Origin: Paludibaculum fermentans
Lineage (GTDB): Bacteria; Acidobacteriota; Terriglobia; Bryobacterales; Bryobacteraceae
Length of the DNA stretch: 64,000 nucleotides
Direction: 5' to 3'
Assembly: GCF_015277775.1 (NCBI RefSeq)
Contig: NZ_CP063849.1
Span: forward strand, 4,402,001-4,466,000
The notes under the pieces were generated by a model. The model ran no database searches and was not told the DNA's origin. It saw only the letters and a program-made list of their open reading frames with translations. This document shows, in pieces, positions 1 through 64,000 of this stretch. Numbering within the stretch: position 1 is the first letter of the stretch; each line of letters opens with the position of its first letter. The position numbers and the translations under genes were made by a program.

Positions 1-1
1 G

Positions 2-388
2 GTGATCTGGGACGACTGTTATAACTCGAATCCAGAGGCCGCCAAAATGATGCTGGACCTGCTGGCCGATACTCCGGCCAAACGGCGCATCGCGGTTCTG
101 GGCGAGATGCTGGAGCTTGGACGCTGGTCCGAGGACCTGCACCGGGAAGTTGGTACGTACGCGGCCCGGCGCGGGATTTCTGTGCTTGTAGGGATTCGCG
201 GCGCCGCAAGGCATCTGGTCGACGCAGGACTTGACGCCGGGTTAGCGCCCGGCGCCGCGCATTTTTTCCCGGAGCCCTCGGCAGCGGGCCGTTTCGTCAA
301 GACGCTGGCGGAGAGCGGTGATGCTCTCTTGTTCAAAGGCTCACGCGGCACCCGCGTCGAGCTGGCGTTACAGGAGTTTCTCAACTAA
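2..388 (+). CDS. murF: UDP-N-acetylmuramoyl-tripeptide--D-alanyl-D-alanine ligase, C-terminal part (cut by window edge)
   Basis: Only the last 128 residues or so are inside the window; the reading frame is open to the left edge, so the codon at position 2 is not a real start. MurF adds D-Ala-D-Ala to UDP-MurNAc-tripeptide in the cytoplasm, the last soluble step of peptidoglycan precursor synthesis. The visible part is the C-terminal Mur-ligase domain: DDCYNSNP near the beginning matches the Mur ligase D-x-Y-N-x-NP motif, followed by VLGEMLELG and a closing LLFKGSRG, all typical of MurF. The stop codon is two bases before the mraY start, and the whole run to murA reads the same way, as expected for a dcw cluster. 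The missing N-terminal and ATP-binding domains lie outside the window. Confidence 0.93.
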   Translation: MIWDDCYNSNPEAAKMMLDLLADTPAKRRIAVLGEMLELGRWSEDLHREVGTYAARRGISVLVGIRGAARHLVDAGLDAGLAPGAAHFFPEPSAAGRFVKTLAESGDALLFKGSRGTRVELALQEFLN

Positions 389-390
389 AA

Positions 391-1524
391 ATGCTGTACT
401 GGCTGCTGTACGAGCAACTGTTTCCGCAGTTCACGCCGTTTCGCATCTTCGGATACGTGACGTTTCGTACACTTGCGGCCAGCATTACGGCCCTGCTGCT
501 CTCGATTCTGCTTGGGCCATGGTTCATCCGGCGCCTGCAGTCGCTTCAGATCGGCCAGCACATTCGGGAAGAGGGGCCTGAGAGCCATCAGAAGAAGGCA
601 GGCACTCCGACCATGGGCGGGCTGCTGATTCTGACCTCGGTCATCATCCCAACCTTACTTTTCACGAATCTGCGAAACCCATACGTGTGGGTGGCTTTGT
701 TCGGATTGGTCAGCTACGGGATCATCGGTTTCCTCGACGACTACGCAAAGGTGAAAAAGGCCCGCAACCTGGGATTAACGGCAAGGCAGAAGCTGCTGCT
801 GCAGATTCTCATGATGGTCTGCCTTGGGGTCTGGCTGCTGGTCCTGCATTCCAAGGGGCTGTACGACACAGCCATGAACGTGCCGTTTCTCAAGAACGTG
901 AAGCCCAATCTGCTGATTCCAGGGCTGCTGGGCAATCCCTGGACCTATCCGCTGGCGTTCATCTTCTTCTTCGGCTTCCTATTCTTCGTCATTGTGGGCT
1001 CGTCGAACGCCGTGAACCTCACGGATGGGCTGGACGGGCTGGCGGCGGGCCTGATGATTGTAGCCAGCGGGGCAATGACAATCCTGAGCTATGTCAGCGG
1101 CCATGCTCAGTTCGCGCACTATCTCGGCCTGACACGGCTTTCGGGCACGGCCGAGTTGACTATCTTCTGCGCTTCTCTGACAGGTGCGTCGCTCGGCTTC
1201 CTTTGGTACAACGCTCATCCAGCGGAAGTATTCATGGGGGACGTCGGCTCCCTTGCCCTGGGCGGCAGCCTGGGCATCGTTTCGGTGCTGATCAAGCAGG
1301 AGATTCTCCTGATCTTCATCGGCGGTGTGTATGTCATTGAGTTGTTGAGCGTGGTCATCCAGGTAGTGAGCTTCAAGACCAGAGGGAAGCGAGTGTTCCT
1401 GATGGCACCGATCCATCACCATTTTGAGAAGAAGGGTTGGGACGAAACGAAGGTGGTCGTCCGTTTCTGGATCGCCGGGCTCGTGATGGCCTTGTTCGCA
1501 CTCACGACACTGAAACTGCGGTAA
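391..1524 (+). CDS. mraY: Phospho-N-acetylmuramoyl-pentapeptide-transferase
   Basis: MraY moves phospho-MurNAc-pentapeptide onto undecaprenyl phosphate in the inner membrane, making lipid I. The 377-residue product has about ten hydrophobic segments and the family signatures in order: GTPTMGGLL near residue 70, FLDDYAK (the Asp-Asp pair of the active site) near 115, NAVNLTDGLDGLA near 205, MGDVGSLALGG near 285 and the HHH cluster in APIHHHFEKKG near 340. Its length is slightly above the 360 of E. coli. The ATG follows the murF stop after two bases, so translation is probably coupled. The downstream neighbour is murD, the usual dcw order. Confidence 0.97.
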   Translation: MLYWLLYEQLFPQFTPFRIFGYVTFRTLAASITALLLSILLGPWFIRRLQSLQIGQHIREEGPESHQKKAGTPTMGGLLILTSVIIPTLLFTNLRNPYVWVALFGLVSYGIIGFLDDYAKVKKARNLGLTARQKLLLQILMMVCLGVWLLVLHSKGLYDTAMNVPFLKNVKPNLLIPGLLGNPWTYPLAFIFFFGFLFFVIVGSSNAVNLTDGLDGLAAGLMIVASGAMTILSYVSGHAQFAHYLGLTRLSGTAELTIFCASLTGASLGFLWYNAHPAEVFMGDVGSLALGGSLGIVSVLIKQEILLIFIGGVYVIELLSVVIQVVSFKTRGKRVFLMAPIHHHFEKKGWDETKVVVRFWIAGLVMALFALTTLKLR

Positions 1525-1530
1525 GGAATC

Positions 1531-2844
1531 ATGAACATTGAAGGAGCTCGCGTAACAGTCTTCGGCATGGGCAAGTCCGGTCTGGCGACGATCGGATTAC
1601 TGCACGCCCACGGAGCCGTGGTGCGGGCATCAGATGTGAAGGCTCCGGCGGACCTGCCGGACCTCGGAGTGGAGTTTGTCCCCCAGGGACCCGAAGCCCT
1701 CGCCGGCTGCGATCTGGCCGTGCTCTCTCCGGGTGTAACGCCCAATCGTCCGCTATTTGAAGAAGCAGCAGCTCGTGGCGTCAAGGTGGTTGGCGACGTC
1801 GAGGCGGCATCCTGGTTTCTGCGCGGCCCGATCATCGGCATCACCGGCGCCAATGGCAAGACTACGACTACGGCGCTGGTCGGACATCTCCTCGAAACGG
1901 CCGGTATTCCCTGCCAGGTAGGCGGCAACATCGGCACCCCGCTGGCGTCCATGGTGAACGATTCCAGCGACGGAAAGTGGAACGTCCTGGAACTCTCCAG
2001 CTTCCAGTTGGAGACGACGGACACGCTGCATGTGAAGATCGCCGCTGCATTGAACGTGACGCCGGACCACCTGGACCGGCACGGGTCCTTTGAGAACTAC
2101 GCCGCGGCCAAGGCACGGATCTTCCGCAATCAAACCGGCTCTGATTTCGCCGTCCTCAATGCGGAGAACGAACCCACCGTAGCCTACGCGAAGCTGACGG
2201 CGGCTCAGGTTCGCTGGTTCCACGCGGGTGGGGCCGTGAAGCCAGGCTTCTATCGCGAGGGTGACCAGTTGACGGCTGACGGAGTTCCCTTCATGGCGGT
2301 CTCTGAAGTGAAGCTGCGTGGACGCCACAACCTCGAAAACGTTCTGGCCGGCGCGTGCGCGGCCCATCTGGCAGGAGCACCACTGGCCTCGATCCGCGAA
2401 GGGGTCATGACGTTTCCAGGTGTCGAACACCGGATTGAGTATGTCCGGACCGTCAACGGCGCCGCCTATTTCAACGACTCCAAGGCGACCAATGTGGATG
2501 CCACGGTGAAGGCGCTGGAATCGTTCGACCACGGCCTGTGGGTCATTCTCGGCGGCAAAGACAAGAACAGCGACTACACTACGCTACGCGACCTCCTACA
2601 CAACCGGGCAAAGGCAGCGCTCTTGATTGGGGCCGCGGCTGAGAAAATCGCGGCACACCTGGGCGATGCGGTACGTCTGGAGCGCTGTGGGGATCTTGCC
2701 CATGCCGTGGCGCTCGCACATCGGGAAGCCCAACCGGGCGACACAGTTTTACTGGCGCCGGCCTGTGCCAGCTTTGATCAGTTTTCTGGCTATGAAGAAC
2801 GAGGCAGAGTCTTCAAACACTTAGTAAAAGAGTTGGAGAACTAG
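1531..2844 (+). CDS. murD: UDP-N-acetylmuramoyl-L-alanine--D-glutamate ligase
   Basis: MurD adds D-Glu to UDP-MurNAc-L-Ala using ATP. The 437-residue length is normal. An N-terminal Rossmann-like domain (VFGMGKSGLA) binds the UDP moiety. The Mur-ligase ATP loop GITGANGKTTTT is near residue 105, then NVTPDHLDRHGSFENY near 175 and the C-terminal domain with YFNDSKATNVDAT and VILGGKDKNSDY. A purine-rich AAGGA sits just upstream of the ATG. It lies six bases after mraY and three bases before ftsW, inside the same transcription unit. Confidence 0.97.
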   Translation: MNIEGARVTVFGMGKSGLATIGLLHAHGAVVRASDVKAPADLPDLGVEFVPQGPEALAGCDLAVLSPGVTPNRPLFEEAAARGVKVVGDVEAASWFLRGPIIGITGANGKTTTTALVGHLLETAGIPCQVGGNIGTPLASMVNDSSDGKWNVLELSSFQLETTDTLHVKIAAALNVTPDHLDRHGSFENYAAAKARIFRNQTGSDFAVLNAENEPTVAYAKLTAAQVRWFHAGGAVKPGFYREGDQLTADGVPFMAVSEVKLRGRHNLENVLAGACAAHLAGAPLASIREGVMTFPGVEHRIEYVRTVNGAAYFNDSKATNVDATVKALESFDHGLWVILGGKDKNSDYTTLRDLLHNRAKAALLIGAAAEKIAAHLGDAVRLERCGDLAHAVALAHREAQPGDTVLLAPACASFDQFSGYEERGRVFKHLVKELEN

Positions 2845-2847
2845 ACG

Positions 2848-3999
2848 ATGTCCACCTGCATCCGAACCGATTGGAAGTTGTTTGGCGCAACGATGCTGAT
2901 TCTGCTGTTCGGCCTCATGATGGTCTACAGTGCATCTTCGGTAGTGGCCGAGGTGAACTACAACAAGCAGACCTGGGAGTTTGCGGCACGGCAACTGGTG
3001 GCCGCGCTCATCGGCGTGTCGGCCATGCTGGTGTTGAAGCGGATGGATTACCGGAAACTGCAGCACCCTCTCTGGATCCTGATTCCCCTGGGCATCACCA
3101 TCATGCTGCTGGTTGGAGTAATTGTCGCCGATCCGAGGGCGCACCGCTGGTACAGGCTTCCCGGGCTGGGCCAGTTCCAGCCAAGTGAGATCGCGAAGCC
3201 GGTGCTGATCCTGTTTCTCGCCTGGTTTGTCTCGCGTCAAGGCGACATCATCAATAGCCGCTACACGATCATCCCAACGGCTCTCGTAGTCGGCGGGCTG
3301 ACACTTCTGATCGGCTACGGCGACCTAGGCACAGCGGCCATCATCCTGGCGCCGGCTGTGATCATCTTCTACGTAGCCGGCATCGAGCGCCGCTACTTCT
3401 ACCTCACACTTTGCCTTGTGGCCCTGCTGGGCGTCGGCTTCATCATCCAGAAGCCTTACCGGCTGATTCGCGTGACCTCCTTCTTCGGCCTGACGGAAGA
3501 GGTGATCAACACCAATCCGCGTTACCACTGGCTGGCGGTAAGGCTGGCCTCCACGAAGGCGGCTCGCGATGCGGATCACCAGCCCCGGCAGTCCAAGCTT
3601 GCGGTCGGCAGCGGCGGTCTGACCGGAGTAGGGCTGGGTCAATCGAATCAGAAGCTCGGCTTCCTTCCCGAAGCGCACACTGACTTCATCTTTGGTGTAG
3701 TGGGCGAGGAAACGGGGCTGGTGGGCTGCCTGTTGCTCTTATCCGGTTACCTATACGTCTTCTGGCGCGGCCTGCGTCTTTTCTGGCTCACACCGGATCC
3801 CTTCGGGCGCTACATCGCCCTCGGTTGTGTGTCGGTGTTGACGGTGCAGGCCCTGTGCAACATGAGTGTGGTCCTGGACATGGCGCCGACAAAGGGCATC
3901 CCGCTGCCGTTGATCAGTTACGGCGGCACGGCGCTGATCTGCACGCTGGCCACCATCGGCCTGTTGATGAGCGTGGGCGACCGAGCGACGGCGGAATAG
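2848..3999 (+). CDS. ftsW: Cell division lipid II polymerase FtsW (SEDS family)
   Basis: SEDS-family peptidoglycan glycosyltransferase of the divisome, an integral membrane protein acting with its cognate penicillin-binding protein. The 383-residue product has about ten membrane segments. Family marks are the N-terminal LFGLMMVYSASSV, the central HRWYRLPGLGQFQPSE, the extracytoplasmic loop EAHTDFIFGVVGEE, and PTKGIPLPLISYGGTAL near the C-terminus. Its place between murD and murG favours FtsW over RodA. GGAG precedes the ATG by about ten bases. The stop codon is embedded in AGGGAGG, which serves as the ribosome-binding site of the next gene. Confidence 0.96.
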   Translation: MSTCIRTDWKLFGATMLILLFGLMMVYSASSVVAEVNYNKQTWEFAARQLVAALIGVSAMLVLKRMDYRKLQHPLWILIPLGITIMLLVGVIVADPRAHRWYRLPGLGQFQPSEIAKPVLILFLAWFVSRQGDIINSRYTIIPTALVVGGLTLLIGYGDLGTAAIILAPAVIIFYVAGIERRYFYLTLCLVALLGVGFIIQKPYRLIRVTSFFGLTEEVINTNPRYHWLAVRLASTKAARDADHQPRQSKLAVGSGGLTGVGLGQSNQKLGFLPEAHTDFIFGVVGEETGLVGCLLLLSGYLYVFWRGLRLFWLTPDPFGRYIALGCVSVLTVQALCNMSVVLDMAPTKGIPLPLISYGGTALICTLATIGLLMSVGDRATAE

Positions 4000-4004
4000 G
4001 GAGG
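3998..4004 (+). promoter_or_regulatory. Ribosome-binding site deciding the murG start
   Basis: AGGGAGG is the only good anti-Shine-Dalgarno match between ftsW and murG. Its distance to the three in-frame candidates is 8 bases (CTG, 4013), 17 bases (GTG, 4022) and 20 bases (ATG, 4025), so it points to CTG as the initiator. This is inference from spacing. Confidence 0.5.
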
Positions 4005-4021
4005 ATTCGAACCTGCTGTTC

Positions 4022-5110
4022 GTGATGACAGGCGGAGGTACGGGCGGCCACGTGATTCCAGCCGTGGCAGTAGCGTCCGAACTGCGCCGCCTGGGCCACG
4101 ACGCGATGTTTATCGGGACGAGGCGTGGCCTGGAAGCGACAATTGTGCCGCGGGCGGGCTTCGACATTGAGTGGATCGAGATCGGCGGCCTGCAGCGTGT
4201 CGGCGTTTGGCAGACGCTTAAGACCATCGCGCAACTGCCGCTCAGCATCTGGAAGAGCTGGCGGATTCTAAAATCGCGCCGCGCGGCAGCGGTCTTCTCG
4301 ATGGGCGGCTATGTGGCCGCACCGGTCATGCTCGCGGCAAGCCTGAGTGGGACGCCAGTGGTCGTGATGGAGCCGAATGCCATGCCGGGCCTGGTCTCGC
4401 GCAAGCTGGCCGGCACCGTGCACCGGGCGTTGATCGGCTTCGAGGAATCGAAGAAGTACTTCCCCCAGGGGCGGACGGAAATCACGGGCCTGCCAGTGCG
4501 GCAGGAGTTCTTCGACATCCAGCCACGCGAACCGGGCGAGGTCTTCAGCGTATTGGTGACAGGCGGCAGCCGCGGATCCCGCGCGCTGAACCGAGCAGCG
4601 AGGGAGAGCTGGCCTCTGTTTCGGAACAGCGGCCGCAGGGTGCGATTCGTGTTGCAGTGCGGCGCGGACGAGCACCACGCACTCGCCAAAGAGTTCAATG
4701 AATATGGCTTGGAGGGCGAGGTGATCCCCTTCATTCACGACATGGCGGCAGCGTACTCCGCGGCCGACCTGGTAGTCAGCCGCTCAGGAGCAGGCGCTGT
4801 GAATGAATTGACTGCGGCTGGCAGGCCGGCGGTGCTGGTTCCCTTCCCTGCCGCGGCCGACGACCACCAGAGGCACAACGCAGAAGCGTTGGAACGGGCC
4901 TGCGCCGCTCGTGTGGTGCTTGAGAATGCGTGGACAGGCAAGTGCCTGTTCGAAACGGTAATCGGGCTGATGGATCATCCCGAGGATCTGTCGGCGCTGT
5001 CGCGGGCTGCCCGCGGGCTTCGACGGCCGGGCGCGGCATTGCGGGCCGCGGAAGTCTTGGTGGAAGCCGGCCGCAAACGGCAAAAGGACGGGGAAAGCCA
5101 CTCAAATTAG
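4022..5110 (+). CDS. murG: UDP-N-acetylglucosamine--N-acetylmuramyl-(pentapeptide) pyrophosphoryl-undecaprenol N-acetylglucosamine transferase
   Basis: MurG adds GlcNAc to lipid I on the cytoplasmic membrane face, giving lipid II. The product has two GT-B domains: TGGGTGGHVIPAVAVA at the N-terminus, VTGGSRGSRALN near 180, and the donor-site segment SRSGAGAVNELTAAGRP near 255 followed by ADDHQRHNAEAL. The start is uncertain. GTG at 4022 and ATG at 4025 lie 17-20 bases from the strong AGGGAGG at 3998-4004, too far. A CTG at 4013 lies 8 bases from it and would add three residues before this start, giving a normal-looking MurG N-terminus. The coordinates here use the conventional GTG. A gap of 74 bases follows, the largest within the cluster. 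Confidence 0.95.
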   Translation: MMTGGGTGGHVIPAVAVASELRRLGHDAMFIGTRRGLEATIVPRAGFDIEWIEIGGLQRVGVWQTLKTIAQLPLSIWKSWRILKSRRAAAVFSMGGYVAAPVMLAASLSGTPVVVMEPNAMPGLVSRKLAGTVHRALIGFEESKKYFPQGRTEITGLPVRQEFFDIQPREPGEVFSVLVTGGSRGSRALNRAARESWPLFRNSGRRVRFVLQCGADEHHALAKEFNEYGLEGEVIPFIHDMAAAYSAADLVVSRSGAGAVNELTAAGRPAVLVPFPAAADDHQRHNAEALERACAARVVLENAWTGKCLFETVIGLMDHPEDLSALSRAARGLRRPGAALRAAEVLVEAGRKRQKDGESHSN

Positions 5111-5115
5111 TGGTT

Positions 5116-5133
5116 CCGGCGGCTAACCGCCGG
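5116..5133. repeat. Perfect GC-rich hairpin between murG and murC, REP-like
   Basis: Seven-base arms CCGGCGG and CCGCCGG enclose a four-base CTAA loop. No T-run follows, so it is not a standard intrinsic terminator. On the opposite strand the hairpin is preceded by GGAGAG, similar in layout to the REP-like hairpins at 56.5 and 57.3 kb (GGAG foot, four-base loop), although the loop bases differ. It may be a scattered REP copy, or an mRNA-stability element inside the dcw operon. Confidence 0.45.
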
Positions 5134-5144
5134 CTCTCCGCGCA

Positions 5145-5174
5145 TTGACACAGCGCGGGAGGCCCGAAACAATA
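5145..5174 (+). promoter_or_regulatory. Candidate internal sigma-70 promoter for murC
   Basis: A perfect TTGACA at 5145-5150 is followed after 17 bases by AACAAT (5168-5173), or after 18 by ACAATA. Transcription would start around 5180, about five bases before the murC ATG, giving an almost leaderless message. No Shine-Dalgarno sequence is visible before this ATG, which fits. Confidence 0.45.
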
Positions 5175-5184
5175 GGGTATCCGG

Positions 5185-6573
5185 ATGTTTTCTGAATCTC
5201 AGCCCCTGCATTTTGCGGGTATCGGCGGCATCGGCATGAGCGGGCTGGCCGAGATCTATCACGCCCGCGGGTGCACAGTCACCGGGTCGGACGTGAAGCT
5301 CTCCGCCATCACAGCGCGGCTGGAGCGGCTGGGGATTCGTGTGTGTGAAGGGCATGCGGCGGCGAACCTGCCCAGCAACACAGCGGCCCTGATCGTGACG
5401 TCCGCCCTGCGCCCGGACAATCCCGAGATGGTGGAAGCACGCAGGCGCGGCCTGCCCGTGGTATTGCGCGGAGAATTGCTGGCGGACCTGATGTCGGGCC
5501 GCAAGGGCGTGGCCGTCGGCGGGAGCCACGGCAAGACGACCACCACGTCGATGCTGGCCTGCATTGCCCTGGAAGCGGGGGTCGATCCCACGGTATTCAT
5601 CGGAACACTCGTCCCCTTCCTCGACGGCTCCAATGTCCGCCTCGGCGGCGATCTCATGATCACCGAGTGTGATGAGAGTGACGGATCGTTTCTGGAACTG
5701 GCACCGGCCTACAGCATCGTCACCAACATCGACAGGGAGCATCTCGACCACTACGGCACGTTTGAGAATGCCAAACAGGCGTTCGTCCGGTTCGCCAACC
5801 GGGTTTCGTTCCGGGGCGCGGCGATCCTGTGCGTGGACGACCCCGAAGTACGCAGCGTGCTGCCGGCGATCCGGCGCAGGGTCGTTACGTATGGCATATC
5901 TTCCGACGCGCATCTCAGGCTATCAGAGGTGATCACCGGCACGGCCGGCAGCCACTTCCACCTCACAGTCGGCGGCGAAGCCCTCGGTACATTCGAGTTG
6001 AACGTCCTTGGCCGCCACAATGTACTCAATGCCACAGCGGCCATCGCCGCGGCATTGGAACTGGGCATTCCGCTGGAACAGATTCGAGCCGGCCTGGCGG
6101 CCTACCGGGGCACCGGACGGCGCATGGAGCTCAAAGGCACCGAGCGCGGCATTACTGTGATGGATGACTATGGCCACCATCCCACCGAAGTGCGGGCCAC
6201 GCTGGCAGCCTTGCGGCTCACACAGCCGGGCCGCTTAGTCGTCTTGTTCCAGCCGCACCGGTACACGCGCACCAAGGCGTTGATGCCCGAGTTCGCTTCG
6301 GCTTTCGGCGATGCGGACGTGGTGCGGATCGTTGAGCTGTACGAGGCGAGCGAGTCGCCGATCGAGGGCGTGAATTCGGAGGCGCTGGCGAAAGCAGTAC
6401 GGCAGCAGGGCCATCCGGATTGCCGGTTCGCAGGCTCGTTGGCGCAGTCTGTGGAGGCGATCGCAGGCGAGTTGAGAGCAGGTGATCTCGTGTTGACATT
6501 GGGCGCGGGCAGCGTCACACAGGCAGGGCCAATGCTCCTGGCCAAGCTGAGAAAGGAATCTTCCGATGGCTAG
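5185..6573 (+). CDS. murC: UDP-N-acetylmuramate--L-alanine ligase
   Basis: MurC adds L-Ala to UDP-MurNAc, the first amino acid of the stem peptide. The 462-residue product has the N-terminal UDP-binding motif FAGIGGIGMSGLAEI, the ATP loop VGGSHGKTTTT near 112, NIDREHLDHYGTFENAK near 185 and the C-terminal HHPTEVRATLAAL near 330. The ATG has no clear ribosome-binding site and a promoter-like element lies just upstream. The 3' end overlaps ftsQ by 8 bases. In many bacteria murB and ddl follow; here ftsQ follows directly. Confidence 0.96.
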   Translation: MFSESQPLHFAGIGGIGMSGLAEIYHARGCTVTGSDVKLSAITARLERLGIRVCEGHAAANLPSNTAALIVTSALRPDNPEMVEARRRGLPVVLRGELLADLMSGRKGVAVGGSHGKTTTTSMLACIALEAGVDPTVFIGTLVPFLDGSNVRLGGDLMITECDESDGSFLELAPAYSIVTNIDREHLDHYGTFENAKQAFVRFANRVSFRGAAILCVDDPEVRSVLPAIRRRVVTYGISSDAHLRLSEVITGTAGSHFHLTVGGEALGTFELNVLGRHNVLNATAAIAAALELGIPLEQIRAGLAAYRGTGRRMELKGTERGITVMDDYGHHPTEVRATLAALRLTQPGRLVVLFQPHRYTRTKALMPEFASAFGDADVVRIVELYEASESPIEGVNSEALAKAVRQQGHPDCRFAGSLAQSVEAIAGELRAGDLVLTLGAGSVTQAGPMLLAKLRKESSDG

Positions 6574-7459
6574 ACGGAAGAAACAGGAAGAAGAGATTGA
6601 GGAGCAGAAGCCTGCTTCCGAACGCAACGTCGTCTCGCGAGATACGATTCGTACCGCCCTGCGGTTTACGTTTTGGACCTTGTCGCTGGTCGTCAGCGTC
6701 TTTGCTGTCGCGTGGATTACCTTGCAGGGGGAGCAGTTCCTCACCAACGACCCGCGTTTCCACCTTCCAGCGCGCGGCGCCAGCGCCCGCGATGAAGGCG
6801 TGGAAGTGCGCGGATTGAAAAATGCATCCAAGAGCGCCGTCATGCGTGTCTTTGAAAACGACCGGGGCCGCAGTCTGGCCGACGTCGACCCGGATCGCCG
6901 CCGGATGCAGTTGCGGGCAGTGGACTGGGTGCGGGACGCCAGCGTGCGCCGCATCTGGCCGAACCACCTCGATGTGGAAGTGACCGAACGGGAACCGGTG
7001 GCCTTCGTGCAGGTCGCCTCCGGATTCACCGGCAATTTCGAAAATCCGGTCACCTACAAGCCCATGCTGATCGATGCCGACGGCGTCATCCTGCGCCTGC
7101 GCGGCAGCGTCCCCGCCAATCTGCCGCTGTTGACGGGCGTGCGCGTTAGCGAGGACGTGGAAGTGCGCCGGGCGCGGGTATTGCGGATGATGCGCATGCT
7201 GGATGAGCTTCGCGACTTCCGCGACCGCATCCCGGAGATCGACGTGAGCGACCCGGAGAGCATCCGCATCACCTACCAGATGCAGGACCAGCAGGTGATC
7301 CTGATTCTCGGCAACGAGCGGTTCCTGGAACGGCTGAACATCTTTATCCGCCACTATGACGGGATTCGCGACCGCTTGCCCCCCAGGGCAATTCTCGATG
7401 TGAGCCTGGAAGGCCGCATCACGGCGATCGAACCCGCGGACGGGGCCCACAAGAAATAA
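6566..7459 (+). CDS. ftsQ: Cell division protein FtsQ/DivIB
   Basis: Bitopic divisome protein linking early cytoplasmic and late periplasmic division proteins. The 297 residues show a charged cytoplasmic N-terminus rich in Lys/Glu, one membrane helix near 33-53, then a POTRA domain near 78-148 (VEVRGLKNASKSAV through VEVTEREPVAFVQV) and a FtsQ/DivIB beta domain. The ATG overlaps the murC stop by 8 bases and the stop codon abuts the ftsA start without spacing, so all three are probably translationally coupled. Confidence 0.92.
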   Translation: MARRKKQEEEIEEQKPASERNVVSRDTIRTALRFTFWTLSLVVSVFAVAWITLQGEQFLTNDPRFHLPARGASARDEGVEVRGLKNASKSAVMRVFENDRGRSLADVDPDRRRMQLRAVDWVRDASVRRIWPNHLDVEVTEREPVAFVQVASGFTGNFENPVTYKPMLIDADGVILRLRGSVPANLPLLTGVRVSEDVEVRRARVLRMMRMLDELRDFRDRIPEIDVSDPESIRITYQMQDQQVILILGNERFLERLNIFIRHYDGIRDRLPPRAILDVSLEGRITAIEPADGAHKK

Positions 7460-8662
7460 GTGTCAAAGAAACCACAACTCGCCGTCGGACTCGACATTGG
7501 CAGCGCCTGGACGCGCGTCGTCGTGCTGTCTCTCGTCGACAATTGCCTGCACTACCGCGGGCATTCGGCGGTCATTTCGCGCGGCTGGCATCGCGGCCAG
7601 ATTGCCGATCAGTCGGCCGTAGCGGAAACAGTTCGGCAGGCGGTGCAGCAGGCCGAACTCAGTTCCGGAGAGCAGATCGGCTCCGTCGTGGTGGGCGTCG
7701 GCGGCCCGTCGACCCGCTCGCAGCAGGGCCGCGGGTTGTACGAATTCGGCCACCGCAGGCCAATTGAAAGAGGAGATCTCGTTTACGCCGTGGAACTGGC
7801 GGCCCGGGCGCGTCTCGACGAGGACCGCTTCCTGTTGCAGGTGATGCCGCAGGACTTCACCGTGGACGGACGACCGCCCATCCCCCATCCGCTCAACATT
7901 GAGTGCCAACGGCTGGAAGCCCACGCGTTGCTGATCACCACCTCGATGCAGGAACACCAGGCACTGATCAGTGCTGTGCATCAGGCGCATCTGCGGGTGG
8001 AAGAGACTGTATTCGAGGCAATGGCGGCCTCCTACGCCAGCATCCTGCCCGAAGAGCGCGCGGGCGGGGTTGCCCTGGTGGATATCGGGGCCCACTCCAC
8101 ACACATCGTGTACTATGATGGCGATGCCCTGCTGTACGCGATGGGCATTCCGATCTCGGGCGATCATTTCACACGCGACCTGGGCGAACTCAAGGCCCTA
8201 TCGTTTGATGAGGCGGAGCGGGTGAAGTTCGCGCACGGCTGTGCCCTGCTAGGGCTGACGGCGGATAATATTGTCATAGAGCTGCCCGCCGAAACGGGCC
8301 GTCCTGGCCGGGAGATCAATCGCCGCGACCTGATCGAGATTCTGGAAGCGCGTGCCGTCCAGTTGTTCGATATCGTGGAACGTTGCCGCATACGCTATGC
8401 GCGGGAAACGCCGCTGCGCGAAGGGGTTGTCCTTTGCGGAGGCGGATCGCAGTTGGAAGGAATGGTAGAGGTGACCGAAAAGGTTCTGGGGTGCCCGGCG
8501 CGACTGGGATTCCCCCGGGGCATCATCGACTGGCCCGAAGATTTGTCCAGTTCAGTCTGGACTACTTCGGCCGGATTGGCCATGTACTCCGCCCGTTTGC
8601 AGACCCGCAAAGACAAAAAAGGCGGCGGGCCGAGCATCTGGAGCCTGTTTACGGGAAAATGA
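7460..8662 (+). CDS. ftsA: Cell division protein FtsA
   Basis: Actin-fold ATPase that tethers FtsZ to the membrane. The 400-residue product begins with the phosphate-1 loop VGLDIGSAWTRVVV; GVALVDIGAHSTHIVYY (phosphate 2) is near 205-220 and GVVLCGGGSQLEGM (adenosine site) near 320. The last residues, PSIWSLFTGK, fit the short amphipathic membrane-targeting helix of FtsA. The initiator is GTG, directly after the ftsQ stop. A nine-base gap separates it from ftsZ. Confidence 0.95.
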   Translation: MSKKPQLAVGLDIGSAWTRVVVLSLVDNCLHYRGHSAVISRGWHRGQIADQSAVAETVRQAVQQAELSSGEQIGSVVVGVGGPSTRSQQGRGLYEFGHRRPIERGDLVYAVELAARARLDEDRFLLQVMPQDFTVDGRPPIPHPLNIECQRLEAHALLITTSMQEHQALISAVHQAHLRVEETVFEAMAASYASILPEERAGGVALVDIGAHSTHIVYYDGDALLYAMGIPISGDHFTRDLGELKALSFDEAERVKFAHGCALLGLTADNIVIELPAETGRPGREINRRDLIEILEARAVQLFDIVERCRIRYARETPLREGVVLCGGGSQLEGMVEVTEKVLGCPARLGFPRGIIDWPEDLSSSVWTTSAGLAMYSARLQTRKDKKGGGPSIWSLFTGK

Positions 8663-8671
8663 AAGGAACTC

Positions 8672-10024
8672 ATGCCTGACCTCGACGCTTTAAAATTCGA
8701 AATCCAAGACGAGACGCTCGGCGGCACGCGCATCAAAGTGGTCGGCGTGGGCGGCGGCGGGTCCAATGCCGTGAACCGTATGGTGGCCTCAGGTGTGGGC
8801 GGCGTCGAGTTCTTTGTCATGAACACAGACGCGCAGGCACTGCGTACATCCAAGATCGTCAACAAGATAGCGCTCGGCACACGCATCACCCACGGCCTGG
8901 GCGCGGGCTCCGATCCCGAGATCGGCCGTCAGGCTGCTCTGGAAGATACCGACAGAATCATCGAGGTTCTCGAAGGCGCCGACATGGTTTTTGTGGCGGC
9001 CGGACTGGGCGGCGGCACCGGCACCGGGGCGGCTCCTGTCATCGCAGCGCTCGCTAAAGAGTTGAATGCATTGACGATCGCCGTCGTCACCAAGCCGTTC
9101 AGTTTTGAAGGTCCACGGCGCATGAACCAGGCCGAACGCGGCCTGGCGGAACTCCACGCGACTGTCGACTGCGTCATCTCGATCCCCAACGACCGGCTGG
9201 TGGACCTTGTCCCGGCGGGAACCAGCTTCTTCGAAGCCTTCCGCATGGCCGACGACGTACTCCGCCAGGGCGTTCAGGGCATCAGCGATATCATCACGAC
9301 ACCCGGCCTGATCAACCGCGACTTTGCCGACGTCCGGGCCATCATGCTGGGCATGGGCTTTGCCATGATGGGCACGGCCTCGGCCAAAGGCCCGAACGCG
9401 GCCGTCGAAGCCGCCAAAGCCGCCATCCAGTGCCCGCTGCTGGAAGAGGGCGGACTCAAGGGCGCCCGCGCCATCCTGCTCAACATCACGTCTTCCGGCA
9501 ACCTGTCGCTGCACGAGATGCACGACGCCTGCAAACTCATCCGGGAGGCCACCGGCAACCCAGACGTCCAGATTAACTTCGGGCTGGTTCCTGACGACAC
9601 CCTGGATGATGAAGTGAAGATCACGGTGATCGCCACCGGCTTCCAGCGCGAGAATATGCAGCACGTGGAACCGCCGCATGTGTCCGCGGTCCGCAGCGGT
9701 GCCCCCAAGGTGCTCACCCCCGCGGCAGTGCCCAGCAGCACCCTGATGCCGGTCACGCAGCAGCCGTTCCCTTCCATGCAGTTCCCGCCCGGGACTGAGC
9801 CGATGTTCACTTCGGTGGAAATGCCGGGCCAGGAACAGTATTCCGACGTGACGCTCGATGTGGAAGCCGAGCCAGAGACCGAGGCGCAGCCTCAGGCCGC
9901 TGAAGCGGAACTGCCGCCCCAGTTGCCTCCGAAGCCGGCTCCGCAGGGCGACGACGACGCGTTTTCCCTGGATGATCTCGACACCCCCGCGTTCCTGAGG
10001 CGGGAGCGGAAGCTGTTCCAATAA
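8672..10024 (+). CDS. ftsZ: Cell division protein FtsZ
   Basis: Tubulin-like GTPase that forms the division ring. The 450-residue product has the GTP-binding GGGTGTG signature at residues 113-119, the synergy (T7) loop NRDFADVRAIM near 215, a Pro/Glu-rich linker from about 330, and a clear C-terminal tail DLDTPAFLRR that is the FtsA-binding peptide. AAAGGAA precedes the ATG. The TAA shares its last base with the murA ATG. Confidence 0.98.
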   Translation: MPDLDALKFEIQDETLGGTRIKVVGVGGGGSNAVNRMVASGVGGVEFFVMNTDAQALRTSKIVNKIALGTRITHGLGAGSDPEIGRQAALEDTDRIIEVLEGADMVFVAAGLGGGTGTGAAPVIAALAKELNALTIAVVTKPFSFEGPRRMNQAERGLAELHATVDCVISIPNDRLVDLVPAGTSFFEAFRMADDVLRQGVQGISDIITTPGLINRDFADVRAIMLGMGFAMMGTASAKGPNAAVEAAKAAIQCPLLEEGGLKGARAILLNITSSGNLSLHEMHDACKLIREATGNPDVQINFGLVPDDTLDDEVKITVIATGFQRENMQHVEPPHVSAVRSGAPKVLTPAAVPSSTLMPVTQQPFPSMQFPPGTEPMFTSVEMPGQEQYSDVTLDVEAEPETEAQPQAAEAELPPQLPPKPAPQGDDDAFSLDDLDTPAFLRRERKLFQ

Positions 10025-11358
10025 TGTCGGCCTCGGCGACTGCACGTGGGACGGATCAGATGATACTACGCGGAGGCAAGCCTCTCTCGGGAGAGGTGGC
10101 TCTCAAAGGCGCCAAGAACGCCTTGCCCAAGATCATGGTTGCGGCTTTGCTGACGGCAGAGCGGTGCACCTTGAGAAACGTCTCGCGCATCGTGGATGTG
10201 GCGATCGTCAGTGACCTCATCACCGCCCTGGGCGGCGAGGTCACCTACACTTCCCCCGATGTCCTCGAGATCTGCGCTGCCAACCTCCATCCCATGGAGC
10301 GCAGTGTCCTCAAGGAATTCACCGGCAAGAGCCGCATTCCCATCCTGACCTGCGGGCCCCTGCTGGCCCGTTTTGGCGAGGCGCCCGTTCCCTCTCTCGG
10401 CGGCTGCCGCATCGGGACCCGCCCGGTGGACTTCCACATCCGCGCCCTGCAGGACATGGGCGCCCAACTGCACGACGAGTCGGGCAACGCGCTGCTGACC
10501 TGCGAGCGGCTCTATGGCAACAAGATCCGCCTGGACTACCCCAGTGTCGGCGCGACGGAGCAGGTGATTCTCGCCGCCGTGCGGGCCGAAGGCGTCACGG
10601 AGCTCTCCAACGCCGCCATGGAGCCCGAGATCATGGACCTGATCATGGTGCTCCAAAAGATGGGCGCTGTCATCAGCGTGGACGTCGACCGGGTCATAAC
10701 CATCATCGGCGTGAAAGTTCTGCGGGGTTTTGACCACACCCCCATCCCCGACCGGCTTGAGGCCGCCTCCTGGGCTTCCGCCGCCATCGCCACCAACGGC
10801 CGAATCTTCGTCCGCAACGCGCGCCAGGTGGACATGATGACCTTCCTCAACCGCTACAGGCAAATCGGCGGTGATTTCCGGGTAACCAACGAGGGCATAG
10901 AATTCTGGCGAGCTGGCGCGAAACTGCGCTCTTCCGCCTTGGAGACCGACGTTCACCCCGGGTTCACGACCGATTATCAGCAGCCGTTCGTCATCGCTCT
11001 CACCCAGGCCGAAGGCGTTTCCATCGTTCATGAGACCGTCTACGAACAGCGCTTCGGCTATATTGATGCGCTCAACCGCATGGGCGCCCAGATCCAACTC
11101 TATCGGGAATGCCTGGGAGGCCTCCGCTGCCGCTTTGGGCAGCGCAACTACAAGCACAGCGCGGTGATCGTGGGGCCAACGCCGCTGCGCGGCGCCGAGA
11201 TCAATATTCCTGACCTGCGCGCCGGTTTCAGCTATGTGATTGCGGCCTTGGTGGCGGAAGGCGAGTCGACGCTCTCCAATACGGGCCTGATCGAACGCGG
11301 CTACGAGGACCTCGTGGGCAAGCTGCTGCGGCTAGGAGCCCAGATCGTCGACGCCTGA
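10024..11358 (+). CDS. murA: UDP-N-acetylglucosamine 1-carboxyvinyltransferase
   Basis: MurA transfers enolpyruvate from PEP to UDP-GlcNAc, the first committed step of peptidoglycan synthesis. At 444 residues it is slightly longer than the usual 420 because of an N-terminal extension before LRGGKPLSGEVALKGAKNA. The catalytic Cys is retained in SLGGCRIGTRP near residue 125, so fosfomycin sensitivity of the enzyme is plausible. It overlaps ftsZ by one base and closes the forward cluster. Its last 27 bases overlap the end of the convergent FkbM gene. murA is not usually at the end of a dcw cluster. Confidence 0.96.
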   Translation: MSASATARGTDQMILRGGKPLSGEVALKGAKNALPKIMVAALLTAERCTLRNVSRIVDVAIVSDLITALGGEVTYTSPDVLEICAANLHPMERSVLKEFTGKSRIPILTCGPLLARFGEAPVPSLGGCRIGTRPVDFHIRALQDMGAQLHDESGNALLTCERLYGNKIRLDYPSVGATEQVILAAVRAEGVTELSNAAMEPEIMDLIMVLQKMGAVISVDVDRVITIIGVKVLRGFDHTPIPDRLEAASWASAAIATNGRIFVRNARQVDMMTFLNRYRQIGGDFRVTNEGIEFWRAGAKLRSSALETDVHPGFTTDYQQPFVIALTQAEGVSIVHETVYEQRFGYIDALNRMGAQIQLYRECLGGLRCRFGQRNYKHSAVIVGPTPLRGAEINIPDLRAGFSYVIAALVAEGESTLSNTGLIERGYEDLVGKLLRLGAQIVDA

Positions 11359-12213
11359 GGCATCCCGGCGTACGCCGTGGACGTGGTAAGGAACGTAATA
11401 GCGTGGGTCCTCGTCCCTGGTAATGAGTTCAAATCCGCAGTCCGTCAGGAACTCCCGCACAAAGCCCAGCGTGCGGAAATCTTCGCCCTCGCCTCGCCCC
11501 GCCCGGAAATCGTGAGCGGCGATACACACGTGGGCGGTTCGCATCATGGCGTTCCGGCAACCAGGTAACGCCTGACGCTCCGCGCCCTCGATGTTCATTT
11601 TGAGGAAGTCGATGTGGTCGAGCCCCATCTCGGCGGCTAGGCTGTCAAACGTCACCCCCTCCACCGGGAAACTCGTGGGCGTCGCGTCGCCGCTCCGCAC
11701 AAAGTTGGACTCCCACACGGGCAGGGTCTCAATATGCAGCCGCGCGGGCACATCCACGCAGGCTACATTGAGCGTCTGAACGTTAGCCAACCCATTCAGC
11801 TCACAGAACCGGTTCAGAACACGGTAGTTCGTCGGATGCGCCTCGATGGCCCAAACATGCCCTTCTGAACCCACTTTCTGGGAAAAGGCGAAGACATCCT
11901 CACCGCGGCCGGCGCCGATGTCGACGATCACATCGCCAAGCTTCGGCTTGTAGACGTGAAACCAATAGTCGTCAGCATCGCACACGTATTTCGTCGCCAT
12001 GTGACACCAGCGGTCCCAGCGAGGCTGTGCGGTCTGGAATAGCTCGGGATCCGGGAATGAAATCCCTTCCGCCCGCCGAATCCACATTCCGTCCCAAAGG
12101 ATCTCTATCGGCTCGCCGCTGGCGGCGCGTGCGGCCCTGGTCGCCACACGTGCCAATTCGTCTCTCGACCCCGGCCGGTCCAGTTCGCGGACCGTCTCTT
12201 CAGCAATCCACAT
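11332..12213 (-). CDS. FkbM-family SAM-dependent methyltransferase
   Basis: Predicted O-methyltransferase of the FkbM type, acting on an unknown sugar or polyketide-like substrate. The 293-residue product has the SAM-binding motif IVDIGAGRGEDVF near residue 95, AIEAHPTNYRVL as the acidic motif II region, and the FkbM hallmark DHIDFLKMNIEGAERQALPG near 200. The chosen ATG at 12213 overlaps the stop of the upstream aldo/keto reductase by 14 bases; a TTG at 12222 would add three residues. The 3' end overlaps murA on the other strand by 27 bases, so convergent transcription may interfere. Confidence 0.82.
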   Translation of the reverse strand: MWIAEETVRELDRPGSRDELARVATRAARAASGEPIEILWDGMWIRRAEGISFPDPELFQTAQPRWDRWCHMATKYVCDADDYWFHVYKPKLGDVIVDIGAGRGEDVFAFSQKVGSEGHVWAIEAHPTNYRVLNRFCELNGLANVQTLNVACVDVPARLHIETLPVWESNFVRSGDATPTSFPVEGVTFDSLAAEMGLDHIDFLKMNIEGAERQALPGCRNAMMRTAHVCIAAHDFRAGRGEGEDFRTLGFVREFLTDCGFELITRDEDPRYYVPYHVHGVRRDASGVDDLGS

Positions 12214-13165
12214 GATCTGCAAAGAAATGATCGATGGATGCCCTCATCTGGGCTGAGACGCTCTTCGGCAGGGAGTTCATCTCCTCGGAGCTGAGCGGCT
12301 TGAAGTTCTTCGCCACGTTCGTATTAAAGTCGATGTGCTCCAATTGGGGCATGCCCACCGTGGTGGCGGTTACCGGCAGCGACATCGCATACCGCAACAG
12401 CATCTCGGGTGCCGCCTTACCCAGCAGCTTCTCCTGGGCGAACACTTTCATCGCCGTGAGGCCCATCTTCTTTTTCAGGGCCACCGGCATCGCTACGGAT
12501 TCGAATCCGGAGGCGCCGGTCTGCCCCTGTCCCGCTTTGTCCGAGGGCGCCGCGTTCCCGATCTGGGCGATATTCAATGCCATCTGCGTCGAATCGAAAT
12601 CGTTGTGCTCCAGCGCAGCCTTCAGCACCTGAGGATTCTGGTGGCAGGTGATACCGATGAAGCGCGCAACCTTCTGCTCGCGCAGCTGATACATCGCCTT
12701 CAGCTGGCCGTTCGGCCCTTCGATCTTTGCCAGGTCGTCTTCATTGCCCAATGCGTGAATGTGCATGAGGTCCACCTGGCTGACTCCAAAATTCTTCAGC
12801 GAGCGATCGACAATGCGCATTGTGTCGTCGAAAGACCGGTCGCCGCCGATCTTGGTGACCAGGAAGAAGTTCTTCTTGTGGGACTTGAGATACTCACCCA
12901 CCCATTGCTCGCTCTGCCCGTCGCCATAGCTGGCAGCCGAGTCGACGTATGTCACTCCGGCCTTAAGCGCACGATCGAGGGCGGGCAGGCCTTTGTCTGG
13001 AGTCTTGTAAGCCAGCCAGCGGCTGCCGGCCCCGAACGCCAACAAACTGACCTTCTCGCCGGTGCGGCCTAGAGTTCGCATCGGCATTCCGGTTTGGGCG
13101 TCAATTTCAGTGGCGAGCGCCGCAAGCGCGGCGGTTGTCAAAAAGGACCTTCGGGAAATGCTCAT
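12200..13165 (-). CDS. Tat-exported aldo/keto reductase
   Basis: NADPH-type aldo/keto reductase fold. The N-terminus MSISRRSFLTTAALAALA is a typical twin-arginine signal, so export folded with bound cofactor is predicted. The catalytic tetrad residues are visible: Asp in YVDSA, Tyr in SYGDG, Lys in LVTKIG and His in MHIHAL. The 321-residue length fits. GGAG lies five bases before the ATG at 13165; the in-frame codon at 13183 is unlikely to be the start. It overlaps the downstream FkbM gene by 14 bases. Physiological substrate unknown. Confidence 0.88.
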   Translation of the reverse strand: MSISRRSFLTTAALAALATEIDAQTGMPMRTLGRTGEKVSLLAFGAGSRWLAYKTPDKGLPALDRALKAGVTYVDSAASYGDGQSEQWVGEYLKSHKKNFFLVTKIGGDRSFDDTMRIVDRSLKNFGVSQVDLMHIHALGNEDDLAKIEGPNGQLKAMYQLREQKVARFIGITCHQNPQVLKAALEHNDFDSTQMALNIAQIGNAAPSDKAGQGQTGASGFESVAMPVALKKKMGLTAMKVFAQEKLLGKAAPEMLLRYAMSLPVTATTVGMPQLEHIDFNTNVAKNFKPLSSEEMNSLPKSVSAQMRASIDHFFADHVDC

Positions 13166-13259
13166 GGTGACTCCTTCTCGCAAATGGCATTGTATCAGTT
13201 AGGGTGTAGGCGAGAGGGGCCGCGGATCACTCGATCCGCCGCGCGGCTCGCACATGCTC

Positions 13260-14162
13260 CTAATTGTCGCGCTGGGAAACTGCCCCGTCCGGGCAGCTCA
13301 ACGCATCGAGCAACTTGGGTGCGCTGGGACACGTTTTGTGGACGGCCACGGCCAGGCCAATTGTCGTCACCAGGATGAGAAGCAGGGGAATCCAGGTCAC
13401 GCCAAGAACGCTGCGGAGCCAGCCCTTGGCTTCCGCCTTTTTCGCCGCACCCGTCAGGCACGAGGCCAGCAGGGCATTCAATGCGATGTCGGGCAGAATT
13501 TGCGGGGCGGCGTAGATCAGATAGCCGCCGGCGCCGAAAAGCACCAGAACGAGAAGCGCCAGGAGCGCGAGAATCCAGATTCCATCGTCCAGATCGATGT
13601 CGAGGTCTAGGCTGGGAAAGCTGAATCCATGCCCGCCGCCTCCTCCACCGGAGCTCACCGGTGCCACCCTGGTGTCTGCCACGCCCCAGACATCCGAAGC
13701 ACCTCCGCCGCCGGAGTCGCCGCCCCCAAACGACATGGCCGATCCACCACCCAACGAGGGGCCGCCGCCGCTGGAGGACCCGCCCCAGAATGGGAAGTCG
13801 ATGTTACCTGGATCCAGCCCGGACCCTAACCCGGAGCCGGTTGGTTTCCGCGATGGTACATCCAGCAGCACGTAAGCCACCCAGATACGCATCAACCCCA
13901 CAAAAACGAAATAGGCGAGGAGCACCGCCAGCGGGTACCGCACCAGCACCGAGGTGAGGCCGGCCATCAGCAGCAACTTGCTGGCCAGCACTCCGCTCGA
14001 CGTTGTGGCAAGCAGCAGCAGGCTCATGTGGAACCGCACGAAATACTGGCGCAATACGCGCTGCCGGAACTTCTGGCCCAGCGTCGCGCTGTCCAGCCGC
14101 CGGAAACCCTGCCTCGCCTTCAAAGGACCCTCCTCCTGAAACTGCTCACAGCGCTTACTCAC
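13260..14162 (-). CDS. Hypothetical glycine-rich membrane protein
   Basis: No family recognised. The roughly 300-residue product shows two N-terminal membrane helices (around residues 45-95), then a 90-residue low-complexity stretch rich in Gly and Ser with short GGG runs, an acidic patch LDLDIDLDDG, and at least two more membrane helices before a Cys-containing tail. The GTG chosen at 14162 overlaps the stop codon of the yjbQ-like gene in a GTGAGTAA arrangement, implying translational coupling; an ATG 44 codons further in is an alternative. The glycine-rich insert may be an extracytoplasmic flexible linker. Confidence 0.6.
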   Translation of the reverse strand: MSKRCEQFQEEGPLKARQGFRRLDSATLGQKFRQRVLRQYFVRFHMSLLLLATTSSGVLASKLLLMAGLTSVLVRYPLAVLLAYFVFVGLMRIWVAYVLLDVPSRKPTGSGLGSGLDPGNIDFPFWGGSSSGGGPSLGGGSAMSFGGGDSGGGGASDVWGVADTRVAPVSSGGGGGGHGFSFPSLDLDIDLDDGIWILALLALLVLVLFGAGGYLIYAAPQILPDIALNALLASCLTGAAKKAEAKGWLRSVLGVTWIPLLLILVTTIGLAVAVHKTCPSAPKLLDALSCPDGAVSQRDN

Positions 14163-14574
14163 CCAGAAGGTGAGCGGCCACGCTGCGGTGGTGGGACGAC
14201 GTGCGGTGTTCGAAAAGGTAAATCCCCTGCCAGGTGCCCAAAGCCAGGCGGCCACCGATCAGGGGAATTGTGAGCTGGCCCCCCGTCAGCACACTTCGGA
14301 TGTGGGCCGGCATATCGTCGGCCCCCTCCATGGTGTGTACATACAGGCGGTTGTCTTCAGGAACAATCCGCTCGAAATAGCGGATCAAGTCTGCCTGCAC
14401 ATCCGGATCGGCGTTCTCCTGAATGATCAGGGACGCCGAAGTATGGCGGCAGAACAAAGTCAGCACGCCGGTTCGGAGCGAGCAGCTCCGCACCCAGGCT
14501 TCCACATCCGATGTGAATTCGTACAGACCCTTGCCACGCGTGCGGACGATGAACTCCTGTACAGCCTGCCGCAT
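14155..14574 (-). CDS. YjbQ-like (UPF0047) protein, secondary thiamine-phosphate synthase family
   Basis: The 139-residue product matches the YjbQ/UPF0047 family in length and motifs: GVLTLFCRHTSASLIIQEN, NADPDVQADLIRYFERIVPED and LALGTWQGIYLFEHR. Members can complement thiamine-phosphate synthase mutants weakly, so the true role is unclear. The start ATG is at 14574, 15 bases after the glmS stop, with the same direction of transcription. It overlaps the downstream membrane-protein gene by 8 bases. Confidence 0.85.
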   Translation of the reverse strand: MRQAVQEFIVRTRGKGLYEFTSDVEAWVRSCSLRTGVLTLFCRHTSASLIIQENADPDVQADLIRYFERIVPEDNRLYVHTMEGADDMPAHIRSVLTGGQLTIPLIGGRLALGTWQGIYLFEHRTSSHHRSVAAHLLGE

Positions 14575-14589
14575 CTCGTGACCCGGGGA

Positions 14590-16443
14590 CTACTCGACGG
14601 TGACGCTCTTCGCCAGGTTGCGAGGCTGGTCCACGTCGCAACCACGCCGAACGGCGATGTGATACGCCAGCAACTGCAGCGGAACCACCTCCAGAATAGG
14701 CAATAGCAACTCGCGCGTGGGAGGCACCCATATCACGTGATCGGCCGACCGCGTCACGTCGGTCATACCTTCCGTCGCCACCGCGACCACCTTCCCCCCG
14801 CGCGCCTTCACTTCCTGGATGTTCGAGAGCGTCTTCTCATACCGCAGCACGCTCGCTTCGTCCTCGGGATCCGCCGTCGCCAGCACCACTGTAGGTAGCG
14901 ACTCGTCAATCAGCGCATTCGGCCCATGCTTCATCTCCCCGGCGGGATAGCCTTCCGCGTGGATGTAGGATATCTCCTTCAGCTTCAGTGCGCCTTCCAG
15001 GGCGATAGGATAGTGAATGCCACGGCCCAGGTACAGGAAGTCGGTGGCTTTGAACAACCACTTCACCAGATCTTCATAGTGCGCGTCGGCCGAAAGCACA
15101 TGCTCCAGTTTGGCGGGAATCCGAAGCAACTCCTGCGCCAGATCCTGAGACTGCTCAGGAGTCTGCCGGCCCCGCGCCTGCCCTAGGTACATGGCCAGGA
15201 TGAACAACGCCGTCAACTGGGCTGTGAACGCCTTGGTGGAGGCCACGCCGATCTCGGGTCCGGCATGCGTCAACAGGGTGCCCGCCGCCTCACGCGAGAT
15301 CATGGATCCCATTACATTGCAGATCGAAAGCGTCCGCGAGCCCTTGCTCTTCGCTTCCCGCTGAGCCGCCAGCGTGTCGGCAGTTTCGCCGGACTGCGAA
15401 ATCAGCACGGTGAGCGAGTTCGGATTGACGATCGGATCCCGGTAGCGGAATTCACTGCCGTAATCCACCTCAACCGGAATGCGCGCCAGCCGTTCGATCA
15501 TGAACTTGCCGGCCAGTGCCGCGTGCCACGACGTACCGCAAGCCACAATCCGCACGTTCTGGAACTCCGCGAACTCCTTGGGCTGGATCTGCATCTCATC
15601 CAGGAAGACCCGGCCGCTCTCCTGGCCTACACGGCCCAGAATCGTGTCGCGGACGGCGCGCGGCTGCTCATAGATCTCCTTGAGCATGAAGTGCTTGTAG
15701 CCGCCCTTTTCCGCCATGATCGGATCCCACAGGATGTGCGATACCTGCCGCTTCACCGGCCGGCCATCCAGATCCATCAGGCGGACTCCGTCAGCAGTCA
15801 GCACGGCGATGTCGCCGTCGTGCAGGAAGAAGACGTCGCGGGTGTGGCTGAGAATTGCGGGCACATCGGAAGCAACGAAATACTCGCCTTCCCCCAAACC
15901 CACCACCACGGGAGGACCATTTCGCGCGGCGACAATCTTCCCCGGATCCAATCGCGAAATCGCGGCAATGGCGAACACACCCCGCAAGCGGCCTACCGCC
16001 AGGCGCACTGCCTCTTCCAGGCTGCCCTGGAAGTACTTCTCCACCAGGTGAGGGATGATCTCGGTGTCTGTTTCCGTCTGGAACGCGTGGCCCTCAGCTT
16101 CGAGTTCCTGCTTCAGCGCCAGGTAGTTTTCCACGATGCCGTTGTGAACCACCACGATGTCGCCCTTGGAGTCGCGGTGAGGATGTGCGTTCTCTTCGGT
16201 CGGGCGTCCGTGCGTGGCCCAGCGGGTGTGGCCGATGCCATACCAGCCGTCCACGGGAGATAGGCGCACAGCTTCTTCCAGGTTGTGGAGTTTGCCCGAC
16301 ACGCGCCGCAAATGGAGGTTCAGGTCTTCGTCGACCACGGCCAGGCCGGCCGAATCATACCCTCGATATTCCAGCCGCCGCAACCCTTCCAGCAGGATGG
16401 GTACAGGTTTCTTATTGCCGACGTAACCGATGATTCCGCACAT
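14590..16443 (-). CDS. glmS: Glutamine--fructose-6-phosphate aminotransferase (isomerizing)
   Basis: Makes glucosamine-6-phosphate from fructose-6-phosphate and glutamine, the entry to UDP-GlcNAc. The 617-residue protein has the N-terminal glutamine amidotransferase domain starting MCGIIGYVG, where Cys2 is the nucleophile, then two SIS sugar-isomerase domains ([10 protein letters not shown] near 355) and the C-terminal [13 protein letters not shown] lies upstream of the ATG. No glmS ribozyme is apparent in the 36-base gap after purS. Supplying UDP-GlcNAc links it functionally to the nearby mur genes. Confidence 0.97.
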
Positions 16444-16460
16444 AGCTATCCTCCGAGTTT

Positions 16461-16477
16461 CGCCGCGCGGAGCGGCG
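16461..16477 (-). other. Short hairpin between purS and glmS
   Basis: CGCCGC and GCGGCG arms around a five-base loop lie between the purS stop and the glmS ribosome-binding site. No T-run, so probably not a terminator; it may modulate transcript stability or glmS translation. Confidence 0.3.
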
Positions 16478-16479
16478 GT

Positions 16480-16725
16480 CTAGCTGATTAACTCCAACCG
16501 GTACTCTTCGATGACGGGGTTCGACAGTACCTCTGAGGCAATCTGATCGAGCTCCGCCTTGGCCGCTTCCAGGCTGATTCCTTCGGCGAGTTCGATCTCA
16601 AAATACTTACCTTGGCGCACTGCGGCAATGCCGGTGTGGCCCATGCCGTTGAGGGCGCGAGCGATCGTCTGACCCTGCGGATCGAGAACGGTCTTCTTCA
16701 TGGTGACGTAGACGTGGGCTTTCAT
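16480..16725 (-). CDS. purS: Phosphoribosylformylglycinamidine synthase subunit PurS
   Basis: Small structural subunit of the PurSQL complex that makes FGAM in purine synthesis. The 81-residue length and the motifs VYVTMKKTVLDPQGQTI, VRQGKYFEIEL and NPVIEEYRLE are typical. purQ and purL are not next to it; instead glmS follows 36 bases downstream in the same direction. Both are glutamine-amidotransferase pathways. Confidence 0.92.
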   Translation of the reverse strand: MKAHVYVTMKKTVLDPQGQTIARALNGMGHTGIAAVRQGKYFEIELAEGISLEAAKAELDQIASEVLSNPVIEEYRLELIS

Positions 16726-16792
16726 TGGGCTTCTCTAGAGTTTAGCGGACATGGCAAGTCCTGTGGAGGAATCCCCCGAAAGTACCAGGACT

Positions 16793-16821
16793 TTGACCTG
16801 ACCCGCGATTCTCGCTATATT
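16793..16821 (+). promoter_or_regulatory. Sigma-70-type promoter for the HpcH/HpaI aldolase gene
   Basis: TTGACC at 16793-16798, a 17-base spacer, and TATATT at 16816-16821. The predicted start near 16828 leaves a leader of about 54 bases carrying GGAGG at 16871-16875 before the ATG at 16882. Confidence 0.6.
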
Positions 16822-16881
16822 GCGCTGAGTCCGATCAAGTCTGGGGACGGACGACACTTCTATTCCACTGGAGGAACCTCT

Positions 16882-17727
16882 ATGTCCAACAACGTGCCCA
16901 CTGGGGCTGAATTCAAAGAACAATTGCGGGCCGGCGCCCCCAAGATGGGGCTTTTTCTCAATTCACACAGTCCGACGGTAGCCGAACAACTCGCCCACAG
17001 CGGCTACGACTGGCTTCTCGTCGATACCCAACACGGTCCGATGGACCACGAAAAGCTCTCCAACATGCTGTGTGCCATCGCCAGCGGCGGAGCCAAGTCG
17101 ATGGTTCGCGTGGCCGGCTATCACGACCGCGGCGGCATCCAGCAGGCCCTCGACCTGGGCGCCGATGGCGTGCTCGTCCCCTACATCAATACGGCGGAGG
17201 AGGCCCGGCAGGCGGTAAGCTGCACCCGGTACCCCACGGCCGGGACCCGCTCAGTCTACTTCCCCCAGCGCAGCATGAACAAGGCCGGCCTGCTGGGCTA
17301 CGCGGGTAATGCGAATAAGAATGTCATCGTCGCCCTCCAGGTGGAAACGGCGGCCTGCATCGAGAACATGGCGGAAATCGCCGCGGTGCCGGGCGTCGAT
17401 ATGCTCTTCCTCGGCCAGAACGACCTGTGCATGTCCATGGGGCTCTATGAGAAGTACGAATTCCCCCACATGTACACGTCCCCGGAACTCCAGGCGGCCA
17501 CCGAGACCCTCATCTCCGAAGCGCGTAAGAATAACGTGATCCTCGGCTTGTTCCTCTTCGGAACCACCCGTGTCGCGGAGTTCCTTGCCAAGGGCTTCAG
17601 CTTCATCAGCGTCGGCAACGACCTGCATCACGTCCTCACCCAGTCCGCCGCCTACGTGCAGGATCTGGAGAAGATCGCCGCCACCGAAGGCAAACTCTGG
17701 ACCCGCCGGCCCACTGCGCTGTTCTAA
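16882..17727 (+). CDS. HpcH/HpaI-family class II aldolase
   Basis: Metal-dependent pyruvate aldolase of the 2-keto-3-deoxy acid type (HpaI, RhmA and GarL relatives). The 281-residue product shows the active-site set: His in DTQHGPMDHEKL near 50, Arg in SMVRVAGY near 75, Glu ligand in ALQVETAACIEN near 155 and Asp ligand in LFLGQNDLCMSMG near 180. The ATG at 16882 is chosen because GGAGG lies six bases before it; the frame is open further upstream but that region contains the promoter. Substrate cannot be told from sequence. A strong terminator follows 80 bases downstream. Confidence 0.85.
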   Translation: MSNNVPTGAEFKEQLRAGAPKMGLFLNSHSPTVAEQLAHSGYDWLLVDTQHGPMDHEKLSNMLCAIASGGAKSMVRVAGYHDRGGIQQALDLGADGVLVPYINTAEEARQAVSCTRYPTAGTRSVYFPQRSMNKAGLLGYAGNANKNVIVALQVETAACIENMAEIAAVPGVDMLFLGQNDLCMSMGLYEKYEFPHMYTSPELQAATETLISEARKNNVILGLFLFGTTRVAEFLAKGFSFISVGNDLHHVLTQSAAYVQDLEKIAATEGKLWTRRPTALF

Positions 17728-17806
17728 ACCTTCCGCAGCGCCGGCTCGGCCGCCAAAATTAGGCACAACCCACGGAATTTCGCAAGTGATTTAACCGTTA
17801 GACAGG

Positions 17807-17846
17807 GGCGGCCCATCTCCAATCAGGAGAAGGGCCGCCTTCGTTT
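17807..17846 (+). terminator. Intrinsic terminator after the HpcH/HpaI aldolase gene
   Basis: GGCGGCCC at 17807-17814 pairs perfectly with GGGCCGCC at 17832-17839; an inner CTCC/GGAG extends the stem, and TTCGTTTTT follows. Confidence 0.85.
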
Positions 17847-17955
17847 TTCTGAAACCCAAACAAGAGCCGGATAGTCTATAATAATAAGTAAGTCGGCCAA
17901 GTAGTCCTTCCTTATTTCTCCCTCACGTTCGGGAAAAACCAAACGGAGAAACCAA

Positions 17956-18510
17956 TTGATCAATCTAAACGCTACTCGTGTGTCCCTGCTGGCCATCCTC
18001 GCGTTGGCCCCGGCATCCCTGCTTTCCGCTGCGAACGCCAAAGAGGCATCGCTCAAGGAGAGCATCGCGCTCATGCAGGACATTGCGGGCGCGACGATGG
18101 GTATTCGGGAAACGGCCGCCCGCATCGAGTCCTTCAACCGGACTCCGATGCAGCTCAGCCGTATGTCCCATTCTTATCAGCTAAATGAACTGCGTGAACA
18201 GGTGAATGCCATCGCTCCGGCAGTCAACCGCCTGGAAGAACTGAGCGCCTCCCTCGGGGCGCCGGAACAGCAGACCATCGCACGCGCCGGCATCGCGGCC
18301 CGCGCGCTGGCTGCCGAGGTCAACGCCACGATCCTCAAACAGAATGAGGTCGATGGCAACCCCAGCCTGAATGTCGATTACTGCCGTCTCATCAAGGCTG
18401 TATACAGCAAGGCGAGTGCGCTCAACAAGAGCCTCGACGCCGCCGCGGATTACTCCAAGGCACGCGGCCGGGCAGAGCAGAATGGCATCATTCCGGCTCC
18501 TGCCGAATAG
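17956..18510 (+). CDS. Hypothetical exported protein, helical
   Basis: Not recognised. The 184-residue product starts with a signal peptide (LLAILALAPASLLSAANA) and then looks almost wholly alpha-helical with many Ala, Glu and Arg, suggesting a periplasmic coiled or helical bundle. The initiator is most likely the TTG at 17956: GGAG lies seven bases before it and no better start exists near the signal sequence. A TATAAT at 17877-17882 is a possible -10 element, without a clear -35. The gene is bounded by terminators on both sides and is probably monocistronic. Confidence 0.65.
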   Translation: MINLNATRVSLLAILALAPASLLSAANAKEASLKESIALMQDIAGATMGIRETAARIESFNRTPMQLSRMSHSYQLNELREQVNAIAPAVNRLEELSASLGAPEQQTIARAGIAARALAAEVNATILKQNEVDGNPSLNVDYCRLIKAVYSKASALNKSLDAAADYSKARGRAEQNGIIPAPAE

Positions 18511-18523
18511 ACCCGCCAACAAA

Positions 18524-18565
18524 CTGGGACAAATGCGGAAAGTCAAAAACCCGCATTTGTCCCAG
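18524..18565. terminator. Perfect 15-base inverted repeat, likely bidirectional terminator
   Basis: Arms CTGGGACAAATGCGG (18524-18538) and its exact complement (18551-18565) enclose a 12-base A-rich loop. TTTTACTTAG follows five bases after the + strand stem. It lies between convergent genes, so it can stop both. The arm perfection also fits a mobile hairpin repeat. Confidence 0.65.
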
Positions 18566-18599
18566 GACTTTTACTTAGTTAATTTGAAAGCACCATCGA

Positions 18600-20378
18600 T
18601 CAGACTTCCAGTCCGATCGATCGCATCAATTCAAGCGCATTGCTCTTGGCGACAACACCCGGCCGAATCGTATAGTCGAACCGCATCTGTCCGTCTTCCA
18701 TACGGTCTTCGAAGTGCATATTGATGCCCCGCGGCTCCACCTGCTCCGCGATCTGCGTCAACGCCAAGTCGTGCGTCGTCACCAGCCCGATCGCCCCACG
18801 CTTCACCAGCCCCTGAATCACCCCCGCCGCGCCAATGCGCCGGTCGTGTGAGTTCGTGCCGCTCAACACCTCATCCAACAGGAACAACAGCGGCGGACCC
18901 TGCTTGGTCAGCTCCACGATGCGCCGCAGCAGTACGATCTCAGCGAAAAACCGCGAATTCCCCTCCTGCAGCGAATCCACCACCCGGATCGACGCCCCTA
19001 TGGCAACCGGCGACAACGCCATACGCTTAGCCCGGACCGGCGCCCCCGCCAAGGCCATCACCACGCTGGTGCCCACCGTCCGCAGCATTGTACTCTTGCC
19101 GGACATGTTCGATCCGCTGATCACAATCAGGGGCTGTGTCCCGTCCAGCCGGATGCTATTCGCCACCACGCGGTCCGGAGGCAGCAACGGGTGCGCAAGA
19201 TCCTCTCCGTCGAGGACTGGCCCGCCTTCCACGACCTCTGGAAAGCGATCGTCCGGATGTTCCCAGGCGTACCCGGCCAAGGCCAGCAGCGCTTCCATTT
19301 CGCCCAACGTTCGGAGCCATTCCGGAATGGACGGACCGTGCACCCGGCGCCACCACTCTATCGCCCACGAGCAGTTCAGCCCCCACATCAGGATCAACCC
19401 GATCGGCGCAAACAGCTGATTGCGGCGCAGGTCCAACAGGCCTACCAGCCGAGCCAGGCCCGCCACCTGCTTCGAAGGCCTGACTCCGCCCTCCTCCAGG
19501 CTGCCCCTCAGCTCCAACAGCTTCGCCGAGGAAAAGTCCTCCTGCTCCAATCGGGCCAGCAGTGACGCAATCAGGCCAAGCTCCCGCGAAGGCTCTTCCA
19601 GGCCGTTCAACACCGCGAATACCTTCGGCCGCATGAGGAAGGAACAGGTGATCTGCGCGATCAGAGCCAGTAGGAACGGGATCCGAATGCCTGTCACGGC
19701 CATTACCCCGAATGAGGCCAAAGTACACGCGGGCAACAGCAAGGCGGCGGCACGATGCCCCGCTGTCAACCCCACCGGCGGAGCGGTCCCCCAGCGCATC
19801 AGCGTATCTGGATGCACGGCCGCGCGCACATCCTCGCCCATCAGCGCCAACTGTTCCCGCAACTCCAATCGGGGCTGCAGATCCCTAACGGCGCCCTGCC
19901 GCGCCTCGACATCGGACTTGCGAGCTCCGCGCAATAGCCATTGCGCCAGCGTCTCCTCCCCGCCCCGGGTACGCGCCGTGCAAAGCAATTCAAACAGCGA
20001 ACCCCGTCCGAAGAGATCCAGCGAAGCCGCGTAGGGATGATCCGCCGGTTCGAACTCCGCGCCACTTACCCCTCGGCCCGGCCACGAGCCATCCAGGCGC
20101 GCCAGCCCGTCCTGATAGAGCTTCATTGCCCGCTGCGCCACCCTCTGGGCTCGCAAGGCCGCGTCGTGCCGGATCATTAGCACCACGAACACAACAATCG
20201 GCAACGGCAGCCACCAGGGCGAAGCTCCGCGATGCACAAACACCAGCCAAAAGAGGAAGACACCCGCCAAAGCAACGGCCAACCGGGCATTCCCGATCCC
20301 GCTCGCCAGTGCCGAATGACGTTGCGCTGCCGCCTGGTATTCGTCCAGCCGGCGTTGATATTCAGACAGTGGAGTCAC
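18600..20378 (-). CDS. Membrane-anchored MutS-family ATPase
   Basis: The 592-residue protein carries the MutS ATPase module at its C-terminus: Walker A GSNMSGKST at residues 422-430, the ordered-loop stretch SLQEGNSRFFAE, Walker B LLFLLDEVLSGTNSHDRR with the DE pair at about 502-503, and VTTHDLALT. The clamp/core (domain III) region precedes it. The mismatch-recognition domain I (with its Phe-x-Glu) is absent. Instead there are two membrane helices near residues 30-70 and further hydrophobic pairs near 208-255 and 330. It is therefore a MutS-related protein with membrane attachment, not MutS1 or MutS2. No mutL is nearby. Function unknown. Confidence 0.82.
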   Translation of the reverse strand: MTPLSEYQRRLDEYQAAAQRHSALASGIGNARLAVALAGVFLFWLVFVHRGASPWWLPLPIVVFVVLMIRHDAALRAQRVAQRAMKLYQDGLARLDGSWPGRGVSGAEFEPADHPYAASLDLFGRGSLFELLCTARTRGGEETLAQWLLRGARKSDVEARQGAVRDLQPRLELREQLALMGEDVRAAVHPDTLMRWGTAPPVGLTAGHRAAALLLPACTLASFGVMAVTGIRIPFLLALIAQITCSFLMRPKVFAVLNGLEEPSRELGLIASLLARLEQEDFSSAKLLELRGSLEEGGVRPSKQVAGLARLVGLLDLRRNQLFAPIGLILMWGLNCSWAIEWWRRVHGPSIPEWLRTLGEMEALLALAGYAWEHPDDRFPEVVEGGPVLDGEDLAHPLLPPDRVVANSIRLDGTQPLIVISGSNMSGKSTMLRTVGTSVVMALAGAPVRAKRMALSPVAIGASIRVVDSLQEGNSRFFAEIVLLRRIVELTKQGPPLLFLLDEVLSGTNSHDRRIGAAGVIQGLVKRGAIGLVTTHDLALTQIAEQVEPRGINMHFEDRMEDGQMRFDYTIRPGVVAKSNALELMRSIGLEV

Positions 20379-20432
20379 GCTTGCTTCATTGTAGGCAATG
20401 CGGCCTTCTCCCCCAGGCCCATTGCAATTTCG

Positions 20433-20461
20433 TTGACAATTCGTTTACCTATCCGTAAAGT
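20433..20461 (+). promoter_or_regulatory. Strong sigma-70-type promoter for the M20 peptidase gene
   Basis: TTGACA at 20433-20438, a 17-base spacer and TAAAGT at 20456-20461. The leader to the ATG at 20580 would be about 110 bases, long enough to hold a regulatory structure, though none was identified. Confidence 0.65.
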
Positions 20462-20579
20462 AATTCAAAGTCGTTGTGGGACTTGTACTCACTCCGCGCT
20501 GAGTCGCTAAAAGGCGAGATCCCTCTATGCCGAGGCGTGCGTCACGTCGCACGGGAAGTCCACTTGCATAGGGGTCACA

Positions 20580-22019
20580 ATGCGCCTGCGCTCGCTTCTT
20601 CTGCCTCTCTTCACAACTTGCCTGTTCGCTGCCGATACGGCCGCACCGCTGCCGGAAGTTGCACAACTCCTCGTCGACATCATCCGCGTCGACACCAGCA
20701 ATCCGCCGGGCAATGAGGACAAGCTGGCGCAACTCCTGGCCGCGAAGTTCAAGCCCTACGGCTTTGAGATCGACATCATCCCCACCCCTCAACCCGGCAA
20801 GAGCCACTTCATCGCGAGACTCCGAGGCAATGGCAGCCGCAAGCCGGTCCTCCTCGCTGCTCATGCCGACGTCGTAGGTGTAGAGCGCGAAAAATGGACC
20901 GTTGACCCCTTTGAAGGCGTAGTGAAAGACGGAGCCGTCTGGGGCCGTGGCGCCATCGACTTCAAAGGCGGCCTGGCCGTCTTTGCGCAGGCAGCCATCG
21001 ACATCGCCCGCCGCAAGATCCCCCTCGACCGCGACATCATCTTCCTCTCCGAAGCCGACGAGGAAGGTGGCCAGTACAACACCCGCTACCTCTCCACGAA
21101 GGCCTGGGACAAGATCGACTGCGAATTCGCCCTGAACGAAGGCGGCTGGATCATCAAGGACGACAAGGGCAAAGTCCTCTATGTCAGCATCTCCACCGCC
21201 GACAAATCCGGCGTCAGCCTGAAGCTCACCGCGCGCGGCACCTCCACCCATTCCTCCATGCCGCGGCCCGACAACGCCATCTACACCCTCGCCCGCGCCT
21301 TGGCCAAAGTCTCTGAGTACGACACGAAACCCAAACTCACCAGTTCCACCCGCGAGTTCTTCATGGCCCTCTCCCAGGTCAGCGCGGAGCCGATGAAATC
21401 GCACTTCCGCAATCTCTCCGAAGGCAAGGACCCTCAGCTCGTCGCCGCCGCCGACAAGGCCATCAGCGAGAACACCCTCCTGCACGCCATCATGCGCGAC
21501 ACCATTGCGCCCGTCCTCATGAACGCCGGCTTCCGCGGCAACGTCATTCCAGGCTCGGCCGAAGTCACGCTCAACTTCCGCACCATCCCCGGCACCTCCA
21601 ACCAGGAACTCATCGATGAGATGACCAGGGTGATCAACGACCCCCGAGTCGAAATCACCGTCGCCCAACCCGGCATCGGCCGCACTCCGCTTACGCCCGA
21701 GCAGTTGAAGGACTACGAGCGGCTCCGCAACATGCCCGAGTCTTCGAAGGAGACCGACCTCTATCGCGCGCTCGTCGCCAGTTCAAAAAAGACCTACCCC
21801 GGAGCCGTCGTCACGCCCTACCTCTTCCAGGCCGGCACCGATGCCTTCGCCTGGCGCTCGCGCAATATTCCCGTGTACGGCATCTACCCTTACCCCATCG
21901 ATGCCGCCGACCTCAGCCGTATGCACGGCAACGATGAACGTGTGCCCATCTCCTCGCTGCAGACGGGCGTTGCTTTGATCACCGACACCTTGCTGGATGT
22001 CGCCGCCGCCAAAAAGTAG
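20580..22019 (+). CDS. Exported M20-family metallopeptidase
   Basis: Zinc-dependent exopeptidase or amidohydrolase of the M20 (ArgE/DapE/CPG2) type. The 479-residue product begins with a signal peptide (LLLPLFTTCLFAADTA), so it acts in the periplasm or outside. Zinc and catalytic motifs: LLAAHADVVGVE near 95, WGRGAIDFKGG near 125, and SEADEEGGQYN near 160; a dimerisation domain insert with SSMPRPDNAIY and the final His/Asp region RVPISS follow. It precedes a TonB-dependent receptor by 36 bases in the same direction, which suggests processing of an imported peptide or small-molecule substrate. Confidence 0.88.
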   Translation: MRLRSLLLPLFTTCLFAADTAAPLPEVAQLLVDIIRVDTSNPPGNEDKLAQLLAAKFKPYGFEIDIIPTPQPGKSHFIARLRGNGSRKPVLLAAHADVVGVEREKWTVDPFEGVVKDGAVWGRGAIDFKGGLAVFAQAAIDIARRKIPLDRDIIFLSEADEEGGQYNTRYLSTKAWDKIDCEFALNEGGWIIKDDKGKVLYVSISTADKSGVSLKLTARGTSTHSSMPRPDNAIYTLARALAKVSEYDTKPKLTSSTREFFMALSQVSAEPMKSHFRNLSEGKDPQLVAAADKAISENTLLHAIMRDTIAPVLMNAGFRGNVIPGSAEVTLNFRTIPGTSNQELIDEMTRVINDPRVEITVAQPGIGRTPLTPEQLKDYERLRNMPESSKETDLYRALVASSKKTYPGAVVTPYLFQAGTDAFAWRSRNIPVYGIYPYPIDAADLSRMHGNDERVPISSLQTGVALITDTLLDVAAAKK

Positions 22020-22055
22020 TCGCTCTGGATAGTCGAGACAGAGGGGAGTACAAGC

Positions 22056-24881
22056 ATGAAGTGTGTCTGGACACTCGTAGTGTCTCTATTCATACTGCCG
22101 GCACTGTGGGCACAGCAAACCGGCATTCAGGGGGCCGTCACGGATTCGACAGGAGCCGTGGTCCCAAACGCAATCGTCCGCTTGCTTCCGGCCGGAGGCG
22201 GAGCAGCCTCCACTACACTGACGGGGAACGAAGGACAATTCATCTTTCCCGCCCTGCAGGCCGCCGAGTACAAGGTGCGCGTCGAAGCAGCCGGATTCAC
22301 GCCGGCCGAACGCACCATCAATCTGCTCGTTGGCCAAAGCCTGGTCGCCGAGTTCCAGCTCAAACCCGCGGCCCAGGCCAGCACAGTCGACGTGCTGGCT
22401 GACGCTGTCACCATCGACGTCTCTTCCTCGCAGGTCGGCGGCAACGTGGACACCAGCCGCATGAAGGACACTCCTTTGAATGGCCGCAACTGGATGGAGC
22501 TCTCGCTGCTCGTCCCGGGCGTCACCGTCAACGCAGTCTCCAATACGCCTCTTGGCACGGTCAGCGGCGGACGCTTCCAGATCAATGTCGACGGCCAGCA
22601 GGTGACTCAGAATGCGGCGGGCGCCGGCTTCGGCCAGCCCCAGTTCAGCCGCGAAACCATGTCCCAGTTCCAGGTCATCACCAACCGCTTCGACGCCACA
22701 ATGGGCCGCTCCGCCCAGATCCAGGTGAACGCTCAGACGAAGTCCGGCAGCAACGAGTTCCATGGCTCCGCCTATGGCTACTTCCGAAGCGACAAATTCA
22801 ACGCCGCCGATCCCATCGGCCAGCGCGTTCTCCCTTTCTCCAACAAGCAGTTCGGCGTCACCGGCGGCGGCCGCATCCTCCGCGACAAACTCTTCTTCTT
22901 CGGAGCTTATGAGGGCGAATCCCAGCCCTCCACGGTGCTCGTCACCCCCCAGGGCTTCGGCGGGCAGAGCTTCAGCTTCGCCAACGACTTCCAGACCAAA
23001 ACCTGGATCGGCCGCGTCGATTGGGTAGTCAATGAGAAACATCGCCTCAGCGGCCGCTACAACGGCTCCCAGTGGCGCAATCCCTTCGGCAACGTATCCG
23101 GCACCAGCCATCCTTCCCAGGCGGCACAACAGACCCGCGATGGCGAAACGACGATGCTCGATTGGACGTGGGTCATCAGCCCCACCACCACCAACGACGT
23201 CCGCTATGGCTTCAACTACTTCCAGTGGAAGAACAACCCTTACGTGCTCAGCCAGGAGTACCGCCTGCCCGGCGGCATCACCGTCGGCGGCCCGTACAAC
23301 TACCCCCAGGAGTTCAACCAGTTCACCAACCAGGTGCGCGATGATCTCTACTTGCTGAAGGGCGCCCACAGCATCAAGCTTGGCGGCGAGTACCTCTCCA
23401 ACAACCACACCGGGTTGTTCCCGCAGAACTCACGCGGCACCGTCAATCCGTTCACCGCCGCCCCCGCCAACCTGCCGTCGATCTTCCCTGTCTGGAACGA
23501 CCCCACCTCGTGGAACATCGACGCCCTCTCACCCCTGGCCTCCACCTATACGCAGGGCTTCGGCAACTTCAACATCGACATCCCCCGCAACGTCATCGCT
23601 GGCTGGGTCCAGGACGATTGGAAGATCAACAAACGCCTCACCGTGAATCTGGGCCTGCGCTACGACAACGACATCGGCATCTGGAGCACCCCCACCCTCA
23701 AGAGCAATGTCGTGCCTCCTCGCGGCGGTCAGAACCTGAACTTCTCGCCCCGCGTCGGCTTCGCCTACGACCTGCTGGGTGACCGCAAGACCGTCATCCG
23801 CGGTGGCGGCGGCCTCTACTTCGCCGACATCCAGGCCAATCAGGTCATCAACCAGTCCATCTTCAACGGCGAATCGTCGCTCCAGGTCGGCGCCAGCCGC
23901 ACCTCCACTACATCCATCAATCTCCGCGATCCCTTCAACGGCGTCACTGGAGCCGACTTCCTCTCCGGCAAGGTCCCCGTACCCGCCCAGAATGTCCAGC
24001 TGTTGAATACCAATGCCGTCACACCCTACTCCGCGCAAGCCTCCATCGGCGCTGAACGGCAACTCGGCCAGTCCTGGACCGTCTCCGGCGACTTCGTCTA
24101 CTGGCGCGTCTACCACGAGTGGATCCGCCAGGATCGCAACATCGGCTTCAACCCCGTCACCGGCTTCGGCACCAACCCCTCCGTCAGCGGCCGCCCCGAC
24201 ACCCGCTTCGGCCAGATCCTCGAATTCACGACGCCCAATGCCTCCGGAGCCATCTACTACGGCGGCCAGTTCCAGGTCACCCGGCGCTTCGCCAAACGCT
24301 TCTCCGCTGGAGCCGCCTACACGGTCTCCAAATTGAAAGACTCCTCCTCCGGCCCCTTCGGCTACCCCAACAATCAGTTCGACCTCGCCGACGAATGGGG
24401 ACCCTCCGTCGACGACCAGCGTCACACGTTGAACTTCGACGGCAGCATCCAACTCCCCTGGGGCTTCCAGAGCAGCATGTTCTACCACTACGGCTCCGGC
24501 GCGGCCTTCGCCTCCATCGGGCCAGGCAACCCCTTCAACTACGCCGGCACCTCCAACCGCACGTTCCTCACCGGTACGGCGACCTTCATCGATCCGTCGT
24601 ACCTCTATCCCTCCCTCGCCCCCGGCTACACCAACGTGAAGCGCAACTCTCTCCGCGGCCAACCCATCAACCGCATCGACTGGCGCCTCACCAAGACAGT
24701 CGCCATCAAGGATCGCTGGCGCGCCACGGGCATCTTCGAAGTCTTCAACGTCATCAACGCCCAGAACTACGGCACCTACCAGTCCAACATCGGCCTCGCG
24801 ACCTTCGGACGCCCGGCCTACAACTCCAACCTGGCCTACGCGGCCCGCATGCTGCAGTTCGCCGTACGCTTCGACTACTAA
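22056..24881 (+). CDS. TonB-dependent receptor with carboxypeptidase-regulatory-like N-terminal domain
   Basis: Outer-membrane transporter of the Oar-like type abundant in Acidobacteria and Bacteroidetes. The 941-residue product has a signal peptide (LFILPALWAQ), a CarboxypepD_reg beta-sandwich at about 20-105 (IQGAVTDSTGAVVPNA), a plug domain at about 110-225 (MKDTPLNGRNWMELSLLVPGV), and a long beta-barrel ending in the aromatic LQFAVRFDY. GGGGAG precedes the ATG. Substrate is unknown; the preceding M20 peptidase and following GWxTD/TPR protein appear co-transcribed. No TonB or ExbB is next to it. Confidence 0.92.
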   Translation: MKCVWTLVVSLFILPALWAQQTGIQGAVTDSTGAVVPNAIVRLLPAGGGAASTTLTGNEGQFIFPALQAAEYKVRVEAAGFTPAERTINLLVGQSLVAEFQLKPAAQASTVDVLADAVTIDVSSSQVGGNVDTSRMKDTPLNGRNWMELSLLVPGVTVNAVSNTPLGTVSGGRFQINVDGQQVTQNAAGAGFGQPQFSRETMSQFQVITNRFDATMGRSAQIQVNAQTKSGSNEFHGSAYGYFRSDKFNAADPIGQRVLPFSNKQFGVTGGGRILRDKLFFFGAYEGESQPSTVLVTPQGFGGQSFSFANDFQTKTWIGRVDWVVNEKHRLSGRYNGSQWRNPFGNVSGTSHPSQAAQQTRDGETTMLDWTWVISPTTTNDVRYGFNYFQWKNNPYVLSQEYRLPGGITVGGPYNYPQEFNQFTNQVRDDLYLLKGAHSIKLGGEYLSNNHTGLFPQNSRGTVNPFTAAPANLPSIFPVWNDPTSWNIDALSPLASTYTQGFGNFNIDIPRNVIAGWVQDDWKINKRLTVNLGLRYDNDIGIWSTPTLKSNVVPPRGGQNLNFSPRVGFAYDLLGDRKTVIRGGGGLYFADIQANQVINQSIFNGESSLQVGASRTSTTSINLRDPFNGVTGADFLSGKVPVPAQNVQLLNTNAVTPYSAQASIGAERQLGQSWTVSGDFVYWRVYHEWIRQDRNIGFNPVTGFGTNPSVSGRPDTRFGQILEFTTPNASGAIYYGGQFQVTRRFAKRFSAGAAYTVSKLKDSSSGPFGYPNNQFDLADEWGPSVDDQRHTLNFDGSIQLPWGFQSSMFYHYGSGAAFASIGPGNPFNYAGTSNRTFLTGTATFIDPSYLYPSLAPGYTNVKRNSLRGQPINRIDWRLTKTVAIKDRWRATGIFEVFNVINAQNYGTYQSNIGLATFGRPAYNSNLAYAARMLQFAVRFDY

Positions 24882-24886
24882 GCCCC

Positions 24887-26593
24887 ATGCGACTCCCCCC
24901 CATGCGACTCCCTTGGATACTCCTCTTCGTCCCAGCATTGGCTCTCGCAGCCGACCCCTGGCTGCAGCGCGTGGAACCCATCATGAACTCCGCCGAGCGC
25001 AGGCTCTATGTCGGACTACATGACGACTCCGCCCGGCAGGCCTTCCGTCACAGCTTCTGGGACGGCAAGGCGGTGAGCGAAGAGGAGTACCTCCAGCGGA
25101 TCGAATGGGCCGACGCTCAATTCGGCGGCGCCAAACCGGGCTCAGGCGCGAACACGGATCAGGGCCGTGTCTACCTGAGCCTCGGCGCCCCCACTTCCAT
25201 CAGCCGGCTGCCCTCCAGCCGCGTCTTTGTCCAATGTGAGATCTGGTACTACAACAGCCTGCCCCGGCTCGGCCTCGGCACCCAGGCCCGCTTCCTCTTC
25301 TACCGCAAGGAAGGCGCCGGCCCCCTGCAACTCTACTCGCCCCAACTGAACAGCCTGCGGACCCTGCTCATCCCGAACAGCGGCACCCGCGGCCTCTTCG
25401 CCGTCAACGACATCATCCGCGCCTCCGACGTGCCCAACTCGCTCAACCTCCCGCCCGCCGAAGCCGAAGTCGTCGACGCCGCCTCCTCAGTAGCCCGCGG
25501 CATCACCGGTTCCGGCAACAGCGACATCGTGAACATGGCCGCTGCCCCGGCCTGGGCACTCCGCCGCGACCCCAAGGAACGCGTCCAGTCCCGCCTGCTC
25601 CTCTCAGAACGGCCAGTGCTCGAATCTTTCCAAAGCTGGACCCCTGACCGCCTGCCGGTCATCGACATCCAGGTCAAAGCCTCCGTCCGCGCCAGCATCG
25701 GTCTCTCTGTCCAGGTCTCCGGCGTGCCGCTCGACGAGTGGCAGACCCAGCTCGAATTCATAACCTGGACACCCGTTGCCTACGTCCACCGCCTCTTCCT
25801 GCTACCCGGCGACTACACACTCGTTGTCGATACGGACGGCGTCAGGACCCCCTATCCCCTTCAGGTCACGAAACCCTCCGCCGCCACGCAGATCCTGCTA
25901 GGGTCCACAGGGGAAACAGCAGGCTCCGCCCCGTTCCAGTTCGGCGCGCTCCGCCTCTTACCCTCTGCGGCTCCTCGCATGGCCATGCTCCAGTTCGCCG
26001 CGCCCGGCCGTGTCCAGTGGCGCATCGTCCGCGGTGTCGAGATCCTCTCTGTCGCCTCCACGGAAACAGAGACGACCGGCTTTGCGGGCTATACTCTCCC
26101 GGCGCAGTTACCGGCCGGCCCGCTCACCCTCCAGGCTCGCTCCACCAATGAGGTCGTCGACCTGAAGCTCCCCACGCCTGAACCCGAGCGCCTCGACAGC
26201 CGTGTCGTCATCTCTCACAATGCGAACCTCGGACCGGCGGCGGCGCTACTCTCCATCGGCCGCCAGTTCCTGCTCAATGGGAATCGTCCGCAGGCCAGGC
26301 TCTGCTTCACCCGCGCTCTGGGGCAGAGCCGGACGGCGAACACGCTCAGCGCCCTGGGCCGCCTGGAGGCCCTGGATGCCCATCTGGACCAGGCCCGGAC
26401 GCTCTTGCAGGAAGCCTTAATCCTCGACTCGCATCACTTCGACGCACTCACCGCCATGGGTTTCGTCGAGACGGAATTCCAGGATTATACGGTCGCCGCC
26501 GCCTACCTGGAGCGCGCCCTGCAGGTGCGCAGTCTGCCAGCCTTGGAACAGGCGCTCTCCGAGGTGAAAGGCAAACTCCGGGCTGGACGCTGA
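24887..26593 (+). CDS. GWxTD-domain exported protein with TPR-like C-terminus
   Basis: The roughly 568-residue product starts with a signal peptide and holds a GWxTD domain at about 20-130: ERRLYVGL, FRHSFWDGKAVSEEEYLQRI, and KPGSGANTDQGRVYLSLG, where the consensus G-W-x-T-D is altered to GSGANTD. The family is common in Acidobacteria but its function is unknown. The last 100 residues form helical pairs of TPR type. Two in-frame ATGs (24887 and 24902) sit in a near-duplicate of about 13 bases, so the start is ambiguous. It lies only five bases after the TonB-dependent receptor stop; no clear ribosome-binding site, so coupling is likely. Confidence 0.75.
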   Translation: MRLPPMRLPWILLFVPALALAADPWLQRVEPIMNSAERRLYVGLHDDSARQAFRHSFWDGKAVSEEEYLQRIEWADAQFGGAKPGSGANTDQGRVYLSLGAPTSISRLPSSRVFVQCEIWYYNSLPRLGLGTQARFLFYRKEGAGPLQLYSPQLNSLRTLLIPNSGTRGLFAVNDIIRASDVPNSLNLPPAEAEVVDAASSVARGITGSGNSDIVNMAAAPAWALRRDPKERVQSRLLLSERPVLESFQSWTPDRLPVIDIQVKASVRASIGLSVQVSGVPLDEWQTQLEFITWTPVAYVHRLFLLPGDYTLVVDTDGVRTPYPLQVTKPSAATQILLGSTGETAGSAPFQFGALRLLPSAAPRMAMLQFAAPGRVQWRIVRGVEILSVASTETETTGFAGYTLPAQLPAGPLTLQARSTNEVVDLKLPTPEPERLDSRVVISHNANLGPAAALLSIGRQFLLNGNRPQARLCFTRALGQSRTANTLSALGRLEALDAHLDQARTLLQEALILDSHHFDALTAMGFVETEFQDYTVAAAYLERALQVRSLPALEQALSEVKGKLRAGR

Positions 26594-26594
26594 C

Positions 26595-27359
26595 CTACAG
26601 CTCGTACGTCGCTTCGCCGCCCGTGATCCGCAAATCCGGCAACCCCAGGGCCCTCAGCTCCTCCGCCACCCGGTCCCGGAATCGATGCTTCAAATGGACA
26701 GCCAGGATACTCGTCTCCGGTGGCATCTTGGCCACCTCCACCCCAAAGCTCTCCGGAGTCAGGTGCGCGCTGATGCCCGCCAGCCCGGTCAGCTCATCCG
26801 GAAACGTGCACTCCAGGAATACCGAACGCGGAGCAGGCATGTCCATCATCAGCGCCCACATCCGCTCGGTGGGGCCGGAATCCGCTCCAAACGCGACGGT
26901 CGACCGCCCGTCGGTCACCAGATACCCCGCCGTGGGCACGATATGATTCATCGCCACCGGCACGACCCGCAAACCCTCCACCTCAATCGGCTCCTCCAAC
27001 CGAACCCGGTTGGGCAGGAAAAACGGCCGCCCCGGAGGCGAGAGGTGGATGAAATCCGGCCAGATTTCGCCATTGAAGATATGCCGCTGCAGTGTCTCCA
27101 TCGTCTCCGGCAGGGCATGAACGGTCACCGCCGGAACCTCAGGATCGTAAGCGTTCTCGAGAAACACCGGCAGGCTGGAAATATGATCCATGTGCGAGTG
27201 GGTCAGGAAGACGTGCCGCACCTCCGCCTGCTCTTCCGGAGTCCCGGAAAACCCCAATGTGCCCGCGTCGATCGCCACTCGATCGTTAATCAGGTAAGAA
27301 CTGGCGTAGTGCCTGTCGCGAGGCGCGTCAGGCGAGGAACCGATCAGGCGGACTTTCAT
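26595..27359 (-). CDS. Metallo-beta-lactamase-fold hydrolase (ribonuclease Z / class II cAMP phosphodiesterase-like)
   Basis: The 254-residue product has the MBL metal motif LTHSHMDHISS near residue 55, NHIVPTAGY near 140, FGADSG near 160 and HLKHRF near 225, the metal-ligand set of the RNase Z/cAMP-phosphodiesterase side of the superfamily. The substrate (RNA, cyclic nucleotide or other phosphodiester) is not determined. ATG 27359 is chosen because the following MKVRLIGSS forms the first MBL beta strand; the open frame upstream to 27431 overlaps the divergent promoter region. The stop lies next to the convergent GWxTD gene with one base between. Confidence 0.75.
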   Translation of the reverse strand: MKVRLIGSSPDAPRDRHYASSYLINDRVAIDAGTLGFSGTPEEQAEVRHVFLTHSHMDHISSLPVFLENAYDPEVPAVTVHALPETMETLQRHIFNGEIWPDFIHLSPPGRPFFLPNRVRLEEPIEVEGLRVVPVAMNHIVPTAGYLVTDGRSTVAFGADSGPTERMWALMMDMPAPRSVFLECTFPDELTGLAGISAHLTPESFGVEVAKMPPETSILAVHLKHRFRDRVAEELRALGLPDLRITGGEATYEL

Positions 27360-27451
27360 GTCATTTTCCCAGCGGCTGGCGCTCCCAAGGCTTCGACCAA
27401 TATTGCATGGACAGCCGCACCAGACAAGCAACTAGCGGTACACTCTACCAG

Positions 27452-28690
27452 ATGACCCAGGCCGATAGGATCTCCCGCGTGATCTTTGAATACGCGGCCC
27501 AGATCGGTGGAGCACCCGATACAGACGCTCTTCTGGAACTCAACGCAAACATGGCGCGCGACCTCGCCGGCGCCGATCGCTGCAGCATTTGGCTGGTCGA
27601 TTCCGCCAGTCGGGAGATCTGGACCAAGGTCGCACACGGCACCTCTGAAATTCGCATCCCCTTCGGCCACGGCCTTGTCGGCGCCTGCATCGCCGCCAAC
27701 GAACCCATCGTCGTCAACGACACATCTTCCGATCCCCGCTTCCTGGGCCGCGTCGACGAGAAAAGCGGTTATGCCACCCGCTCGGTGTTAGTCCTCCCTC
27801 TCCGTGGCTCCGACAATCGCGTGATCGGCGCGCTCCAGGCCCTCAACAAACCCGGCGGCTTCGACACCTCCGACGTCGATCTCCTCTCCCTCGCCGCCAG
27901 CTATTCCGCCTCCGCCCTGGAAGGCCAGCAACTGCGCGCCGAGGCCGAGAAGGCCCGCCTCCTCCTCAAAGAACTCGAGATCGCCCGCAGCGTCCAGCAA
28001 CGACTTCTCCCCCAGACCCTCCCCGCCCTGCCCGGTCTCGAATTCGACGCCTACTGCCGTCCCGCCAAATTTGTCGGCGGCGACTACTACGACTTCATCG
28101 CCCTCCCCGGTGACCGGCTCTTCTTCACCCTCGGCGACGTCTCCGGCAAAGGCATAGCCGCCGCCGTCCTCATGGCCAGCATCCAGGCCGCGATCCGTTC
28201 CCAGATGCTGCACCCGCCGGATTCCCTCTCCGAACTCGTCAACGACTTCAACAAGGCCGTCTACTCCTTCTCCACCTCCGACAAGTACTCCACCCTGTTC
28301 TGCGCAATGCTCGACGCCAAGACCCGCCGCATGGTCTTTGTGAATGCCGGCGGCTGCCCGCCCATGCTCCTTCGCGCCGCCACCGGCCAGGTCGAACGCC
28401 TCGATGCCGGCGGTTGCCCCATCGGCCTCCTGGGCTTCTCTCGCTACCAACAGGCGGAGGTTCAGTTGGAGCCAGGCGACGTCCTGTTCGCCTTCTCCGA
28501 CGGCATCAGCGAGGCCACCAACTCCGCCGAGGAGATCTGGGAGGAGGCCGACCTCGAGAAAGTTCTCCGCTCCGCCGGCCGCAGCCCCGCCGCCCGGATT
28601 GTCGAGACCGCCGTGGCCGCCGCCGACGCCTTCACGGGCGACGCCGAACAGGCCGACGACATGACCGTGGTCGCCATGAAGGCCCTCTAG
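27452..28690 (+). CDS. GAF-domain PP2C-type (SpoIIE-like) serine/threonine phosphatase
   Basis: Signal-transduction phosphatase, probably controlling an anti-sigma or anti-anti-sigma factor. The 412-residue product has a GAF domain at about 20-160 (DRCSIWLVDSASREIW, GHGLVGACIA), a linker coiled coil, then a SpoIIE/PP2C domain with FVGGDYYDFIAL (metal-binding Gly-Gly-Asp) near 205, LGDVSGKGIAAAVLMA near 225 and a C-terminal QADDMTVVAMK where Asp is a metal ligand. The start is set at ATG 27452; an in-frame ATG at 27407 would add 15 residues. Transcribed divergently from the MBL hydrolase. No partner kinase or antagonist is adjacent. Confidence 0.85.
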   Translation: MTQADRISRVIFEYAAQIGGAPDTDALLELNANMARDLAGADRCSIWLVDSASREIWTKVAHGTSEIRIPFGHGLVGACIAANEPIVVNDTSSDPRFLGRVDEKSGYATRSVLVLPLRGSDNRVIGALQALNKPGGFDTSDVDLLSLAASYSASALEGQQLRAEAEKARLLLKELEIARSVQQRLLPQTLPALPGLEFDAYCRPAKFVGGDYYDFIALPGDRLFFTLGDVSGKGIAAAVLMASIQAAIRSQMLHPPDSLSELVNDFNKAVYSFSTSDKYSTLFCAMLDAKTRRMVFVNAGGCPPMLLRAATGQVERLDAGGCPIGLLGFSRYQQAEVQLEPGDVLFAFSDGISEATNSAEEIWEEADLEKVLRSAGRSPAARIVETAVAAADAFTGDAEQADDMTVVAMKAL

Positions 28691-28704
28691 AAGACCTCTC
28701 CGGG

Positions 28705-29541
28705 ATGGCGCCTGCGCCCCGCTTCCTTTACGATAAAAAGGCAGGGAGGCTCCGCATCGTCAAGGCTTGTGTGCTCGCATCGTCCAGTGCGGGCAATTCC
28801 ACCTTCATCGGGACCGACACCACGCGCATCCTGATCGACGCGGGGCTCAATCGTAAAGAAACTTTCGCCAGGCTGGCCGCCATCGGTGAGGATCCGGCCA
28901 GGCTCGACGCAATCTTCATTACCCACGAGCACTCTGATCACATTCTTGGCCTTCCTGTGATGATTCGCGCGCTGGCCAGCATGGGCCGCCGCATCCCGGT
29001 CTTCCTCACTCATCTCACTGCGCCCACTATCGACTGGGGCAACGCAGTCCCCGTGGTCGAAACCTTCCAGGCCGGCTCCGGCATCGAGATCGGCGACCTT
29101 TCCATCTCTTCCTTCACCATCCCGCACGACGCGGTCGATCCAGTCGGCTACACCATCAAATCGCAGGGCATCAAGATCTCCATCGCCACGGATTTGGGTT
29201 ATATGCCCGATAGTGTGAAGGTCCACCTGCAGCGGTCGCATTTTCTACTACTAGAGTCGAACCACCACCCGGAACTGCTCAAGCTCGGCCCCTACCCCTG
29301 GCACGTCAAACAGCGTATTCTGTCTCGCAAAGGCCATCTCTCCAACGACGCGGCTTGCGAGTACATCGCCAACGATCTGCCCTCCGAGGTCCAAACCCTC
29401 ATCCTCGGCCACTTGAGCGAACACAACAACACGATTTGGGAAACTGAGCTTAGCGCCAAACAGGCGCTGGAAACCCGCGGCTTATCGCCCCGCCTGATCG
29501 TGGCGGAACCGCGCAAGCTCAGCGATATTTTTCAATTGTAG
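28705..29541 (+). CDS. Metallo-beta-lactamase-fold hydrolase of the YycJ/WalJ type
   Basis: MBL-fold protein related to YycJ/WalJ, a 5'-to-3' exonuclease-like group. Metal motifs: FITHEHSDHILG, TIPHDAVDPVGY, ATDLGYMP, LLESNHHPELL and ILGHLSEHNN. The conventional ATG at 28705 yields 278 residues but a basic N-terminal extension unlike the family, which normally begins a few residues before the VLASSSAGNST strand. A promoter-like TACGAT at about 28731 and a GGGAGG at 28744-28749 lie inside this extension, six bases before an in-frame ATC at 28756; a start there would give MVKACVLASSSAGNS. Start uncertain, function call fair. Confidence 0.8.
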   Translation: MAPAPRFLYDKKAGRLRIVKACVLASSSAGNSTFIGTDTTRILIDAGLNRKETFARLAAIGEDPARLDAIFITHEHSDHILGLPVMIRALASMGRRIPVFLTHLTAPTIDWGNAVPVVETFQAGSGIEIGDLSISSFTIPHDAVDPVGYTIKSQGIKISIATDLGYMPDSVKVHLQRSHFLLLESNHHPELLKLGPYPWHVKQRILSRKGHLSNDAACEYIANDLPSEVQTLILGHLSEHNNTIWETELSAKQALETRGLSPRLIVAEPRKLSDIFQL

Positions 29542-29549
29542 GAGCAAGT

Positions 29550-30863
29550 ATGATCCAGCGTTACACCCGCCCTGAAATGGGCCGCATCTGGAGCGACGAG
29601 AACAAATATGCCCAGTGGCTCGCTGTCGAACTCGCCAACTGCGACGTTCAAGCTGAGCGCGGCCACATTCCCGTCGAGTCCGCGAAGTTCCTCCGCGAGT
29701 ACGCCGCCATCTCCGTCGACCGCATCCTCGAAATCGAAGCCGAGATCCGCCACGACGTGATTGCTTTCACTACATGCGTAGCAGAATCCATGGCTTCCGC
29801 CGGCCACAGCGACGCCTCCCGCTGGTTTCACTATGGACTTACTTCAAATGACGTAGTTGATACCGCGCAGGCACTCCAACTCAAAGAATCCGCGGAGTTG
29901 ATCCTCAAGCGGGTGGACATCCTTATCGAGGTCCTCAAGACCCGTGCCCATGAGTTCAAACACGCCATCGCCATCGGACGCACTCACGGCGTCCATGCTG
30001 AGCCCATCACCTTCGGTTTGAAGATCGCCAACTGGTACGACGAAGCCCTCCGCGCCAAACGCCGCCTCAAAGAAGCAGCCGAGGATCTCCGCTACGGCAA
30101 ACTCTCCGGGGCCGTCGGTACGCTCGCCCACATGGAGCCCGCCACCGAGGCCGCCATCTGCGAAAAGCTCGGGCTGAAGGTCGCGCCCATCGCCAGCCAG
30201 GTGATCGCCCGCGACCGCCACGCCGCCTTCGTCTCCGCCCTCGCGCTCATCTGCGCGCTCTGCGAAAAGTGCGCTCTGGAAGTTCGCCACCTGCAGCGGA
30301 CCGAAGTCCGCGAAGCCGAGGAGCCGTTCGCTGAGGGCGCGCAAAAGGGCTCCAGCGCCATGCCCCACAAGCGCAACCCCATCGTCAGCGAGCAGATCTG
30401 CGGTCTCGCCCGCGTGGTCCGCTCCAACGTCCAGGCGGCCTTCGAGGACATCGCCCTCTGGCATGAACGGGATATCTCCCACTCCAGCGTCGAGCGCGTC
30501 ATCCTGCCCGACTCCTGCATTCTCACCGACTATCTTCTGGCGAAGACCATCTGGCTCATCGGCGGCATGCGCGTCTACCCCGAACGCATGAAGCGTAATC
30601 TGGAGTCAACCAAGGGCTTAGTCTTCTCAGGACAGGTCCTGCTCGATCTCGCGGCCGCCGGAATGCTGCGCGAGCAGGCATACAAAATTGTGCAGTCTGA
30701 AGCGATGCGCGCCTGGCACGAAGAGGGTGACTTCCGGGCCGTGATCGAGCACCATCCCGAGATCCGCAAACACCTTTCCCCTGAGCAGATTAGCCACTGC
30801 TTCTCGGTCGAGCGGCAGCTCCGCAGCGTCGACGCAATTTTTGACCGCGTGTTCGGGGAATGA
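29550..30863 (+). CDS. purB: Adenylosuccinate lyase
   Basis: Cleaves adenylosuccinate and SAICAR in purine synthesis. The 437-residue product carries the fumarase/aspartase-superfamily signature GSSAMPHKRNPI near 270, the N-terminal HDVIAFTTCVAE and GLTSNDVVDTAQAL near 100, and the IGRTHGVHAEP stretch with catalytic His near 145. GGAG lies seven bases before the ATG. It follows the YycJ-like gene by eight bases and may be co-transcribed with it. Confidence 0.95.
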   Translation: MIQRYTRPEMGRIWSDENKYAQWLAVELANCDVQAERGHIPVESAKFLREYAAISVDRILEIEAEIRHDVIAFTTCVAESMASAGHSDASRWFHYGLTSNDVVDTAQALQLKESAELILKRVDILIEVLKTRAHEFKHAIAIGRTHGVHAEPITFGLKIANWYDEALRAKRRLKEAAEDLRYGKLSGAVGTLAHMEPATEAAICEKLGLKVAPIASQVIARDRHAAFVSALALICALCEKCALEVRHLQRTEVREAEEPFAEGAQKGSSAMPHKRNPIVSEQICGLARVVRSNVQAAFEDIALWHERDISHSSVERVILPDSCILTDYLLAKTIWLIGGMRVYPERMKRNLESTKGLVFSGQVLLDLAAAGMLREQAYKIVQSEAMRAWHEEGDFRAVIEHHPEIRKHLSPEQISHCFSVERQLRSVDAIFDRVFGE

Positions 30864-31033
30864 AACGCCCAGTTCATTCCTTGATGTTAGTAGTCATTAA
30901 ATTGAGGGGTCGAAACTGACGTGTTTCGGGTTACACTGATCGCGGAACAGGATTCATCTCGGACCTGTGAGCAGACCTCGTGATCCGGTATTCAGATACA
31001 TTGTCGAAGAAGCGGCGGGGGCGTAACCTCCGC

Positions 31034-31420
31034 ATGGCAAGGGTCTTACTTGCCGATGACAACCCAACCTCGCGGCTCACCCTGCAAACCGTCCTCGAAG
31101 CGGGCGGCTACCGGGTAGATTCTGCGGCTTCAGCGGCCGAGGCCGTTGGCTTGCTCGATCAGGCCGAGTATCAGTTGGTCTTGTCTGAACTGGCGATGGA
31201 ATCCCCGGAAGCCGGGCTCAAAGTGCTGGCGCATGCCCGCATGAAGGACTACCGTCCGGCCACCGCTCTGGTGACCGCCTGGCACGCCGGCCCGGAAAGC
31301 AAGCCCAGCCAGGAAACGGACGTGCTCATTGAGCCGGAAGACCTGCCGGAATTGCTCGGTAAGATCGCCATGCTCATCAGCACCCGCGCTTCCCGCCGGG
31401 CAACCCGTCCGGTCAAGTAG
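31034..31420 (+). CDS. Degenerate receiver-domain protein
   Basis: A stand-alone CheY-like receiver domain of 128 residues starting MARVLLADDN. The acidic pair D8/D9 and the conserved Thr (T81) are present, but the phospho-acceptor position reads LVLSEL, placing Glu52 where Asp is expected, and the conserved Lys of the K-P motif is replaced by Glu (LIEPED, residue 100). It is probably not switched by normal phosphorylation and may be locked in one state. ATG 31034 is chosen because the upstream in-frame extension to 30980 has no homology to receivers. The last 8 bases overlap the convergent hydrolase gene. Confidence 0.75.
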   Translation: MARVLLADDNPTSRLTLQTVLEAGGYRVDSAASAAEAVGLLDQAEYQLVLSELAMESPEAGLKVLAHARMKDYRPATALVTAWHAGPESKPSQETDVLIEPEDLPELLGKIAMLISTRASRRATRPVK

Positions 31421-32036
31421 CCAACGGCCCAATTCCTACAACTGTCTTTTCAAACTCCGCAAGCGCGCCCGCGAAAAAGTGGTCCTGCGCCTCCACCCAG
31501 TGCAGAGCTTTGGCGCCCCACAACCGGTCGAACACCGGCTGCAGCTCGTGGCGTGGTCCATATTCGTCATTTGTAGATTGAATGAAGATCCGCTCGACTG
31601 GGCAGCGCTCCAGGATCTCAAACTGCCGGTACACCGTCGGAAATCCAACCAGGACCACCCGCCGGACCCCGGGGTAGACCTGCACCGCCACCCTCGACCC
31701 GAAGCTGAACCCGCTCACCGTGAGCGGCAACTGCGGATAGCGGGCGCGCAAAACGGCCAGAACCGCCCGTGCATCCTCCACCTCGCCCACTCCGTTGTCG
31801 TGGGTACCCTCGCTGAGGTTGACACCCCGGAAGTTGAACCGCAGCGTCACGGCGCCAATCTGGCGCAGGCCGCGGGCCAGCCTGTGAACGACTTTGTTGT
31901 GCATCGTCCCGCCGCCCAGTGGGTGGGGGTGGCAGACAAGCGCTGCCTCGGTGGGCGCGCCGGAGTCCGGCTCTTCCAGCATCGCTTCCAGCCGCCCGGC
32001 CGGACCGTCGATGAACAGCGTTTCGATGCGCCGCAT
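31413..32036 (-). CDS. Alpha/beta hydrolase (dienelactone-hydrolase-like, COG2945 type)
   Basis: The 207-residue product is a compact alpha/beta hydrolase: oxyanion region VCHPHPLGGGTMHNKVV near 35, nucleophile elbow GFSFGS near 108, acid in STNDEYG near 155, and His in EAQDHFFAG near 185. These small hydrolases, annotated as alpha/beta superfamily esterases, have no firm physiological substrate. The ATG at 32036 is 13 bases downstream of the yajQ stop, same direction, so the three genes 33146 to 31413 may be one unit. Confidence 0.82.
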   Translation of the reverse strand: MRRIETLFIDGPAGRLEAMLEEPDSGAPTEAALVCHPHPLGGGTMHNKVVHRLARGLRQIGAVTLRFNFRGVNLSEGTHDNGVGEVEDARAVLAVLRARYPQLPLTVSGFSFGSRVAVQVYPGVRRVVLVGFPTVYRQFEILERCPVERIFIQSTNDEYGPRHELQPVFDRLWGAKALHWVEAQDHFFAGALAEFEKTVVGIGPLAT

Positions 32037-32049
32037 GAGCTGGAAGGGA

Positions 32050-32550
32050 TCAGTTCGAACGGTAGTTCGTGAACTGCATGTCGATGCCGAAGTCCTTTGA
32101 CTTCAACAACGCAATGACTTCCTGCAGCGTGTCGCGATCTTTTGCGGAGACGCGCACCAAATCCCCCTGGATGGCCGCCTGCGCCTTCTTCTTCGAGTCC
32201 TTGATCACCTTCACGATCTCTTTGGCCTTTTCCGAGGCGATCCCCTGCTGCATGGTGATCTCCTGCCGCACGCGCGTGCCGGCCGTCGGCTGGATGTTGC
32301 CGTAAGTAAAGGCCTTCAACGGCACCTGCCGCTTCACCAGCTTCGACTGCAGAATCTCCAGGACAGCTTTGATCTGGAAGTCGCCGGAGGACGTCAGCGT
32401 GATCGTGAGCTCTTTCTCGTTGAGCTCGATCGTGCTCTTCGAATCCTTCAGGTCATACCGCTGGATCACTTCCTTGGTCGCCTGCTGGATCGCGTTCATA
32501 ACCTCGGGAATCTCCACTTTGGAGACGATGTCAAATGAATTGTCGGGCAT
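32050..32550 (-). CDS. yajQ: YajQ-family nucleotide-binding protein
   Basis: UPF0234/YajQ family; homologues bind cyclic di-GMP or nucleotides and RNA. The 166-residue product is full length with two ferredoxin-like halves: MPDNSFDIVSKVE at the start, YDLKDSKSTIELNEKE near 35, VPLKAFTYGNIQPTAG near 78 and a final DFGIDMQFTNYR. It lies between a response regulator and an alpha/beta hydrolase on the same strand, with 20- and 13-base gaps. Confidence 0.93.
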   Translation of the reverse strand: MPDNSFDIVSKVEIPEVMNAIQQATKEVIQRYDLKDSKSTIELNEKELTITLTSSGDFQIKAVLEILQSKLVKRQVPLKAFTYGNIQPTAGTRVRQEITMQQGIASEKAKEIVKVIKDSKKKAQAAIQGDLVRVSAKDRDTLQEVIALLKSKDFGIDMQFTNYRSN

Positions 32551-32570
32551 AGGGCTTTGGATTCGCTGGC

Positions 32571-33146
32571 CTAGTGTCCCAGAGCGATCAGGATTTTTCC
32601 AGTGATTTCTTCCACGATCGCCGGGAGACTACGGTCCAATGCAATTGTAACAGCGGCGCGAATCGCTTCGGGATCCAGCTCCGGACGCGGTGGCATCACC
32701 ACCACGGCCGCGGGCTCTTCCGGCGGCGGAGGCGGCGGCACCGTGTCGCTGAACAGCCCTCGCGCAAACCGCGCCTTGTCGATCAGCGGTTTGATCGTCT
32801 CCAGCACCACGGAAGCCTCAAACGGCTTCTTCAGCACGGCGTCGCACCCGGCCCGCCGTGCCTCTTCCTCGTCCACCGGCTCCAACAGGCCGGCGATCAG
32901 TACAACACCGGCATGCCGGTGCTTCTCGCTGCTCTTAATATACCGGCAAATCTCGTACCCCGACTTTTGCGGCAGGAATACGTCCGCCAGCACCAGATCC
33001 GGGTCCACATCCGCCAGGCGCACCAGCACCGTGTCGCCCTCTGTAATGGTGACGACCTCGTACCCTTCCTCGCGGAGAATCCGCTCCCCCATGCGCTGGG
33101 CATGCGGGCTGTCGTCAGCGAGTAGAACGCGAACTGGTGAAGACAA
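32571..33146 (-). CDS. Response regulator with proline linker and short C-terminal helix
   Basis: A receiver domain at residues 1-120 with intact residues: acidic pair in LLADDSPHAQ, phospho-acceptor Asp in LVLADVFLPQKSGYEIC, and Lys in VLKKPFEA. A run of Pro/Glu follows, then a 35-residue amphipathic helix near the end (EAIRAAVTIALDR...). There is no DNA-binding or enzymatic output domain, so it probably acts by protein contact, as in chemotaxis- or motility-type regulators. No histidine kinase is adjacent. Its stop is 20 bases before yajQ. Confidence 0.85.
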   Translation of the reverse strand: MSSPVRVLLADDSPHAQRMGERILREEGYEVVTITEGDTVLVRLADVDPDLVLADVFLPQKSGYEICRYIKSSEKHRHAGVVLIAGLLEPVDEEEARRAGCDAVLKKPFEASVVLETIKPLIDKARFARGLFSDTVPPPPPPEEPAAVVVMPPRPELDPEAIRAAVTIALDRSLPAIVEEITGKILIALGH

Positions 33147-33152
33147 AGGGGG

Positions 33153-34442
33153 TTACTTCTTTTCCTCGGTGGCCGCCGGAGTCGTCGTCGCGGCGGCCTT
33201 CTTCTTGTCCTGCTTCGGAGCCTTCTTAGCCTTCCCCTTCTTCTGGGCCGGCATCTGATGGTTCGTCGGAATCATCTCGTTCGGATTCGCGGCGGCAGGA
33301 GCAGCCGCCTGCGGCGTAGTCGGCGTCTGCGCAGCCGCTGGCTGAGTCGCACGGGCATCCGGCTGCGTATCCAGTTGCGAAGTGCCGCCCGTCGGATTCG
33401 TGCTGATGGTGATGTCGGTATTGCCGCCGACTGCACCCGCGGGCACCGGCACGCTGGCCGGGATCGAGGGCCGCAGGTTGGTCATGGCGGGCTGGCCCGA
33501 CTTGGCGGCCATCGTCACGTCAGGATCCTTCGAGAAAGGAGCCCACGCCTTGCTCATCATGCCCTTCTTGGCCTGATTCTCCAACTCGTACTTCATCCGG
33601 GCGTAAGCCACCGGATCCGGCTCGGGAATCTCCGCTTCCATCTCCTTGAGCTTGTCCTTGGCTTGATCCGCCATCGGGCTCAGGGGGTAATCGCGGACAA
33701 TCTTCTGGTACGACGCGATGCTCTTCTGCTTGAAGCGCGGCCCCATGTGGCTGTAGCTGTCGCCCGAGAGCCAAAGTGCCTGGTCCGACCCGCTGTAGAG
33801 CGGGTAGTGGTCCGTCACCGTCTGCAGGCGGTTGGCCGCCGCCGGGAACGACCCCTTGTGATGGTAGAACGCGCCCACCCGGAACTCACCCTCGCTCGAC
33901 ACTTCCTGGATGTCGCGCAGCCGCTGCGCCGCTTCCGGCGCGTAGCGCGAATTCGGGAAGTTCGTCAGCAGCGTCCGGCACTCTTCCTCGGCCCGCATCA
34001 CGTGCGTCGGATCGCGGTCCGGCTTCTCCATCTGTTTGTAGTGGATGTCGCAGACCTTCATCTGCGCTTCGGCCGACTCTTCCAGGGTCGGGTAGAACAG
34101 AATGAAGTCCTTGTACTCAGCTTCCGCCTGGGCAAAAGCGTGCGTACCGCCTTCCCTCATCCACGAATCGGCGATCGCCAGCTTGGACTTGGCCAGAAAC
34201 TCGCTGGTGTCGTACGTATTCATCAACGTGTTCAGGGTCAGGCGGGCCACTTCATAACGGCCCCGCTCAATGTCCTTCACGGCCTTGTCGAACAAAACCT
34301 TATCGGGTTGCTCGGTGTCTTTCGTGATCGGGTTTTCGTACTTCTTCCCACGGCAGCCTGCGCCAAACACGGCAAACAGGCAGACGAGTACGGCGGCGAT
34401 CCATTGCGCCGAGCGGTTCCTGGAGAAGATCATCAGTCGCAT
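33153..34442 (-). CDS. BamD-like outer-membrane assembly lipoprotein with Ala/Pro/Lys-rich tail
   Basis: The signal sequence ends in FGAGC, a lipobox, so it is predicted to be lipidated. The first 270 residues of the mature part have TPR-like helical pairs typical of BamD/YfiO (RYEVARLTLNTLMNTYDTSEF, SRYAPEAAQRLRDI, YPLSPMADQAKDKL). From about residue 310 the protein is low complexity, Pro/Ala/Thr-rich and ends in Lys-rich repeats. At 429 residues it is far longer than the 245 of E. coli BamD, mainly through this tail. Two nearby ATGs (34442, 34433) are possible; the open frame further upstream overlaps rpe and is not used. Confidence 0.8.
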   Translation of the reverse strand: MRLMIFSRNRSAQWIAAVLVCLFAVFGAGCRGKKYENPITKDTEQPDKVLFDKAVKDIERGRYEVARLTLNTLMNTYDTSEFLAKSKLAIADSWMREGGTHAFAQAEAEYKDFILFYPTLEESAEAQMKVCDIHYKQMEKPDRDPTHVMRAEEECRTLLTNFPNSRYAPEAAQRLRDIQEVSSEGEFRVGAFYHHKGSFPAAANRLQTVTDHYPLYSGSDQALWLSGDSYSHMGPRFKQKSIASYQKIVRDYPLSPMADQAKDKLKEMEAEIPEPDPVAYARMKYELENQAKKGMMSKAWAPFSKDPDVTMAAKSGQPAMTNLRPSIPASVPVPAGAVGGNTDITISTNPTGGTSQLDTQPDARATQPAAAQTPTTPQAAAPAAANPNEMIPTNHQMPAQKKGKAKKAPKQDKKKAAATTTPAATEEKK

Positions 34443-34470
34443 CACCTTATTTGCGGGGTTCCGTAGGGAG

Positions 34471-35145
34471 TCACACCCTGCGGGCCACGGCGTCCATGGC
34501 CGCCTGCCGCATGGCAGTAACGGCATGGGCCGGATTCGGAGCGCCAAAAACACTGGAACCGGCAACAACCCAGTCCACTCCTGCTTCGGCGACCCTACCT
34601 ACATTGTCCACTGAGACACCTCCGTCGATCTCAATGGAAAAACTCAGTCCCAGCCGTTCCCGTTGCTCGCGCAGCGCGCGAACCTTCTCCAGAACGTAGG
34701 GGATAAACGATTGCCCCCCAAACCCGGGATTCACACTCATCAGCAGAATGTAGTCCACCAGGGGCAGGACATTCTCCACTGTCACGAGCGGAGTCGCCGG
34801 ATTCAGCACCACCCCGGCGCGCGCCCCTTCGCTTTGGATCATCCGGATCGTTCTGTCCAGATGTGGGCACGCTTCCTGGTGAACCGATACGCAGTCCGCG
34901 CCGGCCGCAACGAACATCGGCGCGTAAGTATCTGCGTCTTCAATCATTAAGTGGACATCAATGGCCAGCTTCGTGCTCTTCCGCAACGACTGCAGCACCG
35001 GCACGCCAAACGAAATGTTGGGCACAAAATGCCCGTCCATCACGTCGAAATGCAGAAAATTCACCCCCGCTTCGGTCACCTGGGCGATCTGTTCGCCAAG
35101 GCGAGCGAAGTCCGCGGCCAGAAGGGACGGCAGGATTTCGATCAT
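34471..35145 (-). CDS. rpe: Ribulose-phosphate 3-epimerase
   Basis: TIM-barrel enzyme of the pentose phosphate pathway interconverting ribulose-5-phosphate and xylulose-5-phosphate. The 224-residue product contains the family motifs PSLLAADFARLGEQI, HFDVMDGHFVPNISFG (metal-binding His/Asp), MSVNPGFGGQSFIP and IDGGVS. It is on the same strand as rsmB upstream and the BamD-like gene downstream, with gaps of about 60 and 30 bases. Confidence 0.96.
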   Translation of the reverse strand: MIEILPSLLAADFARLGEQIAQVTEAGVNFLHFDVMDGHFVPNISFGVPVLQSLRKSTKLAIDVHLMIEDADTYAPMFVAAGADCVSVHQEACPHLDRTIRMIQSEGARAGVVLNPATPLVTVENVLPLVDYILLMSVNPGFGGQSFIPYVLEKVRALREQRERLGLSFSIEIDGGVSVDNVGRVAEAGVDWVVAGSSVFGAPNPAHAVTAMRQAAMDAVARRV

Positions 35146-35207
35146 CGGGAGGATCCCTCCATCTTAACCTTTCGTGCGGCAGCCGCGCGCGTTCGAAGTC
35201 GTCATTC

Positions 35208-36323
35208 CTACTCCGGCTGTACCAGGACTGCGGCGAAGAATCCGTCACCCGGATCCCGCCCCGGCAGTCTCTGTACCACGCGTTGGACGCGCGCCGCCGC
35301 CACCCGGTTAACCACTTCTTTGTTTTCTTCCGGTTCCAGTGAACAGGTGGAGTAGACCAGGCGCCCACCCGGACGCAGGCACGCTAATGCATTGCGCAGG
35401 ATACGGATCTGCCGCTCCGCCTGGCGCGTGATCTCTTCCGGAGCCAGCCGCCACCGGATCTCCGGATTCCGCGCCAGCGTCCCCGTCCCCGAACACGGCG
35501 CATCCACCAGGATCCTGTCGAACACCCGCCCGAACGGCAGCGCCTTCTCCGCATCCAGTTGAACCCGCGGACATTGCGCCATGAACGCCCTCAGACGCGC
35601 CGCGCTGGAATCGCACGCCACCACCTTCACCGGCGTCTCCATGGCCTGCAGCGTCTTGTTGCCCGGAGCCGCGCACAGATCCAGAAATCGTTGACCCTCT
35701 TGCAGTTGCAGGTAGGGCACAATCGACTGCGACCCCACGTCCATTACCCGTGAACCCTCCGGCACCGGCCCCTCCAGGGTGTCGCCGGCAACGGTTTCGC
35801 CACTCGCGGTACGCAGCCAGGTCTCCGGCTCGTGCAGTCCCGCTTCGGCCACCAGCACAGCCGCCGCGCCGCCCAGGTTCTTGCGCCAGCGCGCCCACAG
35901 CCACTCCGGCATGGAGTACCGGACTTCATCCGACGGCCACTCCGCCGGAATCTCCGGCAGCCGCCGCAGCACCGCATTCGCAAAGCCCGCGGCCGACTGC
36001 TTCCCCGCCATCTTGACCAGGTCCACACTCTCGCCCACAGCGGCATGCGGCGGAATCTTCGACAGAAAGCGCAGTTGGAACGCGCCCATGCGCAGGGCGC
36101 GCACGACGGAAGAGTCCATTTTCGACACCGGCCGCGAGGCGGCTTGGGTGATCAGGTAGTCCAACTGGGCGCGGCGGCGGAGGACGCCAAATACAATCTG
36201 AGTGACCAACCCCGCGTCGCGGGCGTCCAGGCGCACAATGCGCTCATCCAACAGATCGGCGGCAAATCCCCCTCTGTCCACCGCGCCAAGGATCTCGAAA
36301 GCGATACGGCGCGCAGGGGTCAC
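35208..36323 (-). CDS. rsmB: 16S rRNA m5C967 methyltransferase
   Basis: NusB-like RNA-binding domain at about 1-130 (FEILGAVDRGGFAADLL) followed by a SAM-dependent RNA m5C methyltransferase domain: LDLCAAPGNKTLQ near 220, the catalytic PCSGTG Cys near 285 and the release Cys in YSTCSLEPEEN near 335. The 371-residue length is a little shorter than E. coli Sun/RsmB (429). The initiator is GTG at 36323. It is divergent from the TtcA-like gene with only 16 bases between the two start codons. Confidence 0.92.
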   Translation of the reverse strand: MTPARRIAFEILGAVDRGGFAADLLDERIVRLDARDAGLVTQIVFGVLRRRAQLDYLITQAASRPVSKMDSSVVRALRMGAFQLRFLSKIPPHAAVGESVDLVKMAGKQSAAGFANAVLRRLPEIPAEWPSDEVRYSMPEWLWARWRKNLGGAAAVLVAEAGLHEPETWLRTASGETVAGDTLEGPVPEGSRVMDVGSQSIVPYLQLQEGQRFLDLCAAPGNKTLQAMETPVKVVACDSSAARLRAFMAQCPRVQLDAEKALPFGRVFDRILVDAPCSGTGTLARNPEIRWRLAPEEITRQAERQIRILRNALACLRPGGRLVYSTCSLEPEENKEVVNRVAAARVQRVVQRLPGRDPGDGFFAAVLVQPE

Positions 36324-36327
36324 ACTT

Positions 36328-36333
36328 TATAAT
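36328..36333 (+). promoter_or_regulatory. Perfect -10 element immediately upstream of the TtcA-like gene
   Basis: TATAAT is followed by six bases and then the TTG start, so the predicted transcription start coincides with the start codon. No recognisable -35 element and no Shine-Dalgarno. Suggests a leaderless transcript. Confidence 0.45.
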
Positions 36334-36339
36334 AGGGAT

Positions 36340-37143
36340 TTGGAACTCCAGAAAGTCATCCTCCGCAAAGTCGGCGAAGCCATCACCCGGTTCAAGATGA
36401 TCCGGGAAGGCGACCGCGTGGCCGTCGGCTTCTCCGGCGGCAAAGACTCCCTCACCCTGCTCGAAGCGTTGTTGCTCCTGCGCGACCGCGCTCCCATCAA
36501 TTTCTCCGTCTGCGCGTTTACCATCGACCAGGGTAAGTTCCTCAAACCCATCGAGCCCTTTCGCGAGTACCTCACCAGCCGCGGCGTCGACTGGACCCTG
36601 CGCGTCGACGGCCCCTCCGTGCGCCTGATCACTGAACAGCCCGAGCATGGCTGTGACGTCTGCAGCCGCTTCCGCCGCCGCGCCGTTTACCAGATCGGCC
36701 GCGAACTCGACGCCAACGTCATCGCCTTCGGCCACACCGCCGACGATTTCTGCGAATCGTTCCTGCGTAACGCCATGTTCACCGGCCGCATCAGTGCCCT
36801 GCCCCCCGTAACTTACTCCAGCAAAAAGGACTTCCGGCTCATCCGCCCGCTCCTCTACGTCACTGAGGACCTCACCCGCGCCTTTGCCGGTGAAACAGGA
36901 GCCCCGGTCATTCCCTGCGGCTGTTCGCTGAAAACAGGCACCGTCCGGCGCTCGATTCGTGATATCTTTGCGGACCTGGAGAAAGACTACCCGCACTTAA
37001 AGCACACTCTTCTTTCCGCCATGGGAAACATCAATCCCAGCCGTCTGTTAGACCTCCGTTACCTGGACCTGGACAACGCCACCGACGAGGCCGAATCCAG
37101 CCTCCTGCCGGTGCTGCAGGACGAAGTATTCACCAAATCGTAA
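36340..37143 (+). CDS. ttcA: TtcA-like tRNA 2-thiolation protein
   Basis: ATP-pyrophosphatase that activates tRNA cytidine (position 32) for thiolation. The 267-residue product has the PP-loop GFSGGKDS near residue 30, the Cys pair in GCDVCSRFRRR near 110 and a third Cys region IPCGCSLKTG near 200, matching iron-sulfur-cluster ligands of TtcA rather than TilS. The most natural start is the TTG at 36340, six bases after a TATAAT; the frame is open further left but that region belongs to divergent rsmB. The substrate (tRNA position) is inferred from family. Confidence 0.83.
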   Translation: MELQKVILRKVGEAITRFKMIREGDRVAVGFSGGKDSLTLLEALLLLRDRAPINFSVCAFTIDQGKFLKPIEPFREYLTSRGVDWTLRVDGPSVRLITEQPEHGCDVCSRFRRRAVYQIGRELDANVIAFGHTADDFCESFLRNAMFTGRISALPPVTYSSKKDFRLIRPLLYVTEDLTRAFAGETGAPVIPCGCSLKTGTVRRSIRDIFADLEKDYPHLKHTLLSAMGNINPSRLLDLRYLDLDNATDEAESSLLPVLQDEVFTKS

Positions 37144-37154
37144 CCCTGCACAAG

Positions 37155-37185
37155 TTGACCCGGCCCCCGCTCCCTCTGAGATAAT
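37155..37185 (+). promoter_or_regulatory. Candidate promoter for the phosphate-transport pair
   Basis: TTGACC at 37155-37160 and GATAAT at 37180-37185 with a 19-base spacer, slightly long. Leader of about 70 bases to the ATG at 37261. No PHO box was identified. Confidence 0.4.
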
Positions 37186-37260
37186 CTTGTTTCCGCCCCG
37201 AACTGTAGATAGGCCTTCCGGCCGACCCTCCCAGGACGGATGAGTTTGCATTGAGGCTGT

Positions 37261-37875
37261 ATGAGGCTTCTTCCTCGCGAAGAAAAATTCTTCCACTACT
37301 TTGTTGAACAGGCACGGCTGATCGCACAGGCATCCCAGGTGCTTCGCCAAGCCGCGGAAAAGGGCCCCAGCGCGCTGCGCGAGGCCGAAGTCGCTATTGC
37401 TCGCCTGGAACAGAAGGGCGATGAAATCATCCACGAGATCTTCACCCGCCTGAACCAGACGTTCATCACCCCCCTGGATCCCGAGGATATCCACTCCCTC
37501 GGCTCCCACATGGACGACGTGCTGGACGGTATCGAAGACTCGGTGCACCGCCTGGTCGCCTACAAGATCGATCCCATCCCGCAGCCCATGATCGAGGTCT
37601 GCCGCGTCATCGAGGGCTGCGCCCTCATGCTCGAGAAAGCCTTCGAGGCGCTCAACGCCGAGAAGCCCCTGCTCGACCACTGCATTGAGATCAACAGGCT
37701 GGAGGATACCGCGGACCACATCGTGCGCGCCGCCATCGCCGACCTGTTCGATAAGGAGAAGGACCCCTTCTCCCTCATCAAGCAGAAAGAGATTTACGAG
37801 TTCCTCGAAATGACCACCGACTACTGCGAAGACGTCGCCGACGCCCTGCAGAACGTCATCGTCAAGAACGGGTAG
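37261..37875 (+). CDS. DUF47 (PhoU-like) accessory protein for Pit transporter
   Basis: The 204-residue all-helical product belongs to the DUF47/TIGR00153 group, distant PhoU relatives commonly encoded next to Pit-type phosphate permeases. Visible motifs: EEKFFHYFVEQA at the N-terminus, LEQKGDEIIHEIFTRLNQTFITPLDPEDI near 60, and FLEMTTDYCEDVADAL at the end. Metal-binding E-x-x-x-D repeats are typical. The pit gene starts seven bases after its stop codon, so co-regulation and a direct control of transport are likely. Confidence 0.9.
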   Translation: MRLLPREEKFFHYFVEQARLIAQASQVLRQAAEKGPSALREAEVAIARLEQKGDEIIHEIFTRLNQTFITPLDPEDIHSLGSHMDDVLDGIEDSVHRLVAYKIDPIPQPMIEVCRVIEGCALMLEKAFEALNAEKPLLDHCIEINRLEDTADHIVRAAIADLFDKEKDPFSLIKQKEIYEFLEMTTDYCEDVADALQNVIVKNG

Positions 37876-37882
37876 CACCACG

Positions 37883-38929
37883 GTGGCGATCGACTCAACT
37901 TTGATTCTGGTGACGCTGATCGTGGTGGTCGCCTTGGTGTTCGACTACATCAACGGCTTCCACGATGCCGCCAATTCCGTGGCCACCGTCGTGGCCACCC
38001 GCGTTCTTACACCTTTTCAGGCCGTCCTTTGGGCGGCCTTTTTTAATTTCACGGCCGCCATCCCGCTGCTCTTCTGGGACGAAGCCGGCGTCGCCAAAAC
38101 CGTCGGCCAGGGCATGGTCAAGATGGAAGTCGTCTCCGAGTACGTCCTGCTCGCGGGCCTCATCGGCGCCATCTTCTGGAACCTCTTCACCTGGTACTAT
38201 GGCATCCCCTCCAGCTCGTCGCACGCCCTCATCGGCGGCTACGCGGGCGCGGCCATGGTGAAGGTTGGACTCACGCAAGGCTTCGGCCACTGCATGGAAG
38301 CCATCGTGGTCTCCGGCTGGATCACGACCATGACGTTCATCGTCGTGGCTCCGCTGCTGGGCCTCGTCCTGGGGTACGCCCTCATGGTGGCGATCTACTG
38401 GATGTTCCGGCACTCCTCGCCCAAAAAGATGGACCGCTGGTTCCGCCGTCTGCAGTTGGTCTCCTCGGGCCTGTTCAGCTACTCCCACGGCTCCAACGAC
38501 GCCCAGAAGACCATCGGCATCATCACGGGCGTGCTGCTCACCGCCGGCTACATCAAGACCTTCCACGTGCAGTGGTGGGTCGTCCTCGCCGCCTTCTCGG
38601 CCATCGCCCTGGGCACCATGAGCGGCGGCTGGCGCATCGTCCACACCATGGGCGGCAAACTCACCCGCCTGAAGCCCCGTGGCGGCTTCTGCGCGGAAAC
38701 CGCCGGCGCCATCGCAATCCTGTTCCCCACTTACCTCAAGATCCCGGTGTCCACGACACACGTGATCACGGGCGCCATCGCCGGAGTCGGCTCCATCCAG
38801 CGCATGAAAGCGGTGCGCTGGGGCCTGGCCAAGAATATCCTCTGGGCCTGGATCCTCACGCTCCCGCTCTCCGCCGCTGTCGGTGGACTGGCCTTCGCCT
38901 TCATCCACATGGTGTCGGGCAAACAGTAA
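37883..38929 (+). CDS. pit: Pit-family inorganic phosphate transporter
   Basis: Low-affinity phosphate/cation symporter in the inner membrane. The 348-residue product has about ten membrane helices and the duplicated Pit signature: FDYINGFHDAANSVATVV near the N-terminus and IPVSTTHVITGAIAGVG near 285, plus GIPSSSSHALIGGYAG and YSHGSNDAQKTIGII. The initiator is GTG at 37883. The upstream DUF47 gene and this one form a two-gene operon ended by the hairpin at 38946-38973. Confidence 0.93.
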   Translation: MAIDSTLILVTLIVVVALVFDYINGFHDAANSVATVVATRVLTPFQAVLWAAFFNFTAAIPLLFWDEAGVAKTVGQGMVKMEVVSEYVLLAGLIGAIFWNLFTWYYGIPSSSSHALIGGYAGAAMVKVGLTQGFGHCMEAIVVSGWITTMTFIVVAPLLGLVLGYALMVAIYWMFRHSSPKKMDRWFRRLQLVSSGLFSYSHGSNDAQKTIGIITGVLLTAGYIKTFHVQWWVVLAAFSAIALGTMSGGWRIVHTMGGKLTRLKPRGGFCAETAGAIAILFPTYLKIPVSTTHVITGAIAGVGSIQRMKAVRWGLAKNILWAWILTLPLSAAVGGLAFAFIHMVSGKQ

Positions 38930-38945
38930 CTGCCGTTCCGAAGTC

Positions 38946-38973
38946 GTAAGTGACGGGCTGGGCCCGTCCTTAC
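38946..38973. terminator. Hairpin terminator between convergent pit and purE
   Basis: GTAAG and GACGGGC on the left, with one bulged T, pair with GCCCGTC and CTTAC on the right around a TGG loop. It reaches into the last codon of purE. No clear T-run, so termination strength is uncertain. Confidence 0.55.
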
Positions 38974-39458
38974 GGCAGCGTCTCCGCCAGAATCTTCTCC
39001 GTCTGCGACGCCCGGAACTCATCCAGCTTCGCCGCCAGTCCGGCATCGGCCAGCCCCAGCGTCGCCACAGCAAACAGCGCCGCATTGATCGCCCCGGCCT
39101 TGCCGATCGCAAACGTCGCCACGGGAATACCGCCCGGCATCTGCACAGTGGACAGCAGCGAATCCAGGCCGTCCAAAGCCCAGCCCTTCATCGGAACGCC
39201 CAGCACCGGCAGAGGAGTGTGCGCCGCCACGACGCCCGCCAGGTGGGCCGCTCCGCCCGCCGCCGCGATAATAATCTTCACGCCGCGTTCCTTCGCGGTG
39301 CGTGCAAACTCGGTCGCCGCCTCCGGAGTCCGGTGCGCCGAACAGACCCGCTTATCGTGCGCGATCCCAAACTGCGCCAGCGTATCGCAGGCGTGCTTCA
39401 TCGTCTCCCAGTCGGACTTACTGCCCATAATTACGGATACAAGTGGAGTGCTGCTCAT
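38970..39458 (-). CDS. purE: N5-carboxyaminoimidazole ribonucleotide mutase (class I PurE)
   Basis: Converts N5-CAIR to CAIR in purine synthesis. The 162-residue product has the motifs [24 protein letters not shown] with the active His, and [25 protein letters not shown], all of class I PurE. purK is not adjacent, so it must lie elsewhere or be absent. It is divergent from the ExbD-like gene and convergent with pit. Confidence 0.95.
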
Positions 39459-39596
39459 AGTGGTGTCTTGGTTGTGGTCAGGAACGAGGTGGGGGCGCGA
39501 GGCCCTCTTCTCTAGTATCCGATAGCTTTGCGCCGCGCGCAGCCCACAAATGAGTCAGGAACAATCCCGCCCGCACCTGGTGTCTATCCAGGCATC

Positions 39597-40013
39597 ATGG
39601 CCTTCACCAACAGCAGTGCCCGCGGAGCTGAACTGAATGTCACGCCCCTCATCGACATCCTGCTCGTGCTCCTGATCATCTTCATGGTGATCACACCGCC
39701 CAAAACCCTGGGCCTCTCCGCCGCCCTGCCGCAGCCCGGTGGCGACCCGCCCACCAACAGCCCGGCCGACCGCTCCGTCGTCATCCAGCTCGATGGCGAT
39801 TCCAACCTGCGCATCAACACCGAACCCATCCGCCTACCCGACCTCGGAGCCCGCCTCCTCGACATCTTCAAGACCCGAGCCGAGCGTGTCGTCTTCGTCC
39901 AGGCCAGAGCCGACACCGAGTTCCAGTACGTCGCCCAGGTCGTGGACATCGCCAAAGGCGCCTCCATCGACCATGTCGGCCTGCTCACGGCCCGCCTCGA
40001 CGACGGACGCTGA
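39597..40013 (+). CDS. ExbD/TolR-family energy-transducing membrane protein
   Basis: Single N-terminal membrane helix with the ExbD/TolR proton-path Asp in NVTPLIDILLVLLIIF (near residue 20), then a small periplasmic domain. The 138-residue product is a normal length. ATG 39597 was chosen as the codon nearest the conserved helix; an open frame reaches back to 39528 without extra homology. No exbB, tolQ or tonB is adjacent, but a large TonB-dependent receptor is convergent just downstream. Whether it serves TonB or Tol cannot be told. Confidence 0.85.
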   Translation: MAFTNSSARGAELNVTPLIDILLVLLIIFMVITPPKTLGLSAALPQPGGDPPTNSPADRSVVIQLDGDSNLRINTEPIRLPDLGARLLDIFKTRAERVVFVQARADTEFQYVAQVVDIAKGASIDHVGLLTARLDDGR

Positions 40014-40019
40014 AACGCG

Positions 40020-40049
40020 AAAGAGGGCCGGCATGCACCGGCCCCCTTT
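40020..40049. terminator. Terminator between the ExbD-like gene and the convergent receptor gene
   Basis: AAAGAGGGCCGG (40020-40031) pairs with CCGGCCCCCTTT (40038-40049) with one A-C mismatch and a six-base loop; flanking A- and T-rich arms make it usable in both directions. Confidence 0.75.
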
Positions 40050-40072
40050 CATCCTCAAGCTGACAACTGCTT

Positions 40073-43000
40073 CTAGAACTCGATCCGCGCGCTCACCTGT
40101 CCCGTACGGCTGCCGCCAAATTCGGAAGCCCGCGCGGAAGTGATCTTGCCGAAACTGCTGCTGTCGATCGACAGATTCGGATCAGCCAGATTCGTGTGAT
40201 TCAGCACGTTGGTGAACGTACCCTCCACCTTCAGCTTGAACCGCTCCGTCAGGTTCACCGTCTTGGCCAGGCCGGCCGACAGGTTGATGGTGCTGGGACC
40301 GTGGATGATGCCCACCCCCGAGTTCCCAAACCGCCCGATCGGAGCCGGATCCGACGTTGGGCTGATACCCGTCCGGCAAGGCTTCGTCGCCTGCCAGTTC
40401 GGCGATCCGGGACACACGAACGCCCCGATATCGGCCCACTTGTCCCGAGTCGGATTCGACAGGTTCCCGTCGCCCACCCGATCCGGGTGCTGCGTCCGGC
40501 CGATGCGGCCCGAGCCCGTACCCGAAGGATCACCGCCGCTGAACGTCGGCGTCATGTACGGCCCGCTCTGCGCCAGGAAGCTCGAGCTCAGCCGCCATCC
40601 GCCGATCACCGCGTCCGCCGCCTTGTTCATGTGCGAGCCATACGTCCGCCCGCGCCCGAAGGGCAGCTCGTACACCGCCGTCGTGATCCAGCGATGCCGC
40701 CGCGTCGCATACACCGGACCATGCTCCGACGCCCGGTTGTACGTATCCATGCTGCGCCCGCCGCCCGTCTCGCCCGCGAAACCCGTCGAACTCGGCCCCT
40801 GGTTGTCCGCCAGGTTGCTGGCAAACGTGTAGGTCGAATTCAGTTGCAGCGTGCTGCTCAGGTGATGGTTCAGCTCCACCTGGCCGGCATGGTAGATGGC
40901 GCTCGCGCCCGTGGCGCGCGTATTCACCACACCCCAGTTCGGGAACGGCCGCCGGCTCAAGGGCTGCGCCGCATAGAACTGCGTCGAGTAGTACGACTGG
41001 TTCAGGTCCGGAGCCCACACCAGCGACAACGTCCGCTGGCCGATGTACGACACACGCAAGCCGGTCGACCGCGCAATCTCCCGGTCCACCGAGAAGTTCC
41101 ACTGGTACGACTTCGGATCCTTGAAGTCGATCGAGTTCGCCGTGCCGAAGTACGCATTGCCAAACGAGTCGCTGACAATGCCGCTGCCGCCCGCGTTGAT
41201 GTTCGGCCAGGCAAACGTCGGCTTGCCCTGCAGGTCCGGATTCAGGAACTGCCGCGCATCCGACTGGAGCGTCCCGGTCAGCGAGTAGAACACGCTGCCC
41301 AGCACGACCACGTTATACAGGCCCGCACCGCCGCGGATCACCGTCTTGCCGTTCGTAAACGGCCGGTAGGCGAAGCCAAAGCGCGGCAGGAACCGCAGCT
41401 TGGGCACGAATCGCAGACCTTCCGGAAGACCCGCCGCCGACGCCGAGAACACCGGTGTACACGGAGCCCCGTTCGCCGACGGACCCGCCGTACTGTTGAA
41501 CGCCGGGCAGGCATTGAACGACGCCAGGTACCCCGGAGCCAGGTTCGCCTCCGTCCCCGTCGGATACACTACCCGGCCCGACTTCGGCACGCTGGGATCG
41601 AAGTTCCCGATATTGCCGCCCGAGTCCTTGTACGACGGGTGGTACTCATACCGCAGCCCGAACTCCAGCGTCAGCTTCGGACTCACCCGGTAGCTGTCCT
41701 GCGCATACACCGCATAGTGGTTAGTGCGCCCGTCATTGTCGTTCTTCACAATCGCGAACGCCGTGCCCACCGGCAGCCCCAGCAGGAAATCACCCACCGC
41801 GTTCTGCGAAAAAGTGCCGTCAAACGAGTAGTTGCCGTAGTTGTCGCCACCGATAAAGCCCAGGTCCGACCCCGCCCGCATGTGCCGGATGTCGCCGCCG
41901 AACTTCATCGTGTGCCGCCCCTTGATCCAGGTCAGGTTGTCCGTGTACTGGAAGGTGTGCGACTTCCCAAACCCGTCCACGCGGTCGACGTCCAGCGACT
42001 GGACCTGCCCGTCGATGTCGATGTCCGGCAGGCCGTTGTAGGGGAACTTCGGCCCAATGCCCACCAGCCCCAGCGAGTTCGTGAACCTCGGCCCGTCGAA
42101 GGGCATCGCGTTGGCGTTGTCGAATAGCGAGAACCCGAAACGGAACTCGTTCAACAGATTCGGCTTCAGCGTGTAGTTGTGCGAGACCACGAACATCTTG
42201 CTGTTCTCGTCCGCGGTGCCGGAAGGCAAAGCCAGCGGCTTCGGCGTGTTGGTGGTCGTCTTGAGCCACGTCCAGCGCGCGTACACCGACTGCTTCGACG
42301 TCAGGTAGTGGTCCACCCGGATGTCGTACTGGTTCGAGTTGTAGCTGTTGTCGCGATTGGCGATGAAGTTGGCATCGTGGATCTTCGTCAGGTCGCCCGC
42401 GTTCGGCAGCGGGTACAACGACAGCAGCTTCTTCGACACATCGCTGATGCGATTGGCCGGTATCACATTGTTGGCGAACGGCTGGCCCGTCGTCGGGTCG
42501 TACACCGTCACACCTTCATTGCGGAAGTCGCCGTTGCGTACCGCTTCGGTCGGCACGCGATTCTGGATCGTCGCGCCGCGCGGGAAGGTGAACCGCTCGA
42601 AGTCGGCAAAGAAGAATGTCTTGTTCTTGCCGTTGTAGACGTGCGGGATCGTCACCGGACCGCCGCCGCTGCCCCCAACATCGTTCGCGACCTTCTGCGG
42701 CTTGGTCAGCGCGCCATAGCGGTTCGCGTCCAGCGCGCGATTCTGGTGATACCAGAAGGCCGCGCCATGGAAGTCGTTCGTCCCACTCTTCGAGATCGTC
42801 GTGACGTCGCCGGACTGGCCATACTCAGCCGTATTGCCCACGCCCTGCACCTTGATCTCGGCGATCATCTCCATCGACGTGAAGCTCTTCCGCGACGGCC
42901 CGTTGCCCGTCACCTGCGTCGTCGAAATGCCGTCCACCGAATACTGCGTCTGCGACGGCAGGTTGCCCTGGATCGTGAAGTTGCCGCTGTTGTCAGACTG

Positions 43001-43504
43001 CACGCCCGGCAGCAGTGCAATCAGGTTGTACGGACTCGTGCTGTCCGCCGCGCGCACATTGCCCGGCAGCGTCGCCAGCTTCTCCGCATTGATGGCCGTG
43101 GCGACCATCTGCGTGTCAGTCGTGATCACGCCGGTCGACCCTTCCACGTTCACCACTTCACTCACATCGCCCACCTTCAGCGCCATATCGACGCGCAGCG
43201 TCTGGCGGGAAGTCAGCGTCAACTCGGACGCCGTGGACAATTGAAAGCCCTTTGCCGAAGCCTCCACTTTGTAATGCCCCGGCTTCGAATTCACGGCTTC
43301 AAATGAGCCGCTTTCGTTGGTCGTCAGTTCGCGGACGGTATTTTCATCTGTGTTTGTAATCCGGATCACGGCGCCGGCGACCGCCGCACCCGAAACGTCC
43401 GTCACCGTTCCGAGTATCACGCCGAAAGTCGACTGTGCTATCGACACAGCCGACAACACTGAACACACGACAAGCGCGCGCAGCCAGTGGTTGCGAATTC
43501 CCAT
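40073..43504 (-). CDS. TonB-dependent receptor with carboxypeptidase-regulatory-like domain (Oar-like)
   Basis: Second and larger outer-membrane receptor in the window, 1143 residues. It has a signal peptide (ALVVCSVLSAVSIAQS), a CarboxypepD_reg domain (VILGTVTDVSGAAVAGAVI), a plug with NVRAADSTSPYNLIALLPG and DGISTTQVTGNGPS, and a long barrel ending in SARIEF. The ATG at 43504 has GGGAG eight bases before it; the frame upstream to 43570 is an unlikely extension. A 19-base palindrome lies 86 bases upstream. Ligand unknown; genes beside it (ExbD-like, myo-inositol oxygenase) only hint at uptake of a sugar-like or plant-derived compound. Confidence 0.92.
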   Translation of the reverse strand: MGIRNHWLRALVVCSVLSAVSIAQSTFGVILGTVTDVSGAAVAGAVIRITNTDENTVRELTTNESGSFEAVNSKPGHYKVEASAKGFQLSTASELTLTSRQTLRVDMALKVGDVSEVVNVEGSTGVITTDTQMVATAINAEKLATLPGNVRAADSTSPYNLIALLPGVQSDNSGNFTIQGNLPSQTQYSVDGISTTQVTGNGPSRKSFTSMEMIAEIKVQGVGNTAEYGQSGDVTTISKSGTNDFHGAAFWYHQNRALDANRYGALTKPQKVANDVGGSGGGPVTIPHVYNGKNKTFFFADFERFTFPRGATIQNRVPTEAVRNGDFRNEGVTVYDPTTGQPFANNVIPANRISDVSKKLLSLYPLPNAGDLTKIHDANFIANRDNSYNSNQYDIRVDHYLTSKQSVYARWTWLKTTTNTPKPLALPSGTADENSKMFVVSHNYTLKPNLLNEFRFGFSLFDNANAMPFDGPRFTNSLGLVGIGPKFPYNGLPDIDIDGQVQSLDVDRVDGFGKSHTFQYTDNLTWIKGRHTMKFGGDIRHMRAGSDLGFIGGDNYGNYSFDGTFSQNAVGDFLLGLPVGTAFAIVKNDNDGRTNHYAVYAQDSYRVSPKLTLEFGLRYEYHPSYKDSGGNIGNFDPSVPKSGRVVYPTGTEANLAPGYLASFNACPAFNSTAGPSANGAPCTPVFSASAAGLPEGLRFVPKLRFLPRFGFAYRPFTNGKTVIRGGAGLYNVVVLGSVFYSLTGTLQSDARQFLNPDLQGKPTFAWPNINAGGSGIVSDSFGNAYFGTANSIDFKDPKSYQWNFSVDREIARSTGLRVSYIGQRTLSLVWAPDLNQSYYSTQFYAAQPLSRRPFPNWGVVNTRATGASAIYHAGQVELNHHLSSTLQLNSTYTFASNLADNQGPSSTGFAGETGGGRSMDTYNRASEHGPVYATRRHRWITTAVYELPFGRGRTYGSHMNKAADAVIGGWRLSSSFLAQSGPYMTPTFSGGDPSGTGSGRIGRTQHPDRVGDGNLSNPTRDKWADIGAFVCPGSPNWQATKPCRTGISPTSDPAPIGRFGNSGVGIIHGPSTINLSAGLAKTVNLTERFKLKVEGTFTNVLNHTNLADPNLSIDSSSFGKITSARASEFGGSRTGQVSARIEF

Positions 43505-43589
43505 GTTGCTTACTCCCTTGGTTACGTTCGTCCACCCCTCAGGCGAACGACTCAGCGGCGAGGATAGCAACGGAGCATTGACCAGCCGT

Positions 43590-43608
43590 GAATAGAATAT
43601 TTCTATTC
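43590..43608. promoter_or_regulatory. 19-base palindrome upstream of the TonB-dependent receptor
   Basis: GAATAGA and TCTATTC flank ATATT. It is AT-rich in a GC-rich region and lies between the myo-inositol oxygenase stop and the receptor start, on the receptor's upstream side. It could be a regulator-binding site or include the -10 region. Confidence 0.4.
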
Positions 43609-43637
43609 CATGAAAGGAACTAAATCAAGAGATTCCG

Positions 43638-44444
43638 CTACCACCGGATCTTCGCCGGGAAATACTCGGCGATCAGTTCCTGGTAATAGGGGGTCAGCTT
43701 CTCGGCGTCAGGCTTGGTGTTGCCCTTGGAGTACAGATCGTACGGGTTGAACTTCCGCACCCAGTCGAACATGGCTTTGTCATGCTCATTCATGAGGTAT
43801 TCGTACTCCCCCTCACGGTGGATCGGGTAGCAGGAGTGATACCGGATCATGTAGAGCGCCTCTTCCGGCATGTAATTCTTCACTACATGGTAGAGATACT
43901 CGTCATGGCCGAAAGAGAGGTTCACCTGGTCCAGCCCGCAGTTTTCGGAATAGACGCCCAGCCGCGTCTGGTACTCCGGCACCGCCGCATCGGAATTGGC
44001 CTGAAAGTACTCGGGGAAGACGATCTTGTTCGACCACGCGCAGCCCACCGGGAAGGTGTCGCCCACCACGGCCCACTGCGGTTCGCCCCACAGCCATAGA
44101 ACCTTGCCCAGGTCGTGGATCAACCCGGTCAGTTGGAACCAGCGAGGATGCCCGTCCGCCCGGATGGCTTCCGCCGTCTGCAGGTTGTGCTCGATCTGGG
44201 AGAGGTCAGTGTCGGGATCGGAGTCGTCCACCAGCTTGTTCAACTCGACCATCAGGTCCCACACGCTCATCTCAGCATGGTCGAGATTCAACCACTTACG
44301 ACGCATCTGCTGATTGAACGCGACCGTCTGGTTAGTGTGGTTGAGCCGGTAAAACTCACGCACGACGGGCGGCGTGGCATCGTCGTATTGACGGTACTCT
44401 TCGGTCTTTCGGCCCTCTTGATAACGCGCGGCGAGTGTCGACAT
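43638..44444 (-). CDS. Myo-inositol oxygenase (MIOX)
   Basis: Di-iron oxygenase that cleaves myo-inositol to D-glucuronate. The 268-residue product matches the animal enzyme closely along its whole length, including EPQWAVVGDTFPVGC, CGLDQVNLSFGHDEYLY and the C-terminal PYYQELIAEY. All expected iron ligands are present: H86, H110 and D111 (LIHDLGKV), H180, H203 and D222. It belongs to the HD-domain superfamily. The enzyme suggests use of inositol as carbon source, but no inositol dehydrogenase or uronate genes are adjacent. The gene is upstream of the receptor on the same strand, with a 133-base gap. Confidence 0.93.
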   Translation of the reverse strand: MSTLAARYQEGRKTEEYRQYDDATPPVVREFYRLNHTNQTVAFNQQMRRKWLNLDHAEMSVWDLMVELNKLVDDSDPDTDLSQIEHNLQTAEAIRADGHPRWFQLTGLIHDLGKVLWLWGEPQWAVVGDTFPVGCAWSNKIVFPEYFQANSDAAVPEYQTRLGVYSENCGLDQVNLSFGHDEYLYHVVKNYMPEEALYMIRYHSCYPIHREGEYEYLMNEHDKAMFDWVRKFNPYDLYSKGNTKPDAEKLTPYYQELIAEYFPAKIRW

Positions 44445-44511
44445 GGCATCCCCTCCTGACTGCTCTCAGCATATCAGGAGGGGTGCCTCGTTGTAAGCCG
44501 TACTCTTTGGG

Positions 44512-45501
44512 CTAGATTGCCCAGCGCCAGAGATTGGCGCCTACGGTAAAGCCTGCTCCAACGGCCGCGAACAGCACCAGATCGCCCTTCTGCAGACGGC
44601 CCGTGTCGATCGCTTCCCGCGTGGCGATCGGGATCGTCCCGGAAGTCGTATTGCCGTAACGCTCGATGTTGATCAGCACCTTGTCGTGCGGAATGCCGAG
44701 GCGGTCAGCGCAGGCCAGAATGATCCGGCGGTTCGCCTGGTGCGGAATCATCAGCTTCACATCCGAAGGCTTCAGGTTGTGGGCCGCCAGCAGCTCAGAG
44801 CTGATCTCGCCCATGCGGCGCACCGCGAACTTGAAAACGGCCTGCCCTTCCTGGTGAACGAAGTGCAGCCGCTGGTCGATGGTCTCGTGCGTAGGGGGCA
44901 TTCTGGAGCCGCCGGCGGGCATCTTCAGCGCTTCCCCGCCCGATCCGTCCAGTTCATTCCGGAACCCGATGAATCCCGGGCCGCCCTCTTCCCCGGGCTC
45001 AATCAGGAACGCGCCCGCGCCATCGCCGAAGAGCACGCAGGTCGAACGGTCCGTGTAGTCGATGATCCGGCTCATCGTGTCCGAGCCGATCACCAGTACC
45101 TTCTTGTGAGACCCACTACCCACCAGGTGGGCAGCGGTGGTCAACCCGTAAACAAAACTGGAACACGCGGCCACTAGATCGAATCCCCACGCATGCTTCG
45201 CCCCGAGCTTGTGCTGGATGATGCAGGCCGTGGACGGGAACATGTGGTCTGGCGTTACCGTGCAAAGGATGATCGCATCGACATCCTCCGCCGTCGTGCC
45301 ACGCTCTTCCAGCGCGATCCGCGCCGCATTCAGGGCCATGTCCGACGTGGCGATCTCAGGATCGGCAATGTGCCGCTCCCGAATTCCGGTTCGCTCCAGA
45401 ATCCACTCATTCGTGGTATCGACCATCTTCTCCAGGTCTGCATTGGTGAGTACGCGCGGCGGCACCCACGCGCCAACCGCACTGATCTTAACGTTCCGCA
45501 A
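44512..45501 (-). CDS. fabH: Beta-ketoacyl-ACP synthase III
   Basis: Starts fatty-acid synthesis by condensing acyl-CoA with malonyl-ACP. The 329-residue product has the thiolase-fold catalytic triad: Cys in DLVAACSSFVYGL near 113, His in MIPHQANRRI near 250 and Asn in ERYGNTTSGTIP near 285. Its length and motifs are standard. It stands apart from other fab genes here. An 88-base region separates it from the divergent SprT-like gene. Confidence 0.94.
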   Translation of the reverse strand: MRNVKISAVGAWVPPRVLTNADLEKMVDTTNEWILERTGIRERHIADPEIATSDMALNAARIALEERGTTAEDVDAIILCTVTPDHMFPSTACIIQHKLGAKHAWGFDLVAACSSFVYGLTTAAHLVGSGSHKKVLVIGSDTMSRIIDYTDRSTCVLFGDGAGAFLIEPGEEGGPGFIGFRNELDGSGGEALKMPAGGSRMPPTHETIDQRLHFVHQEGQAVFKFAVRRMGEISSELLAAHNLKPSDVKLMIPHQANRRIILACADRLGIPHDKVLINIERYGNTTSGTIPIATREAIDTGRLQKGDLVLFAAVGAGFTVGANLWRWAI

Positions 45502-45589
45502 AATGCCTCCCGTCCGTGCAATGCCGCCGGGCTGGCAGAGCCAAGGCTCCGCGGCCGGCGACGTGGCGACCGGTTCCGGATAAAGTTGT

Positions 45590-46342
45590 GTGAATCAGAC
45601 GCAAAACTCCATTGATATGCTATTCAGAAGAGGGATGCAAGTCCTGGGCGATTATCCTACCGAATCCACCGAGCAGATCTTTGCCCGCGTGTACTCCGAC
45701 ATAGCACGCGGAAAGTCCGTGGGTGCAGTGGTTTGCATCGTCCGGCCCTACGTCAACACAATGGGTAAAATCCATTTGAAGGGCGATGATCTGGAAGTGC
45801 GCCTCAGCGAGCTCATTGCGGGCGCGCCCGGCACCGTGCGCGAAGCTTTGGCCTGGATCCTGATCTCCAAACTCTTCCGCCGCCAGGTCCCCCAGCACTG
45901 GCTGCTCCACTACCGCCGCTACATGAACCGCCGCGAGGTCCGGCGGACCCACCAGGTGGTCCGGCAGTTGCGTGGCCGCAAGTACGTCTCCGGGCCAAGC
46001 GGCGATCACCACGACCTGGATCCGCTTTTCGATGCGATAAATCTGAAATACTTCGGCGGCTTGATGCAAAAACCCCAACTGGGTTGGAGTCGTAAACCCT
46101 CCCGCTGGCTGCTGGGTCACTTCGATTCAGTGCACAACGCCATCATCATCAGCCGTATCCTCGACCAGGAGAATATCCCTAGTCTCGCGGTGGAGTACGT
46201 GCTCTATCACGAGATGCTGCACCTGAAGCATCCCGTGGAACACAAGGGCTCCCGGCGGTGTGTCCATTCACGAGAGTTCCATCTGGACGAGAAGCTGTTC
46301 GACGGGCTGAAGGAAGCGAAAGCAATCTTAAAGCATCTCTGA
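45590..46342 (+). CDS. SprT-like zinc metalloprotein
   Basis: The C-terminal half contains YVLYHEMLHLKHPV, a HExxH zinc motif as in SprT/Spartan-type or M48-like peptidases, with a third His in SREFHLDEKLF. The N-terminal 100 residues are basic and may bind nucleic acid. At 250 residues it is longer than E. coli SprT (165). The start is unsure: GTG 45590 is used, ATG at 45617 or 45635 would shorten it. Possible role in processing DNA-protein crosslinks, but this is inference. Confidence 0.7.
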   Translation: MNQTQNSIDMLFRRGMQVLGDYPTESTEQIFARVYSDIARGKSVGAVVCIVRPYVNTMGKIHLKGDDLEVRLSELIAGAPGTVREALAWILISKLFRRQVPQHWLLHYRRYMNRREVRRTHQVVRQLRGRKYVSGPSGDHHDLDPLFDAINLKYFGGLMQKPQLGWSRKPSRWLLGHFDSVHNAIIISRILDQENIPSLAVEYVLYHEMLHLKHPVEHKGSRRCVHSREFHLDEKLFDGLKEAKAILKHL

Positions 46343-46589
46343 CGGTCGCTCGCTGACCCGCCTGCTCGTGGATACAAACCCAATGCGCAGCCCGGAATAT
46401 CGGCCGCCAATCTTCCGATATAAGAGAATTTGTGAGCCGAAAAACCTGAAGAATTTCCTAAGGTCCCCGACTGCGGGCGGCTCAGGATTGACTCAATTGA
46501 GTAGCGAAAATTTGGACAACTGCGCCGCATGCCCCGGCCCAACGGCAGCAACGGCAGCAACGGCTAACCGTAGCATCCACCACGGGTTG

Positions 46590-47114
46590 CTAGGCTGCGG
46601 TAGGTGCAAACATTGGTTCCGGAACGAACAGCTTGGCCGCACCCTGGAAGGTCTGGACCAGCTTGGCCGGATCCACTTCGCAGATACCGAACTGGTACAA
46701 AGCGAGTTCGGCCCGCACCATCCACCACGAGCGGAGGAATTCCAGCCGCAGCCGGAAAAGCTGGTCCTGCAGGCCCGGCGTGTGGTGGCCAGAGATCAGT
46801 AACGCTTGTCCTACCGAGTGCAGCCGGTCAAAGTCCTGCCGCATGCCCAGGAGATAGGCGGAGAAAATGGCAATCCGGCGGGAGCGAAGCCGTTTCTCCA
46901 GGCCAGGCCGGTAGCCGGCCAGTGTCTGGACAAACTCGAAATCTTCCTTCGCCAACAACCGTGTCAGGGGGGCGTACCGGTCCGGCGAAAACTCCTGCCA
47001 CCACTGCTCACTGACACCTTCGCCAGAGCGCGAGACCGAGATGCGCCTGTAGATCCACCCGAGGACAAGGATGAATGCGGCAGAGCTCAGAATGGTGATG
47101 ACGAACGGTGACAT
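46590..47114 (-). CDS. Hypothetical protein with N-terminal membrane anchor
   Basis: Not recognised. The 174-residue product has one N-terminal membrane helix (FVITILSSAAFILVLGWIY) and a cytoplasmic-looking helical domain rich in Arg, Leu and Phe (QTLAGYRPGLEKRLRSRR, LFRLRLEFLRSWWMVRAE). A preceding 247-base gap (46343-46589) holds a nine-base tandem repeat near 46541-46566 but no gene. It opens an accessory block of poorly known genes reaching 49732. Confidence 0.6.
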   Translation of the reverse strand: MSPFVITILSSAAFILVLGWIYRRISVSRSGEGVSEQWWQEFSPDRYAPLTRLLAKEDFEFVQTLAGYRPGLEKRLRSRRIAIFSAYLLGMRQDFDRLHSVGQALLISGHHTPGLQDQLFRLRLEFLRSWWMVRAELALYQFGICEVDPAKLVQTFQGAAKLFVPEPMFAPTAA

Positions 47115-47209
47115 GGCTTCTCCAGCTCTATACGATTCGCACTATCGTACTCCCGATCCACTCCAAGGGCAATAAAAATGTTCCACTATTAAGAAAGTTT
47201 TTCCACGAA

Positions 47210-47995
47210 TCAGGCGGATTTCCTGACGCTGAGAATTGCCCGATTCATCGACTCCAACCGCTGTAATACCTGCACTTGATGTGCACTGCTCACCGCAAAT
47301 ACCACCCCCGTCGACTTCTCCTCCCATTCGCGCCGGAAGAGGAATACCCAGCAGCCCAGGCAGGCCGTGTCGATGCCCATGCGCAAGGTGCTGCCCAGGC
47401 GGGCGCCCATTCCGCCCGGCGATTTCCGCCCCATGTAGATTCCGACGGAACTGGCGGCGAAGAAAACAGAAAACACGAAAATGTAGTGCAACAGGTTCTT
47501 CCGCAGCGGCCCCGGATACCAGAAGAGGAACAGGCCCAGCGCCGCCAGAAAACCCAGCAGCATGACATAAAGCGCGCTCTCACCCGCCAGGTACAGGCTC
47601 AGGATCTTCTGGGGGCTGGATTGCACACCGAACTCGGTCACGTGGATCCACAGCGATGCGGTAATGCTCACCGCGAATACGGCCACCACAAAACCGCGCC
47701 CTAGAAAGGAAATGCCCTGATAGGCCTCGAACACCTGGCCGTATATCTCCAGCGCCACGAAGAGGTAAGCCAGCAGCAGCAAAGGCTGGGAAAGCAGGTA
47801 CACATACGCGTAAGGCAGTGAGTTCACCTTCAGGGGTAGCAATACCAGCGTGCGCGCCGTCGCCAGGATCATCGCAATGCACAGGGCCTTGTACCGCGGA
47901 GCCAACCCAATGGCGAAAAGCTTCCATAGCAGGACGACCTTCAGGATCAGATTCGCGTACCAGAAAAATTGCTCAATCGGGAGGATTTTCACCAT
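47210..47995 (-). CDS. Hypothetical multi-pass membrane protein (about seven helices)
   Basis: Not recognised. The 261-residue product shows about seven hydrophobic segments, e.g. FFWYANLILKVVLLWKLF, YVYLLSQPLLLLAYLFVAL and LLHYIFVFSVFFAASSV, with a charged C-terminal tail of some 50 residues. The layout recalls seven-helix sensory proteins without an attached signalling domain, but no motif proves it. It follows the small secreted-peptide gene on the same strand by 156 bases and precedes the anchored protein by 95 bases. Confidence 0.6.
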   Translation of the reverse strand: MVKILPIEQFFWYANLILKVVLLWKLFAIGLAPRYKALCIAMILATARTLVLLPLKVNSLPYAYVYLLSQPLLLLAYLFVALEIYGQVFEAYQGISFLGRGFVVAVFAVSITASLWIHVTEFGVQSSPQKILSLYLAGESALYVMLLGFLAALGLFLFWYPGPLRKNLLHYIFVFSVFFAASSVGIYMGRKSPGGMGARLGSTLRMGIDTACLGCWVFLFRREWEEKSTGVVFAVSSAHQVQVLQRLESMNRAILSVRKSA

Positions 47996-48151
47996 TCAAT
48001 ACGTCACCTGGATCCGGCATCCTACGCAGTCCAGAATATCAAATGCCTTGGCCAGGGATGACGTAGACCCTACTGTTGGCACGGCCCAGGCCGTGCATGG
48101 ATCTGGCTCCGGGCGGAACCCCGTTTCCGGCCGCCCCGCCCGGACACCGAA

Positions 48152-48310
48152 CTAGAGCGGGTTCACCGCGGACGCTGCGGCACTCGACGTGACTTCAGGC
48201 CCAATTGGGCACGACGGGAAGCAACCGGGCATAGGGTCGCTCCGGAGGTCGGAATTGGCGGTACCCACCACCGGCAGAAGCAAGAAAACAAGGAGAAGAA
48301 GGCGTTTCAT
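48152..48310 (-). CDS. Small predicted secreted peptide (52 residues)
   Basis: An ATG at 48310 opens a 52-codon frame closed by TAG. The N-terminus MKRLLLLVFLLLPVVGTANS is a textbook signal peptide (two positive charges, Leu-rich core, small residues before the cleavage site). The mature part of about 33 residues has two Cys in PGCFPSCPIG and an Ala/Ser-rich end. The ribosome-binding site is weak (AAGAG). The ORF is short, so chance is possible, but a random frame rarely makes so regular a signal. It precedes the seven-helix protein gene on the same strand. Confidence 0.5.
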   Translation of the reverse strand: MKRLLLLVFLLLPVVGTANSDLRSDPMPGCFPSCPIGPEVTSSAAASAVNPL

Positions 48311-48472
48311 CTGGGGTCTCTTTGGGTGGAAAAGTGTTTCCGAACAAAGCGTACCCAGGGTTTGGCGCGATCTTGATCTTTTGGTTTACATTTTCGGAAA
48401 TCGGAACAGGCTGCCGTTTCACCGCAGCCGGCACGTCAGGCGCGCCGGCGCGCAGTTCCTCTGAAATATCGA

Positions 48473-48500
48473 TTGACGACAGGATATGGATTCTGAATAA
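48473..48500 (+). promoter_or_regulatory. Sigma-70-type promoter for the 149-residue protein gene
   Basis: TTGACG at 48473-48478, 16-base spacer, GAATAA at 48495-48500. Transcription from about 48507 excludes upstream ATGs and supports the start at 48541. Confidence 0.5.
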
Positions 48501-48540
48501 GATGGAGTTCGAGAGAGGTGGCTTGACCAGCGAAGGCAGG

Positions 48541-48990
48541 ATGGAAACCGGACGGCGGCCCGCCGAGGACCTGTGGCGCAGGACGCTGTCACAGCTACCG
48601 ACAATTTACGGCCGGCTGGTCTACCTGTCGACCCTGCGCAATTCAGACAGCGGCCGCTATGAACACCACGGCCTCAGTGTCTTGTTCGGGGAGGATCAGG
48701 CCGATCAGGCCATGCGCGAAAGCCATTTGGCTAGTTTTCGTGAATGGCTGAAATTGAATCTCGAACAGCAGAAAGCCGACCTGGATCTGTACCTGTGCGG
48801 CCTGCCCACCGATCGCCGGACCCTCGTCGAAAGCTGGTCCCGCCTCGCGCCTTACCGCAATCTCTCGCCCGCTGCAGCCTCAGATCCGGAAAGAATGTTG
48901 TTTCTCGAAGACCTCGAGATTCTTCTCGAAACCCTCAGGAACGAGTACGCCTCGGCGGCCCGGCGTCCAGACGATTCGCGACGCCAGTAA
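48541..48990 (+). CDS. Hypothetical 149-residue protein
   Basis: Not recognised. Predicted soluble and helical, with LPTIYGRLVYLSTLRNSDSGRY near the start, then FGEDQADQAMRESHLASFREWLKLNLEQQ and a stretch LYLCGLPTDRRTLVESW. Start ATG 48541 is preceded by GAAGGCAGG and lies downstream of a good promoter, whereas an in-frame ATG at 48502 lies at the promoter itself. It is divergent from the small-peptide gene and its last 56 bases overlap the convergent XRE regulator gene, so the two may affect each other's expression. Confidence 0.6.
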   Translation: METGRRPAEDLWRRTLSQLPTIYGRLVYLSTLRNSDSGRYEHHGLSVLFGEDQADQAMRESHLASFREWLKLNLEQQKADLDLYLCGLPTDRRTLVESWSRLAPYRNLSPAAASDPERMLFLEDLEILLETLRNEYASAARRPDDSRRQ

Positions 48991-49732
48991 CCTGGCCGAT
49001 CACATCCACCTCGGACGGGTACTGAAACACAACAGGTGCGCACCCTGATGCAGGATGGGGCTGCACAATCAGCGTATCTTCCACCAGGCTGCACCACCCG
49101 CACATCCACCCATCCCGATGCTCCAGGAAATAAACCGGACGGTCGACCATGCCCGCCCAGGGTCCGGCGGCGATCTTCTTCCGGCTTTCATCCAGCAGCA
49201 GCAGGCTGCCTGGCAGCAGCATCGGATACATGAACCAGTCGTCCGTCCCGACATAGGCGTACCGGTGGCCCTTCAAATCCAGGCCCGCCACCAGCATCAG
49301 GGGCAGGACACCCCAGCTTTGGATGAACCTCGTCAGGAACGTGGTTTTCGACAGATCCAGACCCGGGTCCAGCGACAACGGAACCTGGATATCACCCGAC
49401 TGCATCGATCCGAATTTCTCGCGCCCCAGGCCGATCAGATGCGACTTCTCCGGACTCAACGCCGCGGCATCCGTCACTAACTGGCTCACTTCCACGCCAT
49501 ACCAGCGCACCACTTCCGCCAGATCCAGCCGGTAAATCGCGCACAGCGAGTAGAGCTTGAAGATGCTTGGCACTACACCGCGGTTCTCGATATCGGAGAG
49601 CCGGCTTAGCAGGATACTGAATTCGCTGTTCTTCCGGCGGTCGGCAATCTGCTGGCTGAACTCCTCGACGTCCCGGTAGCGTAGCCCCAGACGCTCCCGC
49701 GCACGCTTTAGCTTTTGACCTGGGTCGTCCAT
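48935..49732 (-). CDS. XRE-family regulator with S24-like C-terminal domain lacking the catalytic residues
   Basis: The 265-residue product has a helix-turn-helix of XRE type at about 7-75 (QKLKRARERLGLRYRDVEEF ... RLSDIENRG). Residues 155-250 resemble the LexA/CI S24 fold (YAYVGTDDWFMYPMLLPGSLLLLDES ends the nucleophile region), but the usual D-S-M motif reads D-D-W-F-M and no catalytic Lys is visible, so self-cleavage is unlikely. It may sense a ligand. An inverted repeat of nine-base arms lies upstream (49778-49820). Its 3' end overlaps the opposing 149-residue gene by 56 bases. Confidence 0.75.
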   Translation of the reverse strand: MDDPGQKLKRARERLGLRYRDVEEFSQQIADRRKNSEFSILLSRLSDIENRGVVPSIFKLYSLCAIYRLDLAEVVRWYGVEVSQLVTDAAALSPEKSHLIGLGREKFGSMQSGDIQVPLSLDPGLDLSKTTFLTRFIQSWGVLPLMLVAGLDLKGHRYAYVGTDDWFMYPMLLPGSLLLLDESRKKIAAGPWAGMVDRPVYFLEHRDGWMCGWCSLVEDTLIVQPHPASGCAPVVFQYPSEVDVIGQVTGVANRLDAGPPRRTRS

Positions 49733-49777
49733 GTTAGGTTCGGGGGCGCCTTGAGACTCTCTTCAGACCGCTCGGGG

Positions 49778-49820
49778 ATGTTACTGTAGACAAGGTCAAC
49801 TACTTTTCTTGCAGTAACAT
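49778..49820. promoter_or_regulatory. Inverted repeat, candidate operator of the XRE regulator
   Basis: ATGTTACTG (49778-49786) and CAGTAACAT (49812-49820) are perfect complements, centres 34 bases apart, about three helical turns. It lies 46-88 bases upstream of the XRE start and 137-179 bases upstream of pheA. Confidence 0.5.
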
Positions 49821-49956
49821 ACTGAGAGGGGACCGGCTTCGTCTGCAGATGTCTTATTCGATTCTGTTCTGAATTCGGAACAGTTGCAAGCTGCATCAAT
49901 GAAATTCGCCACCGCCAGACGCTTCTGTAGTACTCTTTCTCTCATCCCTGACTTCT

Positions 49957-50808
49957 ATGCCTCCTAAAACTAAACCGTTTCAGGCTGCGTTCCAAGGCGA
50001 ACTCGGCGCTTTCAGCCAGGAGGCCGCTATGCGGCTGCTCGGCCCCGAAGTCCATGTCCAGCCTTGCCAGCGCTTCGAGGAAGTCTTTCAGTCTCTACGA
50101 GATGGGAAAGTCGATGCCGCCGTCATCCCCATCGAGAACACACTCCACGGGTCCGTTCACGAGAACTACGACCACCTTTTGCACTTCGATCATAAGATCG
50201 TCGCCGAGACCAGCGTCCGCATTGTTCACAACCTGATCGCGCCGCCCGGCGTCCGATTCAAAGATATTCGACGCACTTTCTCGCACCCGGTCGCCCTGAA
50301 CCAGTGCCTCCATTTCCTCGCCGCCAACCCCCAGGTGGAGCGCGTCCCCTTCTACGACACCGCCGGTAGCGTCAAAATGGTCATGGAAGACGGCCTCAAA
50401 GACGCCGCCGCCATTGCCTCCGCTGTCTCGGCCACTATCTATGGAGCCCATATCCTCAAGCGCTCCATCGAGGACGACCGCCAGAACTTCACTCGCTTTT
50501 TCCTGCTGCGCCGTTCCGATCAACCCGAACTCAAGCTGGAGGAGCCCGCGAAGAAGGGCTGGAAAACTTCGCTCGTGTTTTCCACCAGGAATCAGCCCGG
50601 CTCTCTCTTCAAGGCGTTGAGCGCCTTTGCCCTCCGCGATTTATCCCTGACCAAGATCGAATCGCGGCCCCTGCGCGGCAAACCCTGGGAATATCTCTTC
50701 TATGTCGATTTCCTCGGTAGCGTCGAGGAAGAGCGCGTCAAGAAAGCCCTCGGCCATTTGCAGGAATTGGCCGACCTGCTCCGCGTCCTCGGCTGCTATC
50801 GCGCCTAA
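49957..50808 (+). CDS. pheA: Prephenate dehydratase
   Basis: Makes phenylpyruvate for phenylalanine synthesis. The 283-residue product has a periplasmic-binding-like catalytic domain (AFQGELGAFSQEAAMRLL, VIPIENTLHGSVHENYDHL) and a C-terminal ACT regulatory domain with PGSLFKALSAFALRDLSLTK and IESRPLRGKPWEYLFYVDF, where ESRP is the Phe-binding motif. There is no chorismate-mutase domain. The message is probably single-gene, ended by the hairpins at 50805-50873. Confidence 0.95.
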   Translation: MPPKTKPFQAAFQGELGAFSQEAAMRLLGPEVHVQPCQRFEEVFQSLRDGKVDAAVIPIENTLHGSVHENYDHLLHFDHKIVAETSVRIVHNLIAPPGVRFKDIRRTFSHPVALNQCLHFLAANPQVERVPFYDTAGSVKMVMEDGLKDAAAIASAVSATIYGAHILKRSIEDDRQNFTRFFLLRRSDQPELKLEEPAKKGWKTSLVFSTRNQPGSLFKALSAFALRDLSLTKIESRPLRGKPWEYLFYVDFLGSVEEERVKKALGHLQELADLLRVLGCYRA

Positions 50809-50826
50809 ACGACAACTGTTGTTTAG
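50805..50826 (+). other. Hairpin overlapping the pheA stop codon
   Basis: CTAAAC and GTTTAG arms, with the TAA stop inside the left arm, enclose a ten-base loop. It is almost a copy of the stronger hairpin 39 bases downstream, pointing to a local duplication. Confidence 0.45.
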
Positions 50827-50843
50827 TGTACCGGTCCGCCAAT

Positions 50844-50873
50844 AGCCCTAAACGACAAGTGTTGTTTAGGGCT
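50844..50873. terminator. Perfect ten-base hairpin between convergent pheA and dnaE2
   Basis: AGCCCTAAAC and GTTTAGGGCT pair exactly around the ten-base loop GACAAGTGTT. The right arm overlaps the last bases of the dnaE2 stop. No T-run, so action as a terminator is presumed from position. Confidence 0.55.
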
Positions 50874-53800
50874 AGGAACCGTTCGGCCGGCGGCCTGGAA
50901 CACCGGCCACAATCCGGGCCTGCACCGTCTCAGGCCGCAGCACCCGTTGACCGTTGAGCGCAAAGCCTTTACGGTTGTCGAACGGGTCCATCGTGGCCTC
51001 CACCGCCACCACCGGTTGCACCGTCAAATGACCGTAATTGCGGTACACCTGGGCAAACAGCGAAACCTCCACAAAACCCGTCCAATCCGCCAGCGTCAGG
51101 AACTTCATGGTGCCGTTCTCCGTCGGATGATGGCGGTCCGCCACCACCAGGCCGGCCGCCCGCACTTCTTTCCCGTACAGGCTATGCTGGTGCGCCGCCA
51201 GTTCGGAAGACGACTGGAACCGGTCCCAGTTCAGCCCCGGCGCGAAGTAGTCCAGCGGATGAATGCTCACCGGGAACCCCAAAGTCTCGTGCTCCCAACG
51301 CGCCCGCGACTCCGGCGTGGCGTCAAACGACTCCGGTAGGTCCGGCTCGATCATCGGCTTCCGCTCCACCTGGGACGACGCCTCCAAACGCTGTAACCGC
51401 CAGAAAATACGGCCCCGCGGCTCCTGAAAGACGTCCAGCGCCCCGGCCTTCAACAGCGACAGCCACTCAGCCCGGCTCGGTTTCACCGCCCGGAAGAAGT
51501 CGCCGATGTCCTCGAACGGCCGCCGCCCGGTAATCCGGTCCAGCGCCGCCGAACCCAAACCGCGCACCTGGTCGATGGGCAGCCGGATCGTGTTGTCCTT
51601 CACCAGAAACCGATGCGGGTCAGAGACATGCAGGTCGGGCAGCAGGAACTTCGCGCCGTTGCGCAGCGCCTCCATCACGTACAGCAGCGGCGAATAGAAG
51701 CCGCGCCGCGACGACAGCACAGCCGCCAGAAACTCTACCGGATAGCGCGTCTTCAGCCAGGCGCCTGTAAACGCCTCCACCGCATACGCCGCCGAATGGG
51801 CTTTATTGAACATGTAGCCGGCGAAATCGTGCAGCAGCTCCCAGACCCGCTCGGTCTCCTCGGCCGTGCGGCCCAATGCCTGGGCGGCCTCGCGGAACTC
51901 GCGGCCCAGCGACTCGATGCGCTCGCGGTCTTTGTTCTTCACCAGGGCTCGGCGCAACAGGTCGGCCCGGCCCCACGGCATGCCGGCAAAGCCGTTTGCT
52001 ACCAATAGGATATGCTCCTCGAACGCCATCAGTCCGTAGGTGTCGTGCAGCAGATTCTCGAGCGACGGATGGGCATAGGTCACCGGCTCCAGCCCCTGGT
52101 GCCGGCGCGCATAAGCCCTTTTCTTCCCTTCGTTTGCAGCGCCGGGCCGGATGATCGATTCCACCGCCGTCAGGCAGTCGATGTCGCGGCAGTTGGTCAT
52201 CACCAGCAGGTTCGTCATGGCCGGAGACTCTATGTGGAAGACACCACGGGCTTTACCGGTAGCGATGGCCTCCCAGGTCTCGCCGTCCGTCCAGTCGAGC
52301 CGCTCCAGATCCGGCTTGGGCTGACCGTTCTCCTCCAGATTCACGAGCGTGTCGTGCAGCACGGTCAGCCCAGCCTGCCCCAGTAGGTCCAGTTTCAAAA
52401 GCCCTAATTCCTCAACGTCATCCATGGCATAGTGCGTGGTCATCAGGCCCTTGGCCGATTCAAACAGGGGGATGCGCTCAGTGATGCGGTCGCCGCTGAT
52501 CACCAGGCCGCACGGGTGCATCGAGAAGTGGCGGGGGATGCCATCGAAGCTGCCGGCCATGGCCAGTACGGTCTTGTACGGTTCCTGGTCGAGGGGCAGG
52601 TCGCGGCACTCGGGTGTCTGGCGGGCGGCCTCGGCCGTGTCGCCGCTATGCCAGGGCAGATGCGCGGTAAAACGGCGCACTTCGCGCTCCGGAATACCGT
52701 AAACTTTGGCGATATCGGCCACGGCGGAGCGGCCCTGGAACGTATGGACCGCCCCGATCATGGCGACATGCTCGCGCCCATATCGTTCAAAGACATACTG
52801 GATCACTTCGTCTCGCCGGTCCCAGGGCAGGTCCAGATCGATATCGGCCAGCTTGGCGAACTGCATCCGCTCGCGGTTCAGGAACCGTTCAAAGCAAAGG
52901 CCGAAGCGGAACGGGCAGACATTCGAGATGCCCAGCAGGTAGCAGACGAGGCTGCCGGCCGCGCTGCCGCGCGCCAGGGTGGCGATGTTCTTCGTGGCGC
53001 ACCACTCGACAATGTCGGCAAAGACAAGAAAATACTCGGCATAGCCAACCTCTTCGATGATCGCCATCTCGCGCTGCAGCCGCTCGTGGACCTTCGCCTC
53101 CGGCTCGGCTCCATAGCGCCGCAGCAGCCCCTGCTCCAGCTTCGACCGCAACAGCGCCACCGGCTGGTCGCACGGGAATTTGGGGAAACGGATGTCGCCC
53201 AGCTCGAAGTCGAAACGGCAGCGTTCGGCGATACGCACTGTGTTTTCAATTGCTTGCGGCAGGGCTCCGAAAAACCGGGTGATGTCCTCCTCGGTATGCC
53301 AGTGGTGGCGGCCGGGCGGCAGTTTCTCGGCATGCCGTTGATTCAAAAGCGTCAGCGTGCGCATGCTCTGCAGGATGTCGTAGCGCAGCCGCTCGTCCGG
53401 ATTGGCGTAATGCACGTCGACCGAGGTCGTCAGGGCAATGCGATTCTTGCGGGACAGATCAGAGAACAGGCGTGCGATGCGCAGGTCGTCTTCGTTGTGC
53501 GGCGAGATCTCCAGGGCCAGGTTCCGTCCATAGATATCAAGCAGTTGCCGCAGCGACGGCTCCACCGGCCGGTTCCCTCGCAACGCCTGGGCCGGCGCGC
53601 TGCGCGGGCCTGCCAGGCAGATGAGCCCTTCCTGAAACTGGCCCAGTGTCTCCGGATTCACCCCGGCCGTCAGCAACTGGCACAGGTTGGAGTAACCGCG
53701 CTGGTTCTCCACCAGCAGCACCAGTGCGGACTTGTCAGGCAAGGTCACTTCGCTGCCGATCACTGCGTGCAGGCCTAAGGCCCGTGCTTTCTTATAAAAC

Positions 53801-53946
53801 AGGACGGCACCGGCCACCGTATCGCGGTCTGTGATCGCCACGGCGCTCATGCCGGACGCGTGCGCCGCTTCGGCAATCAGCTCGGGCGGCAGCGTCGAAT
53901 CGAGCATCGAGTAGAAGCTATGGCAGTGCAGCGCAGCGTATGGCAT
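50872..53946 (-). CDS. dnaE2: Error-prone DNA polymerase DnaE2 (ImuC)
   Basis: C-family DNA polymerase used in SOS-induced mutagenesis. The 1024-residue product starts with a PHP domain (ALHCHSFYSMLDSTLPPEL, AITDRDTVAGAV), has the palm catalytic acids in ADIDLDLPWDRRDEVIQY, and an OB-fold near the end. Length and the PHP sequence fit DnaE2 rather than DnaE1. imuA and imuB, its usual partners, are not adjacent. The start is ATG 53946; an in-frame ATG at 53967 falls inside the SOS-like palindrome. A near-perfect LexA-type box lies at 53954-53977. Confidence 0.93.
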   Translation of the reverse strand: MPYAALHCHSFYSMLDSTLPPELIAEAAHASGMSAVAITDRDTVAGAVLFYKKARALGLHAVIGSEVTLPDKSALVLLVENQRGYSNLCQLLTAGVNPETLGQFQEGLICLAGPRSAPAQALRGNRPVEPSLRQLLDIYGRNLALEISPHNEDDLRIARLFSDLSRKNRIALTTSVDVHYANPDERLRYDILQSMRTLTLLNQRHAEKLPPGRHHWHTEEDITRFFGALPQAIENTVRIAERCRFDFELGDIRFPKFPCDQPVALLRSKLEQGLLRRYGAEPEAKVHERLQREMAIIEEVGYAEYFLVFADIVEWCATKNIATLARGSAAGSLVCYLLGISNVCPFRFGLCFERFLNRERMQFAKLADIDLDLPWDRRDEVIQYVFERYGREHVAMIGAVHTFQGRSAVADIAKVYGIPEREVRRFTAHLPWHSGDTAEAARQTPECRDLPLDQEPYKTVLAMAGSFDGIPRHFSMHPCGLVISGDRITERIPLFESAKGLMTTHYAMDDVEELGLLKLDLLGQAGLTVLHDTLVNLEENGQPKPDLERLDWTDGETWEAIATGKARGVFHIESPAMTNLLVMTNCRDIDCLTAVESIIRPGAANEGKKRAYARRHQGLEPVTYAHPSLENLLHDTYGLMAFEEHILLVANGFAGMPWGRADLLRRALVKNKDRERIESLGREFREAAQALGRTAEETERVWELLHDFAGYMFNKAHSAAYAVEAFTGAWLKTRYPVEFLAAVLSSRRGFYSPLLYVMEALRNGAKFLLPDLHVSDPHRFLVKDNTIRLPIDQVRGLGSAALDRITGRRPFEDIGDFFRAVKPSRAEWLSLLKAGALDVFQEPRGRIFWRLQRLEASSQVERKPMIEPDLPESFDATPESRARWEHETLGFPVSIHPLDYFAPGLNWDRFQSSSELAAHQHSLYGKEVRAAGLVVADRHHPTENGTMKFLTLADWTGFVEVSLFAQVYRNYGHLTVQPVVAVEATMDPFDNRKGFALNGQRVLRPETVQARIVAGVPGRRPNGS

Positions 53947-53953
53947 GGCTCTG

Positions 53954-53977
53954 TATAGTGTAAACATTTACAGTATA
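53954..53977. promoter_or_regulatory. LexA/SOS-type operator upstream of dnaE2
   Basis: Eleven-base arms, 10 of 11 matching, around a two-base centre. On the dnaE2 strand the core reads CTGT-N8-ACAC, one base from the CTGT-N8-ACAG consensus of E. coli type. It ends eight bases before the ATG. Confidence 0.7.
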
Positions 53978-54118
53978 CCGTCTACTTCCAGGAGGCGAAC
54001 ATAAATCGAATATCAGAGTAGTCCTAGGCAGTACCCCAACAGGCTGGGCGGGCTAGGCGAAGGCCGGAAAACGACCAGGATGTCCGGGCTGTGACATAAT
54101 TACGACTTCGAGGTCTTT

Positions 54119-54412
54119 ATGGCAAATCCCAAGTACGCCGAGGCGACCCGGCCCATTCCGCAGGCCCAGGAGCTTGGCCTGCTCAGCGACGGAACCAAGC
54201 TGATGAAGCGCGCTCCGCGCATTCGTGCGTGTGGGTTGAAGGATGAAAAAGGCAAGCTGTGCGCCGGCCATCTGAAGCGCTGGTACTTCTATGGGGAAGA
54301 GCTGAAGGAGAAGTTCGGCGCGGAGGCGGAGTTGTATCGCTGTGAGAAGTGCAAGGCGGTCTATTTGCCGAACGAGGAAGAAGAGCCGCGCAGCGGCACC
54401 ATCTGTTACTGA
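54119..54412 (+). CDS. Small conserved-looking zinc-ribbon protein
   Basis: The 97-residue product has Cys pairs that could form a zinc ribbon: RACGLKDEKGKLCAGH near 40-50 and YRCEKCKAVYLP near 75. It is rich in Lys and Glu. I do not recognise the family. The ATG has no clear ribosome-binding site. The stop codon is inside the first unit of a 14-base tandem repeat, so unequal recombination there would not change the protein. Confidence 0.6.
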   Translation: MANPKYAEATRPIPQAQELGLLSDGTKLMKRAPRIRACGLKDEKGKLCAGHLKRWYFYGEELKEKFGAEAELYRCEKCKAVYLPNEEEEPRSGTICY

Positions 54413-54444
54413 CGGGCTGTTACTGACGGGCTGTTACTGACGGG
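54403..54444 (+). repeat. 14-base tandem repeat, three exact copies
   Basis: CTGTTACTGACGGG repeats at 54403, 54417 and 54431; a degenerate fourth copy follows to 54460. The first copy contains the stop codon of the zinc-ribbon gene. Copy number may vary between strains. Confidence 0.85.
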
Positions 54445-55078
54445 ATCATTACTGGACGGGTGAGGATTGACGGGGTGGGTGGATTTTCACTTCCATCCTG
54501 TCGCGGCGGTCATGCCGCCGCGATCAGGTTGGACTGAGAATCAGCCGCATTGGATCGACTCAGGGAGGAGTCACTCGGATTGAGTCAATCCAACACGGCC
54601 AGCCCGGGCTGGGCTTGAGGTACGGCGACGGTAGCCTGGAATCCGCCTAACTTGTGTTCCCTTTCACATCGGAGAAGAAGCCGCGTTCGACTACCCTTCA
54701 CCATGCGAATCCTGGCGCTACCGATACCCGCTACCCCATGGGGAGATGAAATCGTTGGATGAACTCGAGGGAATTCTACGCCGATGAAACCTGCCACCTT
54801 TCGGGAGTTGCGTCCTACAAAAAAAGGACCCTCTGTTGCAACTTGCAAACGGTTGAACGAATGGAAGAGAACTTTAACACCGGCTCCCGCAAGCACGACG
54901 TTTCTAACTCCGGTTCGCTCTCCCCGTCAGCCTGTTGCAGCAGAGGGCAGGTTCAAAGAGAGTTCATCAATTCACTGTTGAGTGTAGCAAACTGGTGGCC
55001 ACGAATGCTGGAGAAAAAAGCCCTTTGTTATCAATATCCGCGGCCGGATTTGGGCCCTTCGGCGAGGTTGGTCGCCCC
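54413..55078. other. 666-base gene-poor stretch with repeats and lower GC
   Basis: No convincing gene. It contains the rest of the 14-base repeat, a strong hairpin at 54497-54528 (TCGCGGCGG/CCGCCGCGA plus flanking CCTG/CAGG), and an imperfect inverted repeat TTGGATCGACTCA (54550-54562) / TGAGTCAATCCAA (54581-54593). From about 54700 to 55050 the sequence is visibly richer in A and T than its neighbours, with an A7 run near 54820. A long leader of the next gene, a structured RNA or the remnant of a transfer event are possible; nothing decides. Confidence 0.6.
54497..54528. other. Long GC-rich hairpin
   Basis: Nine-base perfect arms TCGCGGCGG and CCGCCGCGA with a five-base TCATG loop, extended by CCTG/CAGG across one bulged T. 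It may terminate transcription of the zinc-ribbon gene, though no T-run follows. Confidence 0.5.
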
Positions 55079-56497
55079 ATGAGGTGTGGCACTGTGACAC
55101 AGCTTTCCAAAGTGTCCCGGACCTGGACAAAACCGGTTCTGGCAGCTTTATTTGCCCTGACGGTGATGCCCGTCACGGGTCTCGCGCAGGATGTCGACTA
55201 TCAGGTCTATACGGAGCCGCCGCGGCTGCTGCTGAACCAGCGGCGGTTACGCCTGCTGAAGCGGGAAAGAGAACGCGAGTCTTTGCGCTGGCAGCAGTTC
55301 GACAGCCTGATGCGTGGCAAGGCCCGGATGTCGGAACCGGGTTTCGCCCTGGCGCTGTGGGGGACGATCACGGCCAAGATCGAACCGTGCCGTGACGCCG
55401 GCGAATGGAGTTTGAAGTCGGCGAACGTGAACGACCCGCGCGACCTGCGGCAGATGGCGCTGGTGTATGACTGGTGCCAAACCTCGATGGACGAGTCGCG
55501 TACGTCGATGGTAGCCCGGAAGCTGACCGCTGTTCTCAAGAATCGGCCCACCGAAACGCTCGCCATCCGTTCCCATCTGTTCGCCGCGCTGGCCGTCGCG
55601 GACCTCGAGTCCCAGCCCGCCCAGGATTTCATCAAGTACGTCGCCGAGACGTGGTGGAAGAGCAAGATCATGCCTCAACTCCTGGCCGGGCAGAATCCCT
55701 TCCCCAAGCGGGAGGATCTCTACGCCATGCTGGAGATCCTGCACAGCATTCGCGACAATACGCGCACCGATATCCGGGAAGGCGCCGGCAAGTGGTTTGA
55801 GGAGCTGGCTCCGATGCAGTTGCTCTCCTACTATCCGCAGCCGTGGCCGGCCGCCGAGAACGAGTACCGGATTCCGGCCTATATCGGGAAGGGCGATCCC
55901 AGCATGCAGGAGGCTGCCTATTCGCGGGCGGCGGAGATGGCGCTGGTGGCCTATGACGGCAATGCGCAGCCGCACCAATTTCTGCAGGGCTGGATTCTGC
56001 AGGACCGGTTTCTGATGCGCGGCGACTTCGGCATCACGTATGAGCTGCTGTGGGCCAACCCTTACCAACCGGGCCTCAGCTTCACGTACATGCCCGACCT
56101 GTTCCATGCGCGCGGCCAGTTGCTGACGCGCAGCAGTTGGGACGAAGACGCCACCTGGTTTGGGTTCTGGAACGGGCAGGCGCAGGTTTTCACCAAGGGG
56201 CAGAGGGCGACGGTGCGCCTGGATGCCAAGCCGGGTCCGGTCACGCTGGGTCCGGTCAAGGTCTTCTTTGCGTCGGCCGGCCTACGCCTGGAGAGCGGCT
56301 GGCTGCCTCCGCCGGAAGAGGGGACGAAGCCGGTGGGGCAGGTGGCGTTCCTGGTGGGGCTGGAGCCGTCAGCCCGCTATGACGTGGAGATCGACGGGGA
56401 AGAGATGTTCGAGGCGCAGGCGGATTCGGGCGGGATTTTGGAGTTGAAGTTTGCTCCGGATCATAAGGCGGGCGTGCGGGTGCACAAGGCGCTGTAG
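55079..56497 (+). CDS. Hypothetical exported protein
   Basis: The 472-residue product has a signal peptide (LAALFALTVMPVTGLAQ), an N-terminal helical part rich in Arg and Glu (LRLLKRERERESLRWQ) and repeated Trp/Tyr-rich helices (ENEYRIPAYIGK, RFLMRGDFGITYELLW), then a beta-rich C-terminal part (GQRATVRLDAKPGPVTLG). The helical toroid plus beta layout is reminiscent of heparinase/alginate-lyase-type enzymes, but no catalytic motif can be assigned. Start ATG 55079 lies before the signal sequence; upstream in-frame codons give no signal peptide. Confidence 0.6.
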   Translation: MRCGTVTQLSKVSRTWTKPVLAALFALTVMPVTGLAQDVDYQVYTEPPRLLLNQRRLRLLKRERERESLRWQQFDSLMRGKARMSEPGFALALWGTITAKIEPCRDAGEWSLKSANVNDPRDLRQMALVYDWCQTSMDESRTSMVARKLTAVLKNRPTETLAIRSHLFAALAVADLESQPAQDFIKYVAETWWKSKIMPQLLAGQNPFPKREDLYAMLEILHSIRDNTRTDIREGAGKWFEELAPMQLLSYYPQPWPAAENEYRIPAYIGKGDPSMQEAAYSRAAEMALVAYDGNAQPHQFLQGWILQDRFLMRGDFGITYELLWANPYQPGLSFTYMPDLFHARGQLLTRSSWDEDATWFGFWNGQAQVFTKGQRATVRLDAKPGPVTLGPVKVFFASAGLRLESGWLPPPEEGTKPVGQVAFLVGLEPSARYDVEIDGEEMFEAQADSGGILELKFAPDHKAGVRVHKAL

Positions 56498-56554
56498 GGG
56501 GCTCCATGCGGGCTGAGTTCCGCGGTTGTGCCGTGTGGACGCTGGCCCACGAAT

Positions 56555-56598
56555 GGGAGGGCGGACGCCCTCGTCCGCGGCCGGTCCCCTGACCGGCC
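56555..56598 (+). repeat. REP-like element, two consecutive hairpins, upstream of the RAYT gene
   Basis: GGGAGG foot, then hairpin GCGGACG-CCCT-CGTCCGC (56561-56578) and hairpin GGCCGGTC-CCCT-GACCGGCC (56579-56598), both with perfect stems and the same CCCT loop. Confidence 0.8.
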
Positions 56599-56644
56599 AT
56601 TTTCGAGAGTTCCCGCATCGGTCTCGCACTATTCCGGTGTGACG

Positions 56645-57208
56645 ATGTACACCCGGCGATTGCCCCATGTCCGGGAGACCGCTCTTCCCGTGTTTCTCAC
56701 GTGGGCTGTCCAGGACAGTCTGCCACCTGGCCGGTGCTTCCCTGAGGTATCGGTTTCTTCGGGTCGCGCCTTCGCCGTGATGGATCGGTTGCTGGATGAA
56801 GCTCGGGGTGGCTCGTTTCCTCTGAGGCGACCGGCTGTCGCCGACATGGTCGTCGAGGCCATTCGGTATAACGCAGGGACTCTCGGGCAGTATGAATTGC
56901 ATGCCTACGTGGTGATGCCGAACGATGTACACCTGCTTGTCACGCCGACGGTGGCCATACCGAAGTTGGCGAAATCGCTCAAGGGGATCACGGCGAAACG
57001 GGCCAACCAGATGCTGGGCTCTACAGGGCGGCCGTTCTGGCAGGAGGAGTATTATGACCACACTGTGCGCGCGGTTGGCGGGTTTGAGCGGATTCGTGCG
57101 TATATTGAGGGGAATCCAGTTCGAGCTGGACTGGCTAGGGAGATCGAAGAGTATCGTTGGTCCAGTGCTGGTAAGGCGAATGCAGGGTTCGCTGGCCCAG
57201 GGGAATAG
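56645..57208 (+). CDS. REP-associated tyrosine transposase (RAYT), HUH motif altered
   Basis: IS200/IS605-related Y1 transposase domain of the RAYT type, which acts on REP hairpins. The 187-residue product has the family marks YVVMPNDVHLLV (residues 88-99), GRPFWQEEYYDH with the catalytic Tyr at 136 or 137, and YIEGNPVRAGL with RWSSAGKA near the C-terminus. The usual HxH metal motif is D94-V-H96, one His replaced by Asp. ATG 56645 has a GTG six bases before it as an alternative. REP-like hairpins lie on both sides in opposite orientation. Confidence 0.85.
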   Translation: MYTRRLPHVRETALPVFLTWAVQDSLPPGRCFPEVSVSSGRAFAVMDRLLDEARGGSFPLRRPAVADMVVEAIRYNAGTLGQYELHAYVVMPNDVHLLVTPTVAIPKLAKSLKGITAKRANQMLGSTGRPFWQEEYYDHTVRAVGGFERIRAYIEGNPVRAGLAREIEEYRWSSAGKANAGFAGPGE

Positions 57209-57210
57209 CG

Positions 57211-57364
57211 GCGGGGTTCCCGGGTGGGGAAGAGGCGACCAGGGGGTCGCCTGCCGACCAGGGGGGCCGCCCTCCTGGTTGATTGCGGCGTGGTTCCTTG
57301 GGTGGGGAAGAGGCGACCGGGGGGTCGCCTGCCGACCAGGGGGTCCGCCCTCCTGGTTGATGCG
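57211..57364 (-). repeat. Two tandem 77-base units, each a two-hairpin REP-like element, inverted relative to the upstream one
   Basis: Units begin at 57211 and 57288 and are nearly identical. On the minus strand each reads GGAGG, a hairpin of GCGG-type stem with CCCT loop, then a second hairpin with arms AGGCGACC/GGTCGCCT (57233-57252) and CCCT loop. The GGAG foot and loop match the element at 56555-56598. Confidence 0.8.
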
Positions 57365-57431
57365 AACTTTGAGTGGCGGAGGGGCGGCCGGAATGGCGGG
57401 TGCGGCCGGCGGACCGGTGCGCGAGAACTTG

Positions 57432-58601
57432 TCAGCGTATCGACGGCAGGAAACTGGTTCCGGTTTTGATGCTCGTTCCAAAGTTCTCCGCTACCGTTTG
57501 GCCGATGTCCGCCAAGGAGCCTCGGGTGCCCAGGTTTGCTCCCGATTGGGCTTTCGGACCAAAGGCAATGAGCGGCACGTATTCGCGGCTGTGATCCGTT
57601 GACGGCGTCGTTGGGTCGCAGCCGTGATCCGCGGTCAGCACCACCAGATCCTCCGGGCCTAACGCTGCTTCGAGTTGAGGCACCCAGGCATCGACTGCTT
57701 CCAAGGCCTTGGAATAGCCTTCCGGGTCGTTGCGGTGTCCGAAGAGCATGTCGAAGTCGACCAGGTTTACGAAGACCAGGCCGCTCTCGATCGACGCCAA
57801 CGCCTCCAGGGTCTTCGCCATGCCGTCCGCATTCGTCTTCGTCTTGAGCGACCTCGTCACACCGCGCCCCAGGAAGATGTCCGCAATCTTGCCGACACTC
57901 ACTACCGGCACGCCGTGCGCGGATAGCTGGTCCAGCAACATACCTTCGGGCGGAGGCACCGCATAGTCGTGGCGGTTGGTTGTTCGGGTGAAGTTTGGAG
58001 AGACGCCCTCGAACGGCCTCGCAATGACGCGCCCCACTTCGTGCGGGCCGGTCAGTAATGCCCGCGCTATTTCGCAGATCCGGTACTGCTCGGGGATCGG
58101 GATGACGCCCTCGTGCGCCGCGATCTGGAAGACGCTGTCGGCCGAGGTGTAGACGATGGGCTTGCCCGTGGCCAGATGCTCGTCGCCGAGTTGCTTGATG
58201 ATCTCGGTGCCGGAAGCGGCGTAATTGCCCAGCGTGCCGCGGCCGATGCGGCGTTCGAATTCGGCCATCAGATCGGCCGGAAAGCCGTTGGGATAGAGCG
58301 GAAACGGCTTCGACAGATGAATGCCGACCATCTCCCAATGCCCGGTGGTGGTGTCCTTGCCGGGGGAGGCCAGCGTACAGCGTCCGAAGGAACCTCGTGG
58401 CGCTGAGGCGGCCGTGAGATGGTCGAACGGGCGGATGTTGGCCAGGCCCAACGAGCAGAGATTGGGCAGGTGGAGCGGCCTCAGGCTGGCGCAGTGGCCC
58501 AGCGTGTCGCCGGCCCTGTCGTCGCCGAAGGCCTGCCAGTCTGGCATGGCTCCGATGCCAACGCTATCCAGAACAATCCACGCGATTCGGCGAAAGGCCA
58601 T
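57432..58601 (-). CDS. deoB: Phosphopentomutase
   Basis: Interconverts ribose-1-phosphate and ribose-5-phosphate (and deoxy forms) in nucleoside salvage. The 389-residue product is of alkaline-phosphatase-superfamily type with metal residues: WIVLDSVGIGAMPD at the start, PGKDTTTGHWEM with the phosphorylated Thr near 90, and TADHGCDPTTPSTDHSRE near 335. GGAG lies eight bases before the ATG at 58601; the frame further upstream overlaps the next gene and is not used. No deoA/deoC adjacent. Confidence 0.95.
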   Translation of the reverse strand: MAFRRIAWIVLDSVGIGAMPDWQAFGDDRAGDTLGHCASLRPLHLPNLCSLGLANIRPFDHLTAASAPRGSFGRCTLASPGKDTTTGHWEMVGIHLSKPFPLYPNGFPADLMAEFERRIGRGTLGNYAASGTEIIKQLGDEHLATGKPIVYTSADSVFQIAAHEGVIPIPEQYRICEIARALLTGPHEVGRVIARPFEGVSPNFTRTTNRHDYAVPPPEGMLLDQLSAHGVPVVSVGKIADIFLGRGVTRSLKTKTNADGMAKTLEALASIESGLVFVNLVDFDMLFGHRNDPEGYSKALEAVDAWVPQLEAALGPEDLVVLTADHGCDPTTPSTDHSREYVPLIAFGPKAQSGANLGTRGSLADIGQTVAENFGTSIKTGTSFLPSIR

Positions 58602-58615
58602 ATCGATTCTCCAGG

Positions 58616-59962
58616 TTAGTTTTCGAGAGCGTCGCGGATGCGGTCGCTGAGCATGTCGACGAAGCGATCGGCGATGTAGCCGTTCATGCGGCTGACCACG
58701 GCGCCCTGACGGTCGAGAATGACGGTGGTGGGGATGGAGTTGATGCGCAGCAGCACGGCCAACCCATCCTCGTAGAGGAACTGGCCCTTCCACTTCTGGG
58801 CTTCCAGGAAGGGCTTGACGGCCCCGCGATCCTCGTCGGTGGACACGTTGAGGAAGATGACATCCGGGTTGTCCTTGAAGCGCAGCTTGGCCTGCTCATA
58901 GAGCGGATGCTGCGCGCGGCACGGGCCGCACCAGGTGGCCCAGAAGTCGAGAATCACGACCTTGCCCTTCAGGCTGGTGATGGAGACGGGCTCGCCCGAA
59001 ACGCCGCCGAGGGTGAAGTCCGCAGGCGCCTTGGCGCCGAAATTGGGGTCGAACTGCTTCAGGCGGGCCTGGCGGGCCGTCGTGGCCTGGCCGACACGCT
59101 GGTAGGCGGCGAGGGCAACGGCGCCGAAACCGTTCTCGTCGCCGAAGGCCTTTTTGGAGAGTTCGCCCAGGCGGGCGCCTTCCTTGGCTGCGTCGGTGGG
59201 CGCGGTGCGCTCGTCGTTGAGGGCCAAGGCCTCGGCCAGCGACTCCAGCGCATCCTTCGGCTTGCCTGCCTTTTCCAGCAGGCGCGCGCGCTCAAAGGCG
59301 TTTTCGGCCGTCGGGCAGACCGCCCAGCCCTTCCTGGCCGCCTCCAGGGCTTCATCGAAGCGGGCGAGGTTGCTGAGGGCGCGCGCTTCGAAAGTGTAAG
59401 CGCGAGTGAGGGCGTATTCGGTTTCATCCAGGCGGCGGCCGCGGCCGGAGCCGGGCTCCTTGGATTCGAGCTGCGATTTGCGCTGGTCGCTCACCATTTC
59501 GACGAGCATGCGCGAGTACTTCAAGGCCTTTTCGGCGCTCTCTTTGTCGTCGCGGTCGAGCAGGGTGCGGGTGACATTGTCGAGGATGGCGCCGCCGCGC
59601 GCGCCGCTCTCAATGGCGGGGACTCCGTAGAGCACCAGGCGCGCCTTGTCACGATTTTCCACGGCCGCCTGGGCGAGGACGCGGATGATCTCCTGACGGC
59701 GCGCGGAGTCCGGGTACTTCTTCAAATGGCGTTCGAGGGCGCGGGTGTACTCCACCGGGCTGCCGCCGGATTCGCCGAGGGAGCGTTCCAGTTCCTGATT
59801 CTCCCTGGCGGCCGGATCGTCCGCCTGCTTCTCCGCCGGTTCCGGCTGCTGGGCAGGCTCAGCTTTCTCAGCCTTCCTGGCAGACGGCGCTTTGGCCGGG
59901 GGCTTCGACTGCCCGAGCAGGAGGACGGAGGAGGAGAGGACGATCAGGAAGAGTGTTTTCAT
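58616..59962 (-). CDS. Exported TlpA-like thioredoxin-fold protein with TPR-like N-terminal region
   Basis: The 448-residue product has a signal peptide (FLIVLSSSVLLLGQS), an Ala/Lys/Glu-rich linker, a helical repeat region, and a C-terminal thioredoxin domain with ILDFWATWCGPCRAQHP (active WCGPC) and the cis-Pro region SIPTTVIL. Such proteins reduce disulfides in the periplasm, e.g. during cytochrome maturation; the target is unknown. It overlaps the upstream gene by four bases (ATGA), so translation is coupled. Confidence 0.85.
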   Translation of the reverse strand: MKTLFLIVLSSSVLLLGQSKPPAKAPSARKAEKAEPAQQPEPAEKQADDPAARENQELERSLGESGGSPVEYTRALERHLKKYPDSARRQEIIRVLAQAAVENRDKARLVLYGVPAIESGARGGAILDNVTRTLLDRDDKESAEKALKYSRMLVEMVSDQRKSQLESKEPGSGRGRRLDETEYALTRAYTFEARALSNLARFDEALEAARKGWAVCPTAENAFERARLLEKAGKPKDALESLAEALALNDERTAPTDAAKEGARLGELSKKAFGDENGFGAVALAAYQRVGQATTARQARLKQFDPNFGAKAPADFTLGGVSGEPVSITSLKGKVVILDFWATWCGPCRAQHPLYEQAKLRFKDNPDVIFLNVSTDEDRGAVKPFLEAQKWKGQFLYEDGLAVLLRINSIPTTVILDRQGAVVSRMNGYIADRFVDMLSDRIRDALEN

Positions 59963-60606
59963 TGAGGCTTCGCTTCCCCGCCCTGCTTGGGTGGGGGCGG
60001 TGGATTGCGGAAGGTAACGGCCAGGCGGTCGGCCCGTTCGCGCGCCATGTTCAGATAGCTTTCGTTCTTGGTGATGCGGTCGAGCAGGGGCAGATAGACT
60101 TCCACACCGACGACGCGCTTGCGGTCCCAGGCGGCTTCCAGCTTGAGGATCGCCTGATTGACGCCGAGTTTGTCGTAGCGGGCGGCGCGTTCCAGATCGA
60201 TGAAGAGCTGGGCGGATTCGCACATGCGCTCAAACCAGTCGTAGATGGCCTGGGCATCGGTGTCGGCGGAGTAGTTGAACTTCACCTCATGCGTCTCGGA
60301 GCCCTGCTTCCAGCGCAGCAGCTTCTCGCCCATGCGAGCCACTTTGAGACCGGACTCCACTTCATGGTCGAAGTGGCCCAACTTGTCGCTGAGGGCGAAG
60401 ATCTCGTCGATGTCCGCCTGCTTCAGCTTCATAACGATCGGGTTGTCTTCGTCGGGTCCTTCGCGGTACTCCGCCTTGCCGGTGCGGTCGAGCCGGATTT
60501 CCTGGTATTCCGGCTTGCTGCCGGGGAACTTCTTGGAATAGAAGAGCTGGGGCGCATCCTGCGCGAACGCGGCGAGGCTGAAGCACAGTAGGAGCAGAAG
60601 TTTCAT
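59959..60606 (-). CDS. Hypothetical exported protein
   Basis: The 215-residue product begins with a signal peptide ([14 protein letters not shown]). It has no recognised domain; one Cys, acidic-basic helices and a Pro-rich end ([11 protein letters not shown]). Four-base overlaps with the TlpA-like gene downstream and ruvC upstream place it in one coupled operon with them. A periplasmic partner of the TlpA-like protein is plausible but unproven. Confidence 0.65.
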
Positions 60607-61088
60607 AGGGCGACTTTCACGGGCCGCCGCATGGCATGGCAGAGGGCGACCGCTAATGCGTCAGACGCGTCCAGCGAGGCAATGGGTTCCGAGAGCCCCA
60701 GCAGCACGCGCACCATCCACTGGACCTGTTCCTTTTCGGCCCGGCCATTGCTGGCCACGGCCATTTTCACCTGCGCCGGCGGATACTCGGCCACTTCCAT
60801 GCCCGCTTCGGCCAGCACGAACATGGCGACGCCGCGGACGTGGGTTAGTTTCAGGGCGCTACGAACGTTGACGGAGGTGAAGGTATCTTCGACCGCGGCC
60901 TCATCGGGCGCGAACTCGGCCGCAATTTCGCGCAGGCGCGAACCGATGGTCAGGAGACGGGCGCTAAAGGGATCTTTGGCGCTGGTGCGGATGACACCCG
61001 CTTCGACGAGGCGATGGCGCGTGCCGTCCGTATCGATGACGCCGTAACCGGTAAATTGGCTGCCGCAGTCGATGCCCAGGATGCGCAC
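60603..61088 (-). CDS. ruvC: Crossover junction endodeoxyribonuclease RuvC
   Basis: Resolves Holliday junctions with RuvAB. The 161-residue product has the catalytic acids in [12 protein letters not shown] (Asp near 6), the Glu in [12 protein letters not shown] and the pair in [12 protein letters not shown]. ruvA and ruvB are not adjacent; yebC lies upstream on the same strand, a common neighbour. The end overlaps the next gene by four bases (ATGA). Confidence 0.95.
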
Positions 61089-61129
61089 GCGCCCCTCAAT
61101 TGGCCGTGGTTTCGTTGTTGACCCTTCGC

Positions 61130-61867
61130 TTAGTCTTCCGCTTCTTCGTCGCCGAAGTCAGCGTTGGTGTAAACGTTCTGGACATCGTCGTGCTCTTCCA
61201 ACAGGTCCATGATCTTCATCATCGCGTTGGCATGCTTGGCATCGACTTCGACCAGATTCTTGGGGATCATGGCGATTTCCGCTTCCACGGTGGGGATGCC
61301 GGCCTTGGATAGCGCCTCGAGCACCGTGTGATGAGATTCCGGCGCGGAGAGGATCTCCCAGTTTTCGCCTTCGTCGCGCACGTCGTCGGCCCCGGCGTCG
61401 AGCGCGAATTCCATCAACTGGTCTTCCGTCGCCTTTTCCTTCTCGATGAGGATCTGGCTCTTGCGGTCGAACATCCAGGCCACGGAGCCCACTTCGCCCA
61501 TGTTCCCGCCCTGCTTGGAGAACATGTGGCGCATTTCGCTGACGGTACGGTTGCGGTTGTCGGTAGCCGTGGAGACCATGATGGCGGCGCCACCCGGACC
61601 GTAGCCTTCGAACATGATTTCGTCGATCTGGCCGCCTTCGAGTTCGCCAGTGCCGCGCATGACGGCGCGTTTGATGTTTTCGGCGGGCATCGAAACGGCT
61701 TTGGCCGCGGTGATTGCCGTACGCAGGCGAGCGTTGCTGTCGGGATCGCCGCCGCTACGCGCCGCGATCACGATTTCCTTGATCAGCCGCGTAAACGTTT
61801 TGCCGCGCTTGGCATCCAACGAGGCCTTCTTGTGCTTGATCGTCGCCCACTTTGAGTGTCCGGACAT
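61130..61867 (-). CDS. yebC: YebC/PmpR-family transcriptional regulator or translation factor
   Basis: The 245-residue product has the start [21 protein letters not shown] and the middle [21 protein letters not shown] that define the family. Members act as transcriptional regulators or help ribosomes at proline stretches. It is upstream of ruvC with a 41-base gap and the same direction, the classic yebC-ruvC pairing. Confidence 0.96.
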
Positions 61868-61989
61868 TGCTCTACCTCTGGCTCTTTAACTGACTGCATG
61901 CGGGCGCACTACGGCCCAAAGGGACAGGATAGCAAATGCGACCCGGAGTGCCTAGCCGGATATGGCCTCTTGGGACGGATGCTTCCGAC

Positions 61990-63411
61990 TCAATGACCGG
62001 CTGTCGGGACTGCGCGGTTGAGAGAGTCCGACTTGCTGAATTTGGGCCAGCTGTATCCATAGAAGGCCACGAAGGCGAAACAGACGGCCGGCACGATGAA
62101 GCCGCGGGACATGTCGAACTCGTCGGCGACCCAGCCCATCAGCTTGGGAAGCAGGGCTCCCCCCATGATGGCCATGACGATGAAAGAAGAGGCCTTCTTG
62201 GCGCGGGCGCCGAGGCCGAAGATCCCCAGGGCGAAGATAGTGGGAAACATGATCGACATGAAGAAGTAGCTGAGGAAGACGCAGATGACCGAGATCCAGC
62301 CCAGCTTGAGGAAGACCAGGAAGGTGGCCAGGACGTTCATGGCTCCGTAGAGGCCTAACACCTTATGCGCTGAATACTTGCGGAGAATGCCGGCTCCGCT
62401 GAAGCGGCCGATCAGGAAGCAGATGGAGCCGAGGGAGGCGAGGTTCGACGCACCCTTGTTGCTCATGGTGAGGACACCCGCCTTGTTCGGTTCAAACCAA
62501 CCGGAGAGCCAATCGCGCAGGAAGCCCACGCTGGAGCCCACGCCCGCGAGATGCTCCGGCCAGGAGGCCGGGATGGTGGGCAGTTCGGAGGTCATGTAGT
62601 TGATGAAGAAGCTGAAGATGCCGGCCTGGGCGGCGACGTAAAGAAACTGGGCGATCACGGCCATGACGAAGTGGGGATGCGACCAGATGGAGTGGGAGAC
62701 GGGGGCGGCGGAGTCGTCGAGATGGTAGTCGTCTTCGCCCTTGATGTCGGGGATGTTGGAGAAGTAGAAGATGACGGCGAGGACGATGACGAAGATGGCG
62801 ATGTACATGTACGGGATGTAGAGGGTCTCGCTGCCGGTGCTGCGGCCGGCGGCGTCCTTGCCGTAAAAGAACATGCTGCCGACGATGGGTCCAAAGATCC
62901 AGCCGACGCCATTGCAGGACTGGGCGAGGTTGATGCGGGTGGCGGCGAAGCGCTGATCGCCGAGTACGGTTGTGTATGGATTAGCGATGGTCTCAAGGAA
63001 GGTGAGGCCGGTAGCGATAACGCAAACACCCGTTAAAAAAGCCACAAATGCCAGGTTGGCGGAGACACGGCCTTCATGAACCATCGAGTTGATGTGCGTG
63101 GCGGGGATGAACCAGAAGCCGCCCAGCGCGACGATCAAGAGTCCCATCACGATGCCGCCCTTATAGCCGAGCTTCGTGGCCAGCCAGCCGGCCGGAATGG
63201 ACATGAGGAAGTAGCCAAGATAGTGCGCGAACTGGACCCATGCCGACTGCGACTTGGACAGACCCAGTTCCTCCTGGAAGTGCTTGTCCATCACGTCGAT
63301 CATCCCGTTGCAGAAACCCCATAGCAGGAACAGGGAACTGATGAGGATAAACGTGAACATCAGATTCTGGCCGTCGGCGGTGACGAAGATACTCTTCTTG
63401 GTATTGCTCAT
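61990..63411 (-). CDS. FHS-family sugar permease (FucP/GluP-like)
   Basis: Major-facilitator sugar:proton symporter of the fucose/galactose/glucose group. The 473-residue product has about 12 membrane helices; typical features are LLWGFCNGMIDVMDKHFQ in helix 1, SAWVQFAHYLGYFLMSIPAG in helix 2, and ETIANPYTTVLGD near 130. The exact sugar is not determined. ATG 63411 is chosen as the start because the homologous N-terminus begins there; the frame open to 63495 overlaps the divergent gene. Divergent from the PSD1 cytochrome c gene by 83 bases. Confidence 0.9.
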   Translation of the reverse strand: MSNTKKSIFVTADGQNLMFTFILISSLFLLWGFCNGMIDVMDKHFQEELGLSKSQSAWVQFAHYLGYFLMSIPAGWLATKLGYKGGIVMGLLIVALGGFWFIPATHINSMVHEGRVSANLAFVAFLTGVCVIATGLTFLETIANPYTTVLGDQRFAATRINLAQSCNGVGWIFGPIVGSMFFYGKDAAGRSTGSETLYIPYMYIAIFVIVLAVIFYFSNIPDIKGEDDYHLDDSAAPVSHSIWSHPHFVMAVIAQFLYVAAQAGIFSFFINYMTSELPTIPASWPEHLAGVGSSVGFLRDWLSGWFEPNKAGVLTMSNKGASNLASLGSICFLIGRFSGAGILRKYSAHKVLGLYGAMNVLATFLVFLKLGWISVICVFLSYFFMSIMFPTIFALGIFGLGARAKKASSFIVMAIMGGALLPKLMGWVADEFDMSRGFIVPAVCFAFVAFYGYSWPKFSKSDSLNRAVPTAGH

Positions 63412-63494
63412 GGCGATTGGAAAGAGTCTATCAACGATCGCCCCCTCCTTTGCGCGCCCCATCTTGACGGCACCGGTTGATATGCTGTTCACCA

Positions 63495-64000
63495 ATGCGG
63501 GCTGCTTTCCTTGTCCTCTGGGTACTCTCCGTCCATGCCGCCGAACCGGTGAGCTACCAGCGCAGCGTCCAGCCGATCCTGGCTGAGCGCTGCCAGATGT
63601 GCCACAACGCGCGCAATGCCAGCGGGCAGTTCTCCGCCGCCTCGGTGCCGTCGCTGCTGCGGGGTGGGGTGTCGGGTCCGGCGGTAAAACCGGCGCAGGC
63701 GGATGCCAGCCTGCTGGTTCAGGTGATCAGCGGCGAGAAGCCGCGGATGCCGAAGGCCGGGGCTCCGCTGAGCGCCGCCGAAGTCGCCACCATCCGGCGT
63801 TGGATCGAGGAGGGGGCCAGGGACGATTCCTCCGGCGCCGCCACGACGCAGGCCTGGTGGTCGTTGAAGCCGCTGCAGGCCGTGCAGCCGCCGAATTTGA
63901 AGGACCCCTGGATCCAGAATCCGATTGATGCGTTCATCCTCGACAAGCTGCGGGCGAACACGCTTTCGCCGTCGCAGCCGGCGGGGCGGCGCACGCTGAT
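63495..64000 (+). CDS. Planctomycete-type cytochrome c (PSD1/DUF1549-like) protein, N-terminal part
   Basis: Runs to the right window edge without a stop. The first 18 residues form a signal peptide. The CQMCH motif near residue 35 is a CxxCH heme-binding site, followed by the typical SLLVQVISGEKPRMPKAG and TIRRWIEEGARDD of planctomycete-type cytochrome c domains, then the beginning of a DUF1549 region with NPIDAFILDKL. These proteins in Acidobacteria are usually followed by DUF1553 and DUF1501 partners, outside the window. Divergent from the FHS permease. Confidence 0.85.
   Translation, partial: MRAAFLVLWVLSVHAAEPVSYQRSVQPILAERCQMCHNARNASGQFSAASVPSLLRGGVSGPAVKPAQADASLLVQVISGEKPRMPKAGAPLSAAEVATIRRWIEEGARDDSSGAATTQAWWSLKPLQAVQPPNLKDPWIQNPIDAFILDKLRANTLSPSQPAGRRTL

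Follow-up and report, generated by a model that had tools for sequence, protein, structure and literature searches.

A probably impaired REPtron-type unit and a dispersed family of two-hairpin REP-like elements in Paludibaculum fermentans

The window analysed here, a stretch of 64,000 nucleotides from Paludibaculum fermentans (NZ_CP063849.1, positions 4,402,001 to 4,466,000), contains a real REPtron-type unit, in which a RAYT-like gene lies between inverted, two-hairpin REP-like elements. We consider it fairly probable that this unit is an impaired REPtron that sits beside an older REP population. A previous sequence-only reading had described the layout as REPtron-like and intact. The layout is borne out, with a RAYT-family protein between inverted copies of a dispersed REP-like element and the same arrangement in other genera, whereas 'intact' has to be given up: in the window protein the first HUH His is replaced by Asp, a change seen in none of the 71 fetched homologues of at least 40% identity, all of which keep His, and the flanking elements carry the foot GGAG, versus GT[AG]G in each of the 26 complete elements read next to relatives' RAYTs.

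The whole unit is housed in a segment (56498–57447) between two neighbouring genes, one of which we take to be phosphopentomutase-like. The upstream element lies on the forward strand at 56556–56599, as judged from sequence, fold and a covariance model match at 56556–56605 (73.9 bits), and consists of GGAGG, a first hairpin GCGGACG-CCCT-CGTCCGC, a linker G and a second hairpin GCCGGTC-CCCT-GACCGGC. It is followed on the same strand by the gene for a RAYT-like Y1 HUH transposase of 187 amino acids (P0001, 56645–57208); comparison with the DNA of orthologues, which start at the position of a GTG at 56639 (e.g. ATG ACG TTC TAC in L050), suggests this GTG, two codons ahead of the ATG (56639–56644), as the candidate true start. 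Two further elements with the foot GGAG lie downstream on the reverse strand, and thus inverted with respect to the upstream copy, at 57232–57275 (match 57226–57275, 60.5 bits) and 57310–57353 (match 57304–57353, 64.7 bits); they are 97% identical across a 62-nt repeat, with a spacing of 78 bp. Coordinates and strands agree with the sequence-only reading of one upstream element and two tandem units on the opposite strand. An exact 12-nt repeat, ACGATGTACACC, occurs at 56642–56653 and 56922–56933 and so spans the start of the RAYT gene as well as the altered HUH codon; considered as a trace of template switching, it is probably a chance match.

Each 44-nt element consists of the foot (GGAG + G) and two hairpins, both with 7 bp in the stem and 4 nt in the loop, with a single base as linker between them. 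The GGAG foot, GCGG stem and CCCT loop noticed beforehand are an accurate description, and the string GGAGGGCGG is common to all three copies. The loop is CCCT throughout, save in hairpin 2 of the outer downstream copy (CCCC), and among the seven pairs of hairpin 1 the outer downstream copy has one mismatch and the inner downstream copy two. The covariance model gives the three elements, which were themselves part of its training set, E-values of 1.4e-20 to 2.7e-16, and folding as single-stranded DNA gives z-scores of -3.65, -3.68 and -2.94. In both downstream copies the minimum-energy fold has an alternative first hairpin in which the foot is paired. The short motif GGAGGGCGG is found 4 times in the window versus 1.98 expected, and 13 of 100 shuffles reach 4; because the motif is not significant on its own, the short-motif count was dropped as evidence.

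The hairpins are far from confined to the window, which disposes of the concern that they occur only here. Independently of the covariance model, the pattern GGAGGGCGGN{0,30}GTCCGC matches the genome (9.53 Mb in 2 contigs, estimated completeness 100%) 39 times versus once in the reversed control, with 4 of the 39 matches unlike the element by eye, and the 23-nt hairpin-1 string of the upstream element recurs in the genome. The covariance model, built from 23 copies of the window genome and used with matches taken at E<=1, finds at least 93 elements, the last two of them weak (E 0.27 and 0.55); this number is a lower bound because 150 of 16701 first-look candidates were scored. Base pairing is maintained. 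In the seed set 98.4% of pair cells hold standard pairs and 8 of the 14 pairs are changed on both sides, including all 7 of hairpin 2, while hairpin 1 is nearly invariant; in a wider set of 50 matches (48 distinct) from relatives' RAYT flanks and other genomes, in an alignment fitted to the model, paired cells make up 98.7%, and both sides are changed in 11 of 14 pairs. In neither set was this level of both-side changes reached by any of 500 shuffles.

Most copies are extragenic: by a simple codon-usage gene finder, 88 of the at least 93 are intergenic, 4 lie in genes and 1 partially so, compared with 75% (3212 of 4281) of random 50-mers falling in predicted genes. Among the 83 non-genic copies with predicted genes on both sides, 66 are downstream of a same-strand gene, a count in which clustered copies are not independent. 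Grouped at gaps below 700 bp, the 93 copies form 58 clusters, namely 39 singles, 10 twos, 6 threes and one each of 4, 5 and 7. All 18 multi-copy clusters away from the RAYT are head-to-tail on one strand, and the RAYT locus is the only one of the 19 multi-copy clusters found that has both strands. One array site holds five copies in the window genome (G000), one in its closer sister G145 and none in G100, another genome of the genus, so the copy number there changed after the three lineages split. Two arrays that are far apart, G000:C1:709408-710426 and 4056661-4057146, have near-identical flanking spacers, and the array segment therefore seems to have been copied between them. A long gene, whose product we take to resemble a topoisomerase III fused to a RecQ-type helicase, carries element copies within its reading frame: three in G000 (8659882, 8659963 and 8660044, in L220 = G000:C1:8658300-8661700) and six in G100 (L272), in both genomes 79–81 bp apart and adding repeats of about 27 residues.

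The foot separates the window elements from those beside related RAYTs. All three window elements have GGAG, and the feet of the at least 93 genomic copies are 48 GGAG, 38 GGAC and 7 others. Among 45 copies of the window genome inspected by eye, the GGAC foot is mostly accompanied by a C-G pair that closes hairpin 1, which suggests two subfamilies. In relatives, the GT[AG]G foot stands 5' of the hairpin in all 26 complete elements counted by hand beside RAYTs at 14 loci (L049–L061 and L198 minus L058, plus L086), a count that omits a contig-end copy (L059), a degenerate copy about 400 bp off (L198) and two duplicate fetches (L168). A match to hairpin 2 only, at L056, is without a GT[AG]G-type foot. 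Weaker matches at more distant RAYT loci, leaving out L067 (1089), L197 and L211, have five feet GTGG, two GGGG-like (L074) and one gapped (L067). GGAG-footed elements are also dispersed in G145 and G100, and the GGAG foot has thus spread. In the substrates described in PMC8266576, a Marinomonas RAYT selects strongly only the last two foot positions (one substrate), a second-position change leaves cleavage barely detected in Stenotrophomonas maltophilia, and no second-position change is tolerated in E. coli. By analogy, the change to GGAG may be tolerated by the enzyme, the last two bases being kept.

The window protein has the domain and fold of Y1 transposases, matching PF01797 at 40.9 bits (cut-off 23), and its AlphaFold model (mean pLDDT 82.6) has as its best PDB match 4er8, a RAYT bound to a REP hairpin (E 9.2e-8). 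Its score for the equivalog NF047646 (REP_Tyr_transpos) is 71.1 bits, under the cut-off of 80; as five of seven relatives are also under 80 and two pass (80.5 and 95.2), this cut-off does not separate the RAYT clade. The catalytic Tyr is in place in the Y---NP motif (Tyr153-I-E-G-N157-P158), with the codon of this expected nucleophile at 57101–57103. The positions W132, Q133, D138, H139 and R142 correspond, by equal spacing rather than by alignment to the E. coli protein, to the guide-recognition residues W94, Q95, E100, H101 and R104 of the E. coli enzyme (PMC6006769).

The exception is the HUH motif, which is N-D-V-H in the window protein and mostly N-H-[VI]-H in close relatives. The GAT codon at 56924–56926 places Asp94 at the first His, which is kept in 102 of 103 distinct fetched homologues spanning the residue, the sole non-His being a Gln in a broken copy within the window genome; the column is invariant in 43 stop-free rows of relatives, of which two are identical. 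The window protein thus descends from RAYTs yet lacks their defining two-His HUH feature. Apart from residue 94 it does not appear decayed: there are no stops, Tyr153, Trp132, Gln133, Asp138, His139, Arg142 and Asn157 are all present, and it departs from three of the columns that are at least 90% conserved, versus 0–5 departures across the 43 relatives' rows. Aspartate is able to bind metal, and residual activity is therefore possible. Taken together, however, Asp94 and the GGAG feet make a working unit in the window unlikely, and the window copy is probably catalytically dead or crippled.

The pairing of RAYT and element extends beyond the window genome. The 14 best database loci, at 42–62% identity, belong to records named Acidobacteria, Acidobacteriia, Terriglobia or similar, two of them Bryobacteraceae. 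At 11 of the 14 highest-ranked homologous loci outside the window genome (L049–L061 and L198) the RAYT is flanked by inverted elements, the upstream one on its own strand and the downstream one on the other, with two of the 11 resting on partial upstream matches (L056, hairpin 2 only; L059, cut by a contig end); of the remaining three, L198 has elements on both sides but all on a single strand, L060 has the element upstream only, and none was found at L058. Homologous RAYTs in other genera thus show the same inverted arrangement. A tree of 44 RAYT rows places 11 of the 12 rows with elements on both sides, including that of the window, in a group of 13 together with two one-sided rows (support 87/69), and the twelfth (G017) is near this group. 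The hand-assigned flanking labels need three changes on the tree and so do not establish a single origin. The window gene groups with rows of other genera (97/86), excluding the G100 gene of its own genus. Across genomes, a RAYT homologue is present in 42 of 59 that bear elements versus 21 of 91 others (Fisher p 5.6e-9, relatedness ignored). No RAYT match at E<=1e-20 was found in 17 of the 59, among them G145, which has at least 40 elements.

RAYTs of this clade are not found as multiple near-identical copies of the IS200/IS605 kind in the window genome, where the nearest full-length paralogue has 53% identity. A second full-length RAYT-like gene (2829458–2829991) has the motif NHVH and occupies the same site as a gene of G100, to which it is 83% identical. 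The model found no elements beside it, and it was set aside as a present mobiliser for lack of element matches alongside, though it may act in trans. Next to this gene, G000 has about 0.7 kb that is absent from G100 (L194 vs L196). Recent RAYT copying within genomes was likewise rejected: a pair at 100% proved to be one gene fetched twice (L052, L202), and the closest real same-genome pairs in the 33 rows compared, a subset of the homologue matches, are at 90% (G020, adjacent) and 79% (G049), with all others below 66%.

Comparison with the sister genomes bears on the history of such units. Homology with G145 ends at 56495 and resumes at 57448, and at this site G145 and G100 share about 7.2–7.4 kb of other genes, with no copy of the window RAYT found there in either. 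By eye, the genes include a kinase, a regulator and glycosyltransferase-like and aminotransferase-like genes. A search run without a positive control gave no match to these genes elsewhere in G000, and because of this a deletion probably accompanied or followed the arrival of the window unit. Among the other relatives compared, G151 has about 95 bp between the aligned stretches, G047, G150 and G152 have about 1.1–1.4 kb with other reading frames, the contig ends in G127 and G153 has no match to the upstream gene.

The empty sites in relatives that the sequence-only reading had proposed to look for were accordingly obtained in part: none of the relatives compared has a clean one for the window unit, for which reason the unit of G100 was used for the presence/absence test, and this unit is absent from G000 and G145. 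It comprises about 847 bp with a RAYT, two elements and a third that overlaps the RAYT 3' end. Between homologous genes on both sides, its site holds 7 bp in G000 and a 67-bp spacer in G145. The model finds no relic elements at these two unit-less sites; the G145 spacer contains the GGAGGGCGG string. The difference fits either a single insertion in G100 or a single clean loss that preceded the split of G000 and G145; in the latter case the unit would be an old insertion that had disappeared in the ancestor shared by these two, rather than a new one in G100.

Were Asp94 a metal ligand and the protein co-adapted to GGAG, the unit could still be spreading the family in the window genome, which would account for the conserved remainder of the protein, for GGAG in all three flanking elements and in 48 of the at least 93 genomic copies, and for the array with 5, 1 and 0 copies in G000, G145 and G100, given that some other RAYTs withstand a change at the second foot position at least in part (PMC8266576). 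We regard this as unlikely, in that His and never Asp stands at the position in the 71 homologues of at least 40% identity, and GGAG elements also occur in G145 and G100, where the window site yielded no copy of the window RAYT. Head-to-tail array growth, moreover, requires only slippage or unequal recombination. It is very unlikely, in our estimation, that a working Asp-hydrophobic-His RAYT has come to prefer GGAG to GT[AG]G as its guide, enzyme and repeats having changed together; if true, this would be a natural re-coding of a RAYT–REP recognition pair.

The codon of Asp94 was read from one assembly, and a single C-to-G difference would account for it in an otherwise intact active site, leaving an ordinary active REPtron apart from the foot. 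The assembly, however, has only 2 contigs at 100% estimated completeness, and the foot change is independent of that base and seen in three copies, so that a sequencing or assembly error seems quite improbable. Least credible to us is that the hairpins serve as terminators or 3'-UTR elements and have nothing to do with the RAYT, which would merely sit among them: the prevalence of copies behind same-strand genes (66 of 83) and the 17 of 59 element-bearing genomes with no RAYT match at E<=1e-20 are what such elements would give, whereas inverted flanking at 11 of the 14 closest loci and in the G100 unit, and RAYT-proximal elements in relatives that bear the GT[AG]G foot known from REPs (PMC2817692), argue for a specific association.

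The impaired-REPtron explanation that we prefer would run as follows. The unit is a REP–RAYT–REP unit whose RAYT belongs to a clade that extends across one bacterial family. The ancestral enzyme would have acted on single-stranded DNA, recognising two-hairpin elements with a GT[AG]G foot and mobilising them and, probably, now and then the entire unit. The window copy would then have lost this function, with Asp in place of the first HUH His and GGAG as the flanking feet. The elements of the genome would be a REP population dispersed by older, related RAYTs, now located mainly downstream of genes, and some of them would have multiplied in place as head-to-tail arrays.

Several known systems resemble this one in part. 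REPtrons as described by Nunvar 2010 (PMC2817692) share a gene of the Y1 HUH family that stands between inverted, GC-rich palindromes with further copies in the genome, as well as the foot GT(A/G)G of the window's relatives; they differ in that here two consecutive hairpins share one foot, the window foot is GGAG with Asp at the first HUH His, and clusters elsewhere in the genome are head-to-tail rather than inverted. TnpAY1 subclasses 2.7 and 2.4 (Quentin 2018, PMC6006769) have in common WQ, Y---NP, the N-H-V-H of relatives and GT[AG]G-footed REPs, a likeness in motifs and no subclass assignment. The TnpAY1 table of that survey gives no HUH signature with Asp at the first His, and in its passages we found no two-hairpin single-foot unit described; its class 3, with members in Acidobacteria and elsewhere, carries a CnGA foot. 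REPINs and BIMEs (Bertels and Rainey 2011, PMC3116915) are likewise dispersed, extragenic, hairpin-forming and RAYT-linked, but REPINs are presented there as inverted REP doublets, whereas here both hairpins belong to one unit, 18 of 18 other multi-copy clusters found are same-strand and inverted doublets are not the repeated unit. TIRYTs and TIRtrons (Di Nocera 2013, PMC3733652) also involve Acidobacteria tyrosine transposases with inverted repeats, some in dispersed families, but have long TIRs, some sharing GGGGWSAS, where the window family has two-hairpin elements, with GT[AG]G in relatives. In the open-licence literature, as represented by titles, abstract openings and passages, we found no two-hairpin single-foot element, no head-to-tail arrays of it and no Asp94 variant.

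Parts of the picture have precedents. Inverted REPs around RAYTs have been described (PMC2817692), and REPs are reported to lie for the most part behind genes and occasionally within repair genes (PMC3733652). We consider the interest of the finding moderate because REPs lacking a cognate RAYT are already known, as are RAYTs in new locations and suspected cases of horizontal transfer, mainly from Pseudomonas (PMC3686654). RAYTs have also been described as single-copy, vertically inherited, domesticated transposases (PMC8049555). In contrast with that picture, a RAYT clade with its matched element is found here at non-shared sites in two genomes of the same genus, one of them a presence/absence site, and the clade is spread over several genera. 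In G145, an element population persists in a genome with no detected RAYT. The copy numbers of 0, 1 and 5 at one array site and the paired change of His and foot would thus offer a natural experiment on the upkeep of REPs after failure of their transposase.
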